Shown here piece by piece: positions 1 through 64,000 of a DNA stretch of 64,000 nt. How positions within the stretch are numbered: position 1 is the stretch's first letter; every line of letters starts with the position of its first letter. The notes below the pieces were generated by a model. The model saw only the letters and a program-made list of their open reading frames with translations, had not been told where the DNA came from and made no database searches. A program made the translations under genes and the position numbers. The stretch is taken from positions 1 through 64,000 of the forward strand of contig JANQNY010000033.1 in NCBI GenBank assembly GCA_028279345.1, in the 5' to 3' direction. Source of the DNA: Geminicoccaceae bacterium (GTDB taxonomy: Bacteria; Pseudomonadota; Alphaproteobacteria; Geminicoccales; Geminicoccaceae).

Positions 1-2
1 AC

Positions 3-860
3 GGCGGCCAAAAGCTGATCGAGGCAGTGGTGCCGGCAGGCGCACCCCTGGTCGGACGTACGGCCGACGGCCTCCGCCTCCAGCGCCGCTTCGGTGTCAC
101 GCTGCTGGGCGTCTCACGCCGCGGGCGGCGGCTTCGTCAACAGGTGCGGCGGCTGCCCTTCGAGGCGGGCGACATCCTGCTGCTGCTGGGGCCCGAGGAG
201 ACGCTGATAGAAACAGCGCGGTCGCAGGGGCTCCTCGTACTGGCCGAGCGTGGCTTCGAGGTTGCCCAGACCGAGCAGGCCGGTTTCGCTGCCGGCTGCT
301 TCGCGTTGGCGGTCCTGGCTGCAAGCTTCGGCCTCATCTCCCTCCCGGTGGCGCTGGGAGCCGTGGCGGTGGTCTATGTCCTGACGGGCGTCGTGCCGCT
401 GACCCGCCTCTATGAGACCGTAGAGTGGCCGGTGGTCGTGCTCCTGGGGTCGATGATTCCGCTCGGCACGGCGTTGGACGCTGCCGGAGGGACCGAACTG
501 CTCGCCGATACCTTCGTCGCGGTCGCTGCCGGCTGGCCCGCCTGGGTGGTGCTCGGCGCACTCATGGCCCTGACGATGACGATCTCGGACGTGTTGAACA
601 ACACGGCAACGACGATCGTCGCGGCACCGGTCGCGATCGAGATCGCCCAGGCGCTCGATGCCAGCCCCGACGCCTTCCTGATGGCGGTGGCCGTAGCGGC
701 CTCCTGCGCGTTTCTCACGCCGATCGGGCACAAGAACAACACCCTGATCCTCGGCCCCGGTGGCTATGCGTTCGGCGACTACTGGCGCATGGGCCTCCCG
801 CTCGAACTCCTGGTCCTCTCCGTCGCCGTCCCGATGATCCTGGTCGTCTGGCCACTCTGA
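3..860 (+). CDS. SLC13-type permease with RCK_C domain, 5'-truncated by window edge
   Basis: The reading frame is open from the first bases, so the start lies outside the window. The first ~75 visible residues look like the tail of a regulatory TrkA-C/RCK domain (EAVVPAGAPLVGRT, then a hydrophobic beta-rich LLLLGPEE). The rest is very hydrophobic, with about five to six membrane segments and the conserved ISDVLNNTATT and FLTPIGHKNN signatures typical of the second half of SLC13/DASS or CitT-like sodium-coupled anion permeases. It would import a divalent anion (sulfate or a dicarboxylate); the substrate cannot be read from the sequence. The next gene lies on the opposite strand and converges on it. 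Confidence 0.85.
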   Translation, partial: GGQKLIEAVVPAGAPLVGRTADGLRLQRRFGVTLLGVSRRGRRLRQQVRRLPFEAGDILLLLGPEETLIETARSQGLLVLAERGFEVAQTEQAGFAAGCFALAVLAASFGLISLPVALGAVAVVYVLTGVVPLTRLYETVEWPVVVLLGSMIPLGTALDAAGGTELLADTFVAVAAGWPAWVVLGALMALTMTISDVLNNTATTIVAAPVAIEIAQALDASPDAFLMAVAVAASCAFLTPIGHKNNTLILGPGGYAFGDYWRMGLPLELLVLSVAVPMILVVWPL

Positions 861-1054
861 CGCGGCGTTGGCGGCACTGCTTCGGTTGTAGAGCCGAATT
901 CGGTCAACGACTGCTTTGAGCCCGACAGGGCCATCGCTCAGGCCGAAAGTGACTTGGTGAGTAGACGGTTAGCTGTTGGCAGGAGAAGTCCGAATGCCGC
1001 GCTGACGAACGCCGCCAACGTCAAGCTGGTCCGCCGCGCGGCAGCTTGGCCGGC

Positions 1055-1705
1055 TCACACCGCCGCAGCAGCTCGGAACGTTCGAAGCTGAGCCTCCAGC
1101 GCTCTGGCGAAGGCGGGACGATCAAGGCAACGCTGGCGATAGGCCGCGAGGCTCCGAAAGCGTTCGGCGAGCGGCCAGTTGTCGAGGCCGCGCAGCACCG
1201 TCGCCATCATGAGATCCGCGGCGGTGAAGCGGTCTTCCAGATAGTCCCTGTGGCCGAGCCAGCCCGCCAGCGACGCCAGGCGCAGCGTCATGAGTTCCTC
1301 CGCCTGCGGGCGGCGCTCCTCGACCCAGGGCTCGCCGGCGTGGAAGACGTCGAGCAGCGCGTAGTTCTCGACATACGGCTCGACGGAGTTCAACGCCGAG
1401 ATCACGCCGGTCGTCACGCGCGCTCTCCCCGCCGCGTCGCGGGGCGACAACGCCTCCGACCTTGACCCGACATGGAGCACGATCGCGCCGGACTCGAAAA
1501 GCTCGACCTCGTCGTCGCGGTAGGCGGGCACTTGCCCGAAGGGCTGCCAGGCGCGGTACGGGTGATCACGGTCGACGGGCGGGTCGATCAGCTCGACCTC
1601 GTAGTCCACGCCCGCCTCCTCGAGCGCCCAGCGCGCGCGAATGTCCTTGACGTAGCCCTGGGCAAAGTCCGGGACCCAACGGAAAGCCGAGATCGTGATC
1701 GTCAT
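1055..1705 (-). CDS. Glutathione S-transferase family protein
   Basis: 216 residues. The N-terminal half looks like a thioredoxin-fold GST domain: RARWALEEAGVDYE, then a cis-Pro-like FGQVPAYRDDEVELFESGAI, where ESGAI is the usual glutathione gamma-glutamyl contact. The C-terminal half is all-helical, with FTAADLMMATVLRGL matching the GST_C N-capping motif. The ATG at 1705 overlaps the stop of the SnoaL gene (ATGA), so the two are translationally coupled. The open frame continues 129 codons upstream but there only shadows the SnoaL gene. It probably conjugates glutathione to, or dehalogenates, a small electrophile; the substrate is unknown. It is the last gene of the ArsR-led operon. Confidence 0.88.
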   Translation of the reverse strand: MTITISAFRWVPDFAQGYVKDIRARWALEEAGVDYEVELIDPPVDRDHPYRAWQPFGQVPAYRDDEVELFESGAIVLHVGSRSEALSPRDAAGRARVTTGVISALNSVEPYVENYALLDVFHAGEPWVEERRPQAEELMTLRLASLAGWLGHRDYLEDRFTAADLMMATVLRGLDNWPLAERFRSLAAYRQRCLDRPAFARALEAQLRTFRAAAAV

Positions 1706-2121
1706 GGTTGCAGCTCCACGGCCGCGCGATACGAGCCGTCCATATGGAAGGGGACAGAGGAATGCTCGTGCACGATCCTCCAACCGCTGTCCTTTCGCGG
1801 GAAGCCCATGGTGGTGCGGAACCAGATGTCCTGATCGACACCCCCTTGTCGGCCGCGCTTCCGGTTCAGCGCCGTCGTGAAGGCGACATCGCTCCCGACG
1901 AGGATCTCGACATCCGCCGTGTCGATTTGGATCGGCCCGTCCCAGGTATCGAGCCTTGCGGCGACCGCGTCGGGCTTCATGCGGCGGCGCCCGAGCGGCG
2001 GCGCGAGGTCGTAGATGACGGCGCCATCCGAACAGCACTCGGCGATCGCGTCGGCGTCCTTCTGCGCATGCGCGCCGCGAAGCCGTTGGCACAGCGTGGC
2101 GATCTCCGCTGTCGAGTCCAT
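1702..2121 (-). CDS. SnoaL/NTF2-like nuclear transport factor 2 family protein
   Basis: 139 residues with the SnoaL-like layout: an N-terminal helix (AEIATLCQRLRGAHAQKDADA), a conserved ECCSDGAVIYDLAPPL strand-turn and a C-terminal GWRIVHEHSSVPFH strand, as in ketosteroid-isomerase-like DUF4440/SnoaL_3 proteins. These small cone-shaped folds are used as isomerases, hydrolases or ligand binders, and nothing here fixes a reaction. The stop overlaps the GST start, and the gene sits 67 nt after the DUF899 gene on the same strand. It is therefore probably cotranscribed with the ArsR-AHSA1-DUF899 genes. Confidence 0.85.
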   Translation of the reverse strand: MDSTAEIATLCQRLRGAHAQKDADAIAECCSDGAVIYDLAPPLGRRRMKPDAVAARLDTWDGPIQIDTADVEILVGSDVAFTTALNRKRGRQGGVDQDIWFRTTMGFPRKDSGWRIVHEHSSVPFHMDGSYRAAVELQP

Positions 2122-2188
2122 GCTCGGCCCTCCTGGCCAGCGTTCGCGATGAGGTCGAAGCCGAACTGGCGCCGCGGCGTTCCGCTCG

Positions 2189-2923
2189 TCATGAAGGCGG
2201 GGCGCAGCAATCGCTCGCCGGCGCCTGGACCCCGTACTCGTCGCGCAGCCGCACCCAGGCCATCACACCGTCGGCTTCGTTCCGTCCCTGCGGCGTGAGA
2301 TCGAGAAACTGGAACGGGTAGAACAGCGCATCGTTGCCGCGGGCGTAGGTCGAGTAAGTGTGGAAGATCTCGCCGGCGGTGTTACGGGCGAAGACGCTGT
2401 TCGCGGGCATGTCCTCGGCAAGGTATGGCGTGGTGCCGTAGTTGTAGAGCGGCGCGCCGGCGGCGATCTCAACGGGCGTGAACGCAGCGCCGAAATCGTG
2501 GTTGAAGCCGTTCTCGGCGCACGACACCCACTGAAAGCCCCACCCCATCCGCTTCTTCACGGCGGCGATCTCCTCAGCGCTGGCCCGCGAGACCGCGGCG
2601 AAGGACAGATCGGCGTTTTCGAAGTGGCGCCGCGCGACGTCGGCGTGATCGGCGAAGCAGGCGCAGCCCGGACAGATGTGCTCGGCGCCGGGCGCCAGCA
2701 TGAAATGCTGCACGAAGAGCTGGCTGCGCCCTTGGAACAAGTCTGCGAGCGTCGTCGGCCCGTCGACGGAGGTGAAAACGTAGTCCTTTTCGACCTTGAC
2801 CCAGGGAAGCGCCTGACGCCGTGCGCGCAGACGATCGCGTTGATGGGTGAGAGCGCGCTCTTCGGCCAGTAGAGCTTTGCGCGCCTCGAGCCAGGTGTCG
2901 CGGGCGACGAGTTCGGGTTGCAT
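2189..2923 (-). CDS. DUF899 family thioredoxin-like protein
   Basis: 244 residues. It matches the DUF899 pattern: an N-terminal helix rich in Arg/Glu, LPWVKVEKDYVF, the LADLFQGRSQLFVQHFML thioredoxin-like strand, then CPGCACFAD, WVSCAENGFNHDFG, and a C-terminal TYSTYARGNDALF with FLDLTPQGRNE. The Cys cluster CPGCAC could be redox-active, but the family has no well-established reaction. A good Shine-Dalgarno (AGGAGACAGGAC) precedes the ATG. It follows the AHSA1 gene by 21 nt in the same operon; DUF899 and AHSA1 genes often occur together under ArsR regulators. Confidence 0.9.
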   Translation of the reverse strand: MQPELVARDTWLEARKALLAEERALTHQRDRLRARRQALPWVKVEKDYVFTSVDGPTTLADLFQGRSQLFVQHFMLAPGAEHICPGCACFADHADVARRHFENADLSFAAVSRASAEEIAAVKKRMGWGFQWVSCAENGFNHDFGAAFTPVEIAAGAPLYNYGTTPYLAEDMPANSVFARNTAGEIFHTYSTYARGNDALFYPFQFLDLTPQGRNEADGVMAWVRLRDEYGVQAPASDCCAPPS

Positions 2924-2944
2924 GTCCTGTCTCCTGTCTTCGCT

Positions 2945-3412
2945 TCAAGCGGTGTCCAGCAACGCGGCGAGATGGCCGAGGGCCTGCGTCCAGCCTTCGA
3001 CATGCGAGTCGCGGGTAGCCTTGTCGGCCAGCCCCGTCTGGCGGACCGTCACGCGCGTCTTCTCGCCGACGACCTCAAGGTCGACAGTCACGCGCGGATG
3101 GTGCTCGACGACCCCGTTCTCGTCCGCCCAGCCATGGGTGAAGACCAGGCGTTCGGGCGGCGTCAGCGTCTCGAACACCCCGCGCAGCCGGAACACCGAG
3201 CCGTCCGATGCGCGGTAGTCGCACGCGTACGCGCCCCCTTCCCGCACGTCGAAGCTCGGGTTCTCCATCGTGCAGCCCTCAGGAAAGAACCAGCGCACCA
3301 GCAGATCTGGCTCGGTCCAAGCTTGCCAAACCCGTGCGCGCGGCGCGTTCAGCAAACGCTCGACGACGAGCCCCGTCTCGGATGGGGCCTGTGGGGACTG
3401 CGGCGGCATCAT
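2945..3412 (-). CDS. SRPBCC / AHSA1 domain protein
   Basis: 155 residues. A START-like AHSA1 domain is clear: VVERLLNAPRARVWQAWTEPDLLVRWF at the start, a central HGWADENGVVEHHPRVTVDLE and a C-terminal helix HVEGWTQALGHLAALLD. Such proteins bind hydrophobic ligands in a deep cavity; the ligand is unknown. Its ATG overlaps the TGA of the preceding ArsR gene (ATGA), the classic ArsR-AHSA1 arrangement in which the regulator is encoded immediately upstream. Two consecutive ATG codons (3412 and 3409) are possible starts. Confidence 0.9.
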   Translation of the reverse strand: MMPPQSPQAPSETGLVVERLLNAPRARVWQAWTEPDLLVRWFFPEGCTMENPSFDVREGGAYACDYRASDGSVFRLRGVFETLTPPERLVFTHGWADENGVVEHHPRVTVDLEVVGEKTRVTVRQTGLADKATRDSHVEGWTQALGHLAALLDTA

Positions 3413-3789
3413 GGGTCCTCCTTCTTCGATGAGTCCGAGGCCTCGGGCGCCTCGGCCAACAGCGCCTCCAACCGATCGAAGCGGCTCTCCCAGAGCGCCC
3501 GTTGATCGCTGATCCACTTCTCCGCAGCCGACAGCTTGGCCGCGTTCAGCTCGCAGGTTCGAGTGCGACCGTCTTTGCTCGTGCGAACGATCCCGCTGCG
3601 CTCCAGCACGCGAATATGCTGGAGGAAGGTCGGCAGCTTCATCTCGAAGGGTTGCGCCAGGGCGCTTACGGAGGCCGGCCCGGCGCAAAGCGATTGCACG
3701 ACGGCGCGGCGCGTCGGGTCCGACAGGGCGTGAAACATGCCGTCGAGATTGCGCTGCTCCGCTGCGATAGTGCTCTGATAGTTAGTCAT
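3409..3789 (-). CDS. ArsR-family winged-helix transcriptional regulator
   Basis: 126 residues. A winged-helix domain fills residues ~15-90: HALSDPTRRAVVQSL, the SVSALAQPFEMKLPTFLQHIRVLE recognition region and a wing SGIVRTSKDGRTRTCEL. There is no CxCxxC or other obvious metal site, as expected for the SdpR-like ArsR subgroup paired with AHSA1 proteins rather than for metal sensors. It is first in an operon with AHSA1, DUF899, SnoaL and GST genes and probably autoregulates through the palindrome that overlaps its own start codon. Confidence 0.92.
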   Translation of the reverse strand: MTNYQSTIAAEQRNLDGMFHALSDPTRRAVVQSLCAGPASVSALAQPFEMKLPTFLQHIRVLERSGIVRTSKDGRTRTCELNAAKLSAAEKWISDQRALWESRFDRLEALLAEAPEASDSSKKEDP

Positions 3790-3797
3790 GCGACTAA
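3782..3797. promoter_or_regulatory. Palindromic operator candidate over the ArsR start codon
   Basis: TTAGTC-ATGC-GACTAA is a perfect 6-bp inverted repeat with a 4-bp spacer, and it spans the ArsR initiation codon. Position and symmetry fit autoregulation by the dimeric ArsR; binding is inferred. Confidence 0.5.
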
Positions 3798-4141
3798 GCT
3801 AACGGGGCCAGGCTTCCACCGCAAGAAAAACTTAGCCGATATACGAAGTTTCTCGGGTCGCGGAGCGCGCCCGCCGCGCGCTTAGCGCTGGGGTGTCCCA
3901 GCTCGTTGCAATTCTAAGAAGTGTCCGCGCGCCGCTTCCAACGACGCCGGCTCCTGGGATGATCAGGCCATCGACTCGTTGACCGTAAGAGTCCGCCTAG
4001 TTCGCGATGCAGTTGTAGAGAGGCCTGGCACGGGTACCGGCGACATATGCCGAGCAGCCCTTCCTCGCCGGCACGTCAACCGCTTGCCCGAAGCCTCTCG
4101 GAAGCGGCATGTGGGCGGGCGCAACAGGGAGGAAGGCTGAC
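3798..4141. other. Non-coding divergent region between ArsR operon and VOC gene
   Basis: About 340 bp that must carry the leftward promoter for the ArsR operon and the rightward promoter for the VOC gene. I see no convincing open frame, RNA gene or terminator. The only clear element at the right end is the GGGAGGAAGG ribosome-binding site before the VOC start. Confidence 0.5.
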
Positions 4142-4537
4142 ATGTTCGATCACTTCTCGTTGCCGGTCTCGGACTACGCGCGTGCCCGCGCGTTCTACGA
4201 TGTGGTCCTAGCAACGCTCGGCCATCGCTGCGTGATGGAGCAGGAAGAGGACGACTACATCGCCGGCGGCTACGGCGACGACGCGGACGAGCCGGCCTTC
4301 TGGGTCGGTGCCGGGAAGCCCGCGGATACCATCGTACCGCAGTACGGCCAGCACATCGCTTTCCGCGCGCCGAGCCGTGCTGCGGTCGATGCGTTTCACG
4401 CCGCGGGCCTGGCTGCTGGCGGTCAGGACAACGGCGCCCCCGGCCTGCGTCCGCACTATCATGCCAACTACTACGCGGCCTTCCTCATCGATCCGGATGG
4501 GCATCACCTCGAGGCGGTCTGCCACCGGCCCGATTGA
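4142..4537 (+). CDS. VOC (glyoxalase/bleomycin resistance) family protein
   Basis: 131 residues from the ATG at 4142, chosen because GGGAGGAAGG precedes it and MFDHFSLPVSDYARARAFYD is the standard VOC N-terminus. It has the paired beta-alpha-beta-beta-beta modules, with metal-type positions H4 (FDHFSL), a central QHIAFRAPS and a terminal DPDGHHLEAVCH. The family includes lyases, dioxygenases and resistance proteins; the substrate is not evident. It appears to be monocistronic. Confidence 0.88.
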   Translation: MFDHFSLPVSDYARARAFYDVVLATLGHRCVMEQEEDDYIAGGYGDDADEPAFWVGAGKPADTIVPQYGQHIAFRAPSRAAVDAFHAAGLAAGGQDNGAPGLRPHYHANYYAAFLIDPDGHHLEAVCHRPD

Positions 4538-4701
4538 CTTTCCGGCATCTCGACGCTCCGCCCGGTGAGAGCTAACGCGTCCGAGCAGTGACATGGCGCG
4601 TGTGGGGAGAGGCAGTGTGGCTGGCCTGCGAAGTGCTGCCGCGGTCGACTTCGTCACGGCGCCGGTAGCGGCACGTCCGTCGTTGCAGGATTGAGCGACC
4701 G

Positions 4702-5946
4702 GTGTTGAACGCGCAGAGCGCCCTCGGGCTCGCGGCGTTCATTCTCTTGGCTTGGATATTGGGCGGTGCGCGCCGACAGCGCGCTCTGAAGACCATCGCC
4801 GTCGGCGCAGGCCTTCAGTTTGGTCTAGCTCTGCTGCTCCTGGGCGTGCCGCCTATCCGCGATGGCCTCTCCTTGGTCACGAATGCGGTCGAGGCCATGG
4901 CGGCGGCGACGGAGGCGGGAACGAGCTTCGTCTTCGGTTTCCTGGGGGGCGGAGCGGCACCGTTCGACGTCGCCGATCCCAATGCCATGTTCATCTTAGC
5001 CTTTCGGGGGTTGCCGCTCATCCTGCTGGTCAGCGCACTGAGTGCGCTGCTGACCTACTGGCGCATTTTGCCCTGGATCGTCAGTGCGATAAGCCGCGTC
5101 CTGGAGAGGAGCTTTGGCATCGGCGGCGCCGTCGGCCTGGCGACCGCTGCAAACATCTTCATCGGCTCGGTCGAGGCGCCGCTTTTGGTGCGGCCGTATC
5201 TGGAGCGAATGACGCGTACGGAGTTGTTCGTTCTGATGGTCGGCGGCGCCGCCACCGTCGCCGGAACCATGTTCGTCATCTACGCCACGATCCTCCGGGC
5301 CGATGTGCCGGATGCGGCTGGTCACCTACTAGTCGCGTCGGTCATGAGTGCACCAGCCGCCATTATGGTCGGCCTCCTCATGCTGCCGGAGACAGAAGCT
5401 CATACCGCCGGCAGAGTGATCATGACGTCGGACGCGAACGGCGCCATGGATGCGATCGTCAGAGGCACCGAGCAGGGCGTTAAGGTCCTACTCAGCGTCA
5501 TCGCCATGCTGATCGTGCTCATCGCGCTCGTCAGCTTGGTCAACCAGGTGCTTGGCTTGTTGCCCGACGTGTTGGGCGCGCCGCTTTCACTGGAGCGTCT
5601 GCTGGGCTACGCGCTGGCGCCTGTTGCCTGGCTTCTGGGCATTCCATGGTCTGAGGCTGAGACCGCCGGTCAGCTTCTGGGCACTAGGGTGATACTGACC
5701 GAGTTCGTTGCCTATCTCGATCTAGCGGCCTTGCCGCCCGGCGCACTCAGTGAGCGCAGCGAGCTGGTCCTCACCTACGCCATGTGCGGGTTCTCGAGCC
5801 TGGCAGCGCTCGGGATCATCATCGGTGGGTTGTCGAGCATGGTGCCGAGCCGTCTCAGCGACATCGTTGCGCTTGCGCCACGCAGCATCTTGGCTGGCGT
5901 GATCGCAACGTCGCTGACAGGCTGCGTGATCGGCATCTTGACCTGA
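4702..5946 (+). CDS. Concentrative nucleoside transporter (CNT/NupC family)
   Basis: 414 residues, GTG start. It is a multi-pass inner-membrane protein that imports nucleosides with H+ or Na+. Family features visible: a hydrophobic N-terminal CNT region, the gate domain with ILPWIVSAISRVLE, IFIGSVEAPLLVRPYLERMTRTELFVLMVGGAA (strongly conserved in CNTs), GTMFVIYATIL, and the C-terminal ILTEFVAYLDL with YAMCGFSSLAALGI. The length is typical of bacterial NupC. Neighbouring genes do not suggest a pathway, and substrate range (pyrimidine or purine) cannot be assigned. Confidence 0.92.
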   Translation: MLNAQSALGLAAFILLAWILGGARRQRALKTIAVGAGLQFGLALLLLGVPPIRDGLSLVTNAVEAMAAATEAGTSFVFGFLGGGAAPFDVADPNAMFILAFRGLPLILLVSALSALLTYWRILPWIVSAISRVLERSFGIGGAVGLATAANIFIGSVEAPLLVRPYLERMTRTELFVLMVGGAATVAGTMFVIYATILRADVPDAAGHLLVASVMSAPAAIMVGLLMLPETEAHTAGRVIMTSDANGAMDAIVRGTEQGVKVLLSVIAMLIVLIALVSLVNQVLGLLPDVLGAPLSLERLLGYALAPVAWLLGIPWSEAETAGQLLGTRVILTEFVAYLDLAALPPGALSERSELVLTYAMCGFSSLAALGIIIGGLSSMVPSRLSDIVALAPRSILAGVIATSLTGCVIGILT

Positions 5947-6472
5947 TCTCGCTTCATCGGGTCACGTTCGCACGGGGCCGACGGCCGAGGCGCAGGAGCA
6001 TGCTGCCAAGCTGGCAATTGCGCAGGGCGGCCCAGACCGAAGGTCTCGTGCGGCGCCGTAAGACCTGTGATAGGCGATCTACCGCGAAACCCCAGCCGCG
6101 TGGTCCGCCAACTCGCCGTTGGTCAGCCCATGGTTAGGGGTGTCTCCGTCGCGATCGTAGCTCCGGGACCCTGCGGGTTCCGGTCGTCGAGCAGTTGGCG
6201 TACTCGCTCGAGCGCCGCAGCGAGATGATCGTGCCGGCTTGGCCCAGCGTCGTCGGGGGGACACTTGCGACCTTCGCTGCCAGGGTCACGGTGAGCGCGC
6301 GTTGCGACATGGTGGCGGCCGGCTCTTGACGTTTTGCAGAACGGAACCGTGGTCACGCGTCACTCAGAATTGCGAGGGCGCGTCTTGTTGGGAGGGTCGT
6401 CCAAAGGTGTTAGACACGGCCGATCCAATCGATGTGCGCCAGCGTATCAGAGCAAACGCACTGGGGACAAAG
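5947..6472. other. 526-bp intergenic stretch upstream of photolyase operon
   Basis: No gene is supported here. An open frame runs in from 6239 in phase with the DUF6134 gene, but that part is Arg/Cys-rich with no family resemblance and lacks a ribosome-binding site. The promoter of the photolyase operon must lie in this stretch; I found no clear sigma-70 or RpoE/ChrR-type TGATC...TAA promoter. Confidence 0.4.
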
Positions 6473-7150
6473 ATGCTGTTCACGCGCCGCAACTTGCTGC
6501 TGACCGGAGCCGCTGGAGCGACCATGGCCTCCACACCTGCGTTCGCTGAAAGCGGACGGCTCGCCTTCGACATCAATCGCAATGGTGAACGGGTCGGCTC
6601 GCACGACGTTCGGCTGCGCCGGAGCGGCGACCAGATCGAGGTCGACATCGACATCGACATCAAGGTCGGCCTCGGGTTCGTCACGCTGTATCGCTACACG
6701 CACACCAACCGTGAGATTTACGAGGGTACGCAGCTCGTCGCCATGTCGAGCCGGACCAACGACAACGGCACACCGCATCGCGTCGATGTGCGGCGTCGGG
6801 GCGATGAGCTGGTGATCGACGGCGACGACGGGACGATCCGTGCACCAGGCAACCTCTTCCCGACCACCTACTGGCAGCCACGCTCGGTCAGCACTTCCCG
6901 CTGGATCGACTCGCAGTCGGGGCGTGTTGTCGAGAGTTCGGTGCAGAGGGTCGGGACCGAGATCATCCGTTACGAAGGCCGCGACGTCGCCTGTGACCGC
7001 TATGCGTTGCGGGGCGAGGTCGATCTTGACCTGTGGTATGGCCCCCACGGCTGGTCGAAGCTCGCCTTCAACTATGGCGGCAGCAACATCGACTACGTTC
7101 GCCGGCCTGAGAGCGATGTCGCGTCGCTATCCCAAGCCGTGGCTTCGTGA
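6473..7150 (+). CDS. DUF6134-like exported protein with RR signal peptide
   Basis: 225 residues from the ATG at 6473, chosen because it gives a clean signal sequence. MLFTRRNLLLTGAAGATMAS...AFA carries a twin arginine before the hydrophobic stretch, so Tat or Sec export is possible, with cleavage near residue 26. The mature part is beta-rich with charged repeats (VDIDIDIKVGLGFVTLYRYTHTNREIYEG) and a C-terminal DLWYGPHGWSKLAFNYGG motif typical of DUF6134 proteins, whose function is unknown. Its stop overlaps the photolyase start (GTGA), so it is translationally coupled to a light-dependent repair enzyme. Confidence 0.8.
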   Translation: MLFTRRNLLLTGAAGATMASTPAFAESGRLAFDINRNGERVGSHDVRLRRSGDQIEVDIDIDIKVGLGFVTLYRYTHTNREIYEGTQLVAMSSRTNDNGTPHRVDVRRRGDELVIDGDDGTIRAPGNLFPTTYWQPRSVSTSRWIDSQSGRVVESSVQRVGTEIIRYEGRDVACDRYALRGEVDLDLWYGPHGWSKLAFNYGGSNIDYVRRPESDVASLSQAVAS

Positions 7151-8700
7151 GCCGGGCGCTCCGTCTCGTCCTCGGCGATCAGCTCACCCAAGACCTGGCC
7201 AGCCTGCGCGACATCGATCGCCAAGGTGACGTTGTGCTGATGGCGGAGGTTGTCGATGAGGCGCGCTACGTCCGCCATCATCCGAAGAAGATCGCGTTCC
7301 TATTCGCCGCGATGCGCCGTCACGCCCAGCTGCTGCGCGCGGATGGCATCGAGGTCGACTATGTCGAGCTCGATGCGAAGGACAACTCGGGAAGCTTGAC
7401 GGGCGAGGTCGAGCGCGCCTGTCGGCGCCACCAGGTCGACCGGATCGTCGTCACCGAGCCCGGCGAGTGGCGTGTGCTTCAGATGATGGAGCGTTGGCAT
7501 GAGCTATTGAGCGTGCCGGTCGAAGTGCGTGCGGACGACCGCTTCCTCTGTTCACGCGAAGGTTTTGCTGCCTGGGCCGATGGCCGGAAGCAGCTCCGCA
7601 TGGAGTACTTCTACCGCGAGATGCGGAAATCGACCGGGCTCCTGCTGGACGATGCGGGCGAGCCCGAGGGCGGTCGGTGGAACTACGACCAGGAGAACCG
7701 CAAGCCGCCCGAAGCCGGGCTCGAAAGCCCTGGCCCACGCCGTTTCGCACCCGATTCGACGACACGCGCCGTGCTTGAGCTCGTGAGTGAGCGCTTCGGC
7801 GATCATTTCGGCGACCTGGAGCCGTTCTGGTTTGCTGTCACCCGTTCACAGGCGCAGGAGGCGCTCGCGCACTTCGTCACGCACGCGCTGCCCTCCTTCG
7901 GCGACTTTCAGGACGCCATGGTCGACGGCGACGACTGGCTCTTCCACTCGGCGCTCTCGCAGTACCTCAACTGCGGTCTGTTGCTACCGCTCGAGGTCTG
8001 CGTGGCAGCCGAGGCGGCCTATCGGCAAGGGAAGGCACCTCTCAACGCCGTCGAGGGCTTCATTCGCCAGATCATCGGTTGGCGCGAATACGTTAGGGGC
8101 ATCTACTGGCGCTACATGCCGGACTACGCCGAGCGCAATGCACTCGGAGCGACACGGCCGCTGCCGGCGTTCTACTGGACCGGCGAGACCGAGATGAACT
8201 GCCTCGCCAAGGTCGTCGACCAGACCCGGCGCGAGGCGCATTCGCACCACATTCAGCGGCTGATGATCACCGGCAACTTCGCGCTCCTCGCCGGCATTCG
8301 GCCCAGCGAGGTGTGCGAATGGTACCTCGCCGTCTATGCGGACGCGTACGAATGGGTTGAGCTGCCGAACACGCTCGGCATGGCGCTCTTCGGTGACGGT
8401 GGCCTCATGGCATCCAAGCCCTACGCGGCGAGTGGCGCCTACATCGATCGTATGTCCGACTTCTGCGCGGCCTGCCGCTACGATGTGAAGCAGAAGAACG
8501 GTCCGAATGCTTGCCCTTTCAACTACCTCTACTGGAACTTCATGCTGGAGAACGAAGAGAGGCTTGCCGACAACCGGCGCTTGCAGCCCGTTCTGCGCAC
8601 GCTCCGACGTATGAAGGCCGACAAGCTGGACGCGGTTCGCGCCGATAGTCGCCGCTTTCTCGATCGCCTCGACAAGGGTGCAGATCGCCATGTCGCGTGA
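7147..8700 (+). CDS. phrB: Iron-sulfur bacterial cryptochrome/photolyase (PhrB-type (6-4) photolyase)
   Basis: 517 residues, GTG start overlapping the upstream stop. The N-terminal ~130 residues are the Rossmann-like antenna domain of the deoxyribodipyrimidine photolyase-related (DPRP) group (LRLVLGDQL). The helical FAD domain follows, with SALSQYLNCGLLLP, FIRQIIGWREYVRGIYW, RLMITGNFALL and NTLGMALFGDGG. Cysteines at 352, 440, 443 and 456 (FCAAC, NACPFNYLYWNF) match the four [4Fe-4S] ligands of Agrobacterium PhrB as I recall them, each offset by two residues. The predicted reaction is light-driven, FAD-dependent repair of (6-4) photoproducts in DNA. Confidence 0.93.
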   Translation: MSRALRLVLGDQLTQDLASLRDIDRQGDVVLMAEVVDEARYVRHHPKKIAFLFAAMRRHAQLLRADGIEVDYVELDAKDNSGSLTGEVERACRRHQVDRIVVTEPGEWRVLQMMERWHELLSVPVEVRADDRFLCSREGFAAWADGRKQLRMEYFYREMRKSTGLLLDDAGEPEGGRWNYDQENRKPPEAGLESPGPRRFAPDSTTRAVLELVSERFGDHFGDLEPFWFAVTRSQAQEALAHFVTHALPSFGDFQDAMVDGDDWLFHSALSQYLNCGLLLPLEVCVAAEAAYRQGKAPLNAVEGFIRQIIGWREYVRGIYWRYMPDYAERNALGATRPLPAFYWTGETEMNCLAKVVDQTRREAHSHHIQRLMITGNFALLAGIRPSEVCEWYLAVYADAYEWVELPNTLGMALFGDGGLMASKPYAASGAYIDRMSDFCAACRYDVKQKNGPNACPFNYLYWNFMLENEERLADNRRLQPVLRTLRRMKADKLDAVRADSRRFLDRLDKGADRHVA

Positions 8701-9439
8701 AGTCGTCTGGGTCACGGGCGCCTCGGCCGGCATCGGCCGAGAGGTCGTCGAGGCGTATGTTCGTGATGGCGCCGCAGTCGCGGCAACCGCCAGGCCGAGT
8801 GAGCGGCTCGACGCGTTGGCCCGCGAGCATGAGCAAGTGCTGGCCTGTCCCGCCGACATCGCCGATGCGGAGGCGATCAAGGGCATTGTGCCGGCCATCG
8901 AGCAGCGGCTTGGACCGATCGACCGCGCCATCTTGAATGCCGGCACGCACCAGCCGGTCCACGCCCCGGACTTCAAGGCGGACGACCTACGCGCCCTTAT
9001 GGAGATCAACCTGTTCGGTACGGCCAACTGTTTGGAAGCGCTGCTCGGGCCGATGCTGGCACGCAAGCGCGGCCAGATCGCGGTCGTCTCGTCGATCGCC
9101 GGCTACACGGGCCTTCCGACCTCGGCCTATTACGGCGCCTCCAAGGCGGCGTTGTTCAATCTCTGCGAGGCGCTCAAGTTCGACCTGGACAAGGCTGGTG
9201 TCGATCTCAGGGTGATCGCACCCGGGTTCGTGAAGACGCCGCTCACCGACAAGAACGAGTTTCCAATGCCATTCCTGATGGAGCCGGAGGATGCCGCAAG
9301 TCGCATCGTCAAGGGGCTCAAGGGCCGATCCTTCGAGGTGACCTTTCCGCGGCGCTTCTCCTATCTCCTCAAGCTGTTCCGCATCCTGCCCTACTGGCTC
9401 TACTTCCCGATCGTCGCACGCGGGACAAAGACGTCATGA
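8690..9439 (+). CDS. Short-chain dehydrogenase/reductase (SDR)
   Basis: 249 residues from the ATG at 8690, overlapping the photolyase end by 11 nt. It is a classical SDR: TGASAGIG at residues 9-16 for NAD(P) binding, NAG at ~83-85, catalytic Ser in VVSSIAG, and Y148-x3-K152 in SAYYGASK. A C-terminal hydrophobic patch (YLLKLFRILPYWLYFPIVARG) could associate with the membrane. SDRs of this type recur next to photolyase and NTF2-like genes in proteobacterial photo-oxidative stress clusters. The substrate is unknown, possibly a lipid-derived ketone or aldehyde. Confidence 0.9.
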   Translation: MSREVVWVTGASAGIGREVVEAYVRDGAAVAATARPSERLDALAREHEQVLACPADIADAEAIKGIVPAIEQRLGPIDRAILNAGTHQPVHAPDFKADDLRALMEINLFGTANCLEALLGPMLARKRGQIAVVSSIAGYTGLPTSAYYGASKAALFNLCEALKFDLDKAGVDLRVIAPGFVKTPLTDKNEFPMPFLMEPEDAASRIVKGLKGRSFEVTFPRRFSYLLKLFRILPYWLYFPIVARGTKTS

Positions 9440-9870
9440 GCGATGTCATCGATCGCTACTGCGCCGCGATGGAGGCGGCCGACGGCTCCAACGTCGAGGA
9501 CGTGCTCGCTTTCTTCGCGGAGGACGCGCGCTTCCGAGACCCGTTCAGCGACGTGCGTGGCAAGGCTATGATCCGCCGCATCCTCGAGAAGACCTACGAG
9601 GACCTCGATGACGTACGCATCGAGATCACCGACAAGGCCGCGGGGACGGATGCGCACTACCTCCGCTGGACCTTCACCTGCTTGCCCAAGGGCTTTCTCC
9701 GCCGCCAAGGCGAGCTGGTCATCGAAGGTATGACCGAGCTGCACTTCGACGATCAGGAACGTGTGACCGCACACCTCGACTACTGGGACCCGGCGCCCGG
9801 GCTCTACGCGCGGGTGCCGATCCTGGGTGGCGTCCTCGGTGCGCTGAGGCGCCAGATCGGCGTGCGCTGA
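9436..9870 (+). CDS. SnoaL/NTF2-like protein in photolyase operon
   Basis: 144 residues, ATGA overlap with the SDR. Typical SnoaL-like features: VIDRYCAAMEAADG N-terminal helix, VLAFFAEDARFRDPFSDVRG (the FxDPF motif), HYLRWTFTCLP, and a closing VTAHLDYWDPAPGLY strand. It is the last gene of the DUF6134-photolyase-SDR unit and converges on the histidine-phosphatase gene. Its fold suggests an isomerase or ligand-binding role. Confidence 0.88.
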   Translation: MSDVIDRYCAAMEAADGSNVEDVLAFFAEDARFRDPFSDVRGKAMIRRILEKTYEDLDDVRIEITDKAAGTDAHYLRWTFTCLPKGFLRRQGELVIEGMTELHFDDQERVTAHLDYWDPAPGLYARVPILGGVLGALRRQIGVR

Positions 9871-9891
9871 CGCACGTCGATGGCGTGCCTT

Positions 9892-10521
9892 TCAACCGCC
9901 CGATTCCAGGCGTTCTACACCGCCATCGCTGAGCCTGAAGACTGCGTCCTGCGGCTCATCCATCTCCAGCATGGCGGCTTCGGGTAGGCCAAGATAAGCG
10001 ACGCGTACCGCGCGGCCGAGCGCGCCGTGGGCGATGGCGACGATGCGGGCGCCTGACGGTTGGCTTCGGAGCCAAGCGGCAGCACGGTCGACGACGCAGC
10101 GTTGCGTCTCACCGCCGCCGGGCGGCGGCACGGTCCAGCGATCGGCGAGCCTGGCGCGCCACAGATCCGCGTCCTGCGCCTCGATCTCTGCCGCCGTGAG
10201 GCCGTCCCATCGGCCCCAGGTCATCTCCTTGAGCCGGTCGTCGTGGAGGATGCGGGTCGGCGGCACGCCGACGACCTCGGCGACGATCACCGCCGTCTGC
10301 CAAGCCCGCCCGAGTGGGCTCGAGCGCCACGCCCAGTCGATCAGCTCCCCGCCGAACCGGCCCTTTAGGACCTCGCCGACGAACCGCGCCTGGGCGACGC
10401 CCAAGAGCGTGAGCGGACTGTCCTTGTGCCCGGACATGCGCCGCTCTCGGTTGTGGACGGTCTCGCCATGCCGTAGGAGGAGGACCTCGACGTCCGTTCC
10501 GGCGGCGCCCCTCTCAGGCAA
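9892..10521 (-). CDS. Histidine phosphatase (phosphoglycerate mutase-like) family protein
   Basis: About 209 residues if started at the TTG at 10521, which overlaps the SRPBCC stop; no ATG or GTG fits before the catalytic motif. The phosphatase signature LLLRHGETVHNRE lies at residues 14-26 with the phospho-accepting His18. Also present are the SSPLGRAWQTA second-Arg motif, KEMTWGRWDG, and the second catalytic His in IVAIAHGALGR. It probably hydrolyses a small phosphate ester; sequence alone cannot separate mutase, cobalamin-type and general phosphatases. It closes a five-gene minus-strand run. Confidence 0.87.
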   Translation of the reverse strand: MPERGAAGTDVEVLLLRHGETVHNRERRMSGHKDSPLTLLGVAQARFVGEVLKGRFGGELIDWAWRSSPLGRAWQTAVIVAEVVGVPPTRILHDDRLKEMTWGRWDGLTAAEIEAQDADLWRARLADRWTVPPPGGGETQRCVVDRAAAWLRSQPSGARIVAIAHGALGRAVRVAYLGLPEAAMLEMDEPQDAVFRLSDGGVERLESGG

Positions 10522-10936
10522 ACTGCTTCTTGAGGTTCGCCAGGCCGGCTTCATAGATGTCGGCCACCGCGTGCGCCGCATCCTGTGGCGCTACGCCGTG
10601 GGCCTCGAACTCGCCCGACCACACGATCTTGGCGCCGCCGTCGTCCGGGACGACGCGGAACACGGAGCGGTAGTTGCTGACCGGCAGGGGTGAGGAGACG
10701 ATCTCGTAGGCGTAGCTGTGGTCCTCGGCCTCGTCGTGCTCGGCGACTTCGCGCTCGAGGAACTCGCCGCCGTCATGTGCTCGCAGATGCCGGTAGACGC
10801 TTGGCCCGTTGCGCTCGACGTCGCACGTCGCAATCCCAGGATGCCAGTCGGCGAGTGCGCCAAAATCACCGACCGCCTTCCAGACGTCCTCCACACGGGC
10901 CGCCACGACTATCTTTCGCTCAACCTCGACGCTCAT
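10514..10936 (-). CDS. SRPBCC (polyketide cyclase-like) family protein
   Basis: 140 residues from the ATG at 10936, preceded by GGAGGATCGGCG. The fold is START-like: VERKIVVAARVEDVWKAVGDFGALADWHPGIATCDVE at the N-terminus, VSNYRSVFRVVPDDGGAKIVWSGEFEAHG in the middle and a long C-terminal helix AVADIYEAGLANLKKQF, as in polyketide_cyc2 proteins (YP_3-like SRPBCC). Likely binds a hydrophobic ligand. It lies 37 nt after the UxaA-type dehydratase gene and overlaps the phosphatase gene. Confidence 0.88.
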   Translation of the reverse strand: MSVEVERKIVVAARVEDVWKAVGDFGALADWHPGIATCDVERNGPSVYRHLRAHDGGEFLEREVAEHDEAEDHSYAYEIVSSPLPVSNYRSVFRVVPDDGGAKIVWSGEFEAHGVAPQDAAHAVADIYEAGLANLKKQFA

Positions 10937-10973
10937 CGCCGATCCTCCTCTTTTTCTGTTAGGCTCGCGCCTC

Positions 10974-12491
10974 TTACATGACCGCCCCGATCTGCCATGG
11001 AACGAACTCGTGGTCGCCCAGTCCCAAGGCCTCACTCTTGGTCGGCTCGCCCGAAGCCACGCGCAGGACGAGGTCGAACATCTGCTGCCCCATCTCCTCG
11101 ATCGAGACTCCACCGTCCAACACCGTACCGGCATTGACGTCCATGTCCTCGATCATGTGGGCGTACATGGGTGAATTGGTCGCAATCTTGATTGATGGTA
11201 CCGGCTTGAAGCCGAAACACGAGCCTCGGCCGGTCGTAAAGGTGATGACATTCGCGCCTGAGGCGACCTGACCGGTGACCGAGGCCGGGTCGTAACCGGG
11301 GCTGTCCATGAAGACGAATCCGGGCGTCGTCACCGTCTCGGCGTACTTGTAGACGCCCATGAGGCCAGTGGTGCCGCCCTTGGCGGCGGCGCCGAGCGAC
11401 TTCTCCAGGATAGTGGTGAGCCCACCCGCCTTGTTGCCAGGTGTCGGGTTGTTGTTCATCTCGCCGCCATTGCGCGCGCAATAGTCCTCCCACCAGCGCA
11501 GCCGCGCCAGGAGCCGCTCGGCAACGTCCGAGCTCGCGGCGCGCCGGGTCAGCAGGTGTTCCGCACCGAAGATCTCCGGCGTCTCGGCGAGGATTGCCGT
11601 GCCGCCGTGCCGTACGAGAAGGTCGGCGCAGGCGCCAAGCGCCGGATTGGCCGTGATGCCCGAATAGGCGTCGGAGCCGCCGCACTGGAGCGCCAGCGAC
11701 AGGTGCTGCGCCGAGCAGGTCTCTCGCCGCGCCTCGTTGGCGAAGGGGAGCATCTCACGGATGATCGAACTTGCCTGGGCGAGCGTCTTGCGCGTGCCGC
11801 CCACGCCCTGCAGCGTCATCGTTCGGAACAACGGCCCGCGGGTGATGCCGTACGCTTCCAAAAGAAAGTCGATCTGGTTCACCTCGCAGCCGAGGCCGAT
11901 CATCAAGATGCCGGCGAAGTTGGGGTGGCGTGCATAGCCCCAGAGCGTGCGCTGCAGGGCGTCGTAGCCGTCGCCGTGGTCCGCCATGCCGCAGCCCGTC
12001 GCATGGGTCAGCGCGACGATCCCGTCGACATTCGGATAAAGCGCCAGCTCTTCTTCGGGAAAGCGCTTGGCGACGAACTGGCAGATCGTGGCCGAGCAGT
12101 TCACCGTCGAGAGGACGCCGATGAAGTTGCGCGTGCCGACCTTGCCGTTGGCGCGCCGGAAGCCCTGGAAGCTCGCGCGCTCGGCCTCCTCGATGAAGGA
12201 CGTGCGCCGATAGGCGCTGCCGCTCGCATGCTCACGCGCGAACGCGCCCATCGCGCAATTGTGGGTGTGGACGTGCGCGCCCGGTCCCGCCGCCTCGCTG
12301 GCGAAGCCGATGATCTGGTCGAACTTGCGGACAGCCTCACCCGCGCCGATCGGCGCCGTCGCCAGCTTGTGCCCGCGGGGGATCTGCGCCTCGACCGTCA
12401 CGCCCTCTTCCGGCACCGCGGTTCCCGGATCGAGCTGCTCTCGCGCGACGACGACATTGTCCCGCGGATGCAAGCGGACGGTGAGCGGCAT
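10974..12491 (-). CDS. UxaA-family altronate/galactarate-type dehydratase
   Basis: About 505 residues from the ATG at 12491 (GGGAGG upstream). An N-terminal SAF domain (VRLHPRDNVVVAREQL ... IPRGHKLA) is fused to the large hydro-lyase domain, as in altronate dehydratase UxaA and galactarate dehydratase GarD. Conserved blocks include HTHNC, GFRRANGKVGTRNF, HATGCGM, IGLGCEVNQ, ALQCGGSDAYSGITANPALG and the metal-site-like CFGFKPVPSIKIATN. It would dehydrate a sugar acid to a 2-keto-3-deoxy acid, possibly the substrate type used by the HpaI aldolase at 20.0 kb. The exact sugar acid is not determined. Confidence 0.92.
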   Translation of the reverse strand: MPLTVRLHPRDNVVVAREQLDPGTAVPEEGVTVEAQIPRGHKLATAPIGAGEAVRKFDQIIGFASEAAGPGAHVHTHNCAMGAFAREHASGSAYRRTSFIEEAERASFQGFRRANGKVGTRNFIGVLSTVNCSATICQFVAKRFPEEELALYPNVDGIVALTHATGCGMADHGDGYDALQRTLWGYARHPNFAGILMIGLGCEVNQIDFLLEAYGITRGPLFRTMTLQGVGGTRKTLAQASSIIREMLPFANEARRETCSAQHLSLALQCGGSDAYSGITANPALGACADLLVRHGGTAILAETPEIFGAEHLLTRRAASSDVAERLLARLRWWEDYCARNGGEMNNNPTPGNKAGGLTTILEKSLGAAAKGGTTGLMGVYKYAETVTTPGFVFMDSPGYDPASVTGQVASGANVITFTTGRGSCFGFKPVPSIKIATNSPMYAHMIEDMDVNAGTVLDGGVSIEEMGQQMFDLVLRVASGEPTKSEALGLGDHEFVPWQIGAVM

Positions 12492-12540
12492 CTCTGGCCT
12501 CCCGGACTTCGGGTCTAGCAAACTAGCGTCATCGGCTCGC

Positions 12541-13176
12541 TCAGGCGAGCCAGCGACATGCCGGTAGAAGGAGGTCGAGAGGCGTTTCGTCGGCGCCGCG
12601 GGCGAGCGTCAGCACGGCCTCCTGCCGGCCCAGCGCGGGGTCTTCGACCAGGCCGGGCAGCGCCTCGCCCTCAGGCAGGGCATTCAGTCGCAGGCCGTCG
12701 ATGGTGGTGAAGCCGGCGTCGCGTTGGAGCCGCCCACGCTCGGCCGGAGGCCAGTGGTCGGGGCGCCTCGAGCCGGAAATCGCGAAGAGGAACGGGACGC
12801 GGGGGTTGGCGGAGTTCGCCGCGACCTCGAAGAACATCCCCGGCGGCAGATAGGTTGGCCGCCACAGCCAGCAGTCGAACGGTAGGGGCCGCTCCTCGCG
12901 GACGCAAACGCCGAAGGGCGAGGTGCCGCGCGTGCGCCATTCCGAGCGCTCGAACAGGCCGGTCCGCGCGAAGGTCGCGCGGGCGAGCCGTTCGGGCTCC
13001 TCGACCCACAAGAGCTCCAGATAGGCGTTGTCAAAGGCGTAGCAGATGTTGGCGGTGCCCTGGCCGTCGTGGACGCGGCGGTAGGTGGGCACGAGCCCCA
13101 GCGCCTCGAGGCGAGCGGCGCTCTCCTCGCCGCCGGGTTCGACGAAGACGAAAAAATGGTCGAGCTCGATCTTCAA
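12541..13176 (-). CDS. VOC-superfamily (glyoxalase_3-like) protein
   Basis: 211 residues. The TTG at 13176 is proposed as start because it forms a TTGA overlap with the stop of the upstream nuclease gene and puts IELDHFFVFVEPGGEE at the N-terminus. The family usually begins with DH near residue 6. YLELLWVEEPERLA carries the second metal-type Glu, and PPGMFFEVAANSANPRVPFLF continues the fold. The C-terminal half is divergent. Function unknown; possibly a lyase or isomerase linked to the sugar-acid genes downstream. Confidence 0.78.
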   Translation of the reverse strand: MKIELDHFFVFVEPGGEESAARLEALGLVPTYRRVHDGQGTANICYAFDNAYLELLWVEEPERLARATFARTGLFERSEWRTRGTSPFGVCVREERPLPFDCWLWRPTYLPPGMFFEVAANSANPRVPFLFAISGSRRPDHWPPAERGRLQRDAGFTTIDGLRLNALPEGEALPGLVEDPALGRQEAVLTLARGADETPLDLLLPACRWLA

Positions 13177-14318
13177 GGTAGCTCCACATCGATCCAGACG
13201 AGACGGTGATCGGAAGCGCGCTTGGCGCGGCTGGCGCCGTCGGCATCGCTCGCCGCGGCGGGCCAATAGACGCCGGCATCGACGACGCGTAGGTCAGCGG
13301 AGGGCAGGAGATAGTCGACACGAAGATTGCCCGGTCCGGGTCGATCGCGCCAGTCGGCCGTGTCGAGCGCCGGGTCGCCTTCGTGCTGCAAGTTGGCGCG
13401 GCCCTGCTCGGTGGCCGCCTCGACGCCGCCCGCGCTCGCGGGCAGCGGGTCCTGCACGCGCGCGTGGGCGAGGAGCGCCCGGATCACCTCGGCGCGACCA
13501 TCGCCATCGACGGGCGCCAGGTTGAGATCGCCGGCGACGACGAACGCTGCGTCAGCAGGTAGCCCGCCCGTACGCCCCGCGTCGTCCGTGAGAGTCGGGC
13601 TATCGTCCAGATAGCGCAGCCAGAAGCGCACCTCATCCGCGTTGCGCCGGCCGTTCCTGTCCTCTGGGCCGTCGAAGACTGGCGGTGTCGGATGGCTCAC
13701 GAGCAGGTGGAGCGTCGTCTCCTCGCCAAGCTCCACGGGCACGTCCCAATGCGACTTGGACGAGAGCCGGAGCTGGTCGGCCACGCCGCCATAGAAGTCG
13801 CGCGGCAGCAGATTGTCCGGCAGGTCGCGCCAGAGAAAGCGCTGGAAGGTCCGCACCGTCGTCTCATCGATGGGAAAGCGCGACAGAACGGCCATGCCGT
13901 ACTGGCCCGGGAAGTCGCCCCAGCCCCACGCGTCGCCGGGCCCGCCGACGGTCCCGTCCCGGTCGAGATCGAGCCCGCTCGCGACGCCGGTGTTGACCGG
14001 CGCGGCGAAGGCGACGTCGTAGGCGAGCGGCTCACCCGGTCCGTTCGCGGCGCTAAGCAGGTTCTGGAAAGCCTGGAGCACGCGGCCGTCCGCGTCGAAG
14101 TCTAGCTCGTTGACGATCAGGATGTCGGGGCGCACCTCGCGCAGGATCTCGACCACCGCGCGCGCCTGGGCCGACGGCTCGCCCTCCAGTTCACGCGCCA
14201 GCAAGCTCGGGGCGTCGCGGTTGAGCGAGACGTTGAAGGTGGCGATCCGGATGGTCTGGGCGTCCGCACAAGCAGCGAGGAGGCAAAGCGCGGCACTCGC
14301 CGCGAGCCGACGCAGCAT
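13173..14318 (-). CDS. Endonuclease/exonuclease/phosphatase-family lipoprotein
   Basis: 381 residues. The start at 14318 gives a lipoprotein signal peptide (RRLAASAALCLLAAC, lipobox LAAC around residue 16). The mature part is an EEP domain: IRIATFNVSLNRD, ILREVRPDILIVNELDFD (metal-binding Glu), DFYGGVADQLRLSSKSHWDVPV, FVVAGDLNLAPVDGDG (DxN), DYLLPSADLRVVDAGVYWP and the terminal catalytic KRASDHRLVWIDVELP. Substrates in this superfamily include nucleic acids and phospho- or sphingolipids; a membrane-anchored periplasmic form favours scavenging. It heads the leftward operon and diverges from the M20 hydrolase. Confidence 0.87.
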   Translation of the reverse strand: MLRRLAASAALCLLAACADAQTIRIATFNVSLNRDAPSLLARELEGEPSAQARAVVEILREVRPDILIVNELDFDADGRVLQAFQNLLSAANGPGEPLAYDVAFAAPVNTGVASGLDLDRDGTVGGPGDAWGWGDFPGQYGMAVLSRFPIDETTVRTFQRFLWRDLPDNLLPRDFYGGVADQLRLSSKSHWDVPVELGEETTLHLLVSHPTPPVFDGPEDRNGRRNADEVRFWLRYLDDSPTLTDDAGRTGGLPADAAFVVAGDLNLAPVDGDGRAEVIRALLAHARVQDPLPASAGGVEAATEQGRANLQHEGDPALDTADWRDRPGPGNLRVDYLLPSADLRVVDAGVYWPAAASDADGASRAKRASDHRLVWIDVELP

Positions 14319-14388
14319 CGAGGCTCCTTTTCGGCGATGGCGCGCTTCTCTACCCTTGCGCGGACGACGGCGGAAGGGGGAACGCGCC

Positions 14389-15636
14389 ATGCTGCGACCG
14401 CACGACAATCTGCGCGTCGATGGTGGCAGGCTCTGGGCCAGCATCATGGCCATGGCCGAGATCGGCGCGACCGCCAAGGGCGGCTCGAACCGCCAGACGT
14501 TGACTGATTTGGACCGCGAGGGCCGGGCGCTGTTTCGCCGCTGGTGCGAAGCCGCTGGCGCCGGTGTCCGCCAGGACGACATGGGCTGCCAGATCGCCCG
14601 GCGCGACGGGCTCAACAACGACCTGCCGCCCGTCGTCGTCGGCTCGCACCTCGACACCCAGCCGACCGGCGGCAAGTTCGACGGCGTGGCGGGCGTGCTC
14701 TCGGGCCTCGAGCTGCTACGGACCCTCGACGAGCACGGCATCACGACCGACCACCCGATCGAAGTGGTCAACTGGACCAACGAGGAGGGCTGCCGCTTTG
14801 CGCCCGCGATGCTCGCCTCGGGCGTCTATGCCGGGGTCTTTGCGAAGGATTTCGCCTACGGGCGAACCGATGCGGAAGGACGCGCGTTCGGCGAGGAGCT
14901 GGCGCGCATCGATGCCGTCGGCGACGAGCCCTGCACACCGCGGCCGATCAAGGCGTTCTTGGAGCTGCATATCGAGCAGGGGCCGATCCTCGAGGCGGAG
15001 AACGTGCCGATCGGCGTGGTGACGGGCGGGCAGGGCATCATCTGGCTGGACGTCGCCATCGTCGGCCGCGAGAGCCATGCCGGCACGACGCCGATGGACC
15101 GCCGTAGGGATGCGCTGGTGGCGGCGGCAGGCGTCGTGACCGGCCTCCGCGAACTGGCGCTGGCCCATCCGCCCGGCGTAGCGACGGTGGGCGAGCTGAA
15201 CCTCGGCCTCGGCTCGCGCAACACGATCCCCGGCAGCGCCCGCTTCACCGTCGACCTCCGCCATCCAGACGCGGCGACGCTGGCGCAGCTCGAAGAAGGC
15301 TGTAGGCACCTCGTGGCGCAGGAAAGCGGCGGCCAGCACTGCACCTTCACCATCGATGAGGTCGCCCACACGCCGCCGGTCGTGTTCGATCCTCTTTGCA
15401 TCGACGCCGTGCGGCGAGCGGCCGAGGACCTGGGCCTGGCGCATCGCGAGATCATTTCGGGTGCCGGCCACGACGCCTTCTACGTCGCGCGCACAGCACC
15501 CACCTCGATGATCTTCATCCCCTGCAAGGACGGCATCAGCCATAACGAGGAAGAAAGCACCGAGCCCAATGAGGTCGAGGCGGGCGCCAACGTGCTGCTG
15601 CAGGCGGTGCTGGATCTGGCGCGGGGTGAGGGGTGA
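14389..15636 (+). CDS. M20-family Zn amidohydrolase (N-carbamoyl-L-amino-acid hydrolase / allantoate amidohydrolase type)
   Basis: 415 residues from the ATG at 14389, preceded by GGAAGGGGG. Metal and catalytic motifs are clear: VVGSHLDTQPTGGKFDG (His and Asp ligands), VVNWTNEEGCRFAPAMLASG (catalytic Glu-Glu), LELHIEQGPILE, the dimer-domain GRESHAGTTPMDRRRDA, GSRNTIPGSARFTVDLRHPD, and the C-terminal SGAGHDAFYVART with CKDGISHNEEE (His ligand). The family hydrolyses N-carbamoyl amino acids, allantoate or ureidoglycine. No purine or pyrimidine catabolic genes flank it, so the substrate remains open. Confidence 0.93.
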   Translation: MLRPHDNLRVDGGRLWASIMAMAEIGATAKGGSNRQTLTDLDREGRALFRRWCEAAGAGVRQDDMGCQIARRDGLNNDLPPVVVGSHLDTQPTGGKFDGVAGVLSGLELLRTLDEHGITTDHPIEVVNWTNEEGCRFAPAMLASGVYAGVFAKDFAYGRTDAEGRAFGEELARIDAVGDEPCTPRPIKAFLELHIEQGPILEAENVPIGVVTGGQGIIWLDVAIVGRESHAGTTPMDRRRDALVAAAGVVTGLRELALAHPPGVATVGELNLGLGSRNTIPGSARFTVDLRHPDAATLAQLEEGCRHLVAQESGGQHCTFTIDEVAHTPPVVFDPLCIDAVRRAAEDLGLAHREIISGAGHDAFYVARTAPTSMIFIPCKDGISHNEEESTEPNEVEAGANVLLQAVLDLARGEG

Positions 15637-15950
15637 AAGCAACTGCAGCAAATACTCTCCGGCCGGGCGTGCCGCTCGTGGATGGTAAGTGACACTACAG
15701 CCGAAGTCGGCAGTCTCAAGCTTCTACTCACATACTCGACATTGAGGATGTACTCTTTCGTCCGTTTGGCGCAGGCCATTCCGAGACCGAGCCTTGAGGA
15801 ATGGATGCCGCCGCGTCCTGATCCGTACGCTCGCTATGGCGGCCACACTGGAACGCATGTATACATCACGGCAGCTATTTCAGTGGTACGGCACAAATTA
15901 AGCTCGCTACGAGCGAGCTGGGCTTCGCGAAGTGGGCTAGGACAGACGCA
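15637..15950. other. AT-richer intergenic segment before the pentapeptide gene
   Basis: About 314 bp with visibly lower GC than the flanks. A 90-codon open frame (15682-15954) has no ribosome-binding site or recognisable motif, so I do not call it. The segment shares its composition with the next gene, suggesting both arrived together. Confidence 0.4.
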
Positions 15951-17168
15951 ATGAGGCGACGCGCGCATTGGCTGGTGATAGTCACGCTAGTGTGCGTTTT
16001 TGGCCGTGAGGCGGCTGCGCAATCGTTAGGCGAGTTGTCATCAACTCTTCCACTGGAGAACGAACGGCTAGAAGCTACTCTTACGACGCGGAAGCTCGAA
16101 GCCGAAATTGAGAAGTTGGAGAGCGAGATCGCGAGCTTGAGGGCGATTGACGCACGTACACGCCTCTGGACGACATGGCTTACAGCTGGAGGTTCGATTT
16201 TCGGCGCGATCGTCGGCGGCCTATTCACTTACTTCGTAACCAGAATGGGCTTTCGCTTTAGTGCAATACAGAAAGAATTAGAGCTCGATCGGTCGGCACG
16301 AGAGGAGGCCCAACGCGAACAGAACGAGCGCCTCAGCCGTCTCAAGTTGCGGCAGGAGCGGGAGCAAGCCCGAGAACTTCACGATCTACGTCTGTTTCAA
16401 GATCTTGGACACGAAAGTCATCGCGCTCGTCTTGCAGCAGCTGCTGTCTTACTAGACAGACTAAAACGCCTGCGTCAGCCGGATACTAGCGAGGATCTTA
16501 CGCCACTCGAAAGAACTGAGAGCGATCTTATTACAAAGGTCCTCGTCGCGGTTTTGAAGAGGAGTGATGAGAAGGAGCAATGGGATAATGTGGATGGCGA
16601 TCCAGTAGAGTCTGCCGGAGGTTTTGAGTCCCAGAGTGAGGCCGCGCTTCGGAAATATATTGCGGACGAGCTAGTCGAAACTCTTGAATTGCGATTTTCT
16701 CGCGATGATCCACCGAAGAGTTTTGGCAGCTCGCCTTTTGCTGATCCACGGAGCTTCCAGAAATGCGATCTAACCAATGTTTGGTGGGCATTCGTGGATT
16801 TGCGTGCTCTGGATTTCTTTGGAAGTATTCTTACGAGAGCAAGTCTTCGAGGTGCAGCTCTCCAAGAGGCAGTCTTTTACGAAGCGACACTGCATGAGGC
16901 CGTGCTCCGTGATGCCGACTTGAGACGCGCGAATCTGATGGGTGCGGATCTTCGTCGCGCAGATTTGCGAGATGCGGACCTGCGGGAGGCAAATCTCCAG
17001 GGGGCCGATCTAGGCGGCGCAGATCTGACGGGCGCGAGGCTGGAAGGGGCAGTGATAAACGTCGAAGCGATTCGTCGGTTCCAGGCTACCCGGTGGCCCG
17101 CGGAGTTCGCCGAGACAGGAACGGGAGGAGCAACCGTTTCGGATGAAACCTACCGACCCGGGTCATGA
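15951..17168 (+). CDS. Membrane-anchored coiled-coil pentapeptide-repeat protein
   Basis: 405 residues. A signal-like N-terminus (RAHWLVIVTLVCVFG...AAAQ, residues 1-24) is followed by a heptad-type coiled coil (~35-65), one strong membrane segment (~76-97, WLTAGGSIFGAIVGGLFTYFV) and a highly charged helical stretch (~105-175, many Glu/Arg/Gln). A linker then leads to pentapeptide repeats at ~271-370 (ADLRRANLMGADLRRADLRD pattern), forming a right-handed quadrilateral beta helix. The coding sequence is AT-richer than its neighbours and uses codons such as TTA, ATT and GAA, a sign of transfer. Function unknown; the layout suggests a tethered binding or scaffold protein. Confidence 0.87.
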   Translation: MRRRAHWLVIVTLVCVFGREAAAQSLGELSSTLPLENERLEATLTTRKLEAEIEKLESEIASLRAIDARTRLWTTWLTAGGSIFGAIVGGLFTYFVTRMGFRFSAIQKELELDRSAREEAQREQNERLSRLKLRQEREQARELHDLRLFQDLGHESHRARLAAAAVLLDRLKRLRQPDTSEDLTPLERTESDLITKVLVAVLKRSDEKEQWDNVDGDPVESAGGFESQSEAALRKYIADELVETLELRFSRDDPPKSFGSSPFADPRSFQKCDLTNVWWAFVDLRALDFFGSILTRASLRGAALQEAVFYEATLHEAVLRDADLRRANLMGADLRRADLRDADLREANLQGADLGGADLTGARLEGAVINVEAIRRFQATRWPAEFAETGTGGATVSDETYRPGS

Positions 17169-17515
17169 ACTGAACCGCCCAGCCGAGTATTGGCCACCAG
17201 AAATCCGAAGAGCTCATCTTCTCTTTAGGCGTCTCTTCGTTGGTTGGGATTCTGCCAAGCTAATACACTGTGTTCGCCGCAACGCACTCGGTTCGAGTGT
17301 GCTCAAGCGAGCGGGTGCTGCCAACTCACTAGCATCGGCAACCGGGGGACTTATCGGGGTGCCGCTCCCGGCGCTCGAGAACGTCTTTCAGACCGCGGAT
17401 GCCGCCAGCCTAGAGGGCGCCGCTCGTCAGCGCGATGGAATTGCCCGCGCTTCCGGCAACGTAGGTCATCATCGGCACGTGCCGCGTGTAGACTTCGAGG
17501 CGCCAGGCTCGCCAC
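17169..17515. other. Intergenic stretch between pentapeptide gene and dipeptidase
   Basis: About 347 bp. Open frames on both strands run through it (one of 184 codons on the plus strand), but none has a ribosome-binding site, family match or sensible composition. The left part is AT-richer, like the pentapeptide gene; GC returns to the local norm toward the dipeptidase. I see no terminator or RNA gene. Confidence 0.4.
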
Positions 17516-18343
17516 TTAATCCAGTCTTAGCGCGTCGGCAGGGCCGTACCAGGCGCTATGCGGCGCCGCCGCGGCCGTGCCTCCACGCCGGTCGGCGAGC
17601 CACATTTGGGTGCCGAAATCGTAGTGCCACCACTCATAGGTGTAGTTGGCGAAGCCGGCCTCGGTCATCGCCCAGTAGAGCAGGCGGCGGTTCTTAAGGG
17701 CTTCGCGGTCGCTGAGCGACAGCGCGTGCTCGTTCCCGCCGAGCTGCCTGAGCACCTTCTCGAAGTGCGCGGTGTGGCTGAGCGCGTCCGGATCGTCGAA
17801 GATGCCGCCCATGTAGAGCGGCTCACCGCTCTGGGTCGCGCGCAGCGTGAGATCGATCGCACCGCCGGTGATGTGCGTCGGCCAGCTCGTCGGGTCAGCG
17901 GGATCGTAGTGCCGGGGGTCGGAGCAGTAGCGGCCGGCAAACGCAATGCGGTCGGCATCGGTCGGCTTGTCGATGACCTCGTCGCACCGCGCCATGAAGA
18001 AGTCCCAGAGCTCTTGTTGGAGCGCGAGCGGCCGGTAGCCGTTCAAGGCGAAGAGTTCAACACCGTCGTCGGCGAGGGCGGCATTGACCTGGGCCAAAAG
18101 CTCCGCAACCGACCGGCGCGTGCGAACGCGGCGGTTGGCCGAGGCGAAGGCACGCTCATAGGGGGCGTTGAGCCCGTCGTCCCGCGCGTAGAACCCGGTT
18201 CCTGCGATGCCGTAGTCCGCCAAGTCGACAAGCGGCTCGCGGGCGCGCGGATCGGTCAGGTCGACCGGCATGCCGTGGTAATCAAGGGCCGTCGGCGCAT
18301 CCTCGGTCCAGGGTATCGGCCGCAATCGTTTGGGGTTGAGCAT
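17516..18343 (-). CDS. VanX/DdpX-type D-alanyl-D-alanine dipeptidase (peptidase M15D)
   Basis: 275 residues from the ATG at 18343 (GGAAGG upstream). VanX-family marks: substrate-binding Arg in FALNGYRPLALQQ, the zinc-site block PTHITGGAIDLTL (HxxGxAxD), then MGGIFDDPDALSHT, and the catalytic Glu with third zinc His in EAGFANYTYEWWHYDFG. It cleaves D-Ala-D-Ala dipeptide, either for catabolism of peptidoglycan-derived dipeptides or, in vanX contexts, glycopeptide resistance. No vanH/vanA neighbours exist, so a catabolic or turnover role is more likely. It lies 20 nt after the pyruvate-kinase-like gene. Confidence 0.92.
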   Translation of the reverse strand: MLNPKRLRPIPWTEDAPTALDYHGMPVDLTDPRAREPLVDLADYGIAGTGFYARDDGLNAPYERAFASANRRVRTRRSVAELLAQVNAALADDGVELFALNGYRPLALQQELWDFFMARCDEVIDKPTDADRIAFAGRYCSDPRHYDPADPTSWPTHITGGAIDLTLRATQSGEPLYMGGIFDDPDALSHTAHFEKVLRQLGGNEHALSLSDREALKNRRLLYWAMTEAGFANYTYEWWHYDFGTQMWLADRRGGTAAAAPHSAWYGPADALRLD

Positions 18344-18363
18344 CGATCGCCGATCCTTCCACC

Positions 18364-19836
18364 TTAAGCCAGCGGCTGCTGCCAGCTTCGGAGCGGCGGC
18401 AGTTGCGGCGTCTTCTTGTCGAAGTGGCGCTCCTGGCGGCGGAGGACGTCGTCGAGCGTGCGCACGCCTTCGGCCTGGAAAGGGCCCTTGTTGAGCATCA
18501 CGCATTCGGCGCGGGCGCCGGCAGCGGCGTCGGTGAACTCGCCGCGCGCGGTGACGCCGTTCTTGACGAGGTTGGCGAGTACCTCGGTCGCCCAGACGAC
18601 GGGCACATGGGCGGCCTCGGCGATCCAGAGGATCTCCTCCTGCACTTCCGACAGCCGCGGGAAGCCGACCTCGACGCCCAGATCGCCCCTGGCGATCATC
18701 ACGCCGAAGGGCATCCGGCCCGCGGCGGCGACGATGATCTCGGGCAGGTTGCGGAAGGCCAGTTCGGTCTCGATCTTGGCGACGATCCCGACCGGCGCCT
18801 CGCGCACGGGTTGCTCGGCGAGCGCTGTGGCGAGGACGTTCATATCCGCCGCGTGCTGCACGAAGGAGTAGCCGACGATGTCGGCGATCTCGGCCACCAC
18901 GGGGAGGGCCGCCAGATCGGCGGGCGTCAGCGGGTCGATGACCAGTGCGGTGTCCGGGAAGTTGAGGCCCTTGTCCTCGCGCAGCCTGGCGCCACCAGGG
19001 CGCGTGCGCTCGATCCTGAGCCACAAGCCCTGCGCGTCGACCTGCTCGATGCGCGCCCAGAACTTGCCGTCGTCGATGGCCGCGGTGGCGCCCACCTCGA
19101 CCTGGTCCAACACCGTCGGAAGGCTGCAGGTGCAACTCACCCGCGCCGGCCCAAAGGCGCGATCGCCCTCCGTCCGGCGGACCAGCAAGACGTCGCCGAT
19201 GTCGAGCCGCGACTTGCCCTTGGCGACGACTTCATCTGTCCGGACCTTGGGGCCGGCGAGGTCCATCAGCACGCGCACCTCCTTGCCTGCCGCATCGGCG
19301 GCGTCGCGGGCGGCCGCGGCCATGGCACGCCAGGCGTCCGCGTCATCGTGCGCGCAGTTGATGCGCACGGCGTCGGCACCTGAATGGACGATCTCGTTCA
19401 TGTGACGCGGATTGAGGGCCGTCTCGGGCGACAACGTCACGAGGATGCGCGTGGCGCGACCCGTGGACGGCGGCCCCAACAGCGCCTCGGTCTGCTGCTT
19501 CAGCCGCGCACGCCCGGCGTCCATCGCGCCGATGATCGCGGCCGAGGGAGAGAGCCCGTCGATGGTGGCGCGAACCGCCTGCACGGTCGGGAGAACATTG
19601 GCCTCGCTGCGGCCCAGCGTCGACAAGCCGTGCTGCCGTAGACGACGCTGCAAGTCGATCCGGTCGCCGCGCCGCAGCGCCAGGAAATGCGCCAGATTGC
19701 GTGCCGACGCAGCGAATTCGGGCCGCTCCAGCCATGGCCGCCAATGGTCGAGTGTCGCGGTCGCGGTTGCGTCGATCTCGGTCTCGAGGTCGGCGAGCTG
19801 TTCTCTGAGCGTCGCCAGGTCATCGGAAGTTTGCAT
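18364..19836 (-). CDS. Atypical pyruvate kinase with N-terminal helical extension
   Basis: 490 residues. Residues ~1-125 are a helical extension containing [13 protein letters not shown] and [15 protein letters not shown], seen in a subgroup of bacterial pyruvate kinases. The barrel follows: [36 protein letters not shown], the beta-barrel B domain, [17 protein letters not shown] (catalytic Lys, metal-binding Glu) and [18 protein letters not shown]. The usual T-R-A-E/VMLSGE region reads [23 protein letters not shown], and the C-terminal allosteric domain is absent. It should transfer phosphate from PEP to ADP, but the Ser of NFSH is Ala (NCAH), so catalysis or K+ dependence may differ. Operon with the dipeptidase. 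Confidence 0.86.
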
Positions 19837-20007
19837 CGCTTTCGGTGCTCGTCGATCGGCTGCGGGCCAGGCAGGCCTGTCGCACAGCTTTACCCGATGC
19901 GCGACCCTCCTGTGCGAATCTCGGGGTGGTGCTACGCATCTGGCAAAGCAACACGCCGGACCAGCGCGTGCGGTTCGCAACGATGCCGGCACAAGGGAGG
20001 CAAGCAC

Positions 20008-20778
20008 ATGACCGAGTTGCCCGAGAACAGCTTCAAGCGAGGGCTTCGCGCCGGCCGCGTGCAGATCGGCCTATGGAGCAGCCTGGCGAGCCACGGCTCG
20101 GTCGAGGTGATTGCCGGTGCCGGTTTCGACTGGCTTCTGATCGACACCGAGCACAGCGCCAACGAAGTGCCGATGGTGCTGAGCCAGCTCCACGCGGCGG
20201 TCGGCGGGACGGCGCATCCCGTCGTGCGGGTGCCCTGGAACGACTTCGTCACGATCAAGCGCTATCTCGACATCGGCACCCAGAGCTTCCTCGTGCCCTA
20301 CGTCCAGAACGCGGCGGAAGCCGAAGCCGCGGTCAGGGCCACCCGTTATCCGCCCAAGGGCATTCGCGGCGTCGCCACGCTGTCGCGCGCGTCACGCTTC
20401 GGCCGCGTGAAGGACTACTTCGCCGGCGCCGAGGAGGAGATCTGCGTCGTCGTGCAGCTTGAGAGCCGCGAAGCGCTCAACAACCTCGAGGTCATTGCCG
20501 CCGTCGACGGTGTGGATGGCCTGTTCATCGGGCCAGGTGATCTCTCGGCCGACATGGGCCATCTCGGCAATCCGGGACATCCCGAGGTCCAGACAGCGAT
20601 CGAGGATGCGTTCGCCCGCATCCAGGCCTGCGGCAAGGCAGGGGGCTTTCTCACGCCCGACGAGGCTCAGGCGAAGCGTTGGATCGAGCAGGGCTGCCTG
20701 ATCGCAGCGGTGGGCGCCGACATCGGCATCCTCGCCCGCGGAGCGGAGGCTCTGGCGGCTCGGTTCAGGCATCGATAG
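20008..20778 (+). CDS. HpcH/HpaI-family class II aldolase
   Basis: 256 residues from the ATG at 20008 with AGGGAGG upstream. HpaI/GarL signatures: [32 protein letters not shown] (catalytic-base His and metal/substrate positions), [87 protein letters not shown] (metal-binding Glu and Asp). The predicted reaction is retro-aldol cleavage of a 2-keto-3-deoxy acid to pyruvate and an aldehyde. Together with the UxaA-type dehydratase and the pyruvate kinase it hints at a scattered sugar-acid catabolic set; that link is inference. Confidence 0.92.
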
Positions 20779-20943
20779 GCGCCTCCACAGCTCGGGCGGT
20801 CCGCAGTTCGATGAACTGAACGGGCTGATTCACCAGCCTCACACTCGTCTCATTCTATTTGTATCACTTTCTTTATTTGTTTTTCGCGAATGCCGCCGGT
20901 ACGCCCGATTGTGCCCTGGGATCGACACCCATTGGAGACTGAG

Positions 20944-21660
20944 GTGCGTACACTTTCAATCATCGCAGTATTCGGCCTCGCCTTTTCCCTGCCCCTCGCC
21001 GGCGCAGCGGTCGCGCATGACAGCTTTCTGGCAAAGCGCTTCGGCGATTGGACACTGGTGAATGGTCATTGGGGCGAGGGCGACGATGCCTACGCGGCAT
21101 CCAGGATCGTCAACGTCGCTGCCCACAACGCCTCGGGCGCGACGGCCGAGGTCGAAGCGGACGACCGTGGCAACCACGTCGCGCTGATCCCCGGCGACGA
21201 TGCCGCCGTCCTCGCCGCAACCTATGCGTCGGGCTTCTGGACGAAGGATACGGACGACGAGTGGCACAATCAGCCCAAGAACGAGGTCGAGAACGGCCGG
21301 CTCGCGGGCGAGTATCACCGCCACACCATCGCCGTGATCGAGGCGGCCGAGGCATTCACGCCCTTCGGCCTGCCGTTGGAAATCGTTCCCGATAGCGATC
21401 CGCTTGCCCTCGAGCCGGGGGCGGAACTCGGTGTCACCGTGCTGGCGGATGGTGAGCCGCTGGCGAATGTCGAGCTGGGCTCGCTGGCGCCGGGGATCGA
21501 TCCGGTCATGACCGACGCGAAGGGCTACGCCGTCTGGACCATCCAACCCGGCGCGAACATTCTGCTCGTCGCCTCGTCGACTGCTCACCCGGAGCCCGAA
21601 AAGGCCGATCAGCTCAGCCACAAGGCGACGCTCAGCTTCATGATCACCGATAGCCATTGA
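20944..21660 (+). CDS. DUF4198-domain exported protein
   Basis: 238 residues with a GTG start at 20944 (GGAG upstream); this gives a clean signal peptide (LSIIAVFGLAFSLPLAGAAVAHD). The mature region begins HDSFLAKRFG, typical of DUF4198 (periplasmic NikK/CbiK-like proteins), where the N-terminal His-Asp can bind metal after cleavage. Central PFGLPLEIVPDSDP and the Ig-like GVTVLADGEPLANVELG tail are family-typical. Members often assist Ni/Co uptake, but no transporter of that type is adjacent. An AT-rich stretch just upstream (20855-20885) may carry its promoter. Confidence 0.85.
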   Translation: MRTLSIIAVFGLAFSLPLAGAAVAHDSFLAKRFGDWTLVNGHWGEGDDAYAASRIVNVAAHNASGATAEVEADDRGNHVALIPGDDAAVLAATYASGFWTKDTDDEWHNQPKNEVENGRLAGEYHRHTIAVIEAAEAFTPFGLPLEIVPDSDPLALEPGAELGVTVLADGEPLANVELGSLAPGIDPVMTDAKGYAVWTIQPGANILLVASSTAHPEPEKADQLSHKATLSFMITDSH

Positions 21661-21705
21661 GGCGTCTCTGTCCCGTGCCGGGGTTGGGACGGCCCGACTT
21701 GGCGG

Positions 21706-23541
21706 CTACTCGGCCGCCTCGTCGAGGCCAATGAAGCCGCCCGACTGGTGCGCCCAGAGATCGGCGTAGATGCCGCCTTGCGCCAGGAGCGTGGCGTGGT
21801 CGCCCTCTTGGACGACGCGTCCCCCGTCCATCACGACGATCCGGTCCATCCGCGCGATCGTCGAGAGCCGGTGCGCGATCGCGACGACCGTGCGTCCTGC
21901 CATGAGCCGCTCGAGCGCCCGCTGCACCTGCGCCTCGGTCTCGCTGTCGAGGGCGGCGGTCGCCTCGTCGAGCGCGAGCACCGGGGCATCCTTGAGGATC
22001 GCGCGGGCGAGCGCGATGCGTTGGCGCTGGCCGCCCGACAGCTTGACGCCACGCTCGCCGAGGAACGCGTCATAGCCCCGGCGACCCTTGTGATCCTCGA
22101 GGCCGCGGATAAACTCGTCCGCGGCCGCCTCTTCGGCGGCGGCGATGGCCGCATTGCGACCGGCCTCCGGGCGGCCGTAGAGAATGTTGTCGAGGGCGGA
22201 GCGATTGAACATCGCCGTCTCCTGCGTGACGAAGGCGATCTGTCGCCTGAGATGGTCCTGGGTGAAGGAGCGGATGTCAGCGCCGTCCAGCGAGATGCGG
22301 CCGCTCTCGACGTCGTAGAGCCGCGGCAGCAGAGCTAGCGCCGTCGACTTGCCGGCACCGGAGCGGCCGACGAGCGCCACCTTTTCGCCCGGCGCGATGG
22401 CGAGTTTGAAGCCCGTGAGGCCGCCTCCCCGCGGCCGTCCGTAGCGGAAGACGACGTTGTCGTACGCGATGGCGCCCTCGGCGCGTGAGCCATCGGCGGC
22501 GTCCGCTCGATCGGTGACCTCATGCGGCGGGCTCAACGTCGCCATGCCGTCCTCGACAACGCCCACATTGGCGAAGATCCCCATCGCCGTGAACGAGATC
22601 CAGCCGCTCATCTGGCTCAGGCGCATGGCGAGAAAGCCGGCGATGGCGATGACGCCGACGCTGGCGGCGCCCGCCGACCAGAGCCAGAGCGCGGTGCCGA
22701 TGAGCACGACCGGCAGGACGCCGGCGAGGATCGCCAGGAGCGCCCGGAACGCCTGCACCTTCCGGCCGAAGGCCAACGCCGCCTCCCGATAGCGGGCGAG
22801 CGCGCCGCGGGCGGCCTCGGCTTCGCGCCCCGCGTGCGCGAAGAGCTTGACCGTCGCCATATGCGAGAGGCTGTCGACGAGTTGGCCCGAGAGCGCCGCG
22901 CGCGCCTCGGCCCGGCGCTGAGCGAGCACGCGGATGCGCGGCAAGAAGTGCCGCACGAGCATGAAATAGACACCGAGCCACGCCGCCATGACTAGGCCCA
23001 GGCGGAGGTCCGCTGCGACGAGTGCTGCAAATGCTCCGGCTGCAGCGGCGATCGCGAACCCGATCGAGTTGGTCAGCTCGTTGACGGTGTCCGTCAGCGC
23101 GTTCGCCGTCTGCATCTGCTTCTGCGCGAGGCGGCCGGTGAAGTCGTCCTCGAAGAAGCGGAGGCTCTGGCCGAGTGTGTGGTTGTGCAGCCGCCAAATG
23201 CAGAGATGGAACAGCCCCGGACCGAGCGAGCGGCTGGAGAGTGCGCTGGAGAGGATCATCAACCCGGGGCGGATGACGAGGAAGAACAACGCAGCCGCGA
23301 CGAGCAGTGGCCCCTGCTCCGCGAAGAAGCGGTCGGCACCCGCAGCAGCGGCGTCCACGATCCACCCGATCAACCACGCGACCATCGCCTCCGATGCGCC
23401 GACCAGGGATGCGACCACGGCGAGCAGCCCGACCGCCCGCCACGTATCGGCGAGCAGCCAACGGGCGAATGGTCCGATCTCACCGGGCGGCGCGCCGTCT
23501 GCGGCGGCGTAGGGGTCGAACAGCCGCTCGGTCCATTGCAT
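21706..23541 (-). CDS. ABC-type exporter, fused permease and ATPase
   Basis: 611 residues in the half-transporter layout: six membrane segments in ~40-330, then a nucleotide-binding domain with Walker A (VGRSGAGKSTALAL), Q-loop (AFVTQETAMF), signature LSGGQRQRIALARA, Walker B plus catalytic Glu (VLALDEATAALD) and switch His (IAHRLSTIARMDR). It acts as a homodimer in the inner membrane, exporting lipid, peptide or drug; substrate unknown. It stands alone, convergent with the DUF4198 gene and divergent from ppc. Confidence 0.93.
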   Translation of the reverse strand: MQWTERLFDPYAAADGAPPGEIGPFARWLLADTWRAVGLLAVVASLVGASEAMVAWLIGWIVDAAAAGADRFFAEQGPLLVAAALFFLVIRPGLMILSSALSSRSLGPGLFHLCIWRLHNHTLGQSLRFFEDDFTGRLAQKQMQTANALTDTVNELTNSIGFAIAAAAGAFAALVAADLRLGLVMAAWLGVYFMLVRHFLPRIRVLAQRRAEARAALSGQLVDSLSHMATVKLFAHAGREAEAARGALARYREAALAFGRKVQAFRALLAILAGVLPVVLIGTALWLWSAGAASVGVIAIAGFLAMRLSQMSGWISFTAMGIFANVGVVEDGMATLSPPHEVTDRADAADGSRAEGAIAYDNVVFRYGRPRGGGLTGFKLAIAPGEKVALVGRSGAGKSTALALLPRLYDVESGRISLDGADIRSFTQDHLRRQIAFVTQETAMFNRSALDNILYGRPEAGRNAAIAAAEEAAADEFIRGLEDHKGRRGYDAFLGERGVKLSGGQRQRIALARAILKDAPVLALDEATAALDSETEAQVQRALERLMAGRTVVAIAHRLSTIARMDRIVVMDGGRVVQEGDHATLLAQGGIYADLWAHQSGGFIGLDEAAE

Positions 23542-23743
23542 CGATCAAGGTTCCTCGGGCGCGTGGTAGCCTACTTGGGGAGCATAGGGCGAAGCGGACG
23601 AGGGCCCAGCGCAGCGGAACCTCGTGCCGGTCGGTCGGGGGGTGCAGGTGCCGACCATTTTCGGCAGTATCGCATGACGCCTAAGTGACTCGCCATCCCG
23701 ACCCCTGCGCCCAACATCGACCGACTGAAGCTTGGGAGAGGCC

Positions 23744-26509
23744 ATGGTACGCCCGCTCGACACCACCAAGGTGGATGCCACCCTCGCGCTCTTGATGAGC
23801 GCGTTCGCGCGCGTGCTCACCGAGCTCGGCGAAGCCGACGTCGCGCGGCGGCTGCCGTGGCGCGCGCTCTGGGACGACGGCACGAGCGGCGTGGGACCGT
23901 GGTCGGAAGGGCGCGCCGAACGCGACCTGCAGGCTTCGTCGATCGCGTTCCAGCTCCTCCACCAGGCGGAGGAGAACGCGATTGCCCAGCAGCGCCGCGC
24001 CAGTGAGGCGGCTGGGCGGCTCACCGACGATTCGGGCTCTTGGGACCAGCATCTCAGGAAGCTCGCGACGGCGGGCTGGGACCCGGCGACGATTGCCCAG
24101 ACGCTCCGCCGCGTGCACGTGGAGCCGGTGCTGACGGCGCACCCGACGGAGGCCAAGCGGCAGACGGTGCTTCAGCACCATCGCGCGCTCTACCGGCTGC
24201 TCGTCGAGCTCGAGAACACGATGTGGACGCCGTCCGAGCGTGCCGCGCTGGAAGGGCAGGTACGCGCCGGGATCGAGCGTCTCTGGCGAACGGGCGAGGT
24301 GTATCTGGAAAAGCCGGCCGTGGCCGACGAGCTCCGGAACATCATGCACTACCTGACGCAGGTGTTTCCGGATGTGCTGCCCTGGGTCGACCAGCGCCTC
24401 AGGGCCGCTTGGCAGCGAGCCGGTTTCGATCCCGAGCTGCTGAGCGAGCCGGATGCGCGGCCGCATCTCACCTTCGGCGATTGGGTTGGCGGCGATCGGG
24501 ACGGCCATCCCTTCGTGACCGCCGAGACGACCGAGTGGACGCTCGGCACGTTTCGCGCGGCCGCCTTGGACCTGCTCCGCGCGCGTCTCACCGAACTCGC
24601 CGCCGCTCTCAGCCTGTCGGCCCGTCGGCAGGAGACCCCGGAGGCATTGGCAAGTTGGATCGAGGAGCGGGCTTCGATCCTCGGCGCCGCCGGCGCGGCG
24701 GCGGTCGCACGCAATCATGACGAGCCGTTCAGGCAGGCGGTCAACTTGATGCTCGCTAGTTTGCCACCGGCCGAGGGGGAGACGTCCGAGGTCTCCTATC
24801 GCGTCGCGGGCGAGCTGATCGCCGACCTCGAGCGGCTGCGCGCGGCGCTCGTCGCGACGGGCGCGGAGCGGCTCGCCGTGAGCGACGTTGATCCGCTCCT
24901 GGCGCTCGTGCCTACGTTCGGCTTCCACCTGGCAAAGCTCGACATCCGCCAGAATAGCGCCTTTCACGACCGCGCCCTGGCGCAGCTGCTCGCCGTTGCC
25001 GCGGTCACCGACGGTGCCAACTATGCGACTTGGCCCGAGACACAGCGAGCCGAGCTCTTGGCACGCGAACTCGAGACACACCGGCCCTTCGCGCACCCCG
25101 ACGAGGAGGCGGGTCCCGAGGCGACGGCGGTGCTCGACTGCTATCGCGTGGTGGCGTGGCACCTGGCACGGCACGGGCCGGCCGGTCTCGGCAGCTTCAT
25201 TGTCAGCATGACGCGATCGGCCTCGGACCTCTTCGCGGTCTTTGTCCTCGCACGCGATGCCGGCCTGTTGCACCGCGACGAAAGCGGAGCATGGTGTCCG
25301 CTGCCGGTGGTGCCGCTGTTTGAGACGATCGACGATCTCAAGGCCGCGCCTGGCATTCTGGACGCCTATCTGAGCAATCCGCTGGTCCGTCGATCGCTCG
25401 AGCGCCGCGCCGCGCTCGCCGGTGAGACCGAGCGCGTGCAGCAGGTCATGATCGGCTACAGCGACAGCGGCAAGGATGGGGGCTTCACGGCGAGTTTCTG
25501 GGGCCTCTACCGCGCCCAGCAGGCGCTCGCCGAGGTTGGCCGTCGTCACGAAGTGCGCATTCGCTTCTTTCACGGGCGCGGTGGCACCATCGGTCGTGGC
25601 GCCGGGCCGACGCACCGCTTTCTTGCAGCACTCCCGCCAGGGGCGCTCGCGGGCGACCTGCGGCTGACCGAGCAGGGTGAGATCATCGCCCAGAAATACG
25701 CCAACCGGGTGACGGCGGCGCATCACCTGGAGCTGTTGCTCGCCGGTACGCTCGGGACGACGCTCCGGGATCAGGGCGATTCCAGTGAGCCGGATGATCT
25801 GCTCGACGCGATGGACCGGCTCGCCGCTGCCAGCCGGGTGGCCTATGGCGACCTGGTCGGTACGGACGGGTTTCTCTCGTTTTTCGATCGTGCGACGCCG
25901 ATCGATGCGATCGAGCAGAGTCGGATCGGGTCGCGGCCTGCGCGACGCACTGGTGAGCGCACGCTCAAGGATCTGAGGGCCATCCCCTGGGTCTTCGCCT
26001 GGAACCAAGCGCGGTTCGTGCTGCCCGGATGGTACGGCCTGGGGTCCGCCTTGGAGTCCCTGCAGAGTGATGCGCCGGAACTCTTCGCGGCGCTCGTGCG
26101 CGCCAAGTCGCGTCCGCACCGCTGGGCGCCGTTCCACTACATGATCAGCAACGCGGCGACGGCGTGGTCCACCGCTTCGCCCGACATCATGCAGCTCTAC
26201 GCGAACCTCTTGCCGAATGTGGATGCGCGCGAGCGCATCCTCGGGCGGATCATGCAGGAATACAACCGCACCGGCGAGCTGCTCCAGACGGTCTACGAGG
26301 CACCGCTGGCGCAGGCGCGGCCGCGCATTCAGCGCATGATCGACATGCGCTCGGCAGCACTCGCGCCGCTGCACCAGCACCAGCGTGTCCTTCTGGCACG
26401 CTGGCGGGAGACCCGCGATGCCGGCGACCAAAAAGGTGCCGACGCGCTCGCGCCGGAGCTGCTGTTGAGCATCAACGCGATCGCAGGCGGCCTCGGCGCC
26501 ACCGGCTGA
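23744..26509 (+). CDS. ppc: Phosphoenolpyruvate carboxylase
   Basis: 921 residues, ATG at 23744 after GGGAGAG. Both active-site signatures are present: VLTAHPTEAKRQTVL with the catalytic His near residue 135, and FHGRGGTIGRGAGPTHRFL with the essential glycine-rich loop. Others are FGFHLAKLDIRQNS, GYSDSGKDGGFTASFWGLYRAQ and LTEQGEIIAQKYAN; the protein ends in TG like other family members. It carboxylates PEP with bicarbonate to oxaloacetate, replenishing the TCA cycle. Compared with the E. coli enzyme it is divergent in the N-terminal half. A 916-codon frame opposite it is a composition artefact. Confidence 0.93.
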   Translation: MVRPLDTTKVDATLALLMSAFARVLTELGEADVARRLPWRALWDDGTSGVGPWSEGRAERDLQASSIAFQLLHQAEENAIAQQRRASEAAGRLTDDSGSWDQHLRKLATAGWDPATIAQTLRRVHVEPVLTAHPTEAKRQTVLQHHRALYRLLVELENTMWTPSERAALEGQVRAGIERLWRTGEVYLEKPAVADELRNIMHYLTQVFPDVLPWVDQRLRAAWQRAGFDPELLSEPDARPHLTFGDWVGGDRDGHPFVTAETTEWTLGTFRAAALDLLRARLTELAAALSLSARRQETPEALASWIEERASILGAAGAAAVARNHDEPFRQAVNLMLASLPPAEGETSEVSYRVAGELIADLERLRAALVATGAERLAVSDVDPLLALVPTFGFHLAKLDIRQNSAFHDRALAQLLAVAAVTDGANYATWPETQRAELLARELETHRPFAHPDEEAGPEATAVLDCYRVVAWHLARHGPAGLGSFIVSMTRSASDLFAVFVLARDAGLLHRDESGAWCPLPVVPLFETIDDLKAAPGILDAYLSNPLVRRSLERRAALAGETERVQQVMIGYSDSGKDGGFTASFWGLYRAQQALAEVGRRHEVRIRFFHGRGGTIGRGAGPTHRFLAALPPGALAGDLRLTEQGEIIAQKYANRVTAAHHLELLLAGTLGTTLRDQGDSSEPDDLLDAMDRLAAASRVAYGDLVGTDGFLSFFDRATPIDAIEQSRIGSRPARRTGERTLKDLRAIPWVFAWNQARFVLPGWYGLGSALESLQSDAPELFAALVRAKSRPHRWAPFHYMISNAATAWSTASPDIMQLYANLLPNVDARERILGRIMQEYNRTGELLQTVYEAPLAQARPRIQRMIDMRSAALAPLHQHQRVLLARWRETRDAGDQKGADALAPELLLSINAIAGGLGATG

Positions 26510-26536
26510 GGTGCTGCGGCCGCCAACGATCGCCGA

Positions 26537-27622
26537 TCAACGGGCGGGGATGGTCACGATGTCCGCCCAGACCGTCCGTCGACGGCGATCGAGGCGGTCA
26601 TGGGCCGGTGCGTCGTGCACGACGAGGAAGGCGCGGTCGCCGGCTTCGGGCCAGGGCTCCAGACCCTCGGGGTGGTCGCAGCCGCCCCGGTAGGGCAGCT
26701 CCTGGACGGTTTCCAGACGACCGTCGCGGACGACGCCACCCGCGGTGTCGCGCGTGGCGTCGCGCCAGCGGAGGATTCGCGCGGGCCCGTCTGTAGACAT
26801 TGTCGGCCCGGTGAGAACGAGGATGTCTGCACCGTCGTTGGTCAGCTCGCGCACACCCAGGCCGCCGGCTGCGAGCAGGTGCAGCCGGTAACGTCGATCG
26901 CCATCGATCCGGCAGGCCTTTAGCCGGCCCGTGCGGGTCGTCTTCATGTTGAGCTCCACCACGACTGCGTGGCCTCGAAGGACGGGCCCGCGGAGCCCCA
27001 ACCAGACGCGGTCGCCGCGCACGGCGATGCCTTCGATGTCGAAGCCATTCTCCTTAGATGGGATGGCGAAGGACGGCTGCAGCAGGGGCTCTTCGGCGAG
27101 CCAGCATTGGAGCGTGCTCTTCTTTTTCTTCAACCTGATGGCTTGGGCCGACTTGCCGTCCACATGGGCCCGCGGGGCGAGCGCGCCTGTCGCGTCCGGA
27201 CCGAGCGGCACGCGGCCTAGGAAGTACCGGTTGGGATCGCGATCGATGTCGCGCATGCGGGCGAGCGCATCGCCTGCAGCGCGGCCCTCCCGCTTCGGCC
27301 GGTCGCGCTTCAAGGAGTGCGACCCGACGATCCAGAGCCAGCCGTCGTCGACGGCGAGCCCCTCGATGTCCATCTCGCCCGTTGGTCCGTCCGGCAGGTC
27401 GAAGAGGTGGCCGAGATTGAAGTGGACGTGGTTACCCCAACCACCGTCCGGCAACGGCGTCAGCCGCTCGACGCCTGCGGTTTCGTCGCACGAGAGAAAC
27501 AGGCAGTCGCCGGCGCGCGCCGCCGCGGACAGGTCCTCGTGAATGGGGTCGCTGACGCGGGCGAAGCTCGCCTCGTCCTTGAAGGTGAGGGGAACGCGTT
27601 TCGCGCCCTTCGCCTTCACCAC
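26537..27622 (-). CDS. DUF3616 domain protein
   Basis: 361 residues, GTG start. DUF3616 proteins form a beta-propeller-like fold: LSAAARAGDCLFLSCDETAGVERL, DIEGLAVDDGWLWIVGSHSLKRDR, GFDIEGIAVRGDRVWLGLRGPVLRGHAVVVEL, and a final HPEGLEPWP with FLVVHDAP. The repeated DIEGLAV/DIEGIAV blade motif is easy to see. No signal peptide is visible, suggesting a cytoplasmic location. Function unknown. It converges on ppc and diverges from the phytase-like gene, whose family shares the 'EGLA/EGIV' propeller style. Confidence 0.87.
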   Translation of the reverse strand: MVKAKGAKRVPLTFKDEASFARVSDPIHEDLSAAARAGDCLFLSCDETAGVERLTPLPDGGWGNHVHFNLGHLFDLPDGPTGEMDIEGLAVDDGWLWIVGSHSLKRDRPKREGRAAGDALARMRDIDRDPNRYFLGRVPLGPDATGALAPRAHVDGKSAQAIRLKKKKSTLQCWLAEEPLLQPSFAIPSKENGFDIEGIAVRGDRVWLGLRGPVLRGHAVVVELNMKTTRTGRLKACRIDGDRRYRLHLLAAGGLGVRELTNDGADILVLTGPTMSTDGPARILRWRDATRDTAGGVVRDGRLETVQELPYRGGCDHPEGLEPWPEAGDRAFLVVHDAPAHDRLDRRRRTVWADIVTIPAR

Positions 27623-27818
27623 CGCGCCACCTGCCCGCTAGTCGTCCGTCGATGGCGCGTCGCGCCGTTCATCCCAGCTCCCGGCTCGAAGACAGCAGAA
27701 TTCAGAAAACGACGATGGATCGTGGTTCGTTCCGAGCGGCTGGTGCACCGGTCGTCATCAAACTGTCGCAGACCTCCGTCAGACCGCGGAACATCTCGAT
27801 CCCATAAGGAATAGAAAC

Positions 27819-30011
27819 ATGCGCCGTCACGTCGTCATCGCCTCCTTGAGCACAGCCCTGATGGCGGCGACCGCCAGTTCGGCCTGGGCACAGATGACCT
27901 TCAATCGCGTCGCCTCGTTTCCGGTGCCTGCCAATCTGCCGGCCGACGCCGATCCGACAAGCGAGACGTCGGCCGAGATCATCGCCGCGACTCCGGACGG
28001 CACGATGCTGGTCTACACCGACAGCCCACTGGGCGCGATCGGCATGATCGATATCAGCGATCACGCGGCCCCGGCGCCGGCGGGCCTCGTCATGGTCGAG
28101 GGCGAGCCGACGTCGGTCACCGTCGTGGGCGGCGTGGCGCTCGTGGGCATCAACACGTCCGAAAGCTACACCGAGCCCTCCGGCAGGCTCGACGCCATCG
28201 CCCTCGACAGCGGCGAGGTCGTCGCGAGCTGCGAGCTGGGCGGCCAGCCCGACAGCATCGCGGCGTCGCCCGATGGCAGCTTCGTCGCCGTCGCTATCGA
28301 GAACGAACGTGACGAGGACCTCGATGACGGCATCATCCCGCAGCTCCCGGCCGGGAGCCTGGTCCTGGTCGACCTCACGGGCCCCGGTGCGCCCGCCTGC
28401 GAGACGCTCAGGACCGTGGGTCTCACGGGCCTAGCCGAGGTGGCGCCCGACGACCCCGAGCCCGAGTTCGTCGATATCAACGATGCGGGCCACGTGCTCG
28501 TGACGCTTCAGGAGAACAACCACATCGTCATTGTCGACGGCGTGAACGGCGAGGTGGCAGCGCATTTCTCCGCGGGCGCCGTCGATCTCGCCAAGGTCGA
28601 TACGGCGGAGGATGGCGCGATCGCCTTCACGGGCGAGCAGCCGGCGCGCAAGCGCGAGCCAGACGCTGCCAAGTGGCTCGACGACGAGCGCTTCGTGATC
28701 GCCAATGAGGGTGACTACGAAGGCGGCAGCCGCGGCTTCACCATCATGAGCGCCGCCGGCGACGTGCTCTACGAGAGCGGTCCGTCGTTCGAGTACGAGG
28801 TGGCTCGCCTCGGCCACTATCCGGACGAGCGCAGCGAGAACAAGGGTGTCGAGCCCGAAGGTCTCGAGGTCGGCACATTCGGCGATGACACGCTGATTTT
28901 CGTCCTCTCCGAGCGGGGCTCGGTAGTCGGCGTCTACCGCGATACGGGCGGCGAGCCCGAGCTTCTGCAGATCCTGCCGTCCGGCATTGCACCCGAAGGG
29001 GCGGTCGCCATTCCCGAGCGCAACCTGCTTGCCGTGGCCAACGAGGCTGACCTGATCGAGGACGGCGGCGTCCGCTCACACGTGATGCTCTTCGAGCGAA
29101 GTGAAGGTCCGGCAGTCTACCCGACGATCGTTTCGGTCGACGACGGCGAGGGGCTGCCGCTCGGCTGGGGCGCTCTTTCCGGGCTCGCGGCGCATCCGAC
29201 CGAGCCGGCACGGCTCTATGCCGTGACCGATAGCTTCTACGGCTCGCGCCCGCAGATCCTCTCGATCGATGCCACGGAGGAGCCGGCACGGATCACCGAG
29301 GCCCTGGTCGTGAACGCCGAGGGCGAACCGGTGCCTTACCTCGACCTTGAGGGCATCGTGGCGCTCCCTGACGGCACGTTCTGGCTCGCTAGCGAGGGCC
29401 GCACGGATCAGGATCGGCCGCACGCCATCCTGCACGTCGATGCTGCGGGCGGCGTGGTGGAGGAGGTGCGCATTCCGGAAGAGCTGATGGCGCACGAGAT
29501 CCGCTTCGGCTTCGAGGGCATCACGGCCGTTGGCGAGGGTGAGAACCTGGAGCTCTGGATGGCGGTCCAGCGCGAATGGGGCGACGACCCGGAAGGTCAG
29601 GTCAAGCTCGTGTCCTACACGCCGGCCACGGGCGCGTGGGGCGCCGTCCGCTACCCGCTCGACCAGGGCGAGCAGGGCTGGGTGGGGCTCTCGGAGATCA
29701 CCGCCGTCGGCGACACGGTCTACATCGTCGAGCGCGACAACCAGATCGGCGCCAACGCCGCCATCAAGAAGCTCTATTCGGTGCCTGCCGCCGAGCTGAA
29801 GGCGGCGCCGCTCGGTGGTGACCTGCCGGTCGTCTCCAAGACCGAGGTGTTCGACTTCCTGCCGGCACTCGCCGCCTTCAACGGCTACATTCAGGACAAG
29901 GTCGAGGGCTTCGCCGTGGACGTCGACGGCAATGCGTTTGCGGTCACCGACAACGATGGTGTGGACGACGCCTCGGGCGAAACCTTCTTCCTCCGGCTAG
30001 GCACGCTCTGA
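27819..30011 (+). CDS. Secreted esterase-like activity of phytase family protein
   Basis: 730 residues with a signal peptide (RRHVVIASLSTALMAATASSAWAQ). The N-terminal two-thirds is a propeller of YVTN-like repeats (ITPDG-type blades, DAIALDSGEVVASCELGGQPDSIAASPDGSFVAVA). The C-terminal third matches the phytase-esterase domain: GLAAHPTEPARLYAVTDSFYGSRPQILSID, YLDLEGIVALPDGTFWLASEG, RFGFEGITAVGEG and KVEGFAVDVDGNAFAVTDNDG. It is likely periplasmic and may hydrolyse phosphate esters or bind calcium; activity is not established for many members. A strong hairpin follows the stop. Confidence 0.88.
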   Translation: MRRHVVIASLSTALMAATASSAWAQMTFNRVASFPVPANLPADADPTSETSAEIIAATPDGTMLVYTDSPLGAIGMIDISDHAAPAPAGLVMVEGEPTSVTVVGGVALVGINTSESYTEPSGRLDAIALDSGEVVASCELGGQPDSIAASPDGSFVAVAIENERDEDLDDGIIPQLPAGSLVLVDLTGPGAPACETLRTVGLTGLAEVAPDDPEPEFVDINDAGHVLVTLQENNHIVIVDGVNGEVAAHFSAGAVDLAKVDTAEDGAIAFTGEQPARKREPDAAKWLDDERFVIANEGDYEGGSRGFTIMSAAGDVLYESGPSFEYEVARLGHYPDERSENKGVEPEGLEVGTFGDDTLIFVLSERGSVVGVYRDTGGEPELLQILPSGIAPEGAVAIPERNLLAVANEADLIEDGGVRSHVMLFERSEGPAVYPTIVSVDDGEGLPLGWGALSGLAAHPTEPARLYAVTDSFYGSRPQILSIDATEEPARITEALVVNAEGEPVPYLDLEGIVALPDGTFWLASEGRTDQDRPHAILHVDAAGGVVEEVRIPEELMAHEIRFGFEGITAVGEGENLELWMAVQREWGDDPEGQVKLVSYTPATGAWGAVRYPLDQGEQGWVGLSEITAVGDTVYIVERDNQIGANAAIKKLYSVPAAELKAAPLGGDLPVVSKTEVFDFLPALAAFNGYIQDKVEGFAVDVDGNAFAVTDNDGVDDASGETFFLRLGTL

Positions 30012-30023
30012 GGAGGAACTAGA

Positions 30024-30053
30024 GGTTCGGCTCGCTCGCGGGCAAGCCGAACC
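30024..30053 (+). terminator. Hairpin after phytase-like gene
   Basis: Perfect 9-bp inverted repeat (GGTTCGGCT / AGCCGAACC) 12 nt after the stop. There is no real T-tract behind it, so intrinsic termination is only possible; it may protect the transcript 3' end. Confidence 0.45.
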
Positions 30054-30120
30054 GGGTTCCGCTTGAGCGCGCGACCGGCGCGGTCCAGACTGCCTGGGGA
30101 GGCAGGCGGAGGACCGGTCG

Positions 30121-31104
30121 ATGATTCTCGCCTCGTTAGCCGGGCGCGGTCGCGATGGCCGGCTCGTCGTGGTGTCCAAGGACCATCTGCGCTGCTCGCC
30201 GGCCGCTGCGGTCGCCGACACCCTGCAGCAGGCGCTCGAGCGTTGGGACCGTGCGGCGCCGGTGCTGGAGCGGTTGGCTGAGGACCTCGAGCGGGGTGAG
30301 GCACCCGAGGCAAGCTCCTTCGATATCGACAAGGTGTTGGCGCCGTTGCCGCGTTGCTACCAGTTTCTAGATGGCAGCGCCTACCTCGCGCACGAGACGC
30401 TGATTCGCCTCGCACGCGGCTCCGACCTTCCGGCGGGCTTCCACGAGGCGCCGCTCATGTACCAGGGCGCGTCGGACAGCTTTCTTGCCCCCAACGCCGC
30501 GATTGAAGTGCCCGATGCGAGCTGGGGCTTCGACTTCGAGAGCGAGATCGCCGTCGTCGTCGACGATGTGCCGCAGGGCGTCCAGCGCGATGAAGCCCTC
30601 GACCACATCAAGCTGGTGATGCTGCTCAATGACATTTCGCTCAGGCACGTGATGGTCGGCGAGCTGTCGCGTGGTTTCGGCTTTGTGCTCTCGAAGCCGC
30701 GCTCGGCCCTCGCACCCTTGGCGGTGACGCCTGAAGCGCTGGGCGCCGCGTGGCGCGACGGCAAGCTTCACGGCCGTCTCTTGAGCCTCGTCAACGGCAT
30801 GGAGATCGGTGCGCCGGACCCCGGCCGCGACATGCGTTTCGACTATGGTGACCTGGTCGCCTACGCCGCGAAGACCCGGCCGCTGGCGGCCGGCACCATC
30901 ATCGGCGGCGGTGTCGTCGAGAACCGGGACCCGAATGTCGGCTTCGCCTCGCTCGACCGCAAGCGGGCCGCCGAAACGCAGTCCTCCGGCGAGGCGGCGA
31001 CGCGCTTTCTCGAGCCCGGCGACCGCGTCGAGATCGAGTTTCTCGACAACCACGGCAACGGCCCCTTCGGCCGCATCGATCAGCAGGTCGTCGCCACCCG
31101 GTGA
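30121..31104 (+). CDS. Fumarylacetoacetate hydrolase (FAH) family protein
   Basis: 327 residues; GGAGGACCGG precedes the ATG. The N-terminal domain resembles FAA_hydrolase_N. The catalytic domain shows FESEIAVVVDDVPQGVQ (the metal-binding ExE), MLLNDISLRHVMVGEL, FVLSKPRSALAPLAVTPE, GTIIGGGVVENRDPN and FLEPGDRVEIEFLD. The family hydrolyses or decarboxylates 2,4-diketo acids in aromatic and sugar-acid catabolism. The form with LAPLPRCYQFLDGSAYLAH is typical of bacterial FAH-like enzymes of unassigned substrate. No catabolic neighbours decide it. Confidence 0.9.
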   Translation: MILASLAGRGRDGRLVVVSKDHLRCSPAAAVADTLQQALERWDRAAPVLERLAEDLERGEAPEASSFDIDKVLAPLPRCYQFLDGSAYLAHETLIRLARGSDLPAGFHEAPLMYQGASDSFLAPNAAIEVPDASWGFDFESEIAVVVDDVPQGVQRDEALDHIKLVMLLNDISLRHVMVGELSRGFGFVLSKPRSALAPLAVTPEALGAAWRDGKLHGRLLSLVNGMEIGAPDPGRDMRFDYGDLVAYAAKTRPLAAGTIIGGGVVENRDPNVGFASLDRKRAAETQSSGEAATRFLEPGDRVEIEFLDNHGNGPFGRIDQQVVATR

Positions 31105-31251
31105 CTTGCCAAAGGTTACGCAAGCTCTCGCCGAGTTGACCGTGGACGCGGTCAACACTGCCTCACGTCACGCCAGCTACCGCGTGATTTTGCGCCGGGC
31201 TTCTCCGCCGCTACCTGGGGCTCGTCGACGACGAACCAAACGGAGGAGATC

Positions 31252-31683
31252 ATGTCGAGGTTCGGTTGGACGCTCGCCGCGCTGATCGCAGCGGCGAGCA
31301 CCGGAGCGCCGGCACTGGCCGGCAATCAACTGGCTGTCGCGATCGCCGGCTATGACCCCGTCTCCTACTTCGACGGCGAGCCGGCACCCGGCGAGGCCCG
31401 GTTCAACCATTTCTGGAACGGTGCCATCTGGTACTTCTCGAGCGAAGCTAACCGCGACGCCTTCGCCGCCGACCCTGCCCGCTACGCGCCGGCTTATGAC
31501 GGCTATTGCAGCTGGGCGGCGTCGCAAGGCTACAAGGCGCCGGGTGACCCGCTGGTCTACGCGGTGGAGGACGGTCGGCTGTTTCTCCAAGTGCATCCGC
31601 GCGCGCAGGAGCTTTGGGAAGCGGATGTTCCCACGTACATCCAGCAGGGCGACGAGAACTGGCCGCGTATTCACCCGTTCTAG
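31252..31683 (+). CDS. YHS-domain exported protein
   Basis: 143 residues, strong ribosome-binding site (GGAGGAGATC). The signal peptide (FGWTLAALIAAASTGAPALAG) is followed by the YHS pattern IAGYDPVSYFDGEPAPGEARFNHFWNGAIWYFSSEANRDAFAADPARYAPAYDGYCSW; the single Cys lies in GYCSW. YHS proteins of this periplasmic type are proposed metal (Cu/Hg) handling proteins, but this is not proven. Appears monocistronic. Confidence 0.9.
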   Translation: MSRFGWTLAALIAAASTGAPALAGNQLAVAIAGYDPVSYFDGEPAPGEARFNHFWNGAIWYFSSEANRDAFAADPARYAPAYDGYCSWAASQGYKAPGDPLVYAVEDGRLFLQVHPRAQELWEADVPTYIQQGDENWPRIHPF

Positions 31684-31807
31684 AGGTTCATCGCGAGCCT
31701 GTCTTCTTGACGGAGGGTCTCCGTCTACGGCTCGAAGGGCGGTCGTCGGCTCAATGCCTGCGACCGCGTGGTGGCCACGGTGGGCTCGAAGCACGTGCGG
31801 CGAGGCG

Positions 31808-32941
31808 TCAGCGGCCAAAGCTGACTAGGGTGCCACCGGCGATCGTGTGAACGAGGCGCCAGGGACCGGAGCAGTCGATCACGACGACATCGGCGCGGCG
31901 GCCCACCTCGATCGCTCCCCGATCGTCGAGCCCCATCGCGGCTGCTGGGTTCCGCGAGATGAGGTTCCAGGCGTCACCCAACGACCGCACACCGCGACCG
32001 ACCAGACCTTCGGCGGCATGCAACAGGCTGGGATAGTAGTAGTCGGACGCAAGCACGGTGCAGACGCCGTCGCGTATCGCATCCTCCGCCGACATGGCGC
32101 CGGTGTGGCTGCCACCGCGGATGACGTTCGGCGCGCCCATGACGACCTGCTCGCCGTTCGCCACGGCGTCGGCGGCCACGTCCCGCGCGAGCGGAAACTC
32201 GCAGACGCGTAGCCCGAGACCGCGATTGGCTGCCCGCTCGGCGGCAGAGCGCTCGTCATGGGACAGCATGACGGCGCCGCGCTCGCTGGCGAGGGCCGCC
32301 ATCTCGCGAATCTTGTCCGGAACAGCCGGCGCACGTCGTCCGACAATAGCGGCCTCAGCCAAGTACTGATCCAACGTCAAACCGGCGCGTTTTGCCCACG
32401 TGTCGAGCTTCTTCTGAGTGCCGGCTCTGACCATTTCCATGGTCAATTTGGTGTGATCGTTGAACGCGATCGCTGGCGTCGGATGCCGGGTGAGCCAGCC
32501 GGCAATGTCGTCGATGGCGTCGTGCGCGAAGGTCTCCCAGCGCAACTGCACGCGATGGTCAGCCATCAACCGTCGACGTAACGCGGGCAGCGCGTCCATG
32601 AAACGACGTCCAGCGTCGAGGCTGCGCGCGCCCGGCTCCCACGAAACGGTCAGGCCGTGAAAGGCGGTCGCGATACCGTTGGCCAACAACTGCCGGTCGA
32701 CCGAGCCCATCGCGACTGGAAACGGGATGTCGACGCCCGGTCGCGGGTGCAGCTCGAGTTCGAAGGCGTCGCCATGGACGTCGACGATCGCAGGCAGCAC
32801 GCAGTGTCCGCGGCAGTCGATGCGCTCGCCGACCGCCGCCGGCACTTCGACTATCCGTCCGTCGGCGACGTGCACGTCGGCGAGTTCGAGGTCGCCTTCG
32901 GACGTCAGCATCCGGCCACCCGTCAGGGAAAGAGCCGTCAT
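31808..32941 (-). CDS. PhnM-like amidohydrolase (alpha-D-ribose 1-methylphosphonate 5-triphosphate diphosphatase type)
   Basis: 377 residues from the ATG at 32941. PhnM-like signatures: LPAIVDVHGDAFELELHPRPGVDIPF (variant HxD metal motif), GIATAFHGLTVSWEPG, AFNDHTKL, MLSHDERSAAERA, MGAPNVIRGGSHTGAMSAEDAIRDGVCTVLASDYYYPSLL (catalytic Asp), and a C-terminal GAIEVGRRADVVVIDCSG. In C-P lyase pathways PhnM removes diphosphate from the ribose triphosphate intermediate. No phnG-L genes are near, so it may act on another substrate or complement a distant cluster. The minor alternative start at 32986 lacks support. Confidence 0.88.
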   Translation of the reverse strand: MTALSLTGGRMLTSEGDLELADVHVADGRIVEVPAAVGERIDCRGHCVLPAIVDVHGDAFELELHPRPGVDIPFPVAMGSVDRQLLANGIATAFHGLTVSWEPGARSLDAGRRFMDALPALRRRLMADHRVQLRWETFAHDAIDDIAGWLTRHPTPAIAFNDHTKLTMEMVRAGTQKKLDTWAKRAGLTLDQYLAEAAIVGRRAPAVPDKIREMAALASERGAVMLSHDERSAAERAANRGLGLRVCEFPLARDVAADAVANGEQVVMGAPNVIRGGSHTGAMSAEDAIRDGVCTVLASDYYYPSLLHAAEGLVGRGVRSLGDAWNLISRNPAAAMGLDDRGAIEVGRRADVVVIDCSGPWRLVHTIAGGTLVSFGR

Positions 32942-33134
32942 CGTTCTACTTGCCTTCCCGAACAGCACGTTCGACCGCTCCGCCATCTAAGAGCCATGTG
33001 TGACGGGATCGTTGCACTCGTGAACTGGCTCCAGACATCTCGGTCGACCTGGGCTTTTTCGAAGGCCTTGTAGAGGGCTCGTTGCCAGCGGCTGCCGACA
33101 GGATCGGCAAGTACCGACGTCGAACGGCAGTGTA

Positions 33135-33629
33135 CTAGGACGCGGCGCCGAACGCCCAAGCGGTTGCTGCCAGGTCGAGTGCCACGAGCGGGCCGAACAG
33201 TCCGTACCCACCGCAGAAGATGTCGAGCCAGATGCCGAGGGCGATCAGCGTTGCGATCACACCCGCCGAGTAGAGCCGGAGGTCCTGGTGGCGCAGCGCT
33301 TGGACGAACCGGAGAACGGCTTCCACGACGAGATAGGTGGCAAACAGCACGGGCAGGGACCATAGCCCCTCGCCGCTGGCGGCGAGTAGGGCGGCACCGA
33401 GGACCAATGCCGTGGCCCCGGCGAAGCGCGAGAGCCCGCTGGCCTCCGGCAGGGCTACGGCGAGACGCAGCAGGCCCGCGGCGAGAAACACGGTCCCGGC
33501 GACATCGATCAGCGCGACCGTCACGAAAAGTGGCGCCAGGGCCACCACGATCGCGAGCGCGTAAGTGACAAGAACCGCCGCCTTGCGTCGCGACAACCGC
33601 TCGCCCACCGCCAGCCGTGCCGTGCTCAT
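33135..33629 (-). CDS. Small multi-pass membrane protein of unknown function
   Basis: 164 residues; TTGGAGATCAA precedes the ATG. About five membrane segments are visible (VLVTYALAIVVALAPLFVTVAL, AGTVFLAAGLLRLAVAL, FAGATALVLGAALLAAS, LPVLFATYLVVEAVL, LYSAGVIATLIALGIWL plus a short last one). The even distribution resembles HdeD/DUF308-type proteins, but I cannot name a family. It has its own AT-rich upstream region with an inverted repeat, so it may be separately regulated from the next membrane protein gene. Confidence 0.75.
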   Translation of the reverse strand: MSTARLAVGERLSRRKAAVLVTYALAIVVALAPLFVTVALIDVAGTVFLAAGLLRLAVALPEASGLSRFAGATALVLGAALLAASGEGLWSLPVLFATYLVVEAVLRFVQALRHQDLRLYSAGVIATLIALGIWLDIFCGGYGLFGPLVALDLAATAWAFGAAS

Positions 33630-33640
33630 TTGATCTCCAA

Positions 33641-33655
33641 AAACGAAATGCGTTT
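33641..33655. promoter_or_regulatory. Inverted repeat upstream of membrane-protein gene
   Basis: AAACG-AAATG-CGTTT, a perfect 5-bp inverted repeat with a 5-bp spacer, lies between a TATTAT-like -10 element (minus strand, ~33657-33664) and the ribosome-binding site. This is the position expected of a repressor operator; the regulator is unknown. Confidence 0.35.
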
Positions 33656-33701
33656 GTATAATAAGCGTGCTTTTCGCCGGGAGAAGGCCGCCTGCTGCAG
33701 G

Positions 33702-34160
33702 TCAGCCTTCCGCCGGGTCGGCTACCGCGCGGCAGCGGTGCTTGTAGGTGACGTTGACGCGCTCCGAGGCGAGCAGGAGCCACGTGAGCAGTAGGGAGAG
33801 GAAGACAAACGCCACGAGCCCCACCTGGCGTGGGTCGACGACGTCCGTCGGCATCGGCCCGAGCTGCGCGTGTTGGGTGTAGATCTGCCCGAGCGCCCCT
33901 GTAAGCCAGATGCCGCCGATCGCCAGCTCAGGAAACCAGCGCCACTTGCGAATGCCCGCGACCAGGATCGCAAGGTGCACGCCGATCGCCGTTGCGATGA
34001 GCCAGGCCGGGCGGTCTGAGCCCTCGCTGTACTGCAGCCATTCGACCGCATCAGCGATGAGCGCGAAGACCACCGCCCCGAAGAAAAAGTAGAGCCAGCC
34101 GGCGACCCCGTAGCGCGGGTGCCGCTTGGCTTCGGCGGCGGAGAGCGGTCGCCAGCTCAT
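33702..34160 (-). CDS. Four-helix membrane protein of unknown function
   Basis: 152 residues. A charged N-terminus (AAEAKRHPRYGVAGWLYFFFGAVVFALIADAV) leads into about four membrane segments: WLIATAIGVHLAILVAGI, LAIGGIWLTGALGQIYTQ and VGLVAFVFLSLLLTWLLLA follow. The GVAGWLYFFF start is reminiscent of DUF2569-like proteins, but the resemblance is weak. The ATG overlaps the stop of the alpha/beta hydrolase gene (ATGA), so the two are translationally coupled. Confidence 0.75.
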   Translation of the reverse strand: MSWRPLSAAEAKRHPRYGVAGWLYFFFGAVVFALIADAVEWLQYSEGSDRPAWLIATAIGVHLAILVAGIRKWRWFPELAIGGIWLTGALGQIYTQHAQLGPMPTDVVDPRQVGLVAFVFLSLLLTWLLLASERVNVTYKHRCRAVADPAEG

Positions 34161-34912
34161 GGCGCGTCTGGATCGGCGAGGCGGTCGACGGCGCGCAAGA
34201 TTCGAGCGATGTCAGTCTCGCGCGAGAGGCGGTGCTCGCCATCCTTGATGAGCTCGATGGTGACGTCGTCTGTCGCGACGTGCGCGGCGAGCCTGAGACT
34301 GGTCTCCCAGGGCACGTCCGGGTCCTTCTGGCCATGGATCAGGTGCATGGGACAGGAGATGGCAAGCGGATCCCTGAAGACCAGATGGTGGCGGCCATCT
34401 TCGATCAGCCGCAGCGTGATCGGCGTTGGCTCCTCGCTATATTCGGAGGGCTCGTAGTGCACGCCCTGGTCGATGAGCGCGGCCTTCTGCGCGGAGGTCG
34501 CGACGTTCCAGATGAGGTCCTCGGTGAAGTCGGGCGCCGGGGCGATGCCGACCATCGCTTGCACGCGCTCCGGTCGTGCGCGGGCCACGAGCAGCATCAT
34601 CCAGCCACCCATGGAAGAGCCCACCAGCAGCAACGGCCCGCTCGTCGCCTGCTCGACTACGGCGATCGCGTCCTCGACCCACGCACCAACGGTGCCCTCT
34701 TCGAAGTCACCGGACGAACGACCGTGCCCGGAATAGTCGAAGCGGGTGAAGCCGAGCCCGCGCGCGACGCAGTGAGCCTCCAGCGCCAACGCCTTGGAAC
34801 CCTCCATGTCGGACGAGAAGCCCGCGAGGAAGACGACGTGCGGTGCGTGACCGGGGTGGGTGATGTGGGCGAGGCGGCGACCATTGGCTTCGACAAAGGC
34901 TGGCTCCGTCAC
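34157..34912 (-). CDS. Alpha/beta hydrolase
   Basis: 251 residues. The GTG start at 34912 forms a GTGA overlap with the upstream glycosyltransferase gene. Canonical hydrolase marks: HVVFLAGFSSDMEGSKA oxyanion region, FTRFDYSGHGRSSGDF, nucleophile elbow LLLVGSSMGGWMML (Ser in GSSMGG), acidic residue in MHLIHGQKDPDVPW and catalytic His in KDGEHRLSR. Similar to short acyl-ester hydrolases of the ABHD10/BAAT-like group; the substrate is unknown. Confidence 0.9.
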   Translation of the reverse strand: MTEPAFVEANGRRLAHITHPGHAPHVVFLAGFSSDMEGSKALALEAHCVARGLGFTRFDYSGHGRSSGDFEEGTVGAWVEDAIAVVEQATSGPLLLVGSSMGGWMMLLVARARPERVQAMVGIAPAPDFTEDLIWNVATSAQKAALIDQGVHYEPSEYSEEPTPITLRLIEDGRHHLVFRDPLAISCPMHLIHGQKDPDVPWETSLRLAAHVATDDVTIELIKDGEHRLSRETDIARILRAVDRLADPDAP

Positions 34913-35664
34913 AGGCGTGCCTCCAGCGGTAGGTAGTCGTCGATCCACGGTACCGGCTTGAGGCCGAAGCGGGACTTGGGCCAGTGGCCGCGGCGCGCCT
35001 CGTCCGGCTTGGGGTAACCGTGGAAGGCAAGGATGCGGCAGCCTTCCGGGAGTTGCGCCGTACGAACGAGGCGCATAGGGCCCCAGGGGGCAGCGTGCAC
35101 CTTGAAGCTCCGGACCCAGGGCTCGGGCCACCAGGTCAGCTCGCCGATGGCACGGCTCGCGTAGGTCTGCTCGTTGTCGCAGGACGCCATCGCGGCGGCG
35201 GGATCGGCCGCGAACCGCTCGAAGAGCTCGACATGCGCACCTGGCTCGAAGCGGAAGACCGAGGAATTGCCGATGCCGCGGCCGCGCGTGCTCCAGTTCT
35301 CGATGATGCAGAAGCGTCCGGGGTGCTCGAAGAACACGTCGAGGCCGCCGGTGATCAGCACGTCGAGGTCCAAGAACAGCACCGGCCCTTCCAGATCCGC
35401 GACCTCGGGTGAGAAGACCGAGAGCTTGCGCCAGGGAGAGGGCGGCTCGTCGGCGCCGAGCCGCAGCGTCGGTAAAGGGCGATGCTCGATGCCGGCGTCG
35501 AGCCCTCGATCTTGCTCGCCCAGGCATACGAAGCGGTGGGGGCGCTCCGTGAAGCGCTCGACCATGCGGTAAAGCAGATTGACGTCGGCGGCGCCGTAGC
35601 GCTCGCCCCACTGCATGCAGAGAACGGTGGGCAAGAGTTTCGTCCCATGGGTGCTGTGGGGCAT
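34909..35664 (-). CDS. Glycosyltransferase-like protein (GT-A type)
   Basis: 251 residues. TVLCMQWGERYGAADVNLLYRMVERF opens a nucleotide-sugar-binding fold. The DxD-type motif LFLDLDVLITG at ~95-105 and the closing TYASRAIGELTWWPEPWVRSFK and ILAFHGYPKPDEA resemble proteobacterial GT8-like transferases of cell-surface glycans. The start is uncertain within the first 15 residues, since no strong ribosome-binding site precedes the assigned ATG. It is divergently oriented to the GT4 gene 128 bp away, suggesting a shared promoter region for two sugar transferases. Confidence 0.85.
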   Translation of the reverse strand: MPHSTHGTKLLPTVLCMQWGERYGAADVNLLYRMVERFTERPHRFVCLGEQDRGLDAGIEHRPLPTLRLGADEPPSPWRKLSVFSPEVADLEGPVLFLDLDVLITGGLDVFFEHPGRFCIIENWSTRGRGIGNSSVFRFEPGAHVELFERFAADPAAAMASCDNEQTYASRAIGELTWWPEPWVRSFKVHAAPWGPMRLVRTAQLPEGCRILAFHGYPKPDEARRGHWPKSRFGLKPVPWIDDYLPLEARL

Positions 35665-35792
35665 GTCCTCGAAGCGTCCGTTCGATGCAACCCCCGGTGC
35701 GCCACACGCGGCTGCGCCGAGGCCCAGGCTTCCGGCCGCGTCGACGGGCTGATAGGGGTTCTCGTCCGGGGCACCGACCCCTGGGAGTGACC

Positions 35793-36965
35793 ATGAGCGA
35801 TGCGTCGACCGCCGTGCTGCAGGTGCTGCCGCGCTTGGAGAGCGGCGGTGTCGAGCGCGGCACCGTGGAGATCGCCCTGGGTCTCAAGGCCGCGGGCTGG
35901 CGATCGTTCGTAGCGGCCGAACCGGGTCGCCTCGTGCCGGAACTCGAGGCAGCGGGCGTTCGATACGTCGAGCTGCCGCTCGCCTCGAAGAATCCCATGG
36001 TGATCTGGCAGAACGCCAAGCGGCTCGAGGAGATCGTCCGCGCCGAGCGCATCGACGTCGTCCACGCCCGCTCACGCGCGCCGGCCTGGAGTGCTCTGCG
36101 CGCCGCGCGCCGCGCCCAGGTCCCGTTCGTCACCACCTTCCACTCCATCTACTCGGGCTACGAGCAGGCGGTGAAGCAGCGCTACAATGCGGTGATGACC
36201 AAGGGCGACCGTGTAATCGCGATCTCCGACTACGTCGCCGGGCACGTCCAGAGCCACTACGCCGTAGCGCCGGAGCGGGTGCGCGTGATCCCCCGCGCGG
36301 TCGACCTCGAGCTGTTCGATCCGGCAATGGTCGACGACGACCGCCGGGCGGCGCTTCGCGCGCGCTGGGACCTTGCGCCGGGCCAGTCGATCGTCATGCT
36401 TCCCGGCCGTGTCACGCGGCGGAAGGGGCACTTGGAACTCTTGCGCGCGCTGAAGCGGCTCGGGCGGGACGATGTCATCTGCGTCATGGTGGGCCCCGCC
36501 GAAGCGGGTGAGAGCTACAAGAAGCAGGTCGACCTGTTCGCGCGCACCGCGCGGCTGGACCGGCAGGTGCTGATGACGGGCCAGTGCGACGACATGCCGG
36601 CGGCCCTCAGCCTCGCCGACGTCGTGGCAGTACCGTCGATCGAGACGCCGGAGGCGTTCGGTCGCGTTTCGATCGAAGCCCAGGCGATGGGGAAGCCCGT
36701 GGTCGTCCACAGCATCGGCGGCCTGCCCGAGACGATCATGCCGGCGGCGACGGGCTGGCTCGTCGAGCCGGGCGACACCGAGCAACTCGCCGAGGCGCTG
36801 ACGCTGGCCCTAGCTATGCCCGCGGAGGTGCGAGCGCGCACGGCGGTTCGCGCGCGCAGCTTCGTCGCCGAACGGTTCGCGCTGGAGCGCATGGTCGCCT
36901 CGACGCTCGACGTCTACCGCGAGGTCGTTCCTGGCGCGCCGTCAGCCCCGGTGCTGCAGCGGTGA
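35793..36965 (+). CDS. GT4-family glycosyltransferase
   Basis: 390 residues from the ATG at 35793 (GGGAGTGACC upstream). It is a GT-B fold: VLPRLESGGVERGTVEIALGLKAAGW (N-terminal nucleotide-independent Gly motif), VVHARSRAPAWSALRAARRAQVPFVTTFHSIY acceptor domain, VIPRAVDLELFDP linker, VMLPGRVTRRKGHLELLRAL donor domain and the E-x7-E motif in PSIETPEAFGRVSIEAQAMGKPVV. Close to retaining transferases acting on lipopolysaccharide or exopolysaccharide. The downstream protease gene overlaps its stop. Confidence 0.93.
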   Translation: MSDASTAVLQVLPRLESGGVERGTVEIALGLKAAGWRSFVAAEPGRLVPELEAAGVRYVELPLASKNPMVIWQNAKRLEEIVRAERIDVVHARSRAPAWSALRAARRAQVPFVTTFHSIYSGYEQAVKQRYNAVMTKGDRVIAISDYVAGHVQSHYAVAPERVRVIPRAVDLELFDPAMVDDDRRAALRARWDLAPGQSIVMLPGRVTRRKGHLELLRALKRLGRDDVICVMVGPAEAGESYKKQVDLFARTARLDRQVLMTGQCDDMPAALSLADVVAVPSIETPEAFGRVSIEAQAMGKPVVVHSIGGLPETIMPAATGWLVEPGDTEQLAEALTLALAMPAEVRARTAVRARSFVAERFALERMVASTLDVYREVVPGAPSAPVLQR

Positions 36966-37642
36966 GGCGCGCCGGCCTCGTCCTGCTCTCGGTGCTCTTG
37001 GTCTTGGCGATCCCGATGCCGGCGCTGGGACTTCTGCCCAATCCCTGGGCTGCGGTCGGTCGGCTCGACATCGCCGGCAAGCGCTTCTGTACGGGCACGG
37101 TGATCGCCGAGCGCTCGGTGCTCACCGCCGCCCATTGCTTGTTCGAGCCCGACACCGCTCGGGTGATACCGTTGAGCAACATCGTCTTTCAGGTGGGGTT
37201 GCGTGGTCGCGAGGTGGTGCGCCGGCTGACGCCGCGGGCGGTGCGGTTCGTCGAGGGCTACCTACCGCTGCAGGCCGACCGGCTCAGCGTTCTCGAGCGC
37301 GACCTCGCCGTGCTCGAATTTGCCGAGCCGCTGGGCGCCACGCCGTTGGAACTGCACCCCGGGCGCACCGGCTACGCCGAGCCGCTATCGACGGTCCGCT
37401 ATGGACGGAGCCGCCCACATCGGGTGACCGTCGACCATGGCTGCCGGCTTCGCTTCAAGCTCGGTCGTCTCTGGCAGACGAGTTGTCCTGGCGAGCAGGG
37501 GAATTCTGGCGCGCCGCTCTTGGTGCCATCCGAGCGCGGCCCGCGCATCGCCGCCGTCGTTGTCGCCGTCCGGACCGATTCCCGGCGCAGCTGGCTGCTC
37601 GCGGCACCGCTCGACGGCGGTCGCGTGCTCCCGGACGGCTAG
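36962..37642 (+). CDS. Trypsin-like serine protease
   Basis: 226 residues with a GTG start overlapping the GT4 stop (GTGA). A signal peptide (VLLSVLLVLAIPMPALG) targets it to the periplasm. The catalytic triad can be read directly: H58 in SVLTAAHC, D114 in ERDLAVLEF and S182 in GEQGNSGAP, a conservative variant of GDSGGP. Four cysteines (43, 59, 161, 175) allow two disulfides. Translational coupling to a glycosyltransferase is unusual and suggests joint expression in envelope biogenesis; the substrate is unknown. Confidence 0.9.
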   Translation: MRRAGLVLLSVLLVLAIPMPALGLLPNPWAAVGRLDIAGKRFCTGTVIAERSVLTAAHCLFEPDTARVIPLSNIVFQVGLRGREVVRRLTPRAVRFVEGYLPLQADRLSVLERDLAVLEFAEPLGATPLELHPGRTGYAEPLSTVRYGRSRPHRVTVDHGCRLRFKLGRLWQTSCPGEQGNSGAPLLVPSERGPRIAAVVVAVRTDSRRSWLLAAPLDGGRVLPDG

Positions 37643-37671
37643 GGTTGGGCTCGAGAAGGACCACTCTGAGC

Positions 37672-38265
37672 TCAGAGCGCGATCCAGTACCGGCGGAGCG
37701 GGCCACCGCCGAAGATGTCGTCCACCGTGTTCTCGTGGACCCCACCATTGGCCTCGATCACGGCGGCTGATGCAGGGTTGTCATCATGGCAGGTGAGCAG
37801 AAGCTGCTCCAGGCCCAGCGACCTTGCCTCCGTCTTGCCGAGGGCGAGGAGGCGCTTGCCGAAGCCCAGGCCCTGCAGACGTGGCCTGATGCCATAGCCC
37901 ATGTGGCCGCCTGACTGCCGCAGATAGTCGTTCAGTACATGGCGAAAGCTGAGCTCGCCGACGAACGTCTCGCCGGCGACGAGCCAGTAGAGCGAGAAGG
38001 GCACGGCCGGAACGCTCCGGCCGTTGGGGAGGACGATGTCGCCGGTCTGGGCGACCCGCTCGGCGAGAAAGCCGTCCAGGTCGCGGACAACGGCAGAGAT
38101 CTCGCGCGCGCTCAGCTGGCGCCGGTTGCCGCGACGGAAGCCTTCACGCAGAGCGTCGACAAAGCTCGCACCGAAGCGCACATCAGGTCGTACCAGCCGC
38201 GCCTGCTGTGGCATCACGCGGGCTCGTGCCTGATCGGCGTCGCCGATCCTCAAGGGCCGCGCCAT
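37672..38265 (-). CDS. GNAT-family N-acetyltransferase
   Basis: 197 residues from the ATG at 38265. The GNAT core is at the C-terminal half: [23 protein letters not shown] (beta4), [24 protein letters not shown] (acetyl-CoA pyrophosphate-binding motif A, R-x2-G-x-G), [30 protein letters not shown]. Similar to small-molecule acetyltransferases (SpeG/RimJ-like group). Overlaps the pirin gene end by 16 nt, so probably cotranscribed. Confidence 0.9.
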
Positions 38266-39179
38266 GAGGGCAGCGGGGTGAACTCGGCATCGCCATGCAC
38301 GTCGGCGAAGTTCCCCGCTTTCCAGTCCGCCTTGGCTTGCTCGATGCGCTCCTTCGACGACGAAACGAAGTTCCACCAGAGATATCGGGGGCCGTCCATC
38401 GGCTCACCGCCGAGCAGCATGAGCCGGCTCGTGCTCAACGCCTCGACGGTGAGCGCGTCGCCGGGCCGGAACACTAGGAGTTGACCGGCGTCGTGATGCA
38501 CGCCCGCGATGCGGACCGCTCCTTCGGCCACATAGATCGCGCGTTCTGGGTGACCTTCATCCACCGGGAGCCGCGCGCCTGGGTCCATCGCCACGTCGGC
38601 GTAGATCATGTCGGTGAAGGTAGGCACGGGCGACGTGGCACCCCAGAGCGTGCCGGCGATGACCTGCGCGCGTAGGCCCCGGTCCTCGATCACCGGCATC
38701 GTGCCATCGGCGTGATGCGCGAACGCGGGTGCCGTCTCCTCGTGGGACTTGGGCAATGCCACCCATGCCTGGATGCCGAAGAGCGCAGCGCCCCGGCCGC
38801 GTTCTTCCACCGGCGTGCGCTCGGAGTGGCTGATGCCGCGGCCAGCGGTCATCCAGTTGACCGCGCCCGGACGGATGGGGACCGACGTGCCGAGGCTGTC
38901 TCGATGCATGATCTCGCCGCGGAACAGGTAGGTGACCGTCGAAAGGCCGATATGCGGATGCGGCCGGACATCGAGGCCCTGGCCGAGCAAGAACTCGTTC
39001 GGCCCCATCTGGTCGAAGAAGACGAAGGGTCCCACCAGCCGCCGCTCGCGGGACGGCAGCGCGCGGCGTACCTGGAAGCCGCCGATGTCGTGGGCGTGCG
39101 GTAGGACCACGGTCTCGATCGGGTCGATGTCCGCGGCGGTGAACCGGCACTCCGCCTCGCTACAATCGTGCCAGCTCAC
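38250..39179 (-). CDS. Pirin family protein
   Basis: 309 residues from the GTG at 39179 (AGGAGAGGCGG upstream), giving a bicupin protein. The N-terminal cupin metal ligands are in [26 protein letters not shown] (HxH and E) with FFDQMGP before it. The pirin signature [17 protein letters not shown] and the second cupin [15 protein letters not shown] ... LLLGGEP...[11 protein letters not shown] follow. Pirins bind Fe or Ni; bacterial members show quercetinase activity or regulate pyruvate metabolism, and which applies here is unknown. Confidence 0.92.
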
Positions 39180-39264
39180 CCGCCTCTCCTCTCGCTCATC
39201 GTCGGCCGAGAAGGCAGCCCTCGGTCGCCGGCGCAAACCCGGACCTTAGGCGCTCAACGGCCTC

Positions 39265-41526
39265 TCAGCGCGGGACGACGCAGGGCTGGGTCGGCAGCCG
39301 GCGATTGGCGAGCTCGGCCAACGGCGTGCCGCGCTGCTGTTCCCACGTGTGCTCAACAAGTCGCAGGTCGCAGAGCATGGCGTCGCCGAGCGCGTCGGCG
39401 CCGGCGCAGTCCTGCTGCTGCAGGCGTCGGGCGACCTCGACCTCGAAGAGCCAGACACCGAACTGGTCGCGGGGCACCTGACGTCCCGCCGCTGCGGCGA
39501 TCCGGCGCGCAATACCCGTCGTGATGCCGTCGCGGCTTGCGGAGCAGGCGAGCCTGCTCAGGCTCGCGTAGAGCTTCTCGTGGGCGAAGACGTCGGGGCC
39601 GGTGGCGTTGTGCTTGATCCAGGCCAGGGTTTCCAGGATCTTGTCCGGGCCCCGTACCGCCAGGGACACCTGCTGGCGGACCCGGGGGTCCTGGCCGGAG
39701 AGGTCGAGAAGGGCGACGTCTACGGGCATGGACGTAGCGCCTTCGCCGACGACGCCTTCGAGCTCGCGCCAGAACGTCGACGAGCCCAAGGCGGTAAGCG
39801 CCGATATCTCGGTGAGCCAGCCTTGGTCGACCCGAACGAGCGTGGCGTCACGGAGGTCGGCACCAGCAAGCGAGAGACCGTCGACGCCGTTCACCCGACC
39901 TTCGTCGTCGACCCCGACGACGAAGCGGGCGTTTCGGAGATCGGCCCCGTCGAGGCGCGCCCGCGCGAGGTCGCTGTCGATGAAGACGGCACTCCGGAGA
40001 TTGGCGCCGCGCAGGTCGGTGTCGACGAGCTTGCTGCGCGTGAACCTCGCACCGAAGAGGTCGGCGCCGGTGAGGTTGTGCGTGCTCAGATCGACCCCGT
40101 CGAGGTCGGCAAAGGTGAAGGCCGTCTCGAGGATCTTCGCTTGGTGCAGCTTGGCGCCGTCGAGCTCCGCCTTGAAGAGGAAGGCGCCGCGGAGATCGGC
40201 ATTGGACAGGTCGGCGCCCTCGAGGCGGGTATTGCAGAGCGTGACGCCCTTCCACGTCGAGCTGACCTCGCTCGGGCAGCCGCGCATCTCCCCGGCGTGG
40301 TAGTCGCCCAGTTCGGCGAAAGCGAGGCGCGTGTAGACGAGCTTCGCGCCGCGCAGATCGGCGCCTCGCAGGTTGACGCCCGGCAGATGCGTGCCCGTGA
40401 GGTCCGCATAGCGCAGGTCGCGTCCGGCGACCTGGATGGCTGCCGCCATCAGCCGCCAGGCCTCCGCTTCGCCCACCTGCTTGATGAGTTCCGGCGACGG
40501 TGTGCTGATGGCGATGGCGGCCTCGCGCAGCACCAGGTTGCGCCGCGCAAACAGCAGGCTGCGGTCGGGATGCTCCGCGACGAGATAGGTGATGCACAGC
40601 ATGTGGCGGGGCTTTGCCTCACCGACGCTCGTCACGGCGAACAGCCGCAGCGGGTTCAACGTCCAGCCGCTGCAGGCGGGCGTGTCGGAAGCCGATGGCG
40701 TGATATCCTCTGCGACCAGCGCGGCGCCTTCGGCGGGTGGCGGCCCTCCGGCAAGAGCGTTGTCCAGCCTCGTCACGGTGGCCGCCGACGCGCTCACGAG
40801 GGCCCGCTCCAGATGCTCGTCGGGCAAGGTGGCGACGACGAACGCCACGGCCAACACCACGCCCGCAAAACACCCGTTGAGAAGCGACCAGGTTCGGGTC
40901 GGTTGCAGCCGATGGTCGATGGGCGCGGCCGGCGCGGCGCCCCGCCAGGCGACGTGGAGCATTGCCCAGATGGTCACCACATCGATGAGGATGAGGCCGC
41001 GGTGGAGCCAGGTGACCAACGGGTCGTGGAACGGGAGAAAGCGGAGTTGCGCCAGGAGGAGCGTGCCAAGGGGGACGCCCACCAGCGTGAAGGCGACCAA
41101 GAGCGACAACAGATGGGATGACCGGTCCCGCCGCTGTACGCCAGCGACGGCCCACTGCACGACCAGTGCGGTCGGGAGCTGATCCATGATGGTGTCGCGT
41201 TCGGGCCGGTCGCGGACGAGCGCCAATAGCTCGTGCACGCGCAGGAGGAGGTTGCGCACCTGGAGCAGCGCCGCGCCGTGCAGGAGTGCTATGGCGAGGG
41301 GAACGACCACGAAGATGCCGACAAGCGGCAGGCGCGTGCCGATCTGTGGCAGCGGCTTGCTGGTATTCAGAAAGATGTCCTGATGCGACGTCTCGATGAT
41401 CGTCGCGAGGAAAATGAGGCAGACGGTCAATAGCAACGCAGACGACCGACCGACGTCGGTTGCCGCACGCCCGATAGCGTCGACCAGAATCTGTGGGTCG
41501 CGCTCGGTCAATTCACCCTCCCGCAC
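39265..41526 (-). CDS. Large membrane pentapeptide-repeat protein
   Basis: About 753 residues from the proposed GTG at 41526; an open frame extends 70 codons further without support. About five membrane segments occupy residues ~25-230 (ALLLTVCLIFLATII, LVGIFVVVPLAIALL, LVAFTLVGVPLGTLLLA, ILIDVVTIWAMLHVAW, VVLAVAFVVATL), then a soluble region, then pentapeptide repeats from ~380 (DLRYADLTG, NLRGADLRGAKL) to ~590 (LAGADLRDATLV), and a helical tail. It has normal local GC, unlike the pentapeptide gene at 16 kb. The repeat stretch predicts a beta-helix; role unknown, probably interaction at the inner membrane. Confidence 0.84.
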   Translation of the reverse strand: MREGELTERDPQILVDAIGRAATDVGRSSALLLTVCLIFLATIIETSHQDIFLNTSKPLPQIGTRLPLVGIFVVVPLAIALLHGAALLQVRNLLLRVHELLALVRDRPERDTIMDQLPTALVVQWAVAGVQRRDRSSHLLSLLVAFTLVGVPLGTLLLAQLRFLPFHDPLVTWLHRGLILIDVVTIWAMLHVAWRGAAPAAPIDHRLQPTRTWSLLNGCFAGVVLAVAFVVATLPDEHLERALVSASAATVTRLDNALAGGPPPAEGAALVAEDITPSASDTPACSGWTLNPLRLFAVTSVGEAKPRHMLCITYLVAEHPDRSLLFARRNLVLREAAIAISTPSPELIKQVGEAEAWRLMAAAIQVAGRDLRYADLTGTHLPGVNLRGADLRGAKLVYTRLAFAELGDYHAGEMRGCPSEVSSTWKGVTLCNTRLEGADLSNADLRGAFLFKAELDGAKLHQAKILETAFTFADLDGVDLSTHNLTGADLFGARFTRSKLVDTDLRGANLRSAVFIDSDLARARLDGADLRNARFVVGVDDEGRVNGVDGLSLAGADLRDATLVRVDQGWLTEISALTALGSSTFWRELEGVVGEGATSMPVDVALLDLSGQDPRVRQQVSLAVRGPDKILETLAWIKHNATGPDVFAHEKLYASLSRLACSASRDGITTGIARRIAAAAGRQVPRDQFGVWLFEVEVARRLQQQDCAGADALGDAMLCDLRLVEHTWEQQRGTPLAELANRRLPTQPCVVPR

Positions 41527-41653
41527 TATTACCGCGGCGTGTACAAAATGAAACCCAAGGTCGTATCGGTCACAAGCGAGCGGAACGTCCAGGCAACCCG
41601 CCCATCGCCCTGCTTTACAGCGATGGTCGGCTGGGCCTAGACCGCAGCCGAGT

Positions 41654-41966
41654 GGCCGCTTGGTGGAACGGTAGACACAAAGGACTCGGCGTTTTGGGTC
41701 TCCCGGCTGGAAACGGTCGGGTAACAAAGGCGTCAAATTCGGGGAACGCTTGACTGCCGATCCCGAGCCAAGCCTCGCAATGCGCGCGGCGTTGCGGGGA
41801 AGGTGTAGAGACTGGTAGGCGCCCGCCTAAGTCGCCACTCGTGGCGATAGGGCGAAGGGACAGTCCAGACCACGAACCCGGTTCGCCGGGGCGGCGAAAG
41901 CCGAAGTGGTACGTAAAATCCTTAGGGGGCAACCCCGTGCGGGTTCGACTCCCGCAGCGGCCACCA
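41654..41966 (+). tRNA. tRNA-Leu(UAA), interrupted by a group I intron
   Basis: Exon 1 is 41654-41686, exon 2 is 41914-41966. The ligated product folds fully: acceptor GGCCGCT/AGCGGCC, D-stem GTG/CAC, anticodon stem AAGGA/TCCTT with loop CT-TAA-AA, long class II variable arm (GGGG-CAA-CCCC), T-arm GCGGG-TTCGACT-CCCGC, discriminator A and encoded CCA. The class II arm and discriminator A fit leucine tRNA; the anticodon UAA is only formed after splicing. It lies 127 bp upstream, on the opposite strand, of the large pentapeptide gene. Confidence 0.93.
41687..41913 (+). ncRNA. Self-splicing group I intron (Azoarcus-like, IC3 type) in tRNA-Leu
   Basis: 227 nt, no ORF. P1 pairs the exon end GGACU with intron GGUCU at 41697-41701, with the required U-G at the 5' splice site. 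P10 pairs exon 2 UAAAA with UUUUG at 41692-41696, immediately before the P1 guide. The last intron base is G. Core blocks GTCAAATTCGGGGAA, GAGCCAAGC, GAAGGTGTAGAGACT and ACAGTCCAGA closely resemble the Azoarcus tRNA-Ile intron as I recall it. The 3' end carries stems ACCAC/GTGGT enclosing GGC-GAAA-GCC. It should be a small active ribozyme. Confidence 0.92.
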
Positions 41967-42002
41967 TTCCTTGTCGGCAGACGGCTAGTGACGCCTCAAA
42001 TC

Positions 42003-42500
42003 CTAATTTATCGGAGTCCTGACCGGTATGCGGTAGTCCACGCTTGCGGTGCCTTCCACAACAACTTTGGAAGAGCCTTTCTCTTCAATTAAGATATCGA
42101 CTTTACCTAGTTCTAGCCAACTGGAACCGACCTCCTTTGCTTTCGCGACATAAGATTTGCCTGCTTCGAAATTCATAGTTGTTTGTAGACCTGCACGACG
42201 CTTTCCGTGAGTGAACTGCACCACAATCGTGTGTTGGCCTGGTGATACATCAATCGGTTGGTCATAAGCCGCGTCTCTCGGCTCGCTTCCATCGATTCTA
42301 ACAATGGTCGTATATTGGTCAGCTTCGGGCCAGGTATCCGCTACCTTCGAACCTTGGATTGTTGCATTTGTTGTTGCGCTGGATACGCCGGCCTGTGCGT
42401 AGGTTGGATCATCTGTCCAGCTTGCCGACAGCAAAACTGCCAAGGCGATCAACACCGCTCTCGATACGTACGCCCACGTGATAGAGACAGGATTCAGCAT
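42003..42500 (-). CDS. Exported hypothetical protein, AT-richer
   Basis: About 165 residues from the ATG at 42500. A signal peptide (ITWAYVSRAVLIALAVLLSASW...AQA) is followed by a PEGA-like beta domain: TTIVRIDGSEPRDAAYDQPIDVSPGQHTIVVQFTHGKRRAG, where 'VSPGQHTIVVQF' is typical of domains lifting substrates off the envelope. Composition is clearly AT-richer than the flanks. It sits 36 bp from the 3' end of the tRNA, the favoured insertion spot of integrating elements, but no integrase is seen. Confidence 0.65.
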   Translation of the reverse strand: MLNPVSITWAYVSRAVLIALAVLLSASWTDDPTYAQAGVSSATTNATIQGSKVADTWPEADQYTTIVRIDGSEPRDAAYDQPIDVSPGQHTIVVQFTHGKRRAGLQTTMNFEAGKSYVAKAKEVGSSWLELGKVDILIEEKGSSKVVVEGTASVDYRIPVRTPIN

Positions 42501-42838
42501 TGTCAAACTATTTGCCTCCCAATCGAGTATTGTAAATAAAAACCTTCGACAAACAGAGCCGCATAGCTCCTATCTTCTGGAGTGCGTCTTTTTCCTTGCT
42601 CTTTTGTCGAGAAATGTAAGGGTCCTGCTGCGACTCCTGCCGTATAACAACTATGGAGTGTAGCAGCACGTGAGGCAAAGCTTCAAGCATTAGGATGGAC
42701 CGCACTTGCAATCAGAAGCTGCAGTTCAACTACTGGGGGAAGTTGGACGCGGGTTGCCCTCTTTCAAGTGAGATGCCGTCAGCATCCGCAGCAGCTCGAT
42801 GCGGCACCCCCCGTACTCCTGTTGGCAGCGCTCAGCGC
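42501..42838. other. AT-richer intergenic stretch
   Basis: About 338 bp, low in GC through ~42700, with no supported gene. A 61-codon plus-strand frame (42478-42663) lacks any motif. No terminator or RNA gene is visible. Confidence 0.4.
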
Positions 42839-43255
42839 TCAAGGAGCGTGCGAACCACCGCTCTTTCGCTGGAACGCCGCATCGACGCTCCAAGGCCCCG
42901 GTCCGGCGAAGACGATGTAGAGAAAGACGAAACAGTAGAGGATCGCCGCATCGCCACCGTTGTTGACGGGAAAGAAGTCCCGCGGCGCATGCGCGATCCA
43001 GTAGGCGAACGCCATGAGCCCGGATGACAAGAAGGCTGCGGCCCGTGTCTGGAAGCCAAGAACCAGCGCCGCGCCGCAAACCAACTCGATGGCGCCCGCG
43101 ATCCACGACAGCGAGAGAAACTCGACGACACGCTCCGTGGCGGGAAAACCGAGCATCTTCTGCGTGCCGTGCGCCAGGAAAATCAGGCCCGCGACAATGC
43201 GCAGTACGCTGAGGAAAGGTGGTGCCCAAGTGGTCAGCGTTCTCTCACGATCCAA
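42839..43255 (-). CDS. DoxX family membrane protein
   Basis: 138 residues. The TTG at 43255 is the only in-frame start before the fold, and AGAGGG lies ~8 nt upstream. Four membrane segments with the DoxX signature: FLSVLRIVAGLIFLAHGTQKMLGFP, FLSLSWIAGAIELVCGAALVLGF, RAAAFLSSGLMAFAYWIAHAPRDFFPVNNGGDAAILYCFVFLYIVFAGPGPWSVD. In this family, GTQKxxGFP and NGGE/D are the strongest marks. It may form part of a membrane thiol-oxidation or quinone-linked complex; partners are not adjacent. Confidence 0.88.
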   Translation of the reverse strand: MDRERTLTTWAPPFLSVLRIVAGLIFLAHGTQKMLGFPATERVVEFLSLSWIAGAIELVCGAALVLGFQTRAAAFLSSGLMAFAYWIAHAPRDFFPVNNGGDAAILYCFVFLYIVFAGPGPWSVDAAFQRKSGGSHAP

Positions 43256-43556
43256 CAGTTCGCCCTCTCACGGCACAGGTGGCAGCTCCGCGGCGGTTTA
43301 GCCTTAGAGCAATCGCTAGGATTGCCGCGTCATTTATTGCTTTTTCAATAATGTGTCAAATGAAACTAAGATCGGCAGCCAATCAGAGAAGTTTTTATCA
43401 TTAACAATTCAAGTCTAGGTAATGAAGGATGGTCGACCGACGGCGGAGGCCCACAGGCCGACGATCACCCGCCACGGCGGCGAGCGCATCGGCAAGCTCG
43501 AGCCAGCCGTCGGAGGATGCGTGGAGACGCCTTCGGACTTTGGCGGTGCGACGGCC
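43256..43556. other. Intergenic region with a 6-bp hairpin
   Basis: About 301 bp between DoxX and the flavoprotein gene, both leftward. It includes an AT-rich stretch (43320-43420) and GCAATC-GCTAG-GATTGC at 43309-43325, a perfect short inverted repeat. It may hold the DoxX promoter or the FNR-gene terminator. No gene is supported. Confidence 0.4.
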
Positions 43557-44585
43557 TCAAGCGACCTTGAGGCGGCGCTGAAGCTCGCTCGACGAGGTGG
43601 TGTACTGAAACCGGAGCTTGTCGCCGGGCCGTGCGAGCGGGAACGCGCCGCGCGCGGCAAGTGCCGCTTCGTGGAAGCCGGACAGGATCAGCTTGAGCTT
43701 GCCGGGGTAGTGGTTGATATCGCCGATAGCGAAGACCCCCGGCGTCGACGTCTCGAACTTCTCGGTGTCAACCTTGATCAGCTTGTTGTTCTCGAAGTCG
43801 AGCTGCCAGTCGAGGATCGGGCCCAAGCGCATGTCGAGGCCGAAGAACGGCAGCAGCCGCTCGCACGCGACGGCCTCCGGGCCATCCGGTGTCTTCAGAT
43901 GCACCGTCGAAAGTTGGCCGTCGTCGGCCTCCAAGTGATCGATCTCACCCAGGACGAAGCGCATGCGGCCGGCATCGACGGCGGCCATCACTTCGGCGAC
44001 CGAGGCCGGCGCCGCTCGGAACCTGTCGCGCCGGTGGACGAGGGTCAGGCTCTTGGCGCTGTCCAAGAGGCTCAGCACCCAGTCGATTGCGCTGTCGCCG
44101 CCGCCGACGACGGTGATGTGGCGGTCCTCGAACTCGGCCTTCTTGCGGATCGCGTAGAAGACCGACGTACCCTCGAGTTCGGCGATCCCTTCGATCTTGG
44201 GCTTCCTGGGGACGAAGCTGCCGCAGCCGGCCGCGATGAAGACTGCCGCTGCATCGACCACGAGACCGTCGTCCGTAGTGACCTCGAAGCGCCCATCACT
44301 CTTCCGCTCGAGCGTCAAGACCCGCTGGCCGAGACGATAGACGGGCTCGAAGGGCGCCGCCTGCTCTAGAAGCCGGTCAGTCAGCTCTTGGCCGCTCACC
44401 ACCGGCAGGCCCGGAATGTCGTAGATGGGCTTCTCGGGGTAGAGTTCCGAGCATTGCCCGCCGGGTTTGGCGAGGCTGTCGATGACCACCGTGTTGAGGT
44501 CCAAGAGGCCCAGCTCGAACACGGCGAAGATACCTACGGGGCCGGCGCCGACGATGACGACGTCGGTGGACAAGTGCTCGCTCAT
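43557..44585 (-). CDS. Ferredoxin-NADP+ reductase (thioredoxin-reductase-like flavoprotein)
   Basis: 342 residues. FAD-binding VVIVGAGPVGIFAVFE near the N-terminus, ATG/CGS-type motif FIAAGCGSFVPRK, NADP-binding VVGGGDSAIDWVLSL with SLTLVHRRDRFRAAPASV, and C-terminal STPGVFAIGDINHYPGKLKLILSGFHEAALAARGAF. There is no CxxC redox pair, which separates it from thioredoxin reductase and fits the YumC/FNR2 group that transfers electrons between NADPH and ferredoxin or flavodoxin. It diverges from the amidase gene; alone in this region. Confidence 0.9.
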   Translation of the reverse strand: MSEHLSTDVVIVGAGPVGIFAVFELGLLDLNTVVIDSLAKPGGQCSELYPEKPIYDIPGLPVVSGQELTDRLLEQAAPFEPVYRLGQRVLTLERKSDGRFEVTTDDGLVVDAAAVFIAAGCGSFVPRKPKIEGIAELEGTSVFYAIRKKAEFEDRHITVVGGGDSAIDWVLSLLDSAKSLTLVHRRDRFRAAPASVAEVMAAVDAGRMRFVLGEIDHLEADDGQLSTVHLKTPDGPEAVACERLLPFFGLDMRLGPILDWQLDFENNKLIKVDTEKFETSTPGVFAIGDINHYPGKLKLILSGFHEAALAARGAFPLARPGDKLRFQYTTSSSELQRRLKVA

Positions 44586-44672
44586 GACGCTGGAGGGCCT
44601 CCGGAGATAACGGTCGGTCGCGACAGCATGTGACGCGCGCGCGTTCGGACATCAAGATCTTGATGTGATGGC

Positions 44673-45560
44673 TTGCCGTCGGGGCGCGGCGGGTTCTCGC
44701 GTTCTTGTTGGCGTGCCGCCCCGCGTCTATTCCGGAGCGGGGCGGCGCTACGCCCTCTCCTGGAGCCTGAGAGGCTGACCATCTTTCTTCTTCTTGCGCT
44801 TCTCCGATCGATCGGGATCGTCTGCATTGCGGCGGCCGGGCTGCCCCCCTTCGGCCCCGTGGCCGAAGCTGCAACGGTGCGGTGCGATCCGGAGCAGGTG
44901 CGCCTCGCCATCGACATCGGGCACACGCCCGACGCACCGGGCGCGGTCTCAGCGCGCGGACGGCCTGAACACGCATTCAACGTCGATGTCGCCTCGGCTA
45001 TCGCCACGCTGCTCGAAGGGCGGTCGCCGGGTGTCGCCAGTGTGCTGCACGCCCCAGACGCAGCACCCTCGCTGTCGGAAAGGGTCGCGGCCGCCGCTGA
45101 ACACGACGCTGATCTCTTCTTGAGCATTCACCACGATTCGCTGCAGCCGCGGTTTCTCGAGGAATGGCGGCCGGAGGGCGCCGACAGGCCGCTTGAGATG
45201 TCGCGATATGCGGCGGGCTATAGCCTGTTCGTGAGTGACGACAACGCCGATGCCCCGGCGTCGGTCGAATTCGCCAGGAGCCTCGCCTACGCGCTGCAGG
45301 AGCAAGGGTTCGGACCGACTCTGCATCATGCGGAGCCGATACCCGGTGAGAACCGGCCGCTGGTCGACGCCGCGCTCGGTATCTACCGCTTCGATGGTCT
45401 CTACGTCCTACGCAACGCGTCGATGCCCGCCGTGCTCTTCGAGGTCGGCGTGATCAAGCACCCCGAAGAGGAGCTGATGCTGCGCGACCCGCGCACGCAT
45501 CGACAGGTCGCCGAGGCCGTGGCTGCCGCGCTCCAGCACTACTGCACTGGTTCGTTCTAG
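44673..45560 (+). CDS. N-acetylmuramoyl-L-alanine amidase (Amidase_3)
   Basis: Up to 295 residues; the true start is uncertain. The only in-frame conventional start is the TTG at 44673, while a CTG at 44774 sits after GGAGCCTGAGAGG and would begin at a signal-like LTIFLLLALLRSIGIV segment. The catalytic domain is clear: LAIDIGHTPDAPGAVSARGRPEHAFNVDVA (zinc His and Glu), LFLSIHHDS (second His), and the catalytic Glu in MPAVLFEVGVIKHPEEE. It cleaves the amide bond between MurNAc and L-Ala in peptidoglycan, in the periplasm. The substrate region is longer than the E. coli AmiA core. Confidence 0.85.
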   Translation: MPSGRGGFSRSCWRAAPRLFRSGAALRPLLEPERLTIFLLLALLRSIGIVCIAAAGLPPFGPVAEAATVRCDPEQVRLAIDIGHTPDAPGAVSARGRPEHAFNVDVASAIATLLEGRSPGVASVLHAPDAAPSLSERVAAAAEHDADLFLSIHHDSLQPRFLEEWRPEGADRPLEMSRYAAGYSLFVSDDNADAPASVEFARSLAYALQEQGFGPTLHHAEPIPGENRPLVDAALGIYRFDGLYVLRNASMPAVLFEVGVIKHPEEELMLRDPRTHRQVAEAVAAALQHYCTGSF

Positions 45561-45613
45561 GCTTCGGTTTCTGAGCAGATGGGGTGAACAGGCTCCACCA
45601 GCCCGGTTGACTC

Positions 45614-45627
45614 TTCGATAATTCTAG
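45614..45627. promoter_or_regulatory. Putative ArsR operator before first arsR
   Basis: TTCGATAATTCTAG lies in an AT-rich promoter region 42 bp upstream of the arsR start. It nearly repeats the element before acr3 (TTCGATATTTCGAC), so both are likely ArsR sites. Confidence 0.45.
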
Positions 45628-45668
45628 TTTTATAGTTTTGTTGTCCGAATGCGACGGAGGGCAGCGCT

Positions 45669-45995
45669 ATGAGCGACGAGATGACGGAGGGGACGGCCAG
45701 TGAAGCTCTCGCGGCCTTGGGCAACCCGATGCGCCTCAGGCTCTTTCGGCTGCTCGTGCGCGCGGGCCAGGACGGGCTCACCGTGGGTGATGTGCAGCGG
45801 CACCTGGAAGTGCCGGCGTCGACGCTGTCGCACCACGTCGCCGCACTCGTCCGCGCCGGTCTCGTGCTCCAGGAGCGCCGCGGCCGCGAGGTGATCTGCC
45901 GGGCCCATTTCGGCGCCATGAACGATCTCTTGCGCTTCCTCACCGAGGCCTGCTGCACAGGCGTGCAACTCGCGGAGACGAACGATGCGGCATGA
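45669..45995 (+). CDS. arsR: ArsR/SmtB-family arsenic regulator
   Basis: 108 residues. Winged-helix region: ALAALGNPMRLRLFRLLV, GLTVGDVQRHLEVPASTLSHHVAALVRAGLVLQERRGREVICRA. A Cys pair (C95-C96) near the C-terminus marks the CC-type As(III) sensors rather than the E. coli CxCxxC type. It derepresses when arsenite binds. Its stop is 45 nt before arsP, with an operator-like motif upstream. First of two arsR genes in the cluster. Confidence 0.92.
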   Translation: MSDEMTEGTASEALAALGNPMRLRLFRLLVRAGQDGLTVGDVQRHLEVPASTLSHHVAALVRAGLVLQERRGREVICRAHFGAMNDLLRFLTEACCTGVQLAETNDAA

Positions 45996-46040
45996 CTTCG
46001 GCAAGCACCGTTTCGCAAGCACGCGCAGGGGAACCGAGCG

Positions 46041-47075
46041 ATGACGGTCGCCGGCCTGACCGTCGCATGGCCGTCCTGGCGGGGGGCCCGACCCGACGCC
46101 GTCTGGCTCGTCCTGGCGCTCGGGCTCACCGGGCTGGCGCTGATCGTCCCGCATCAAGCGCTCGCCAGCGTCGGTTTCGTCGCGTCGGCGCTCCTTGGCA
46201 TCGCACCCTATCTCTTCGCGTCGATCGGCATTGCCGCTTACGCCAAGGCGAGCCGGGCCGATCATCTCATTGCGCGCGCGTTTCAGGGCCGCATGGCGCC
46301 GATGATCCTAGCCGCGGCGCTGGTCGGCGCTCTGTCCCCGTTCTGCTCCTGCGGCGTGATCCCGCTGATCGCGGCGCTCTTGGCGATGGGCGTGCCGCTC
46401 GCCACGGTGATGGCGTTCTGGCTCGCCTCGCCGCTGATGGACCCGTCGATGTTCGTCCTGACGACCGGCACGCTCGGCACCGAGTTTGCGCTCGCCAAGA
46501 CCGTTGCCGCGATCGTCGTGGGTCTCTTGGGTGGGTTCGGCACCTGGGCACTGACCGCGCGCGGGTACTTCGCTGACGCGATCCGCCCGGAGGTTGGCAA
46601 TGGCGGCTGCGGCGGCGCCGTCATGCGTTCGCCCAAGGAGGTGACTTGGCGGTTCTGGCGAGAGGACGGCCGGTTGGCGGTGCTTCTAACCGACGCGCGG
46701 CGGAACACGCTGTTCCTCGGCAAGTGGCTGACGCTCGCCTTCTTCCTCGAGAGTCTGATGGTCGCCTACCTGCCGCCCGACCTCGTCGTGCGCGCGGTCG
46801 GCGGCGAGGGCATGCTGCCGGTGCTGCTGGCGACGATTGTGGGCGTGCCCGCATACCTCAACGGCTATGCGGCACTGCCGCTGGTGGCGCAACTCATCGA
46901 GCAGGGCATGGCGCCGGGCGCGGGCATGGCCTTCCTGGTCGCGGGCGGCGTCACCTCGATTCCCGCCGCCATCGCTGTCTGGGCGCTCGTGCGCTGGCCC
47001 GTGTTTCTAGTCTATCTCGCGTTCGCCTTCACGGGCGCGATCGCTGCCGGGCTCCTATTCGGTGCCGTCGCATGA
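46041..47075 (+). CDS. arsP: ArsP-type permease (organoarsenical efflux)
   Basis: 344 residues, about eight membrane segments. The key marker is the CSCGVIP motif (C102, C104) in a membrane helix, ALSPFCSCGVIPLIAALL, as in ArsP, which exports trivalent methylarsenite and roxarsone-like aromatic arsenicals. The repeated second half mirrors it at GVPAYLNGYAALPLV. Related SO_0444 permeases export other metals, but the ars context decides. The stop overlaps the DUF1127 gene. Confidence 0.9.
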   Translation: MTVAGLTVAWPSWRGARPDAVWLVLALGLTGLALIVPHQALASVGFVASALLGIAPYLFASIGIAAYAKASRADHLIARAFQGRMAPMILAAALVGALSPFCSCGVIPLIAALLAMGVPLATVMAFWLASPLMDPSMFVLTTGTLGTEFALAKTVAAIVVGLLGGFGTWALTARGYFADAIRPEVGNGGCGGAVMRSPKEVTWRFWREDGRLAVLLTDARRNTLFLGKWLTLAFFLESLMVAYLPPDLVVRAVGGEGMLPVLLATIVGVPAYLNGYAALPLVAQLIEQGMAPGAGMAFLVAGGVTSIPAAIAVWALVRWPVFLVYLAFAFTGAIAAGLLFGAVA

Positions 47076-47371
47076 CGGCCTCGACCTGTTGTGTCGGGTG
47101 TCTCGGCCTCGTCGGCAGTGACCGCTGCTGGCCGCTCTCCCGCCCGACGCTCCATCGCGCACGCCTCTGGCAAGAGCTTCGAGATTGGCGTCGGCGATGG
47201 CGGGAATGGCGCGAGCTCCGCGAGCTCGACGACTTCTTGCTGCGCGACATCGGTCTGGAGCGCGCCGACGTCGCGCGGCTCCGGCCGAGCCCGTTCCCGC
47301 CCATTCTGCGTGCGCCTGCGGGGGTGAGGCCCGAGGTTGCCAGCGTCGCGCGCCTCCAAACGGGTTCTTGA
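47072..47371 (+). CDS. DUF1127 small Arg-rich protein in ars cluster
   Basis: 99 residues; ATGA overlap with arsP. The DUF1127 core is LRDWRRRWREWRELRELDDFLLRDIGLERADVARL (~38-72). The N-terminus is Cys-containing (TCCVGCLGLVG...RCW) and precedes the domain, unlike the common 50-aa DUF1127 proteins. Arg-rich DUF1127 proteins in alphaproteobacteria affect RNA turnover and phosphate or stress responses. Its coupling to arsP suggests a role in arsenic response. The CC..C could bind As(III), which is inference. Confidence 0.82.
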   Translation: MTASTCCVGCLGLVGSDRCWPLSRPTLHRARLWQELRDWRRRWREWRELRELDDFLLRDIGLERADVARLRPSPFPPILRAPAGVRPEVASVARLQTGS

Positions 47372-47514
47372 CCAAGCCGACTGGGTGCGCTGCCGCGGTT
47401 GGATAGGTCGGCGCTTGGTCTACTTCATCGGCCCAGAGTGGACTCGTCCTTGCAAAGGCATATGGCGCCGCGCGTCTGATCGGCGCTATCGGCGTTCCCC
47501 GTAAGAATAATCAT

Positions 47515-47528
47515 TTCGATATTTCGAC
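47515..47528. promoter_or_regulatory. Putative ArsR operator upstream of acr3
   Basis: TTCGATATTTCGAC, containing the inverted TCGA-TATT-TCGA, overlaps the likely acr3 promoter ahead of a TATAGAC -10-like element. It is nearly identical to 45614-45627. Confidence 0.48.
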
Positions 47529-47574
47529 CTTCCCCGAAACATAGTATAGACTCGCCGGAACGGGGAGTTGCGCG

Positions 47575-48654
<1,080 letters not shown>

Positions 48655-48656
48655 TC

Positions 48657-49040
48657 ATGCAGTCGAGGGGCGCCGTCGCCGCCTTCGCCGCCCTCGGCCA
48701 GGAGCATCGCCTCGCTGTCTTTCGCATGCTCATGGAAGAGGGGCCGAGCGGGCTCACCGCTGGCGAGATCGGGCAGCGCCTTGGTCTGCCGGCCTCAAGC
48801 CTCTCCTCGCACCTCGCGACCTTGGAGCGGGCCAGCCTGCTGCGCTCCTGGCGGGTCCAGCGCAACATCTTCTACGCCGTCGACACGGACGGCACCCGCG
48901 AGCTCATCACGTTCCTGACGCAGGACTGCTGCGGGGGCAGGCCCGAGCTGTGCGGCTACGAAGCGGCTGATGAGCCGACGAGCTGCGGTCCTGCTCACAC
49001 CATCCCGACCACCGACCGCGCGGGAGACCTCGATGGCTGA
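48657..49040 (+). CDS. arsR: Second ArsR-family regulator in arsenic cluster
   Basis: 127 residues. Winged helix AAFAALGQEHRLAVFRMLME, GEIGQRLGLPASSLSSHLATLERASLLRSW. As(III) site candidates are C91-C92 and C99 (DCCGGRPELC), as in Acidithiobacillus-type ArsR, with an extra C110. It follows acr3 by 2 nt and overlaps arsC by 8 nt. Differs clearly from the first ArsR, so the two could respond to different arsenicals. Confidence 0.92.
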   Translation: MQSRGAVAAFAALGQEHRLAVFRMLMEEGPSGLTAGEIGQRLGLPASSLSSHLATLERASLLRSWRVQRNIFYAVDTDGTRELITFLTQDCCGGRPELCGYEAADEPTSCGPAHTIPTTDRAGDLDG

Positions 49041-49551
49041 GCGTCACTTCAATGTCCTGTTCCTCTGCACGGGGAACTCCGCCCGCAGCATCATGGCCGA
49101 AGCCTCGCTGAGCCGCTGGGGCGTGGGCAGGTTCAAGGCCTACTCAGCCGGCAGCCATCCGCGGGGTGAAGTCCACCCCATGACCCGCCAAGTCCTGAAA
49201 CGAATGAACTTCGACCCTAGTCGCTTCAACTCGAAGAGCTGGGACGCGTTCAGCGGCCCCGATGCGCCAGAGCTCGACTTCGTCTTCACGGTCTGTGACC
49301 GCGCCGCACAAGAGGTGTGCCCGGTCTGGCCGGGCCAGCCGATGAGTGCGCATTGGGGCATCGAAGACCCTGCCGCCTTTGTCGGTGATGAAGAGCATAC
49401 GCGCCAGTACTTCGCGCGCGTCTACACGTACCTCGACAACCGCATCAAAATCTTCACTGCGCTGCCGTTCAATTCCCTGAGCAGGCTGTCCCTGCAGAAG
49501 CGGCTCGACGAGATCGGGCGCGTCCGCGACGACACGCCGGCCGACGCGTGA
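49033..49551 (+). CDS. arsC: Arsenate reductase, low-MW phosphatase fold
   Basis: 172 residues from the ATG at 49033. The P-loop CTGNSARS (C12-x5-R18) opens an LMWPc fold; further Cys are in [15 protein letters not shown], where the resolving cysteines are expected. It reduces As(V) to As(III), probably coupled to thioredoxin or glutaredoxin. A variant C-terminal extension ([14 protein letters not shown]) is typical of the alphaproteobacterial form. Overlaps both neighbours. Confidence 0.93.
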
Positions 49552-50588
49552 GGTATTCCGTGCGCGTCGGCATCAACGGTTTCGGGCGTATCGGCCGGCT
49601 CGCCTGCCGGGCAGCGCTGTCGGGCCTGGCGCGCGACGGCGCCATCCTCGACATCGTCCACGTCAACGAGGTCAAGGGCGGTGTCGAGACGGCGGCCCAT
49701 CTGCTCGAGTTCGACAGCGTTCATGGCCGCTGGCGGGAACACATCGGCGTCGACGGTGGCGCGCTGCGCGTGGCGGATCGGCGGATCGGCTTCACCGAGT
49801 ACACGATGCCCGGCGAGATCCCGTGGGCCGACCTCGGTGTCGACATCGTCATCGAGAGTTGCGGCAAGTTCGTGAAAGAGGCCCAAGTCGCGGCCCATTT
49901 GGAAGCTGGCGCCAAGGCGGTCGTTGTCGCAGCGCCCGTGAAGGACGGTCCGCTCAACATCGTCATGGGTGTCAACGACCACCTCTACGATCCGAAGGCG
50001 CACCCAATCGTCACCGCCGCCTCATGCACCACCAACTGCCTGGCGCCCGTCGTGAAAGCCGTCCACGAGGGCCTCGGCATCCGCCACGGCGTGATTACCA
50101 CGCTGCACGACGTCACCAACACGCAGGTCGTCGTCGACGCGCCGCACAAGGACCTGCGCCGCGCCCGCTCCGCGCTCACCTCACTGATCCCCACGACGAC
50201 CGGCTCGGCCACGGCCATCGGCCTCATCTATCCCGACCTGCAAGGCAAACTGAACGGCCATGCGGTACGGGTGCCGCTGGTCAACGCGAGCCTCACCGAC
50301 TGCGTCTTCGAAGTCGCGCGGCCGACGAGCGTCGAGGAGGTCAATGCCACCCTCGAGGACGCGGCGAACGGAGCCCTCGAGGGCATCCTCGGCGTCGAGT
50401 GGCGTCCGCTCGTCTCGGTCGACTACCGCAGTGATACGCGTTCCGCGATCGTCGATGCGCCCTCGACGATGGTGGTCGACGGCACGTCGGTGAAAGTCTT
50501 CGCCTGGTACGACAACGAGATGGGCTACAGCTGCCGGCTCGTCGAGTTGACCGCGAAGGTGGCTGCGGCCCTGGGGGCCAGCTCGTGA
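49548..50588 (+). CDS. ArsJ-associated glyceraldehyde-3-phosphate dehydrogenase
   Basis: 346 residues, GTG start overlapping arsC (GTGA). GAPDH features: [16 protein letters not shown], catalytic [12 protein letters not shown] with C160, [18 protein letters not shown], and terminal [15 protein letters not shown]. In ars operons this enzyme uses arsenate in place of phosphate to make 1-arseno-3-phosphoglycerate, which ArsJ exports. It is coupled to arsJ (GTGA overlap), which strongly supports that role over glycolysis. Confidence 0.94.
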
Positions 50589-51871
50589 ACGTGCGCGCCT
50601 ACGCGATCGTCACGGGTGCCTATTGGGGCCAGACGATCACCGATGGCGCGCTGCACATGCTCGTGCTGCTGCACTTCTACACGCTCGGCTTCACACCCTT
50701 TCAGATCGCCTTCCTGTTCGTGCTCTACGAGCTGATGGGCGTGGTGACGAACCTGCTGGGCGGCTGGATTGCCGCGCGCTTCGGGCTCAACACGACGCTC
50801 TATGGCGGTCTGACGTTGCAGGTTGCGGCACTCCTTGCCCTGGCTGCACTCGACCCGGCCTGGCCGTTGGCTTGGTCAGTCGCCTATGCCGTGCTCATCC
50901 AGGGCGTCGCGGGTGTTGCCAAGGACCTCACCAAGATGAGTTCGAAGAGCGCGATCAGGCTGGTCGTGCCCGAAGGTCAAAAGGGCGGCCTCTTCAAGTG
51001 GGTCGCAATCCTCACCGGCTCTAAGAACGCGATGAAGGGTGTGGGCTTCTTCGTCGGTGGTCTCCTCTTAGCGACGCTGGGCTTCAGCGGCGGCTTGCTC
51101 CTGCTCGCCGCATGCCTCGCAACGATCCTCCTGCTGACCGCCATGACGCTGCCGGGGGGGATGGGCCGCGCCAAGGCGAAGACGCCCATCACCCGCATCC
51201 TGGCCAAGGCGCCGGCGATCAATCGGCTTTCGGCAGCGCGGGTCTTTCTCTTTGGCGCGCGGGACATCTGGTTCGTCGTCGGCGTGCCCATTTTTCTCTA
51301 CGAGGTCGCCGGCTGGTCCTTCGTCCAGGTCTCGACCTTCCTGGCGCTCTGGGTCATTGGCTACGGCTTCGTGCAGGCATTGGCACCGCGCTTCATCGAG
51401 AGCTCGACTGATGGGCTCGCTTCGGAGGTGAGGGCCGCACGGGCATGGGTCCTGGTGCTTGCGGCGACGCCGCTCCTCGTGGCGTTGGGTCTCGCTGCGA
51501 TCCTCCCGCTCGATGCTCTCACGACGCACGGTGGCAGCGCTGCGACCGGCTTGGTTGCCGTCGGCCCGGGCGTCGTGATCGTCTTGGGCCTCGGCCTCTT
51601 CGGCGCCGTTTTTGCCGTCAACTCGTCGCTGCACTCCTATTTGATCCTGGCCTACGCCAAGGCCGAGGACGTCGCCATGGACGTGGGCTTCTACTACATG
51701 GCCAATGCCGTGGGCCGCTTGGTCGGCTGCCTGCTCTCCGGCTGGAGCTATCAGGCGTTCGGGATCGTCGGCTGCCTCGCGCTGTCGAGCCTCTTCCTGC
51801 TCACGAGCTGGGCGTGCGCTCTGGCCTTGCCGACGACGTCAGCGTCTCGGGTCGCTGCCGCCCGGACCTGA
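50585..51871 (+). CDS. arsJ: ArsJ organoarsenical efflux permease (MFS)
   Basis: 428 residues, GTG start overlapping the GAPDH stop. Twelve-segment major facilitator: [51 protein letters not shown] is the diagnostic N-terminus. Also [18 protein letters not shown]. It exports 1-arseno-3-phosphoglycerate, whose breakdown outside releases arsenate, giving As(V) resistance without reduction. Last ars gene here. Confidence 0.95.
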
Positions 51872-51992
51872 CGGCCTCTTGCTTCCGAGACGGTCTCCAT
51901 GAGGCTTGACGCGCTCGAGGGTAGGGCCTTCGTGGATCGCAGTGCGTGCGGCAACGCTCGCTGTCCCGGTCATGCGGCGGAAGGGTTCGACG

Positions 51993-52970
51993 ATGGCATT
52001 GCCGGAACCGCTCAGGCGTCTGCGACTGCCGATGATCGGCGCGCCGATGTTCATCGTGTCGAGCCCGGAGCTGGTGATCGCCCAGTGCACCGCCGGCGTT
52101 GTCGGCAGCTTCCCCTCGCTCAACGCGCGCGAGGCGCCGGGTGAGCTTCCGGCGCTCGAACGCTGGCTCCAGACCATTCAAGACGCCCTGGCGCGGCACG
52201 ACGAGGCATACCCCGAGCGCCCCGCCGCACCCTATGCCGTCAACCTCATCGTCCACCGCTCGAACGCCCGCCTGGAGCGCGACGTCGAGATCCTTCAGCG
52301 GTTTCGGGTGCCCGTCTGGATCACCTCCCTGGGCGCACGGCCCGAGGTGTTCGAGGCGGCGCACGCGGTGGGTGCCGTGGTGCTCCACGACGTCATCAAT
52401 GACGGCTTCGCGCGGAAGGCGGTCGAGAAGGGCGCCGACGGGCTCATCGCCGTCGCTGCCGGTGCTGGCGGCCACGCCGGGACGCTCTCGCCCTTCGCGC
52501 TCGTGCAGGAGATCCGCGCCTGGTTCGACGGGCCCCTGGTGCTTTCGGGCTCTATCGCGCGGGGTGACGCCATCCTCGCAAGTCAGGCGATGGGTGCCGA
52601 CCTTGCCTATGTCGGCTCGGCCTTCATCGCCACCGAGGAGGCCAACGCGGCGGACGCCTACAAGGCGATGATCGTCGAGGGGGCCGCCGCGGACATCGTC
52701 TACACGAGCAGCTTCTCGGGCGTCCTCGGCAACTACCTGCGTCCGTCCGTGCGCGCGGTCGGTTTCGATCCCGACGATCTGCCCGAGAGCGAGCCCGGCC
52801 GCATGGACTTCGGTTCCAACTCCAATTCGTCGAAGCCCAAGGCCTGGCGGGACATCTGGAGCGCCGGGCAGGGCATCGCCGCCGTGCGCGAGGTCCTGCC
52901 GGCTGCCGAGCTGATCGCACGGCTCGAGCGCGAGTACCGGGCGGCTCGAGTTCGGCTCGCGCTTAGCTGA
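51993..52970 (+). CDS. Nitronate monooxygenase-type FMN oxidoreductase
   Basis: 325 residues from the ATG at 51993 (GGAAGGG upstream). TIM-barrel features of the NMO/2-nitropropane dioxygenase group: LPMIGAPMFIVSSPELVIAQCTAGVVGSFPSLNAR, GADGLIAVAAGAGGHAGTLSPFALV (FMN-phosphate and catalytic His region), LVLSGSIARGDAILASQAMGADLAYVGSAFIAT, and C-terminal GQGIAAVREVLPAAELI. It oxidises alkyl nitronates or acts as an NADH:quinone reductase. Its end overlaps the pcaD-like gene end by 8 nt (convergent). Confidence 0.9.
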   Translation: MALPEPLRRLRLPMIGAPMFIVSSPELVIAQCTAGVVGSFPSLNAREAPGELPALERWLQTIQDALARHDEAYPERPAAPYAVNLIVHRSNARLERDVEILQRFRVPVWITSLGARPEVFEAAHAVGAVVLHDVINDGFARKAVEKGADGLIAVAAGAGGHAGTLSPFALVQEIRAWFDGPLVLSGSIARGDAILASQAMGADLAYVGSAFIATEEANAADAYKAMIVEGAAADIVYTSSFSGVLGNYLRPSVRAVGFDPDDLPESEPGRMDFGSNSNSSKPKAWRDIWSAGQGIAAVREVLPAAELIARLEREYRAARVRLALS

Positions 52971-53775
52971 GGTCGTGGTTTCGGGCGAAGCGTTCGAGGA
53001 GTTGGGCGACCGCGCGCGGCTGCTCGACGGCCGGTAGGTGCCCAGCGTCGGCAACAACCTCGAAGCTGGCACCCGGGATGAGCTTGGCCATCGCCTCGAC
53101 GACGTCTGGCGGGGTCGAGCCGTCATGCGCGCCGACGATGCAGAGTGTGGGCACGCTGATCTGTGCTGCAGCCGCGGTCAGATCGGCCTCGCGGATCGCT
53201 TCCGAGCAGGCGATGTAACCCTCGGCTGGCGTGCGTGTGAGCATGGTGCGCCACCGCGCGACTTCGTCGGCTCGGCTGCGATGGGTCGCGGGTGCGAACC
53301 AGCGCTCCATGACGGCATCGGCGAGAGCCTCGATGCCGCCTTCGCGAACCGCCGCGATGCGTTCGTTCCACACCTCGTCGGTGCCGATCTTGGGCGCGGT
53401 GTCCATCAGCACGAGCCCACGGACCAGCTCGGGACGCGTTTGGTAGAGCTGCTGCGCGATCATCCCGCCGATCGAGAGGCCGACAATGACCGCAGGTCCC
53501 TTTGCGAGCTCCTCCAGCACGCCAGCCAGGTCTTCGGCGAGCTGCGGGATCGTGAAGGGGCCTTGGGTCAGTTCCGACAGGCCGTGGCCGCGCTTGTCGT
53601 AGCGAATGCATCGGCGCTGCCCGAGGGCCGGCAGGAGCGGTTCCCACACGCGGAAATCCGTGCCCAGCGAGTTCACGAAGACCCAATCCGGGCCCACGCC
53701 GTCATCGACCTGCGCATGGGCCAGATGGCCGTTGATGCGCAGCGGAAAGCTGCCCGCGCCATGCTCCTCAGTCAT
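52963..53775 (-). CDS. pcaD: Alpha/beta hydrolase, 3-oxoadipate enol-lactonase type
   Basis: 270 residues. HLAHAQVDDGVGPDWVFVNSLGTDFRVWEPLLPAL, IRYDKRGHGLSE, nucleophile elbow VIVGLSIGGMIAQQL (Ser), LMDTAPKIGTDEVWNERIAAVREGG, ICSEAIRE region, VPTLCIVGAHDGSTPPDVV (Asp), and DAGHLPAVEQP (His). These follow PcaD closely, an enzyme that opens 3-oxoadipate enol-lactone in the beta-ketoadipate pathway. No other pca gene flanks it, so the pathway assignment rests on sequence only. Confidence 0.85.
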   Translation of the reverse strand: MTEEHGAGSFPLRINGHLAHAQVDDGVGPDWVFVNSLGTDFRVWEPLLPALGQRRCIRYDKRGHGLSELTQGPFTIPQLAEDLAGVLEELAKGPAVIVGLSIGGMIAQQLYQTRPELVRGLVLMDTAPKIGTDEVWNERIAAVREGGIEALADAVMERWFAPATHRSRADEVARWRTMLTRTPAEGYIACSEAIREADLTAAAAQISVPTLCIVGAHDGSTPPDVVEAMAKLIPGASFEVVADAGHLPAVEQPRAVAQLLERFARNHDLS

Positions 53776-53924
53776 CGCCTCGCTCTCGCGTCATCGGTTG
53801 CGGAGGCGCCAGCATAGTGCGCCGTTGGCCGACCGTCTCGTGCTCCGGCAAGCCGGCCGGCCGTTCCGTCCGTCCAAGCGATCCGAAACGTCGGGGACTT
53901 CGAAGATGTAAATCTCATGAACGC

Positions 53925-53938
53925 ACTGCAAATGCAGT
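53925..53938. repeat. Palindrome ACTGCA-AA-TGCAGT
   Basis: Perfect 6-bp inverted repeat with a 2-bp spacer in an AT-rich stretch; an operator-like site, regulator unknown. Confidence 0.4.
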
Positions 53939-54035
53939 AACAAGTCATTTTACAAGCTTAACAAGAAACTCAAAAAAAAGATCGATCTACGTGATCCGAC
54001 GTTGGTGCCATGCCGTAATCCTCGACAGCCACGCG

Positions 54036-54051
54036 GGTCAGACTACTGACC
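54036..54051. promoter_or_regulatory. Inverted repeat GGTCAG-ACTA-CTGACC
   Basis: Perfect 6-bp repeat with a 4-bp spacer, 42 bp upstream of the small ORF start. It could be an operator or a leader hairpin. Confidence 0.35.
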
Positions 54052-54093
54052 GCCGGCGCGTAAGTATCAGACCTGTTCCGCTGGAGATGTGAA

Positions 54094-54198
54094 ATGATCG
54101 ACACCGAGCTGTTTCTGCCGCTTCTCTCGCTCAGCACGCTTGCTGTGTTTGGCCTGATCGCTTGGCGCGAGCTGACCAGCGTCCGCCCCAGCAACTGA
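54094..54198 (+). CDS. Putative 34-aa membrane peptide
   Basis: 34 codons from ATG to TGA, with GGAG 8 nt upstream. The peptide starts with acidic residues (IDTE), has one hydrophobic helix (LFLPLLSLSTLAVFGLIAW) and ends with RELTSVRPSN, giving an N-out or N-in single-pass topology. A strong rho-independent terminator lies 80 bp downstream and palindromes lie upstream, so this could be a real transcription unit. I recognise no family. Alternatively it is a chance ORF in a small-RNA transcript. It converges on phaC. Confidence 0.5.
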   Translation: MIDTELFLPLLSLSTLAVFGLIAWRELTSVRPSN

Positions 54199-54278
54199 CG
54201 CAAACCTGCTTGCAGACGAGCTGGCGCCGTGAAACGGTCTAGGCTCGTCTGCTAAGCTGGTTAAGCTTGTTGTTACAT

Positions 54279-54304
54279 GGCGCCTCTTGGCGCCTTTCTT
54301 TTTT
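54279..54304 (+). terminator. Rho-independent terminator
   Basis: GGCGCC-TCTT-GGCGCC stem-loop followed by TTTCTTTTTT: a textbook intrinsic terminator for rightward transcription, immediately before the 3' end of phaC on the other strand. Confidence 0.85.
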
Positions 54305-56114
54305 ACGTCTTCTGGTCCGCACGCATCTTGACGTACTCACCGGGCGCGTCGCCGAGTGGCTTCAGAGGACCGGCACTCGGATCGCGCGCCTCAACCATCT
54401 CGCCGCCGTACTGAGCGAGCCATTCGGCCCAGTCGAGCCACCAAGAGCCTTCGCGATGCTCGGCGCCCGCAAACCATGCCTCAGGTTCCGCCGGCGGCTC
54501 GTTCTCGTTAACCCAATAGCCGTACTTGAGGCTACCGGCAGGGTTCATCACGCCAGCGATGTGCCCGGATCCGGCAAGGCAGAAGCGGACCGGCCCGGCA
54601 AATTGCTGGGTTACCGGATAGCATGACCGCCAAGGCGCCAAATGATCCTCGCGGGTGGCCACCGTGTAGGAGGGCGTCGTGATCTTGCGTGTATCCACCG
54701 GTGTGCCGAAGACTTCGAAGGTGTTGGGGCGTTCGAGCGCGTTCTGCAGGTAGAAGGCGCGGGCGTAGTCGGAGAGCATCTGCGCCGGCAGTGTCGTCTG
54801 GTCGGCGTTCCAATAAAGGAGGTCGAAAGGCGCCGGGTCGCGACCGAGGAGGTAGTTGTTGACGACGAACGACCAGATCAGGTCGTTCTCGCGCAGCATC
54901 GCAAAGGTCGTTGCGAGGTGGCGGCCTTCGAGAAAGCCGGTCTCCCTCGTATGCGCTTCCATCGATTCGAGCTGACCGGCATCGACGAAGATGCCGAGTT
55001 CGCCGACGTCTTCCGAGAAGTCGAACAGCGTGACGAAGAAGGTGGCGCTCTTGACGCGGTCGTCGCCCTTGGCGGCCAGATAAGCGAGCCCAGTCGCCAA
55101 GAGGATGCCGCCGATGCAGTAGCCGGCGAGATTGACCTCGCGCTCGCCCGTCTGCTGCTCGATGATGTCCATCGCCGCCAGCGGCCCTTCGCTGAGATAA
55201 TCTTCGAACCGCTTGTGTGCGAGCGCCTTGGTTGGGTTGACCCAGGACATCAAGAAGACGGTGTGCCCCTGGCCGACGAGCCAGCGGATGAAGCTGTTCT
55301 TCGGCTGCAGATCCATGATGTAGAACTTGTTGATCCACGCCGGGATGAACAGGAACGGGCGCTTGTGCACCGTCGGTGTGCTCGGCGCGTATTGGATCAG
55401 CTCGATCAGATCGTTCTTGTAGATGACCTTGCCGGGGGTGAGTGCGAGGTTCTTGCCGAGCGCGAAGGTGCTGTCGTCGCTCATGCTGATCTGCAGGTGG
55501 CCGCCACCGCGTTCGAGGTCGTCGAGAAAATGCTCGAGGCCGTCGAGCAGGCTCTTGCCGCCCGTTTCCTGCGCGCGCCGCAGGACCTCAGGGTTCGTGA
55601 AAGGGTTGTTCGACGGCGCGAGCGCGCTGAGATATTGGCGGGTGAAGAAGCGCACCCGCTGGTGCACCTTCGGATCGAGATCTTGGGCGTCGTCGACGAG
55701 CTTCTGCAGCCAGTTGGCGAAGACCAGATAGCCCTGCTCGATATAGGCGTAGGCCGGGTTCTCGCTCCAGGCGGGGTCCTTGAAGCGACGATCGCCACGC
55801 GACGGCTCGATCAGGGGACGCAGCTCCCCGCCGGTGGCGGACTCGAAGAATCGCTGCCAGAGCGCCATCGTGTCGCTCACGAGGCTCGCCTGCGCGGTGG
55901 CTAGGCGCACGGGATCCGACAAGAGCTTCAGGCCGAACTCCTGAAAGCTCGCGGCAACATCTCTCGTGTTGATCATCTGGAAATCGTCGCCGAAGAGCTC
56001 CTCCAGGTGCCGGGCGAAACTCGTGCTGATGAGCGTGGCACTGCGGGCGCTCAGCTCGACCAGACGCTGCTGCTGCTCGGTGTCCAGGACTGGAACTGTC
56101 GGCATGTCGTTCAT
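54303..56114 (-). CDS. phaC: Class I poly(3-hydroxyalkanoate) synthase
   Basis: 603 residues from the ATG at 56114 (GGGAGGGG upstream). The N-terminal ~200 residues match PhaC_N. The alpha/beta-hydrolase domain carries the lipase-like box GYCIGG with catalytic C333, and FLMSWVNPT, ETNL-like VNLAGYCIGG, DLLYWNADQTTLPAQM and SGHIAGVMNPAG. It polymerises (R)-3-hydroxyacyl-CoA into storage granules. No phaA, phaB, phaP or phaR gene is adjacent, so partners are elsewhere. The length is normal for class I. Confidence 0.94.
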   Translation of the reverse strand: MNDMPTVPVLDTEQQQRLVELSARSATLISTSFARHLEELFGDDFQMINTRDVAASFQEFGLKLLSDPVRLATAQASLVSDTMALWQRFFESATGGELRPLIEPSRGDRRFKDPAWSENPAYAYIEQGYLVFANWLQKLVDDAQDLDPKVHQRVRFFTRQYLSALAPSNNPFTNPEVLRRAQETGGKSLLDGLEHFLDDLERGGGHLQISMSDDSTFALGKNLALTPGKVIYKNDLIELIQYAPSTPTVHKRPFLFIPAWINKFYIMDLQPKNSFIRWLVGQGHTVFLMSWVNPTKALAHKRFEDYLSEGPLAAMDIIEQQTGEREVNLAGYCIGGILLATGLAYLAAKGDDRVKSATFFVTLFDFSEDVGELGIFVDAGQLESMEAHTRETGFLEGRHLATTFAMLRENDLIWSFVVNNYLLGRDPAPFDLLYWNADQTTLPAQMLSDYARAFYLQNALERPNTFEVFGTPVDTRKITTPSYTVATREDHLAPWRSCYPVTQQFAGPVRFCLAGSGHIAGVMNPAGSLKYGYWVNENEPPAEPEAWFAGAEHREGSWWLDWAEWLAQYGGEMVEARDPSAGPLKPLGDAPGEYVKMRADQKT

Positions 56115-56311
56115 GGGAAATCCCCTCCCGGTTTCGATCAGACGACCAAGCCGCCGCGCGTCACGCAACCCGCACTTTTTGAGGCGGCTCACGCCCGCGC
56201 GGCTGGCGACCCGACGCGCCTGCCACGCAGCCGCCGCTTGATCTTTTTGCAGTGCAGCGCTTCAACGACGCTGCGGCAGGCGGCCGCAGGTTCGAAGCGC
56301 GGGAGAGATGG

Positions 56312-57541
56312 ATGCGAGTAGCGGTCCTTGGCGGTGACGGTTTCGTCGGCTGGCCCACGGCTCTGCACCTGTCGGCCCAAGGTCACGACGTGGTCATCGT
56401 CGACAGCTTGGTTCGCAGACAGATCGATGGCGAGCTGGACGTTCAGTCGCTGACGCCGATCACCAGTCCCAAGGAACGTCGCGACGCCTGGAAGGAGATA
56501 TCGGGGCGCTGGATCGAGCTGGTGCGGATTGACCTCGCAACCGACTACGATCAGCTTCGCTCGTGGCTGTTGACGTGGCGTCCGGACGCCCTCGTCCATC
56601 TGGCGGAGCAGCGCGCAGCGCCCTATTCGATGAAGTCGCCGCGGCACAAGCGCTACACGGTCGACAACAACGTCAACGGGACCCACAACCTGCTCGCGGC
56701 GTTGGTCGAGACAGGGCTGGACGCGCATCTCGTCCACCTCGGCACCATGGGGGTGTACGGGTATTCGAGCGTGGGCGCGCCGATCCCGGAGGGCTATCTG
56801 CCAGTCAGCATCGAGTTGCCGGGCGGACGGCGGGCCGAGCAGGAGATCCTCTATCCGTCCAATCCGGGCTCGATCTACCACATGACCAAATGCCTGGATC
56901 AGATACTCTTCGCCTACTACGCCAAGAACGACGGGCTCCGCATCACCGACCTGCACCAGGGGATCGTCTGGGGCACCAACACGCCGGAGACGCTGGCCGA
57001 TGAGCGTCTCGTCAACCGCTTCGACTATGACGGCGACTACGGCACCGTGCTCAACCGCCTCCTGATGCAGGCGGCGATCGGCTATCCGCTCACGGTGCAC
57101 GGCACGGGCGGCCAGACGAGAGCGTTCATCCACATCACCGATTCCGTGCGCTGTATCGAGCTGGCGTTGGGGAGCCCGCCTGCAGGGGGTGACCGCGTCA
57201 AGATCTTCAACCAGATGACGGAGACGCATCGGGTGCGCGACCTCGCCACCCTGATCGCCGAGATGACCGGCGCCGAGATCGCCAACGTGACCAACCCGCG
57301 CAAGGAGGCCGCGGAAAACGACCTCGTCGTCGAGAACCAGCAGTTCCTGGAGTTGGGGCTCGAGCCGACGACCCTCTCGGCGGGCCTGCTCGACGAGATC
57401 CTCAATGTCGCCAAGCGCTACCGCCACCGCGTCGACACGCGCCACATTCCGTGCGTCTCGGCGTGGACCGAGGAGATCGCCCAGGCACTGGCGCGCGAGC
57501 GCCGGCCGCAGCTCAAGGTGATCGGCGGCGAGGGCGACTGA
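56312..57541 (+). CDS. sqdB: UDP-sulfoquinovose synthase
   Basis: 409 residues from the ATG at 56312 (GGGAGAG upstream). Rossmann VLGGDGFVGWPTALHLSAQGHDV, then DSLVRRQIDGEL, RPDALVHLAEQRAAPYSMKSP and the catalytic YHMTK. GIVWGTNTPET, YDGDYGTVLNRLLMQAAIGYPLTVHGTGGQTRAFIHI and FNQMTETHRVRDLA are all highly conserved in SqdB/SQD1. It converts UDP-glucose and sulfite to UDP-sulfoquinovose, the head-group donor for sulfolipid. First gene of the operon. Confidence 0.95.
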   Translation: MRVAVLGGDGFVGWPTALHLSAQGHDVVIVDSLVRRQIDGELDVQSLTPITSPKERRDAWKEISGRWIELVRIDLATDYDQLRSWLLTWRPDALVHLAEQRAAPYSMKSPRHKRYTVDNNVNGTHNLLAALVETGLDAHLVHLGTMGVYGYSSVGAPIPEGYLPVSIELPGGRRAEQEILYPSNPGSIYHMTKCLDQILFAYYAKNDGLRITDLHQGIVWGTNTPETLADERLVNRFDYDGDYGTVLNRLLMQAAIGYPLTVHGTGGQTRAFIHITDSVRCIELALGSPPAGGDRVKIFNQMTETHRVRDLATLIAEMTGAEIANVTNPRKEAAENDLVVENQQFLELGLEPTTLSAGLLDEILNVAKRYRHRVDTRHIPCVSAWTEEIAQALARERRPQLKVIGGEGD

Positions 57542-57548
57542 GGCGCCG

Positions 57549-58340
57549 GTGCGCGTCGCCTACGCCACGCTCGTCACCAACGCGGACTACGCGCTGGGCG
57601 CGCTCGCGCTCGCGCGCTCCTTGGCGCAAACGGACACCCTGGCACCGCTCTTGGTCCTGGCGCCCAAACGCGCCGACTGGTTGGAGCCGTTGGAGTGCGC
57701 GGGCGCAACGATCATCGACGTTGCGCCCTTGCCGCTGTCGCCTGGTTTCCGCGAGCGGCACACACGCGCGCGCCAGCACCAGGAAGCGCCGTTTACCAAA
57801 GGCGAGAAGCCGGCCTTCCACGACCCGCTCGACAACTTCCAGAAGCTGCGGCTCTGGGAACTCGACGCCTACGAGCGCATCGTCTTTCTCGACGCGGACA
57901 CGCTCGCCGTCCGCAATCTCGATCGGCTGTTCGGCTATCCGGAGTTCTCCGGCGCGCCCAACCTCTATCTGACGCTCGCCGATTTTCATCGGCTGAACTC
58001 GGGCGTTTTCGTCGCCGCCCCGGACAAGGCGCGCTACGAGGCGATGGTGCAGGCTCTGGATGCGCCCGGAGCCTTCTGGAGGCGCACGGACCAGACGTTT
58101 CTCGAGCACTGGTTCCCCGATTGGCATGGGCTCCCTTACACCTGCAACACGCTCCAATACGTCTACTTCAACCTGCCGGAGCTCTGGTACTGGCCGCAGA
58201 TCAAGGTGGTGCACTACCAGTACGAGAAGCCCTGGCAGTCGCAGCACCCCAAGGCGGCGTTGCTCAAGCCGCTGATCGATCTCTGGTGGCGATTGCATGA
58301 CGGCGGTCGGCCGCCGGACGAGCTACCGGCGGCGGCTTAA
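57549..58340 (+). CDS. sqdD: Glycogenin-like GT8 transferase, SqdD-like
   Basis: 263 residues, GTG start 7 nt after sqdB. GT8 fold: AYATLVTNADYALGALALARSLAQT, KLRLWELDAYERIVFLDADTLAVRNLDRLF with the DxD metal motif, FNSG-like HRLNSGVFVAAPD, TDQTFLEHWF, and VVHYQYEKPWQ. R. sphaeroides SqdD is a glycogenin-like protein needed for sulfoquinovosyl transfer and lies between sqdB and sqdC. The position and family match that. Confidence 0.85.
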   Translation: MRVAYATLVTNADYALGALALARSLAQTDTLAPLLVLAPKRADWLEPLECAGATIIDVAPLPLSPGFRERHTRARQHQEAPFTKGEKPAFHDPLDNFQKLRLWELDAYERIVFLDADTLAVRNLDRLFGYPEFSGAPNLYLTLADFHRLNSGVFVAAPDKARYEAMVQALDAPGAFWRRTDQTFLEHWFPDWHGLPYTCNTLQYVYFNLPELWYWPQIKVVHYQYEKPWQSQHPKAALLKPLIDLWWRLHDGGRPPDELPAAA

Positions 58341-58341
58341 G

Positions 58342-59214
58342 GTGCGCGTCGCCGTTACGGGTGCCACGGGCTATGTCGGTCGCTTCATCGTCGATGCCCT
58401 CCTGCGCGCGGGCCACAAAGTGCAGGCGTGGGCGCGACCGACCAGCGAACGCGGGGGCTTCGCTGGCGAGGTCTTGTGGGTCGAGGGTGGGCTAGGACGC
58501 CACGGCAGCGAGCAGGCCTTGCTGCGCAATGCCGATGCGCTCGTCCACGCAGCCTTCGAGCATGTTCTTGGGCGCTATCGCGGGGGTGAGGGTAACGATC
58601 CGGAGCGTTTTCTTGCCGTTAATAGAGAGGGCTCGCTCAGCCTCCTCGCCTCGGCTGATGCGGCCGGTATCGAGCGGGTCGTCTTTTTTTCGAGTCGTGC
58701 GGTCTATGGCGGGCGGTGCTGGGATCGGCCGCTCGACGAGGATCATCCGCCGCGACCGGACACGCTCTACGGAGCCTACAAGCTCGCCGTCGAGCAGGGT
58801 TTGGCCCTGGGTGCACGCGGACGCGCCTGGTCGAGCCTGCGCGCAACGGGTGTTTATGGCCGCGCGTGGCCGCTATCTCGATCGAAGTGGTACGACGTCG
58901 TGCGCACAAGCCTGGGGGGCGAGGCGCCTTCGGCGCGCGGTGGAACGGAAATCGCGGGCTGTGACGTGGCGGCCGCGGTGCAGCTGCTCTTGAACGCTCC
59001 GGCGGCGGAGATCAGCGGACGCGCTTTCAACGTCAGCGACGTCTACGTCACCCATCGCGCGATCAGTCGCTTGGCGGGGGGTGCGCTTGCGCCGCGGTCC
59101 GGCCCGCCGACGGGGATCATGGTGACCGGACGCTTGCAATCATTGGGTTGGCGACCGCTCGGCTGGGCCGGTGTCGTTGACGCGGTCGAATCGTTGGTGG
59201 CTGAACTTGGCTAG
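58342..59214 (+). CDS. sqdC: NAD-dependent epimerase/dehydratase-type reductase, SqdC-like
   Basis: 290 residues, GTG start 1 nt after sqdD. VAVTGATGYVGRFIVDALLRAGHKV (NAD(P) motif), DALVHAAFEHV, VVFFSSRAVYGG and YGAYK (YxxxK) are extended-SDR marks, with a divergent C-terminus. SqdC of R. sphaeroides is a small-reductase-like protein whose loss accumulates sulfoquinovosyl-dihydroxyacetone. Gene order sqdB-sqdD-sqdC is the main support; sequence alone would say generic epimerase. Confidence 0.78.
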   Translation: MRVAVTGATGYVGRFIVDALLRAGHKVQAWARPTSERGGFAGEVLWVEGGLGRHGSEQALLRNADALVHAAFEHVLGRYRGGEGNDPERFLAVNREGSLSLLASADAAGIERVVFFSSRAVYGGRCWDRPLDEDHPPRPDTLYGAYKLAVEQGLALGARGRAWSSLRATGVYGRAWPLSRSKWYDVVRTSLGGEAPSARGGTEIAGCDVAAAVQLLLNAPAAEISGRAFNVSDVYVTHRAISRLAGGALAPRSGPPTGIMVTGRLQSLGWRPLGWAGVVDAVESLVAELG

Positions 59215-59238
59215 CGTAGGGCGCGTGCCCTGCTTGGC

Positions 59239-59823
59239 TCAGAGCGCTGCCGCCAGTGCGTGCTCCGCCCAGGTCTTCGCGGCGACGAGCGCCTCGTCGT
59301 CCTCTCCGGGCGCCCGCTCCGCCAGGTCCAGCTCGTGCTGGGCGTAGACCGCCAAGGCGTGGGCCACCCTGCGCCGTTGCGCGCTGGGCCAGCTGTCGAA
59401 CGCAAGTGTCTCGAGCTTCGCCTTCAAGAGATCTGGGTCGACCACCCAACTGTCGAGCGGCCGCGCGAACGCGCCGGCGAGGAAGTAGGGCAGGACGGCC
59501 TTGAACGTGTCGGCGTCGCCCAGCGTATAGCCGGCTTCGAGCGTGAGCGAGATCAGTGCGTCGTCGCTGAACTCGGCGAGCGACGTGCCGACGCCCGGCA
59601 GCGTCGGGTCGTGCGCGCGTGCGCGTCGCCAGCTCTGCGGTAGATGCTCCCAGACATTGTCACCGAACGCGCCGAAGACGTCCATCAGGCCCAGGACTGC
59701 GCGCTTCTGCGCCGGCTCGAGCACGGCAAGCGCGCGTTGGAAACGGGTCGTTGGGCGGTGCGGACGCCGCCAAGCCCAGTCTGCCAAGCGGACGACGTTG
59801 TCACCAGTTTCCTGCGCGAGCAT
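59239..59823 (-). CDS. Hypothetical helical cytoplasmic protein
   Basis: 194 residues. Helix-rich, with DVFGAFGDNVWEHLPQSW, a central ISLTLEAGYTLGDADTFKAVLPYFLAGAFARP and a long C-terminal helix LAVYAQHELDLAE. No signal peptide and no family recognised. It converges on the sqd operon. Coding is supported by length, biased codon use and a plausible protein sequence. Confidence 0.65.
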   Translation of the reverse strand: MLAQETGDNVVRLADWAWRRPHRPTTRFQRALAVLEPAQKRAVLGLMDVFGAFGDNVWEHLPQSWRRARAHDPTLPGVGTSLAEFSDDALISLTLEAGYTLGDADTFKAVLPYFLAGAFARPLDSWVVDPDLLKAKLETLAFDSWPSAQRRRVAHALAVYAQHELDLAERAPGEDDEALVAAKTWAEHALAAAL

Positions 59824-60082
59824 GGGCTCACTCCGTTACTGACGCCTAGGTTGATGAAGCCGATGCCATTTATCAACCTATAGGAGAAGAACGCGTTGTT
59901 GACGAGCGCAAAGATAGAAGGCGTCGATGCGTCGCTGCTTGGTGTGGTTTCTCCCTTTTCAGTTAAAACTCTCTTAAAAGCGGTGCCTTACATCACATCG
60001 TCGAGCATCGGCGCGGGATCGCGCGGGCAGCGGCTCGGTCATGTGGTCGCCGGCACCTCGACGCGCAGAGACCCGAACCTCC

Positions 60083-60820
60083 ATGCCAGACCTCGCCGAC
60101 ATCGCCCTGGTCGCCGCCGCGTTTCTCGCCGCCGGCATCGTCAAGGGCATCGTGGGTCTTGGTTTTCCCATCGTCGTGGTGGCGATCCTCAGCCCGGTTC
60201 TCGGCCTCGCACCCACCGTCGCGCTGCTCGTCGTTCCGGGCGTCGTCACGAACGTGCGCCAAGGGCTCACCGGCGGGCGCTTTTGGGCCATCCTCGACCG
60301 GCAACGCTGGGTCCTCGGGTTGACGATCGTGGGGATCTGGTTTGGAACCGGCCTGCTTGCCAGCGTCGACACCAAGAGCTTGAGCATCGTCCTCGGCACC
60401 GCCTTGGTACTCTATGCCGTCTATGCGCTAGCGCTCCCGCCACTGCCTGAGCCCGGTCGTTTCGAGCCCGTGCTGGCACCGGCCGTCGGATTCTCCGCTG
60501 GGCTGATGTGCGGCATGGTCGGCATCTGGGCGGTGCCGGGGGTGGTCTACTATGCGCTTCTGCGGTTGCGCCGCGACGAGCTGATCCAGACGCTCGGTAT
60601 CACCTTCATCGTGCTGAGCGTCGTCCTGGGCCTGAGCCTGCAGCAGCGCGGCCTGCTGCCGGGCCCGCAACTCGTCCTCTCCACATTGGCCTTGCCTTCG
60701 GTCCTCGCCGGCATGCTGATCGGCGAGCGCCTGCGCCGACGACTGCCGGAGCCGGTGTTCCGGCGGTTCTTTCTCGTGGCGCTCCTGCTGATGGGCCTCA
60801 ACATCGCGCTGACGGCCTGA
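60083..60820 (+). CDS. TauE/SafE-type sulfite exporter family membrane protein
   Basis: 245 residues from the ATG at 60083. Typical two-repeat layout: VAAAFLAAGIVKGIVGLGFPIVVVAILSPV (the GxGG/FP repeat), LVVPGVVTNVRQGLTGGRFW, VGFSAGLMCGMVGIWAVPGVVYYALLRLRRDELIQTLGITF. About eight membrane segments. TauE/SafE proteins export organosulfonates or sulfite; its location close to sqd genes may reflect sulfonate handling, which is suggestive only. Confidence 0.9.
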   Translation: MPDLADIALVAAAFLAAGIVKGIVGLGFPIVVVAILSPVLGLAPTVALLVVPGVVTNVRQGLTGGRFWAILDRQRWVLGLTIVGIWFGTGLLASVDTKSLSIVLGTALVLYAVYALALPPLPEPGRFEPVLAPAVGFSAGLMCGMVGIWAVPGVVYYALLRLRRDELIQTLGITFIVLSVVLGLSLQQRGLLPGPQLVLSTLALPSVLAGMLIGERLRRRLPEPVFRRFFLVALLLMGLNIALTA

Positions 60821-60828
60821 GCTCAGCG

Positions 60829-61659
60829 CTACTCGGTACGGCCGGCCAAGCTCTGCACGAGCGACGGGTTCAGATCGAGGTGCTCTTTAGCGGCGTCGAT
60901 CACGCTCTCGTCGAGGGTCGGAGGCTTGAGGTCGATGCCTTTGCCGAGCGTGTCGACGATCGCGTCGATCGCCTCGATCCGCGCATAGCGCTTGTCCTCC
61001 GCCGGGATCGGGCGCCATGGCGCATACTTCGTCGATGTCCGATCGAACATCTCGTCGATTGCCTTGGTGTAGGCGTCCCACTTGTTCCGGTTGCGGAAGT
61101 CCTCGTAGCTGAGCTTCCAGCGTTTGATCGGGTTGGTGAGCCGCTCCTCGAAGCGCTTGAGCTGCTCCTCCGGGCTGAGGTGCAGGAAGAGCTTGACGAT
61201 GCGCGTGCCGTGATCGGTCAAAGTGCGCTCGAAGTCGTTGATCTCGGCGTAGCCCTCCTTCCAGCGACGCTTGGGCGTGAGGTTCTCGACACGTTCAACG
61301 AGGACGCGGCCATACCAGGAGCGGTCGAAGGCGGAGATCGCGCCGCGCGGCGGCAGCATCGGCCAGAAGCGAGCGAGCCAGTGCCGGTCCAGATAGTAGG
61401 GCCGCGGCGCACCGATCGGCCAAACCTTGAAGCTCCGCGGATCGAGTGCCATGGAGAGCCGACGGATGGCACCGCCCTTGCCGGCCGCATCCCACCCCTC
61501 GAAGACGATCACCGCCGAACGGCCTTCATAGAGATAGGCCTGTTGGATGAGCGTCACCTTGTGCTGCAGCTTCGCGAGCTTCTTGTCGTAGTCGGCGCGT
61601 CTGATGGTCTTGGTGAGGTCGACGCCCTTGAGTTTCAGCTTCGCGGACTTCTTCGTCAT
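60829..61659 (-). CDS. ppk2: Polyphosphate kinase 2
   Basis: 276 residues. Walker A VFEGWDAAGKGGAIRRL (~52-68), RGAISAFDRSWYGRVLVERV (lid and Walker B), then YAEINDFERTLTDHGTRIVKLFLHLSPEEQLKRFEER and WDAYTKAIDEMFDRTSTKYAPW are the PPK2 core. It phosphorylates nucleoside mono- or diphosphates from polyphosphate. Single-domain length fits class I or III; the nucleotide preference cannot be read. Confidence 0.95.
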   Translation of the reverse strand: MTKKSAKLKLKGVDLTKTIRRADYDKKLAKLQHKVTLIQQAYLYEGRSAVIVFEGWDAAGKGGAIRRLSMALDPRSFKVWPIGAPRPYYLDRHWLARFWPMLPPRGAISAFDRSWYGRVLVERVENLTPKRRWKEGYAEINDFERTLTDHGTRIVKLFLHLSPEEQLKRFEERLTNPIKRWKLSYEDFRNRNKWDAYTKAIDEMFDRTSTKYAPWRPIPAEDKRYARIEAIDAIVDTLGKGIDLKPPTLDESVIDAAKEHLDLNPSLVQSLAGRTE

Positions 61660-62103
61660 GGCCCGTTTTGACCTCGTTGGTTGGCACCCGAACAGACTAG
61701 CGCGCGCGGTCCCTTGCAGACCGTGAGGCCTTGATGCGGCTGTTCAATGCCAGCAGCTTCGACATCGCCCATCAACACCAACTTAAACGCAAGTCCCGCG
61801 CAACGCGTGCTACGCTTGAGGCTTGCCACAGAGGGACGGACAGCGGTTCGCAACGACGCCCAACGGAGACGCTAGACGGAAGCGCCGCCTGTGCAAGCCG
61901 CAACGCGTTGAAGCGTAGAGAAGAGCGGTATCAGACGGCCCGCCGCTCTCTCCATTCGTGTCGAAAACAAGGCTGCGTCTTGCTGAGCGTCGATCGGACC
62001 CGCCCGGTTGCAGGTCCACGCTCAACCCAGCGCACAGCGGCCTACAACTCTTCGTAGGTAGGCACTTGCCTGTCCGACCTCGCTCCCGCTGAGGCTTGCG
62101 AGA
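61660..62103. other. Intergenic region, 444 bp, no gene supported
   Basis: Short frames on both strands carry no motifs. I see no tRNA, terminator or repeat. It must contain the ppk2 promoter and the end of the small secreted-protein transcript. Confidence 0.4.
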
Positions 62104-62406
62104 TCACTGCCCCACTTGGAGACGCTCCGCCCATTCCGAGATCAGGTCTTCAGCCATGGCCGCGCGTTCAGCGCCATCACTTGGAGCGGGATCGGTCGCC
62201 GCGATCTCGGCGTCCAAGGCGGCATCCAGGTCGGTCTGACAGGCGGCCATCGCGTCGACGACAGAGGCATCACCGCCGCTCATGGCGCTAGCTACGCAGA
62301 GCTCCAACGCCGCATAGGTATCCGCGGCTTTCTGCAGTGCGGCCGCGTCGACCGCCAATGCTGGCGTTGCTGCCAGCGCGAAGACGAATGCCAGCATCTT
62401 CATCAT
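62104..62406 (-). CDS. Small exported alpha-helical protein
   Basis: 100 residues. Signal peptide (MLAFVFALAATPALA), then a helical mature chain of ~80 residues rich in Ala/Asp/Glu with two cysteines (ELCVAS and MAACQTD) likely to form a disulfide. GGGGGATACAG precedes the ATG pair. No family recognised. It lies downstream of lpxC on the same strand, after a strong hairpin. Confidence 0.65.
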   Translation of the reverse strand: MMKMLAFVFALAATPALAVDAAALQKAADTYAALELCVASAMSGGDASVVDAMAACQTDLDAALDAEIAATDPAPSDGAERAAMAEDLISEWAERLQVGQ

Positions 62407-62533
62407 CGTCTGTATCCCCCAAATGTGCCGGAGCCCGAACGGCCAATCCTTGTAACACCGCCGTGCGACATATCAGCGCCGCCAGAGCCGTTGCAAGAAT
62501 GCTTGCCATCGAGAAAAGCTGAGCGAAACGACG

Positions 62534-62559
62534 ACCGGCCGCCGATGTCGGCGGCCGGT
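62534..62559 (-). terminator. 12-bp perfect hairpin after lpxC
   Basis: ACCGGCCGCCGA-TG-TCGGCGGCCGGT, a perfect 12-bp stem lying 36 nt past the lpxC stop. The tail is only modestly T-rich (CGTCGTTTCGC), so it is a terminator or mRNA-stabilising hairpin. Confidence 0.6.
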
Positions 62560-62595
62560 GCGCAACCACGAGCGCGGAGAGCTAGCGCACGCGGT

Positions 62596-63519
62596 TCAAT
62601 CGGCTCCCAGCTGGGCGGCATGAACGAGAGCCGAAGGTTGCTCCAGGTCGGCGCCGACGACGCGCCACGCAGAGCGGTCCGCGAGCAGCCGGCGCAACAG
62701 CTTCACGTGCAGCATGTGGCCGCTGCCCCGACCGACGAAGCGCCCCTGAATGGGACCGGCGAGGAACAGATCGCCGATGGCATCCAACGCCTTGTGACGC
62801 ACAAACTCGTCGGGCCATCTGAGACCCTCCGGGTTCAACACGCCACGCTCGCTGACCACAACGGCATTGTCGAGCGAGCCGCCACGGGCGAGGCCTTGCG
62901 CGCGCAGGCTGTCGACATCCTCGGCGAAGCCGAAGGTCCGTGCGCCCGCCAGCTCGCTCGGAAAGCTCTCGCCGTCGACCTCGACGGCGAGTCGTTGGCG
63001 GCCAATCGCGGCATGCGCGAAGTCGATGCTCATATCGACTGCAAAGCCCTGATGGGGTCTGAGGCTCGCCGAGCGTTCACCATGCTGGACCGTAACCGGG
63101 TGCAGGATCTCGAGAACCCGGCGGGGTGCATCCTGCTCGACGATGCCGGCGCAGCCGAGGAGGAAGAAGAAGGACCTGGCACTGCCGTCCATCGCCGGCA
63201 CCTCGGGACCGTCGAGCGCGATCTCGATATTGTCGATGCCCCAAGCGGCAAGCGCCGCCATCAGGTGCTCGACGGTGCTGACCGTTGCACCGCAGGGGCT
63301 CCGCAACAAGGTGCATCGGGTCGTGTCGGCAACCGTCTCGATGCACGCCTCGATGTGCGGGCTGCCTGGCCGATCCTCACGCACGAAACGGATGCCGCTG
63401 TCAGCGGACGCCGGACGCAGCGTCAACGCTACCCGTGCGCCCGTGTGCAAGCCGACACCGACACACCCGATCGCCGATCTGATCGTACGCTGCCGTATGT
63501 GCTTTTCTGCCAACGACAT
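62596..63519 (-). CDS. lpxC: UDP-3-O-acyl-N-acetylglucosamine deacetylase
   Basis: About 307 residues from the ATG at 63519 (a GTG at 63528 is also possible). QRTIRSAIGCVGVGLHTG at the start, metal-site His in STVEHLMAALAAWGIDN, DGPEVPAMDGSA, and the second zinc block HKALDAIGDLFLAGPIQGRF with the catalytic GRGSGH. It performs the committed step of lipid A synthesis on the cytoplasmic face. Follows ftsZ by 137 nt, the standard end of the dcw cluster. FtsH-type degradation signals are not evident. Confidence 0.96.
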   Translation of the reverse strand: MSLAEKHIRQRTIRSAIGCVGVGLHTGARVALTLRPASADSGIRFVREDRPGSPHIEACIETVADTTRCTLLRSPCGATVSTVEHLMAALAAWGIDNIEIALDGPEVPAMDGSARSFFFLLGCAGIVEQDAPRRVLEILHPVTVQHGERSASLRPHQGFAVDMSIDFAHAAIGRQRLAVEVDGESFPSELAGARTFGFAEDVDSLRAQGLARGGSLDNAVVVSERGVLNPEGLRWPDEFVRHKALDAIGDLFLAGPIQGRFVGRGSGHMLHVKLLRRLLADRSAWRVVGADLEQPSALVHAAQLGAD

Positions 63520-63656
63520 TCGCCCCACCCACTGGTCGCCCGCGAACGACCTGATTTACGCCGTTTGAGGGGTATCCGGCCGGCGGGCACGCCGCAAATC
63601 ACGCTTCGTGTCGGTTTTTGACATGTCGACGTGTGGCGCGCCCGGCCGGATGTACT

Positions 63657-64000
63657 CTATGCCTCCGTCTTCTCCCGACGCAGAAACGCGGGGATTTCGC
63701 CGTCGGCATCGGGCTCGGCGTGGACACGCGGTTCCGCAGGCTGCCGCGGCGGGCGCCCCTCCTTTGCAACCGTCTCCGCGTCACGGCGCTTGCCATAGAG
63801 CCCCTGCGCCAGCTGCCGGAACAGCGAGCTGCCCTTGTTCGCCGCTTCTGCCGCTGTAGCTTCGGCCGTCGGGGCGGCTTGAAACCCAGGCCTTCCGGCC
63901 GTCCCCGGCTCCTCGACGCCGTCATCCACCAGCTTGTAGGACAGCGGCTCGCGCTTGGCTTCGCCGCTCCCACCCGGATGCGGCAGCGGCTGGACCCGAT
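63657..64000 (-). CDS. ftsZ: FtsZ, C-terminal part, truncated at window edge
   Basis: The frame is open to the right edge; ~113 residues visible. A variable acidic and Pro-rich linker (PLSYKLVDDGVEEPG) leads to SSLFRQLAQGLYGKRR and the conserved C-terminal peptide DGEIPAFLRRE, which binds FtsA and other partners. The GTPase domain lies outside. Position upstream of lpxC confirms the assignment. Confidence 0.93.
   Translation of the reverse strand, partial: RVQPLPHPGGSGEAKREPLSYKLVDDGVEEPGTAGRPGFQAAPTAEATAAEAANKGSSLFRQLAQGLYGKRRDAETVAKEGRPPRQPAEPRVHAEPDADGEIPAFLRREKTEA

Follow-up and report, generated by a model that had tools for sequence, protein, structure and literature searches.

In the window, that is, the whole 64-kb stretch of Geminicoccaceae DNA that was analysed, a complete tRNA-Leu(UAA) gene can be read at positions 41654-41966 only once 227 nt (41687-41913) are removed. 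This locus raises the question of what interrupts the gene, whether the host makes use of it and by which route the interruption came to lie where it does. The reading that we favour, with a probability of about 0.93, is that the tRNA-Leu(UAA) gene is functional and holds a compact IC3 group I intron between U33 and U34 (U33/U34), which would have been gained by the ancestor of the genus and inherited vertically since.

The split gene and the fold of its intron

When run without introns, ARAGORN returned zero tRNAs in the 64-kb window, while with introns of 100-400 nt permitted it returned a single gene, tRNA-Leu(UAA), with the exact junction; the reversed window, searched with the same intron range as a control, gave zero genes. 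ARAGORN places the insertion in the anticodon loop, between U33 and U34. In-silico splicing joins U33 to U34 (GGACU followed by UAAAAUCC) and yields a full cloverleaf with a long variable arm, the anticodon UAA and an encoded CCA. The coordinates, the length of 227 nt, the UAA anticodon and the splice junction given in the initial annotation are exactly those reported by ARAGORN. The features of the locus are as follows:

41654..41686, + strand: 5' exon of tRNA-Leu(UAA), last base U33 (ARAGORN, tRNA-Leu(taa) with intron)
41687..41913, + strand: group I (IC3-type) intron, 227 nt (covariance model built without the window; RF00028; MFE z -2.9)
41682..41701, + strand: P1, GGACU (41682-41686) with the internal guide GGUCU (41697-41701); same P1 in the sister contig L003
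41692..41696, + strand: possible P10 strand UUUUG, pairing with UAAAA of the 3' exon; absent from the sister species
41702..41721, + strand: P2, CCCGGCUG/CGGUCGGG, closed by a GAAA tetraloop
41729..41823, + strand: P3, GGCG (41729-41732) with CGCC (41820-41823)
41739..41766, + strand: P4, UCGGG/CCCGA, enclosing P5
41773..41799, + strand: P6, 11 pairs
41810..41865, + strand: P7, the guanosine-binding helix, GACUG (41810-41814) with CAGUC (41861-41865)
41824..41854, + strand: P8, CGCCU/GGGCG plus an extension
41869..41910, + strand: P9, ACCAC/GUGGU, with P9a and P9b (GAAA tetraloop)
41914..41966, + strand: 3' exon of tRNA-Leu(UAA), first base U34, CCA encoded (ARAGORN; spliced cloverleaf)

The helices of a group I core—P3, P4, P6, P7 and P8—are all present in the order of the P3-P7 pseudoknot, and P5 is present but weak. 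Covariation is seen in P3, P6, P7 and P8; among relatives, 4/4 pairs of P3 are altered on both sides, and the last pair of P7 covaries between G-C and A-U. P1 is closed at the 5' splice site by a U.G pair (41686 with 41697), and the last intron base is G (41913), both as described before. A third element put forward in support, the P10 pairing UAAAA/UUUUG, is present in the window but has no match at the corresponding place in the sister species, which reads CGAAGGCG directly before GGUCU; the match in the window may therefore be fortuitous and was dropped as evidence. The IC3 label is given on the basis of features (227 nt, a compact core without P5abc, a tRNA host, an anticodon-loop site, and GAAA in P2 and P9b) rather than of a subgroup-specific model.

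The Rfam model RF00028 does match the core, as had been anticipated, with 27.2 bits (E 6.6e-5; 601 nt searched), but falls under the gathering score of 50, which is a curation threshold and no defining property of the fold; a default Rfam scan consequently returns nothing at the locus. A covariance model built without the window sequence and trained on four introns—from a genome of the same family (G026), a Bradyrhizobium plasmid, an E. coli plasmid and a Gordonia phage—matched 41726-41913 with 124.8 bits (E 1.6e-40), the second-best match across the 64 kb having an E-value of 0.016. Over six introns, 94.6% of the cells of the core structure are paired and 20 pairs are changed on both sides; pairing and covariation of this extent were equalled in 0/500 shuffles, and slid controls pair 26-43%, a comparison that is somewhat biased in favour of the structure as to cells paired, since the latter was drawn on the window sequence, while this bias has less effect on the changes seen on both sides of pairs in the remaining five sequences. 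Together with the core helices and the cloverleaf, the match of the window-free model bears out the identity first proposed, namely a group I intron with an IC3-like core in a proteobacterial tRNA-Leu(UAA).

The transcript would fold into a form in which P7 of the intron core binds guanosine, and cleavage would take place after U33, at the U.G pair of P1. U33 would then be ligated to U34 and the intron would be released in linear form, with G as its last base; in vivo, the product is expected to be a mature, UUA-decoding tRNA.

The gene in its genome

The genome comprises 4.44 Mb in 87 contigs and is 97% complete. Its tRNA inventory, compiled from an RF00005 search plus individual stretches of sequence, holds 44 intron-free tRNA genes, including Leu(CAA), Leu(UAG), Leu(CAG) and Leu(GAG), none of which is a second Leu(UAA). 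The possibility of another such gene, raised at the outset, has thus been followed up across the 97%-complete genome with no find; the split gene is the only Leu(UAA) found, and no other tRNA found can read UUA. Ser(UGA) and Ile(GAU) were likewise not found in this assembly, and gaps are for this reason a real caveat for the count of one. More generally, introns of this kind are missed by standard tools (ARAGORN at default, Rfam at the gathering score), so that genomes seem to lack essential tRNAs.

The gene also occurs in a sister species (genome G001; contig L003, JAAAPF010000152.1, “Alphaproteobacteria bacterium isolate GSL.Bin6”), where gene, site and intron are all the same at 88% identity. 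Both species retain an intact core, P1, intron ends and exons, and it is the remainder that differs, by 12%. This conservation bears on the suggestion that the split gene is a silent relic and that decoding is done by a second, unassembled Leu(UAA) gene. Gaps in the assembly and the great rarity of UUA, of which there is one codon in eight neighbouring genes, would fit such a scenario; nonetheless, with the functional parts preserved in two species and a second gene not found, we consider it highly improbable.

The host genome carries one IC3-like intron. Around it lie genes for a pentapeptide-repeat protein, pirin, DoxX, a flavin reductase-like protein, an amidase, ArsR and ArsP, with neither integrase nor endonuclease genes among these neighbours and no sign of a mobile element there. 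A simple scan detected no sigma-70-like promoter or terminator at the locus. The pirin gene adjoins the split tRNA gene in the window and in the sister species alike.

Host tRNAs and insertion sites of related introns

A tRNA-Ile(CAU) group IC3 intron has reportedly been described from Azoarcus sp. BH72 by Reinhold-Hurek and Shub in 1992, and its core is one that we take to match that of the window intron. The Azoarcus intron is likewise a compact IC3 intron of near 200 nt inserted in the anticodon loop, but the host tRNA is a different one, and an Azoarcus-like CAU tRNA intron among our loci (L198) lies at 36/37, after the anticodon, whereas that of the window lies at 33/34, before it. Host tRNA and intron class are shared with trnL of cyanobacteria and plastids, where the tRNA-Leu(UAA) intron sits at U34/A35; the window junction at U33/U34 differs from this site.

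The initial annotation regarded a leucine tRNA as an odd host for an Azoarcus-like core in proteobacteria, and this view does not hold. At least one IC3-like intron was detected in 49/385 sampled genomes of the class and in 41/398 genomes of the phylum sample. The host met most often is tRNA-Leu(UAA), which in the class is split at 34/35 in about 18 loci. Other hosts in the class are Arg(CCU) at 36/37, Thr(GGU/CGU) at 36/37, Lys(CUU/UUU) at 34/35 or 35/36 and Leu(CAA) at 33/34, and those outside the class include Leu(UAA) and Leu(CAA) at 34/35, CAU tRNAs at 33/34 and 36/37, and Arg(UCU). These hosts were called by splicing each intron in silico and testing for a U.G P1 and an ARAGORN cloverleaf; for some calls, notably of Arg and Lys, other junctions come close to a tie, and a few hosts were assigned by eye. 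In print, putative group I introns in tRNA-Leu(UAA) were presented between 2013 and 2016 for Maribeggiatoa (BOGUAY) and Thiomargarita (PMC4853749); these Beggiatoaceae resemble the window in being proteobacteria with such a gene, but belong to the Gammaproteobacteria. A leucine host in a proteobacterium is, hence, not new. Putative group I introns in tRNA-Ile2 are on record for Acidovorax and Burkholderia (PMC8450103).

Taken by itself, the window intron adds one to the known group I introns of bacterial tRNAs, at a less common site, and the surrounding comparison matters more: of the genomes sampled, roughly one in eight to one in ten has a bacterial tRNA IC3 intron, in several hosts and at four anticodon-loop positions. 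In other proteobacteria, three tRNA-Leu(CAA) introns at 34/35 (L182, L186, L195) have a 5' exon ending in C34, and a C-G pair would there take the place of the usual U.G at the splice site.

Mobile replicons contain such introns as well. Split tRNA-Leu(UAA) genes with U34/A35 introns, mostly unannotated, are found on the E. coli plasmid CP142529.1 (2424-2720) and at a further locus (L200). The plasmid gene adjoins an AAA-ATPase gene, which neighbours aac(3)-IId, and a segment matching this locus is present in 645/5,426 complete E. coli genomes, mainly on plasmids, with related matches in 1,264 plasmid records. The Gordonia phage Daredevil (NC_048021.1, ~1380-1691) has a tRNA-Lys(UUU) split, according to ARAGORN, by a 238-nt IC3-like intron with a P1 of three pairs only. 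A 2014 review placed all phage introns known at that date in protein genes (PMC3984707).

The less usual trait of the window intron, missed by the initial annotation, is its site. All other alphaproteobacterial Leu(UAA) introns surveyed, including that of G026 from the same family, are inserted at U34/A35, and among the alphaproteobacterial genes for this tRNA U33/U34 was met in the window genus only. The proteobacterial U34/A35 introns (that of G026, that of the Bradyrhizobium plasmid L055 and those of many genomes) were detected by the same model and share host, core and P9 end with the window intron, but their site lies one base further 3', their guide is GAGU as against GGUCU, and they fall into another clade in trees. 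A pattern scan for 33/34 introns in about 85,000 species genomes matched 17 contigs:

1 contig: the sister species
5 contigs: gammaproteobacterial
1 contig: Oxalobacteraceae
1 contig: Kuenenia (Planctomycetota)
1 contig: Armatimonadota
7 contigs: Lewinella/Saprospiraceae (Bacteroidota)
1 contig: false match

A scan of IMG/VR found 16 viral contigs. Most matches splice in silico to Leu(UAA) at 33/34 with a GGUC-like guide; because the pattern requires particular letters, the counts are lower bounds. With a site common to phages and several bacterial phyla, the horizontal movement of tRNA introns becomes directly testable. The split tRNA-Leu(UAA) genes with 33/34 introns on IMG/VR contigs (L148-L163) lie in several cases in tRNA arrays with as many as 15 members, and one of these contigs carries a terminase gene. 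The 33/34 introns of Lewinella are of great length, several of them measuring about 720 nt, and the one that was read, a related tRNA-Leu(UAA) intron in Lewinellaceae SD302 (L138), contains a gene for a 156-aa HNH endonuclease (L138:2172-2642; PF13392, E 8.8e-6), which is a plausible means of spread. In the uncultured 595-kb phage LR756511.1, an HNH-like coding sequence extends as far as the core of the 34/35 intron in a Leu(UAA) gene.

Gain and descent of the intron

Within the family, IC3-like introns were found in 3/31 genomes only (the window genome, its sister and G026), and many other family genomes have intronless Leu(UAA) genes. It is to these intronless genes that the window exons are closest (80-83%), from which it follows that the gene was most likely resident when the intron came in; such a gain would probably have taken place within the window genus, in its ancestor. 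The opposite route, an import of the entire split gene from a source such as a phage tRNA array, draws on the 33/34-split Leu(UAA) genes in the arrays of IMG/VR contigs. However, the exons best match the family's own genes rather than phage genes, and the pirin gene adjoins the split gene in the sister species too. Exon identity led us to reject an arrival of the intron inside a tRNA gene of foreign origin, and import as a whole appears improbable.

In core trees of about 180 columns, the introns of the window and its sister stand outside the clade of 34/35 Leu, Arg and Thr introns, with support of 99/95 and 91/92 in two trees, and in a 28-row set the pair is placed among 33/34 and Lys introns (96/80). 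AU tests leave alternatives unrejected (p 0.12 to 0.35) and, owing to a core of about 180 columns, do not settle the phylogeny. A descent of the window intron separate from the 34/35 clade is, on these alignments, favoured but not proven, and a single clade of all 33/34 introns is likewise unproven.

The trees bear directly on whether the window intron might be an ordinary alphaproteobacterial U34/A35 Leu(UAA) intron that slid by one base in the window genus. Just one base separates the two sites, G026 has the same intron 3' end, GUGGUACG, and neither a grouping of the pair with the 34/35 clade (p 0.12) nor one with the intron of G026 (p 0.29) is rejected by AU tests. Yet both trees keep the pair out of the clade to which G026 belongs, the guide differs, and 33/34 insertion with the same guide type recurs in unrelated phyla and phages; we regard sliding as unlikely, though less so than import. 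Somewhat better placed, but still tentative, is the idea that U33/U34 tRNA-Leu(UAA) IC3 introns form a mobile lineage of their own, spread across phyla by phages and by versions that carry an HNH gene, of which the window intron might be a descendant without endonuclease that moved into a resident alphaproteobacterial gene. At 227 nt, the window intron leaves no room for a homing endonuclease gene and has none; its gain may have proceeded via a relative that carried or borrowed such an enzyme.

In another genome of the family (G030), an intronless Leu(UAA)-like tRNA (L012, 1444-1531) has an apparent eight-base anticodon loop, CUUUAAAA, with one extra U, which could be the scar of an imprecise intron loss or an assembly error.
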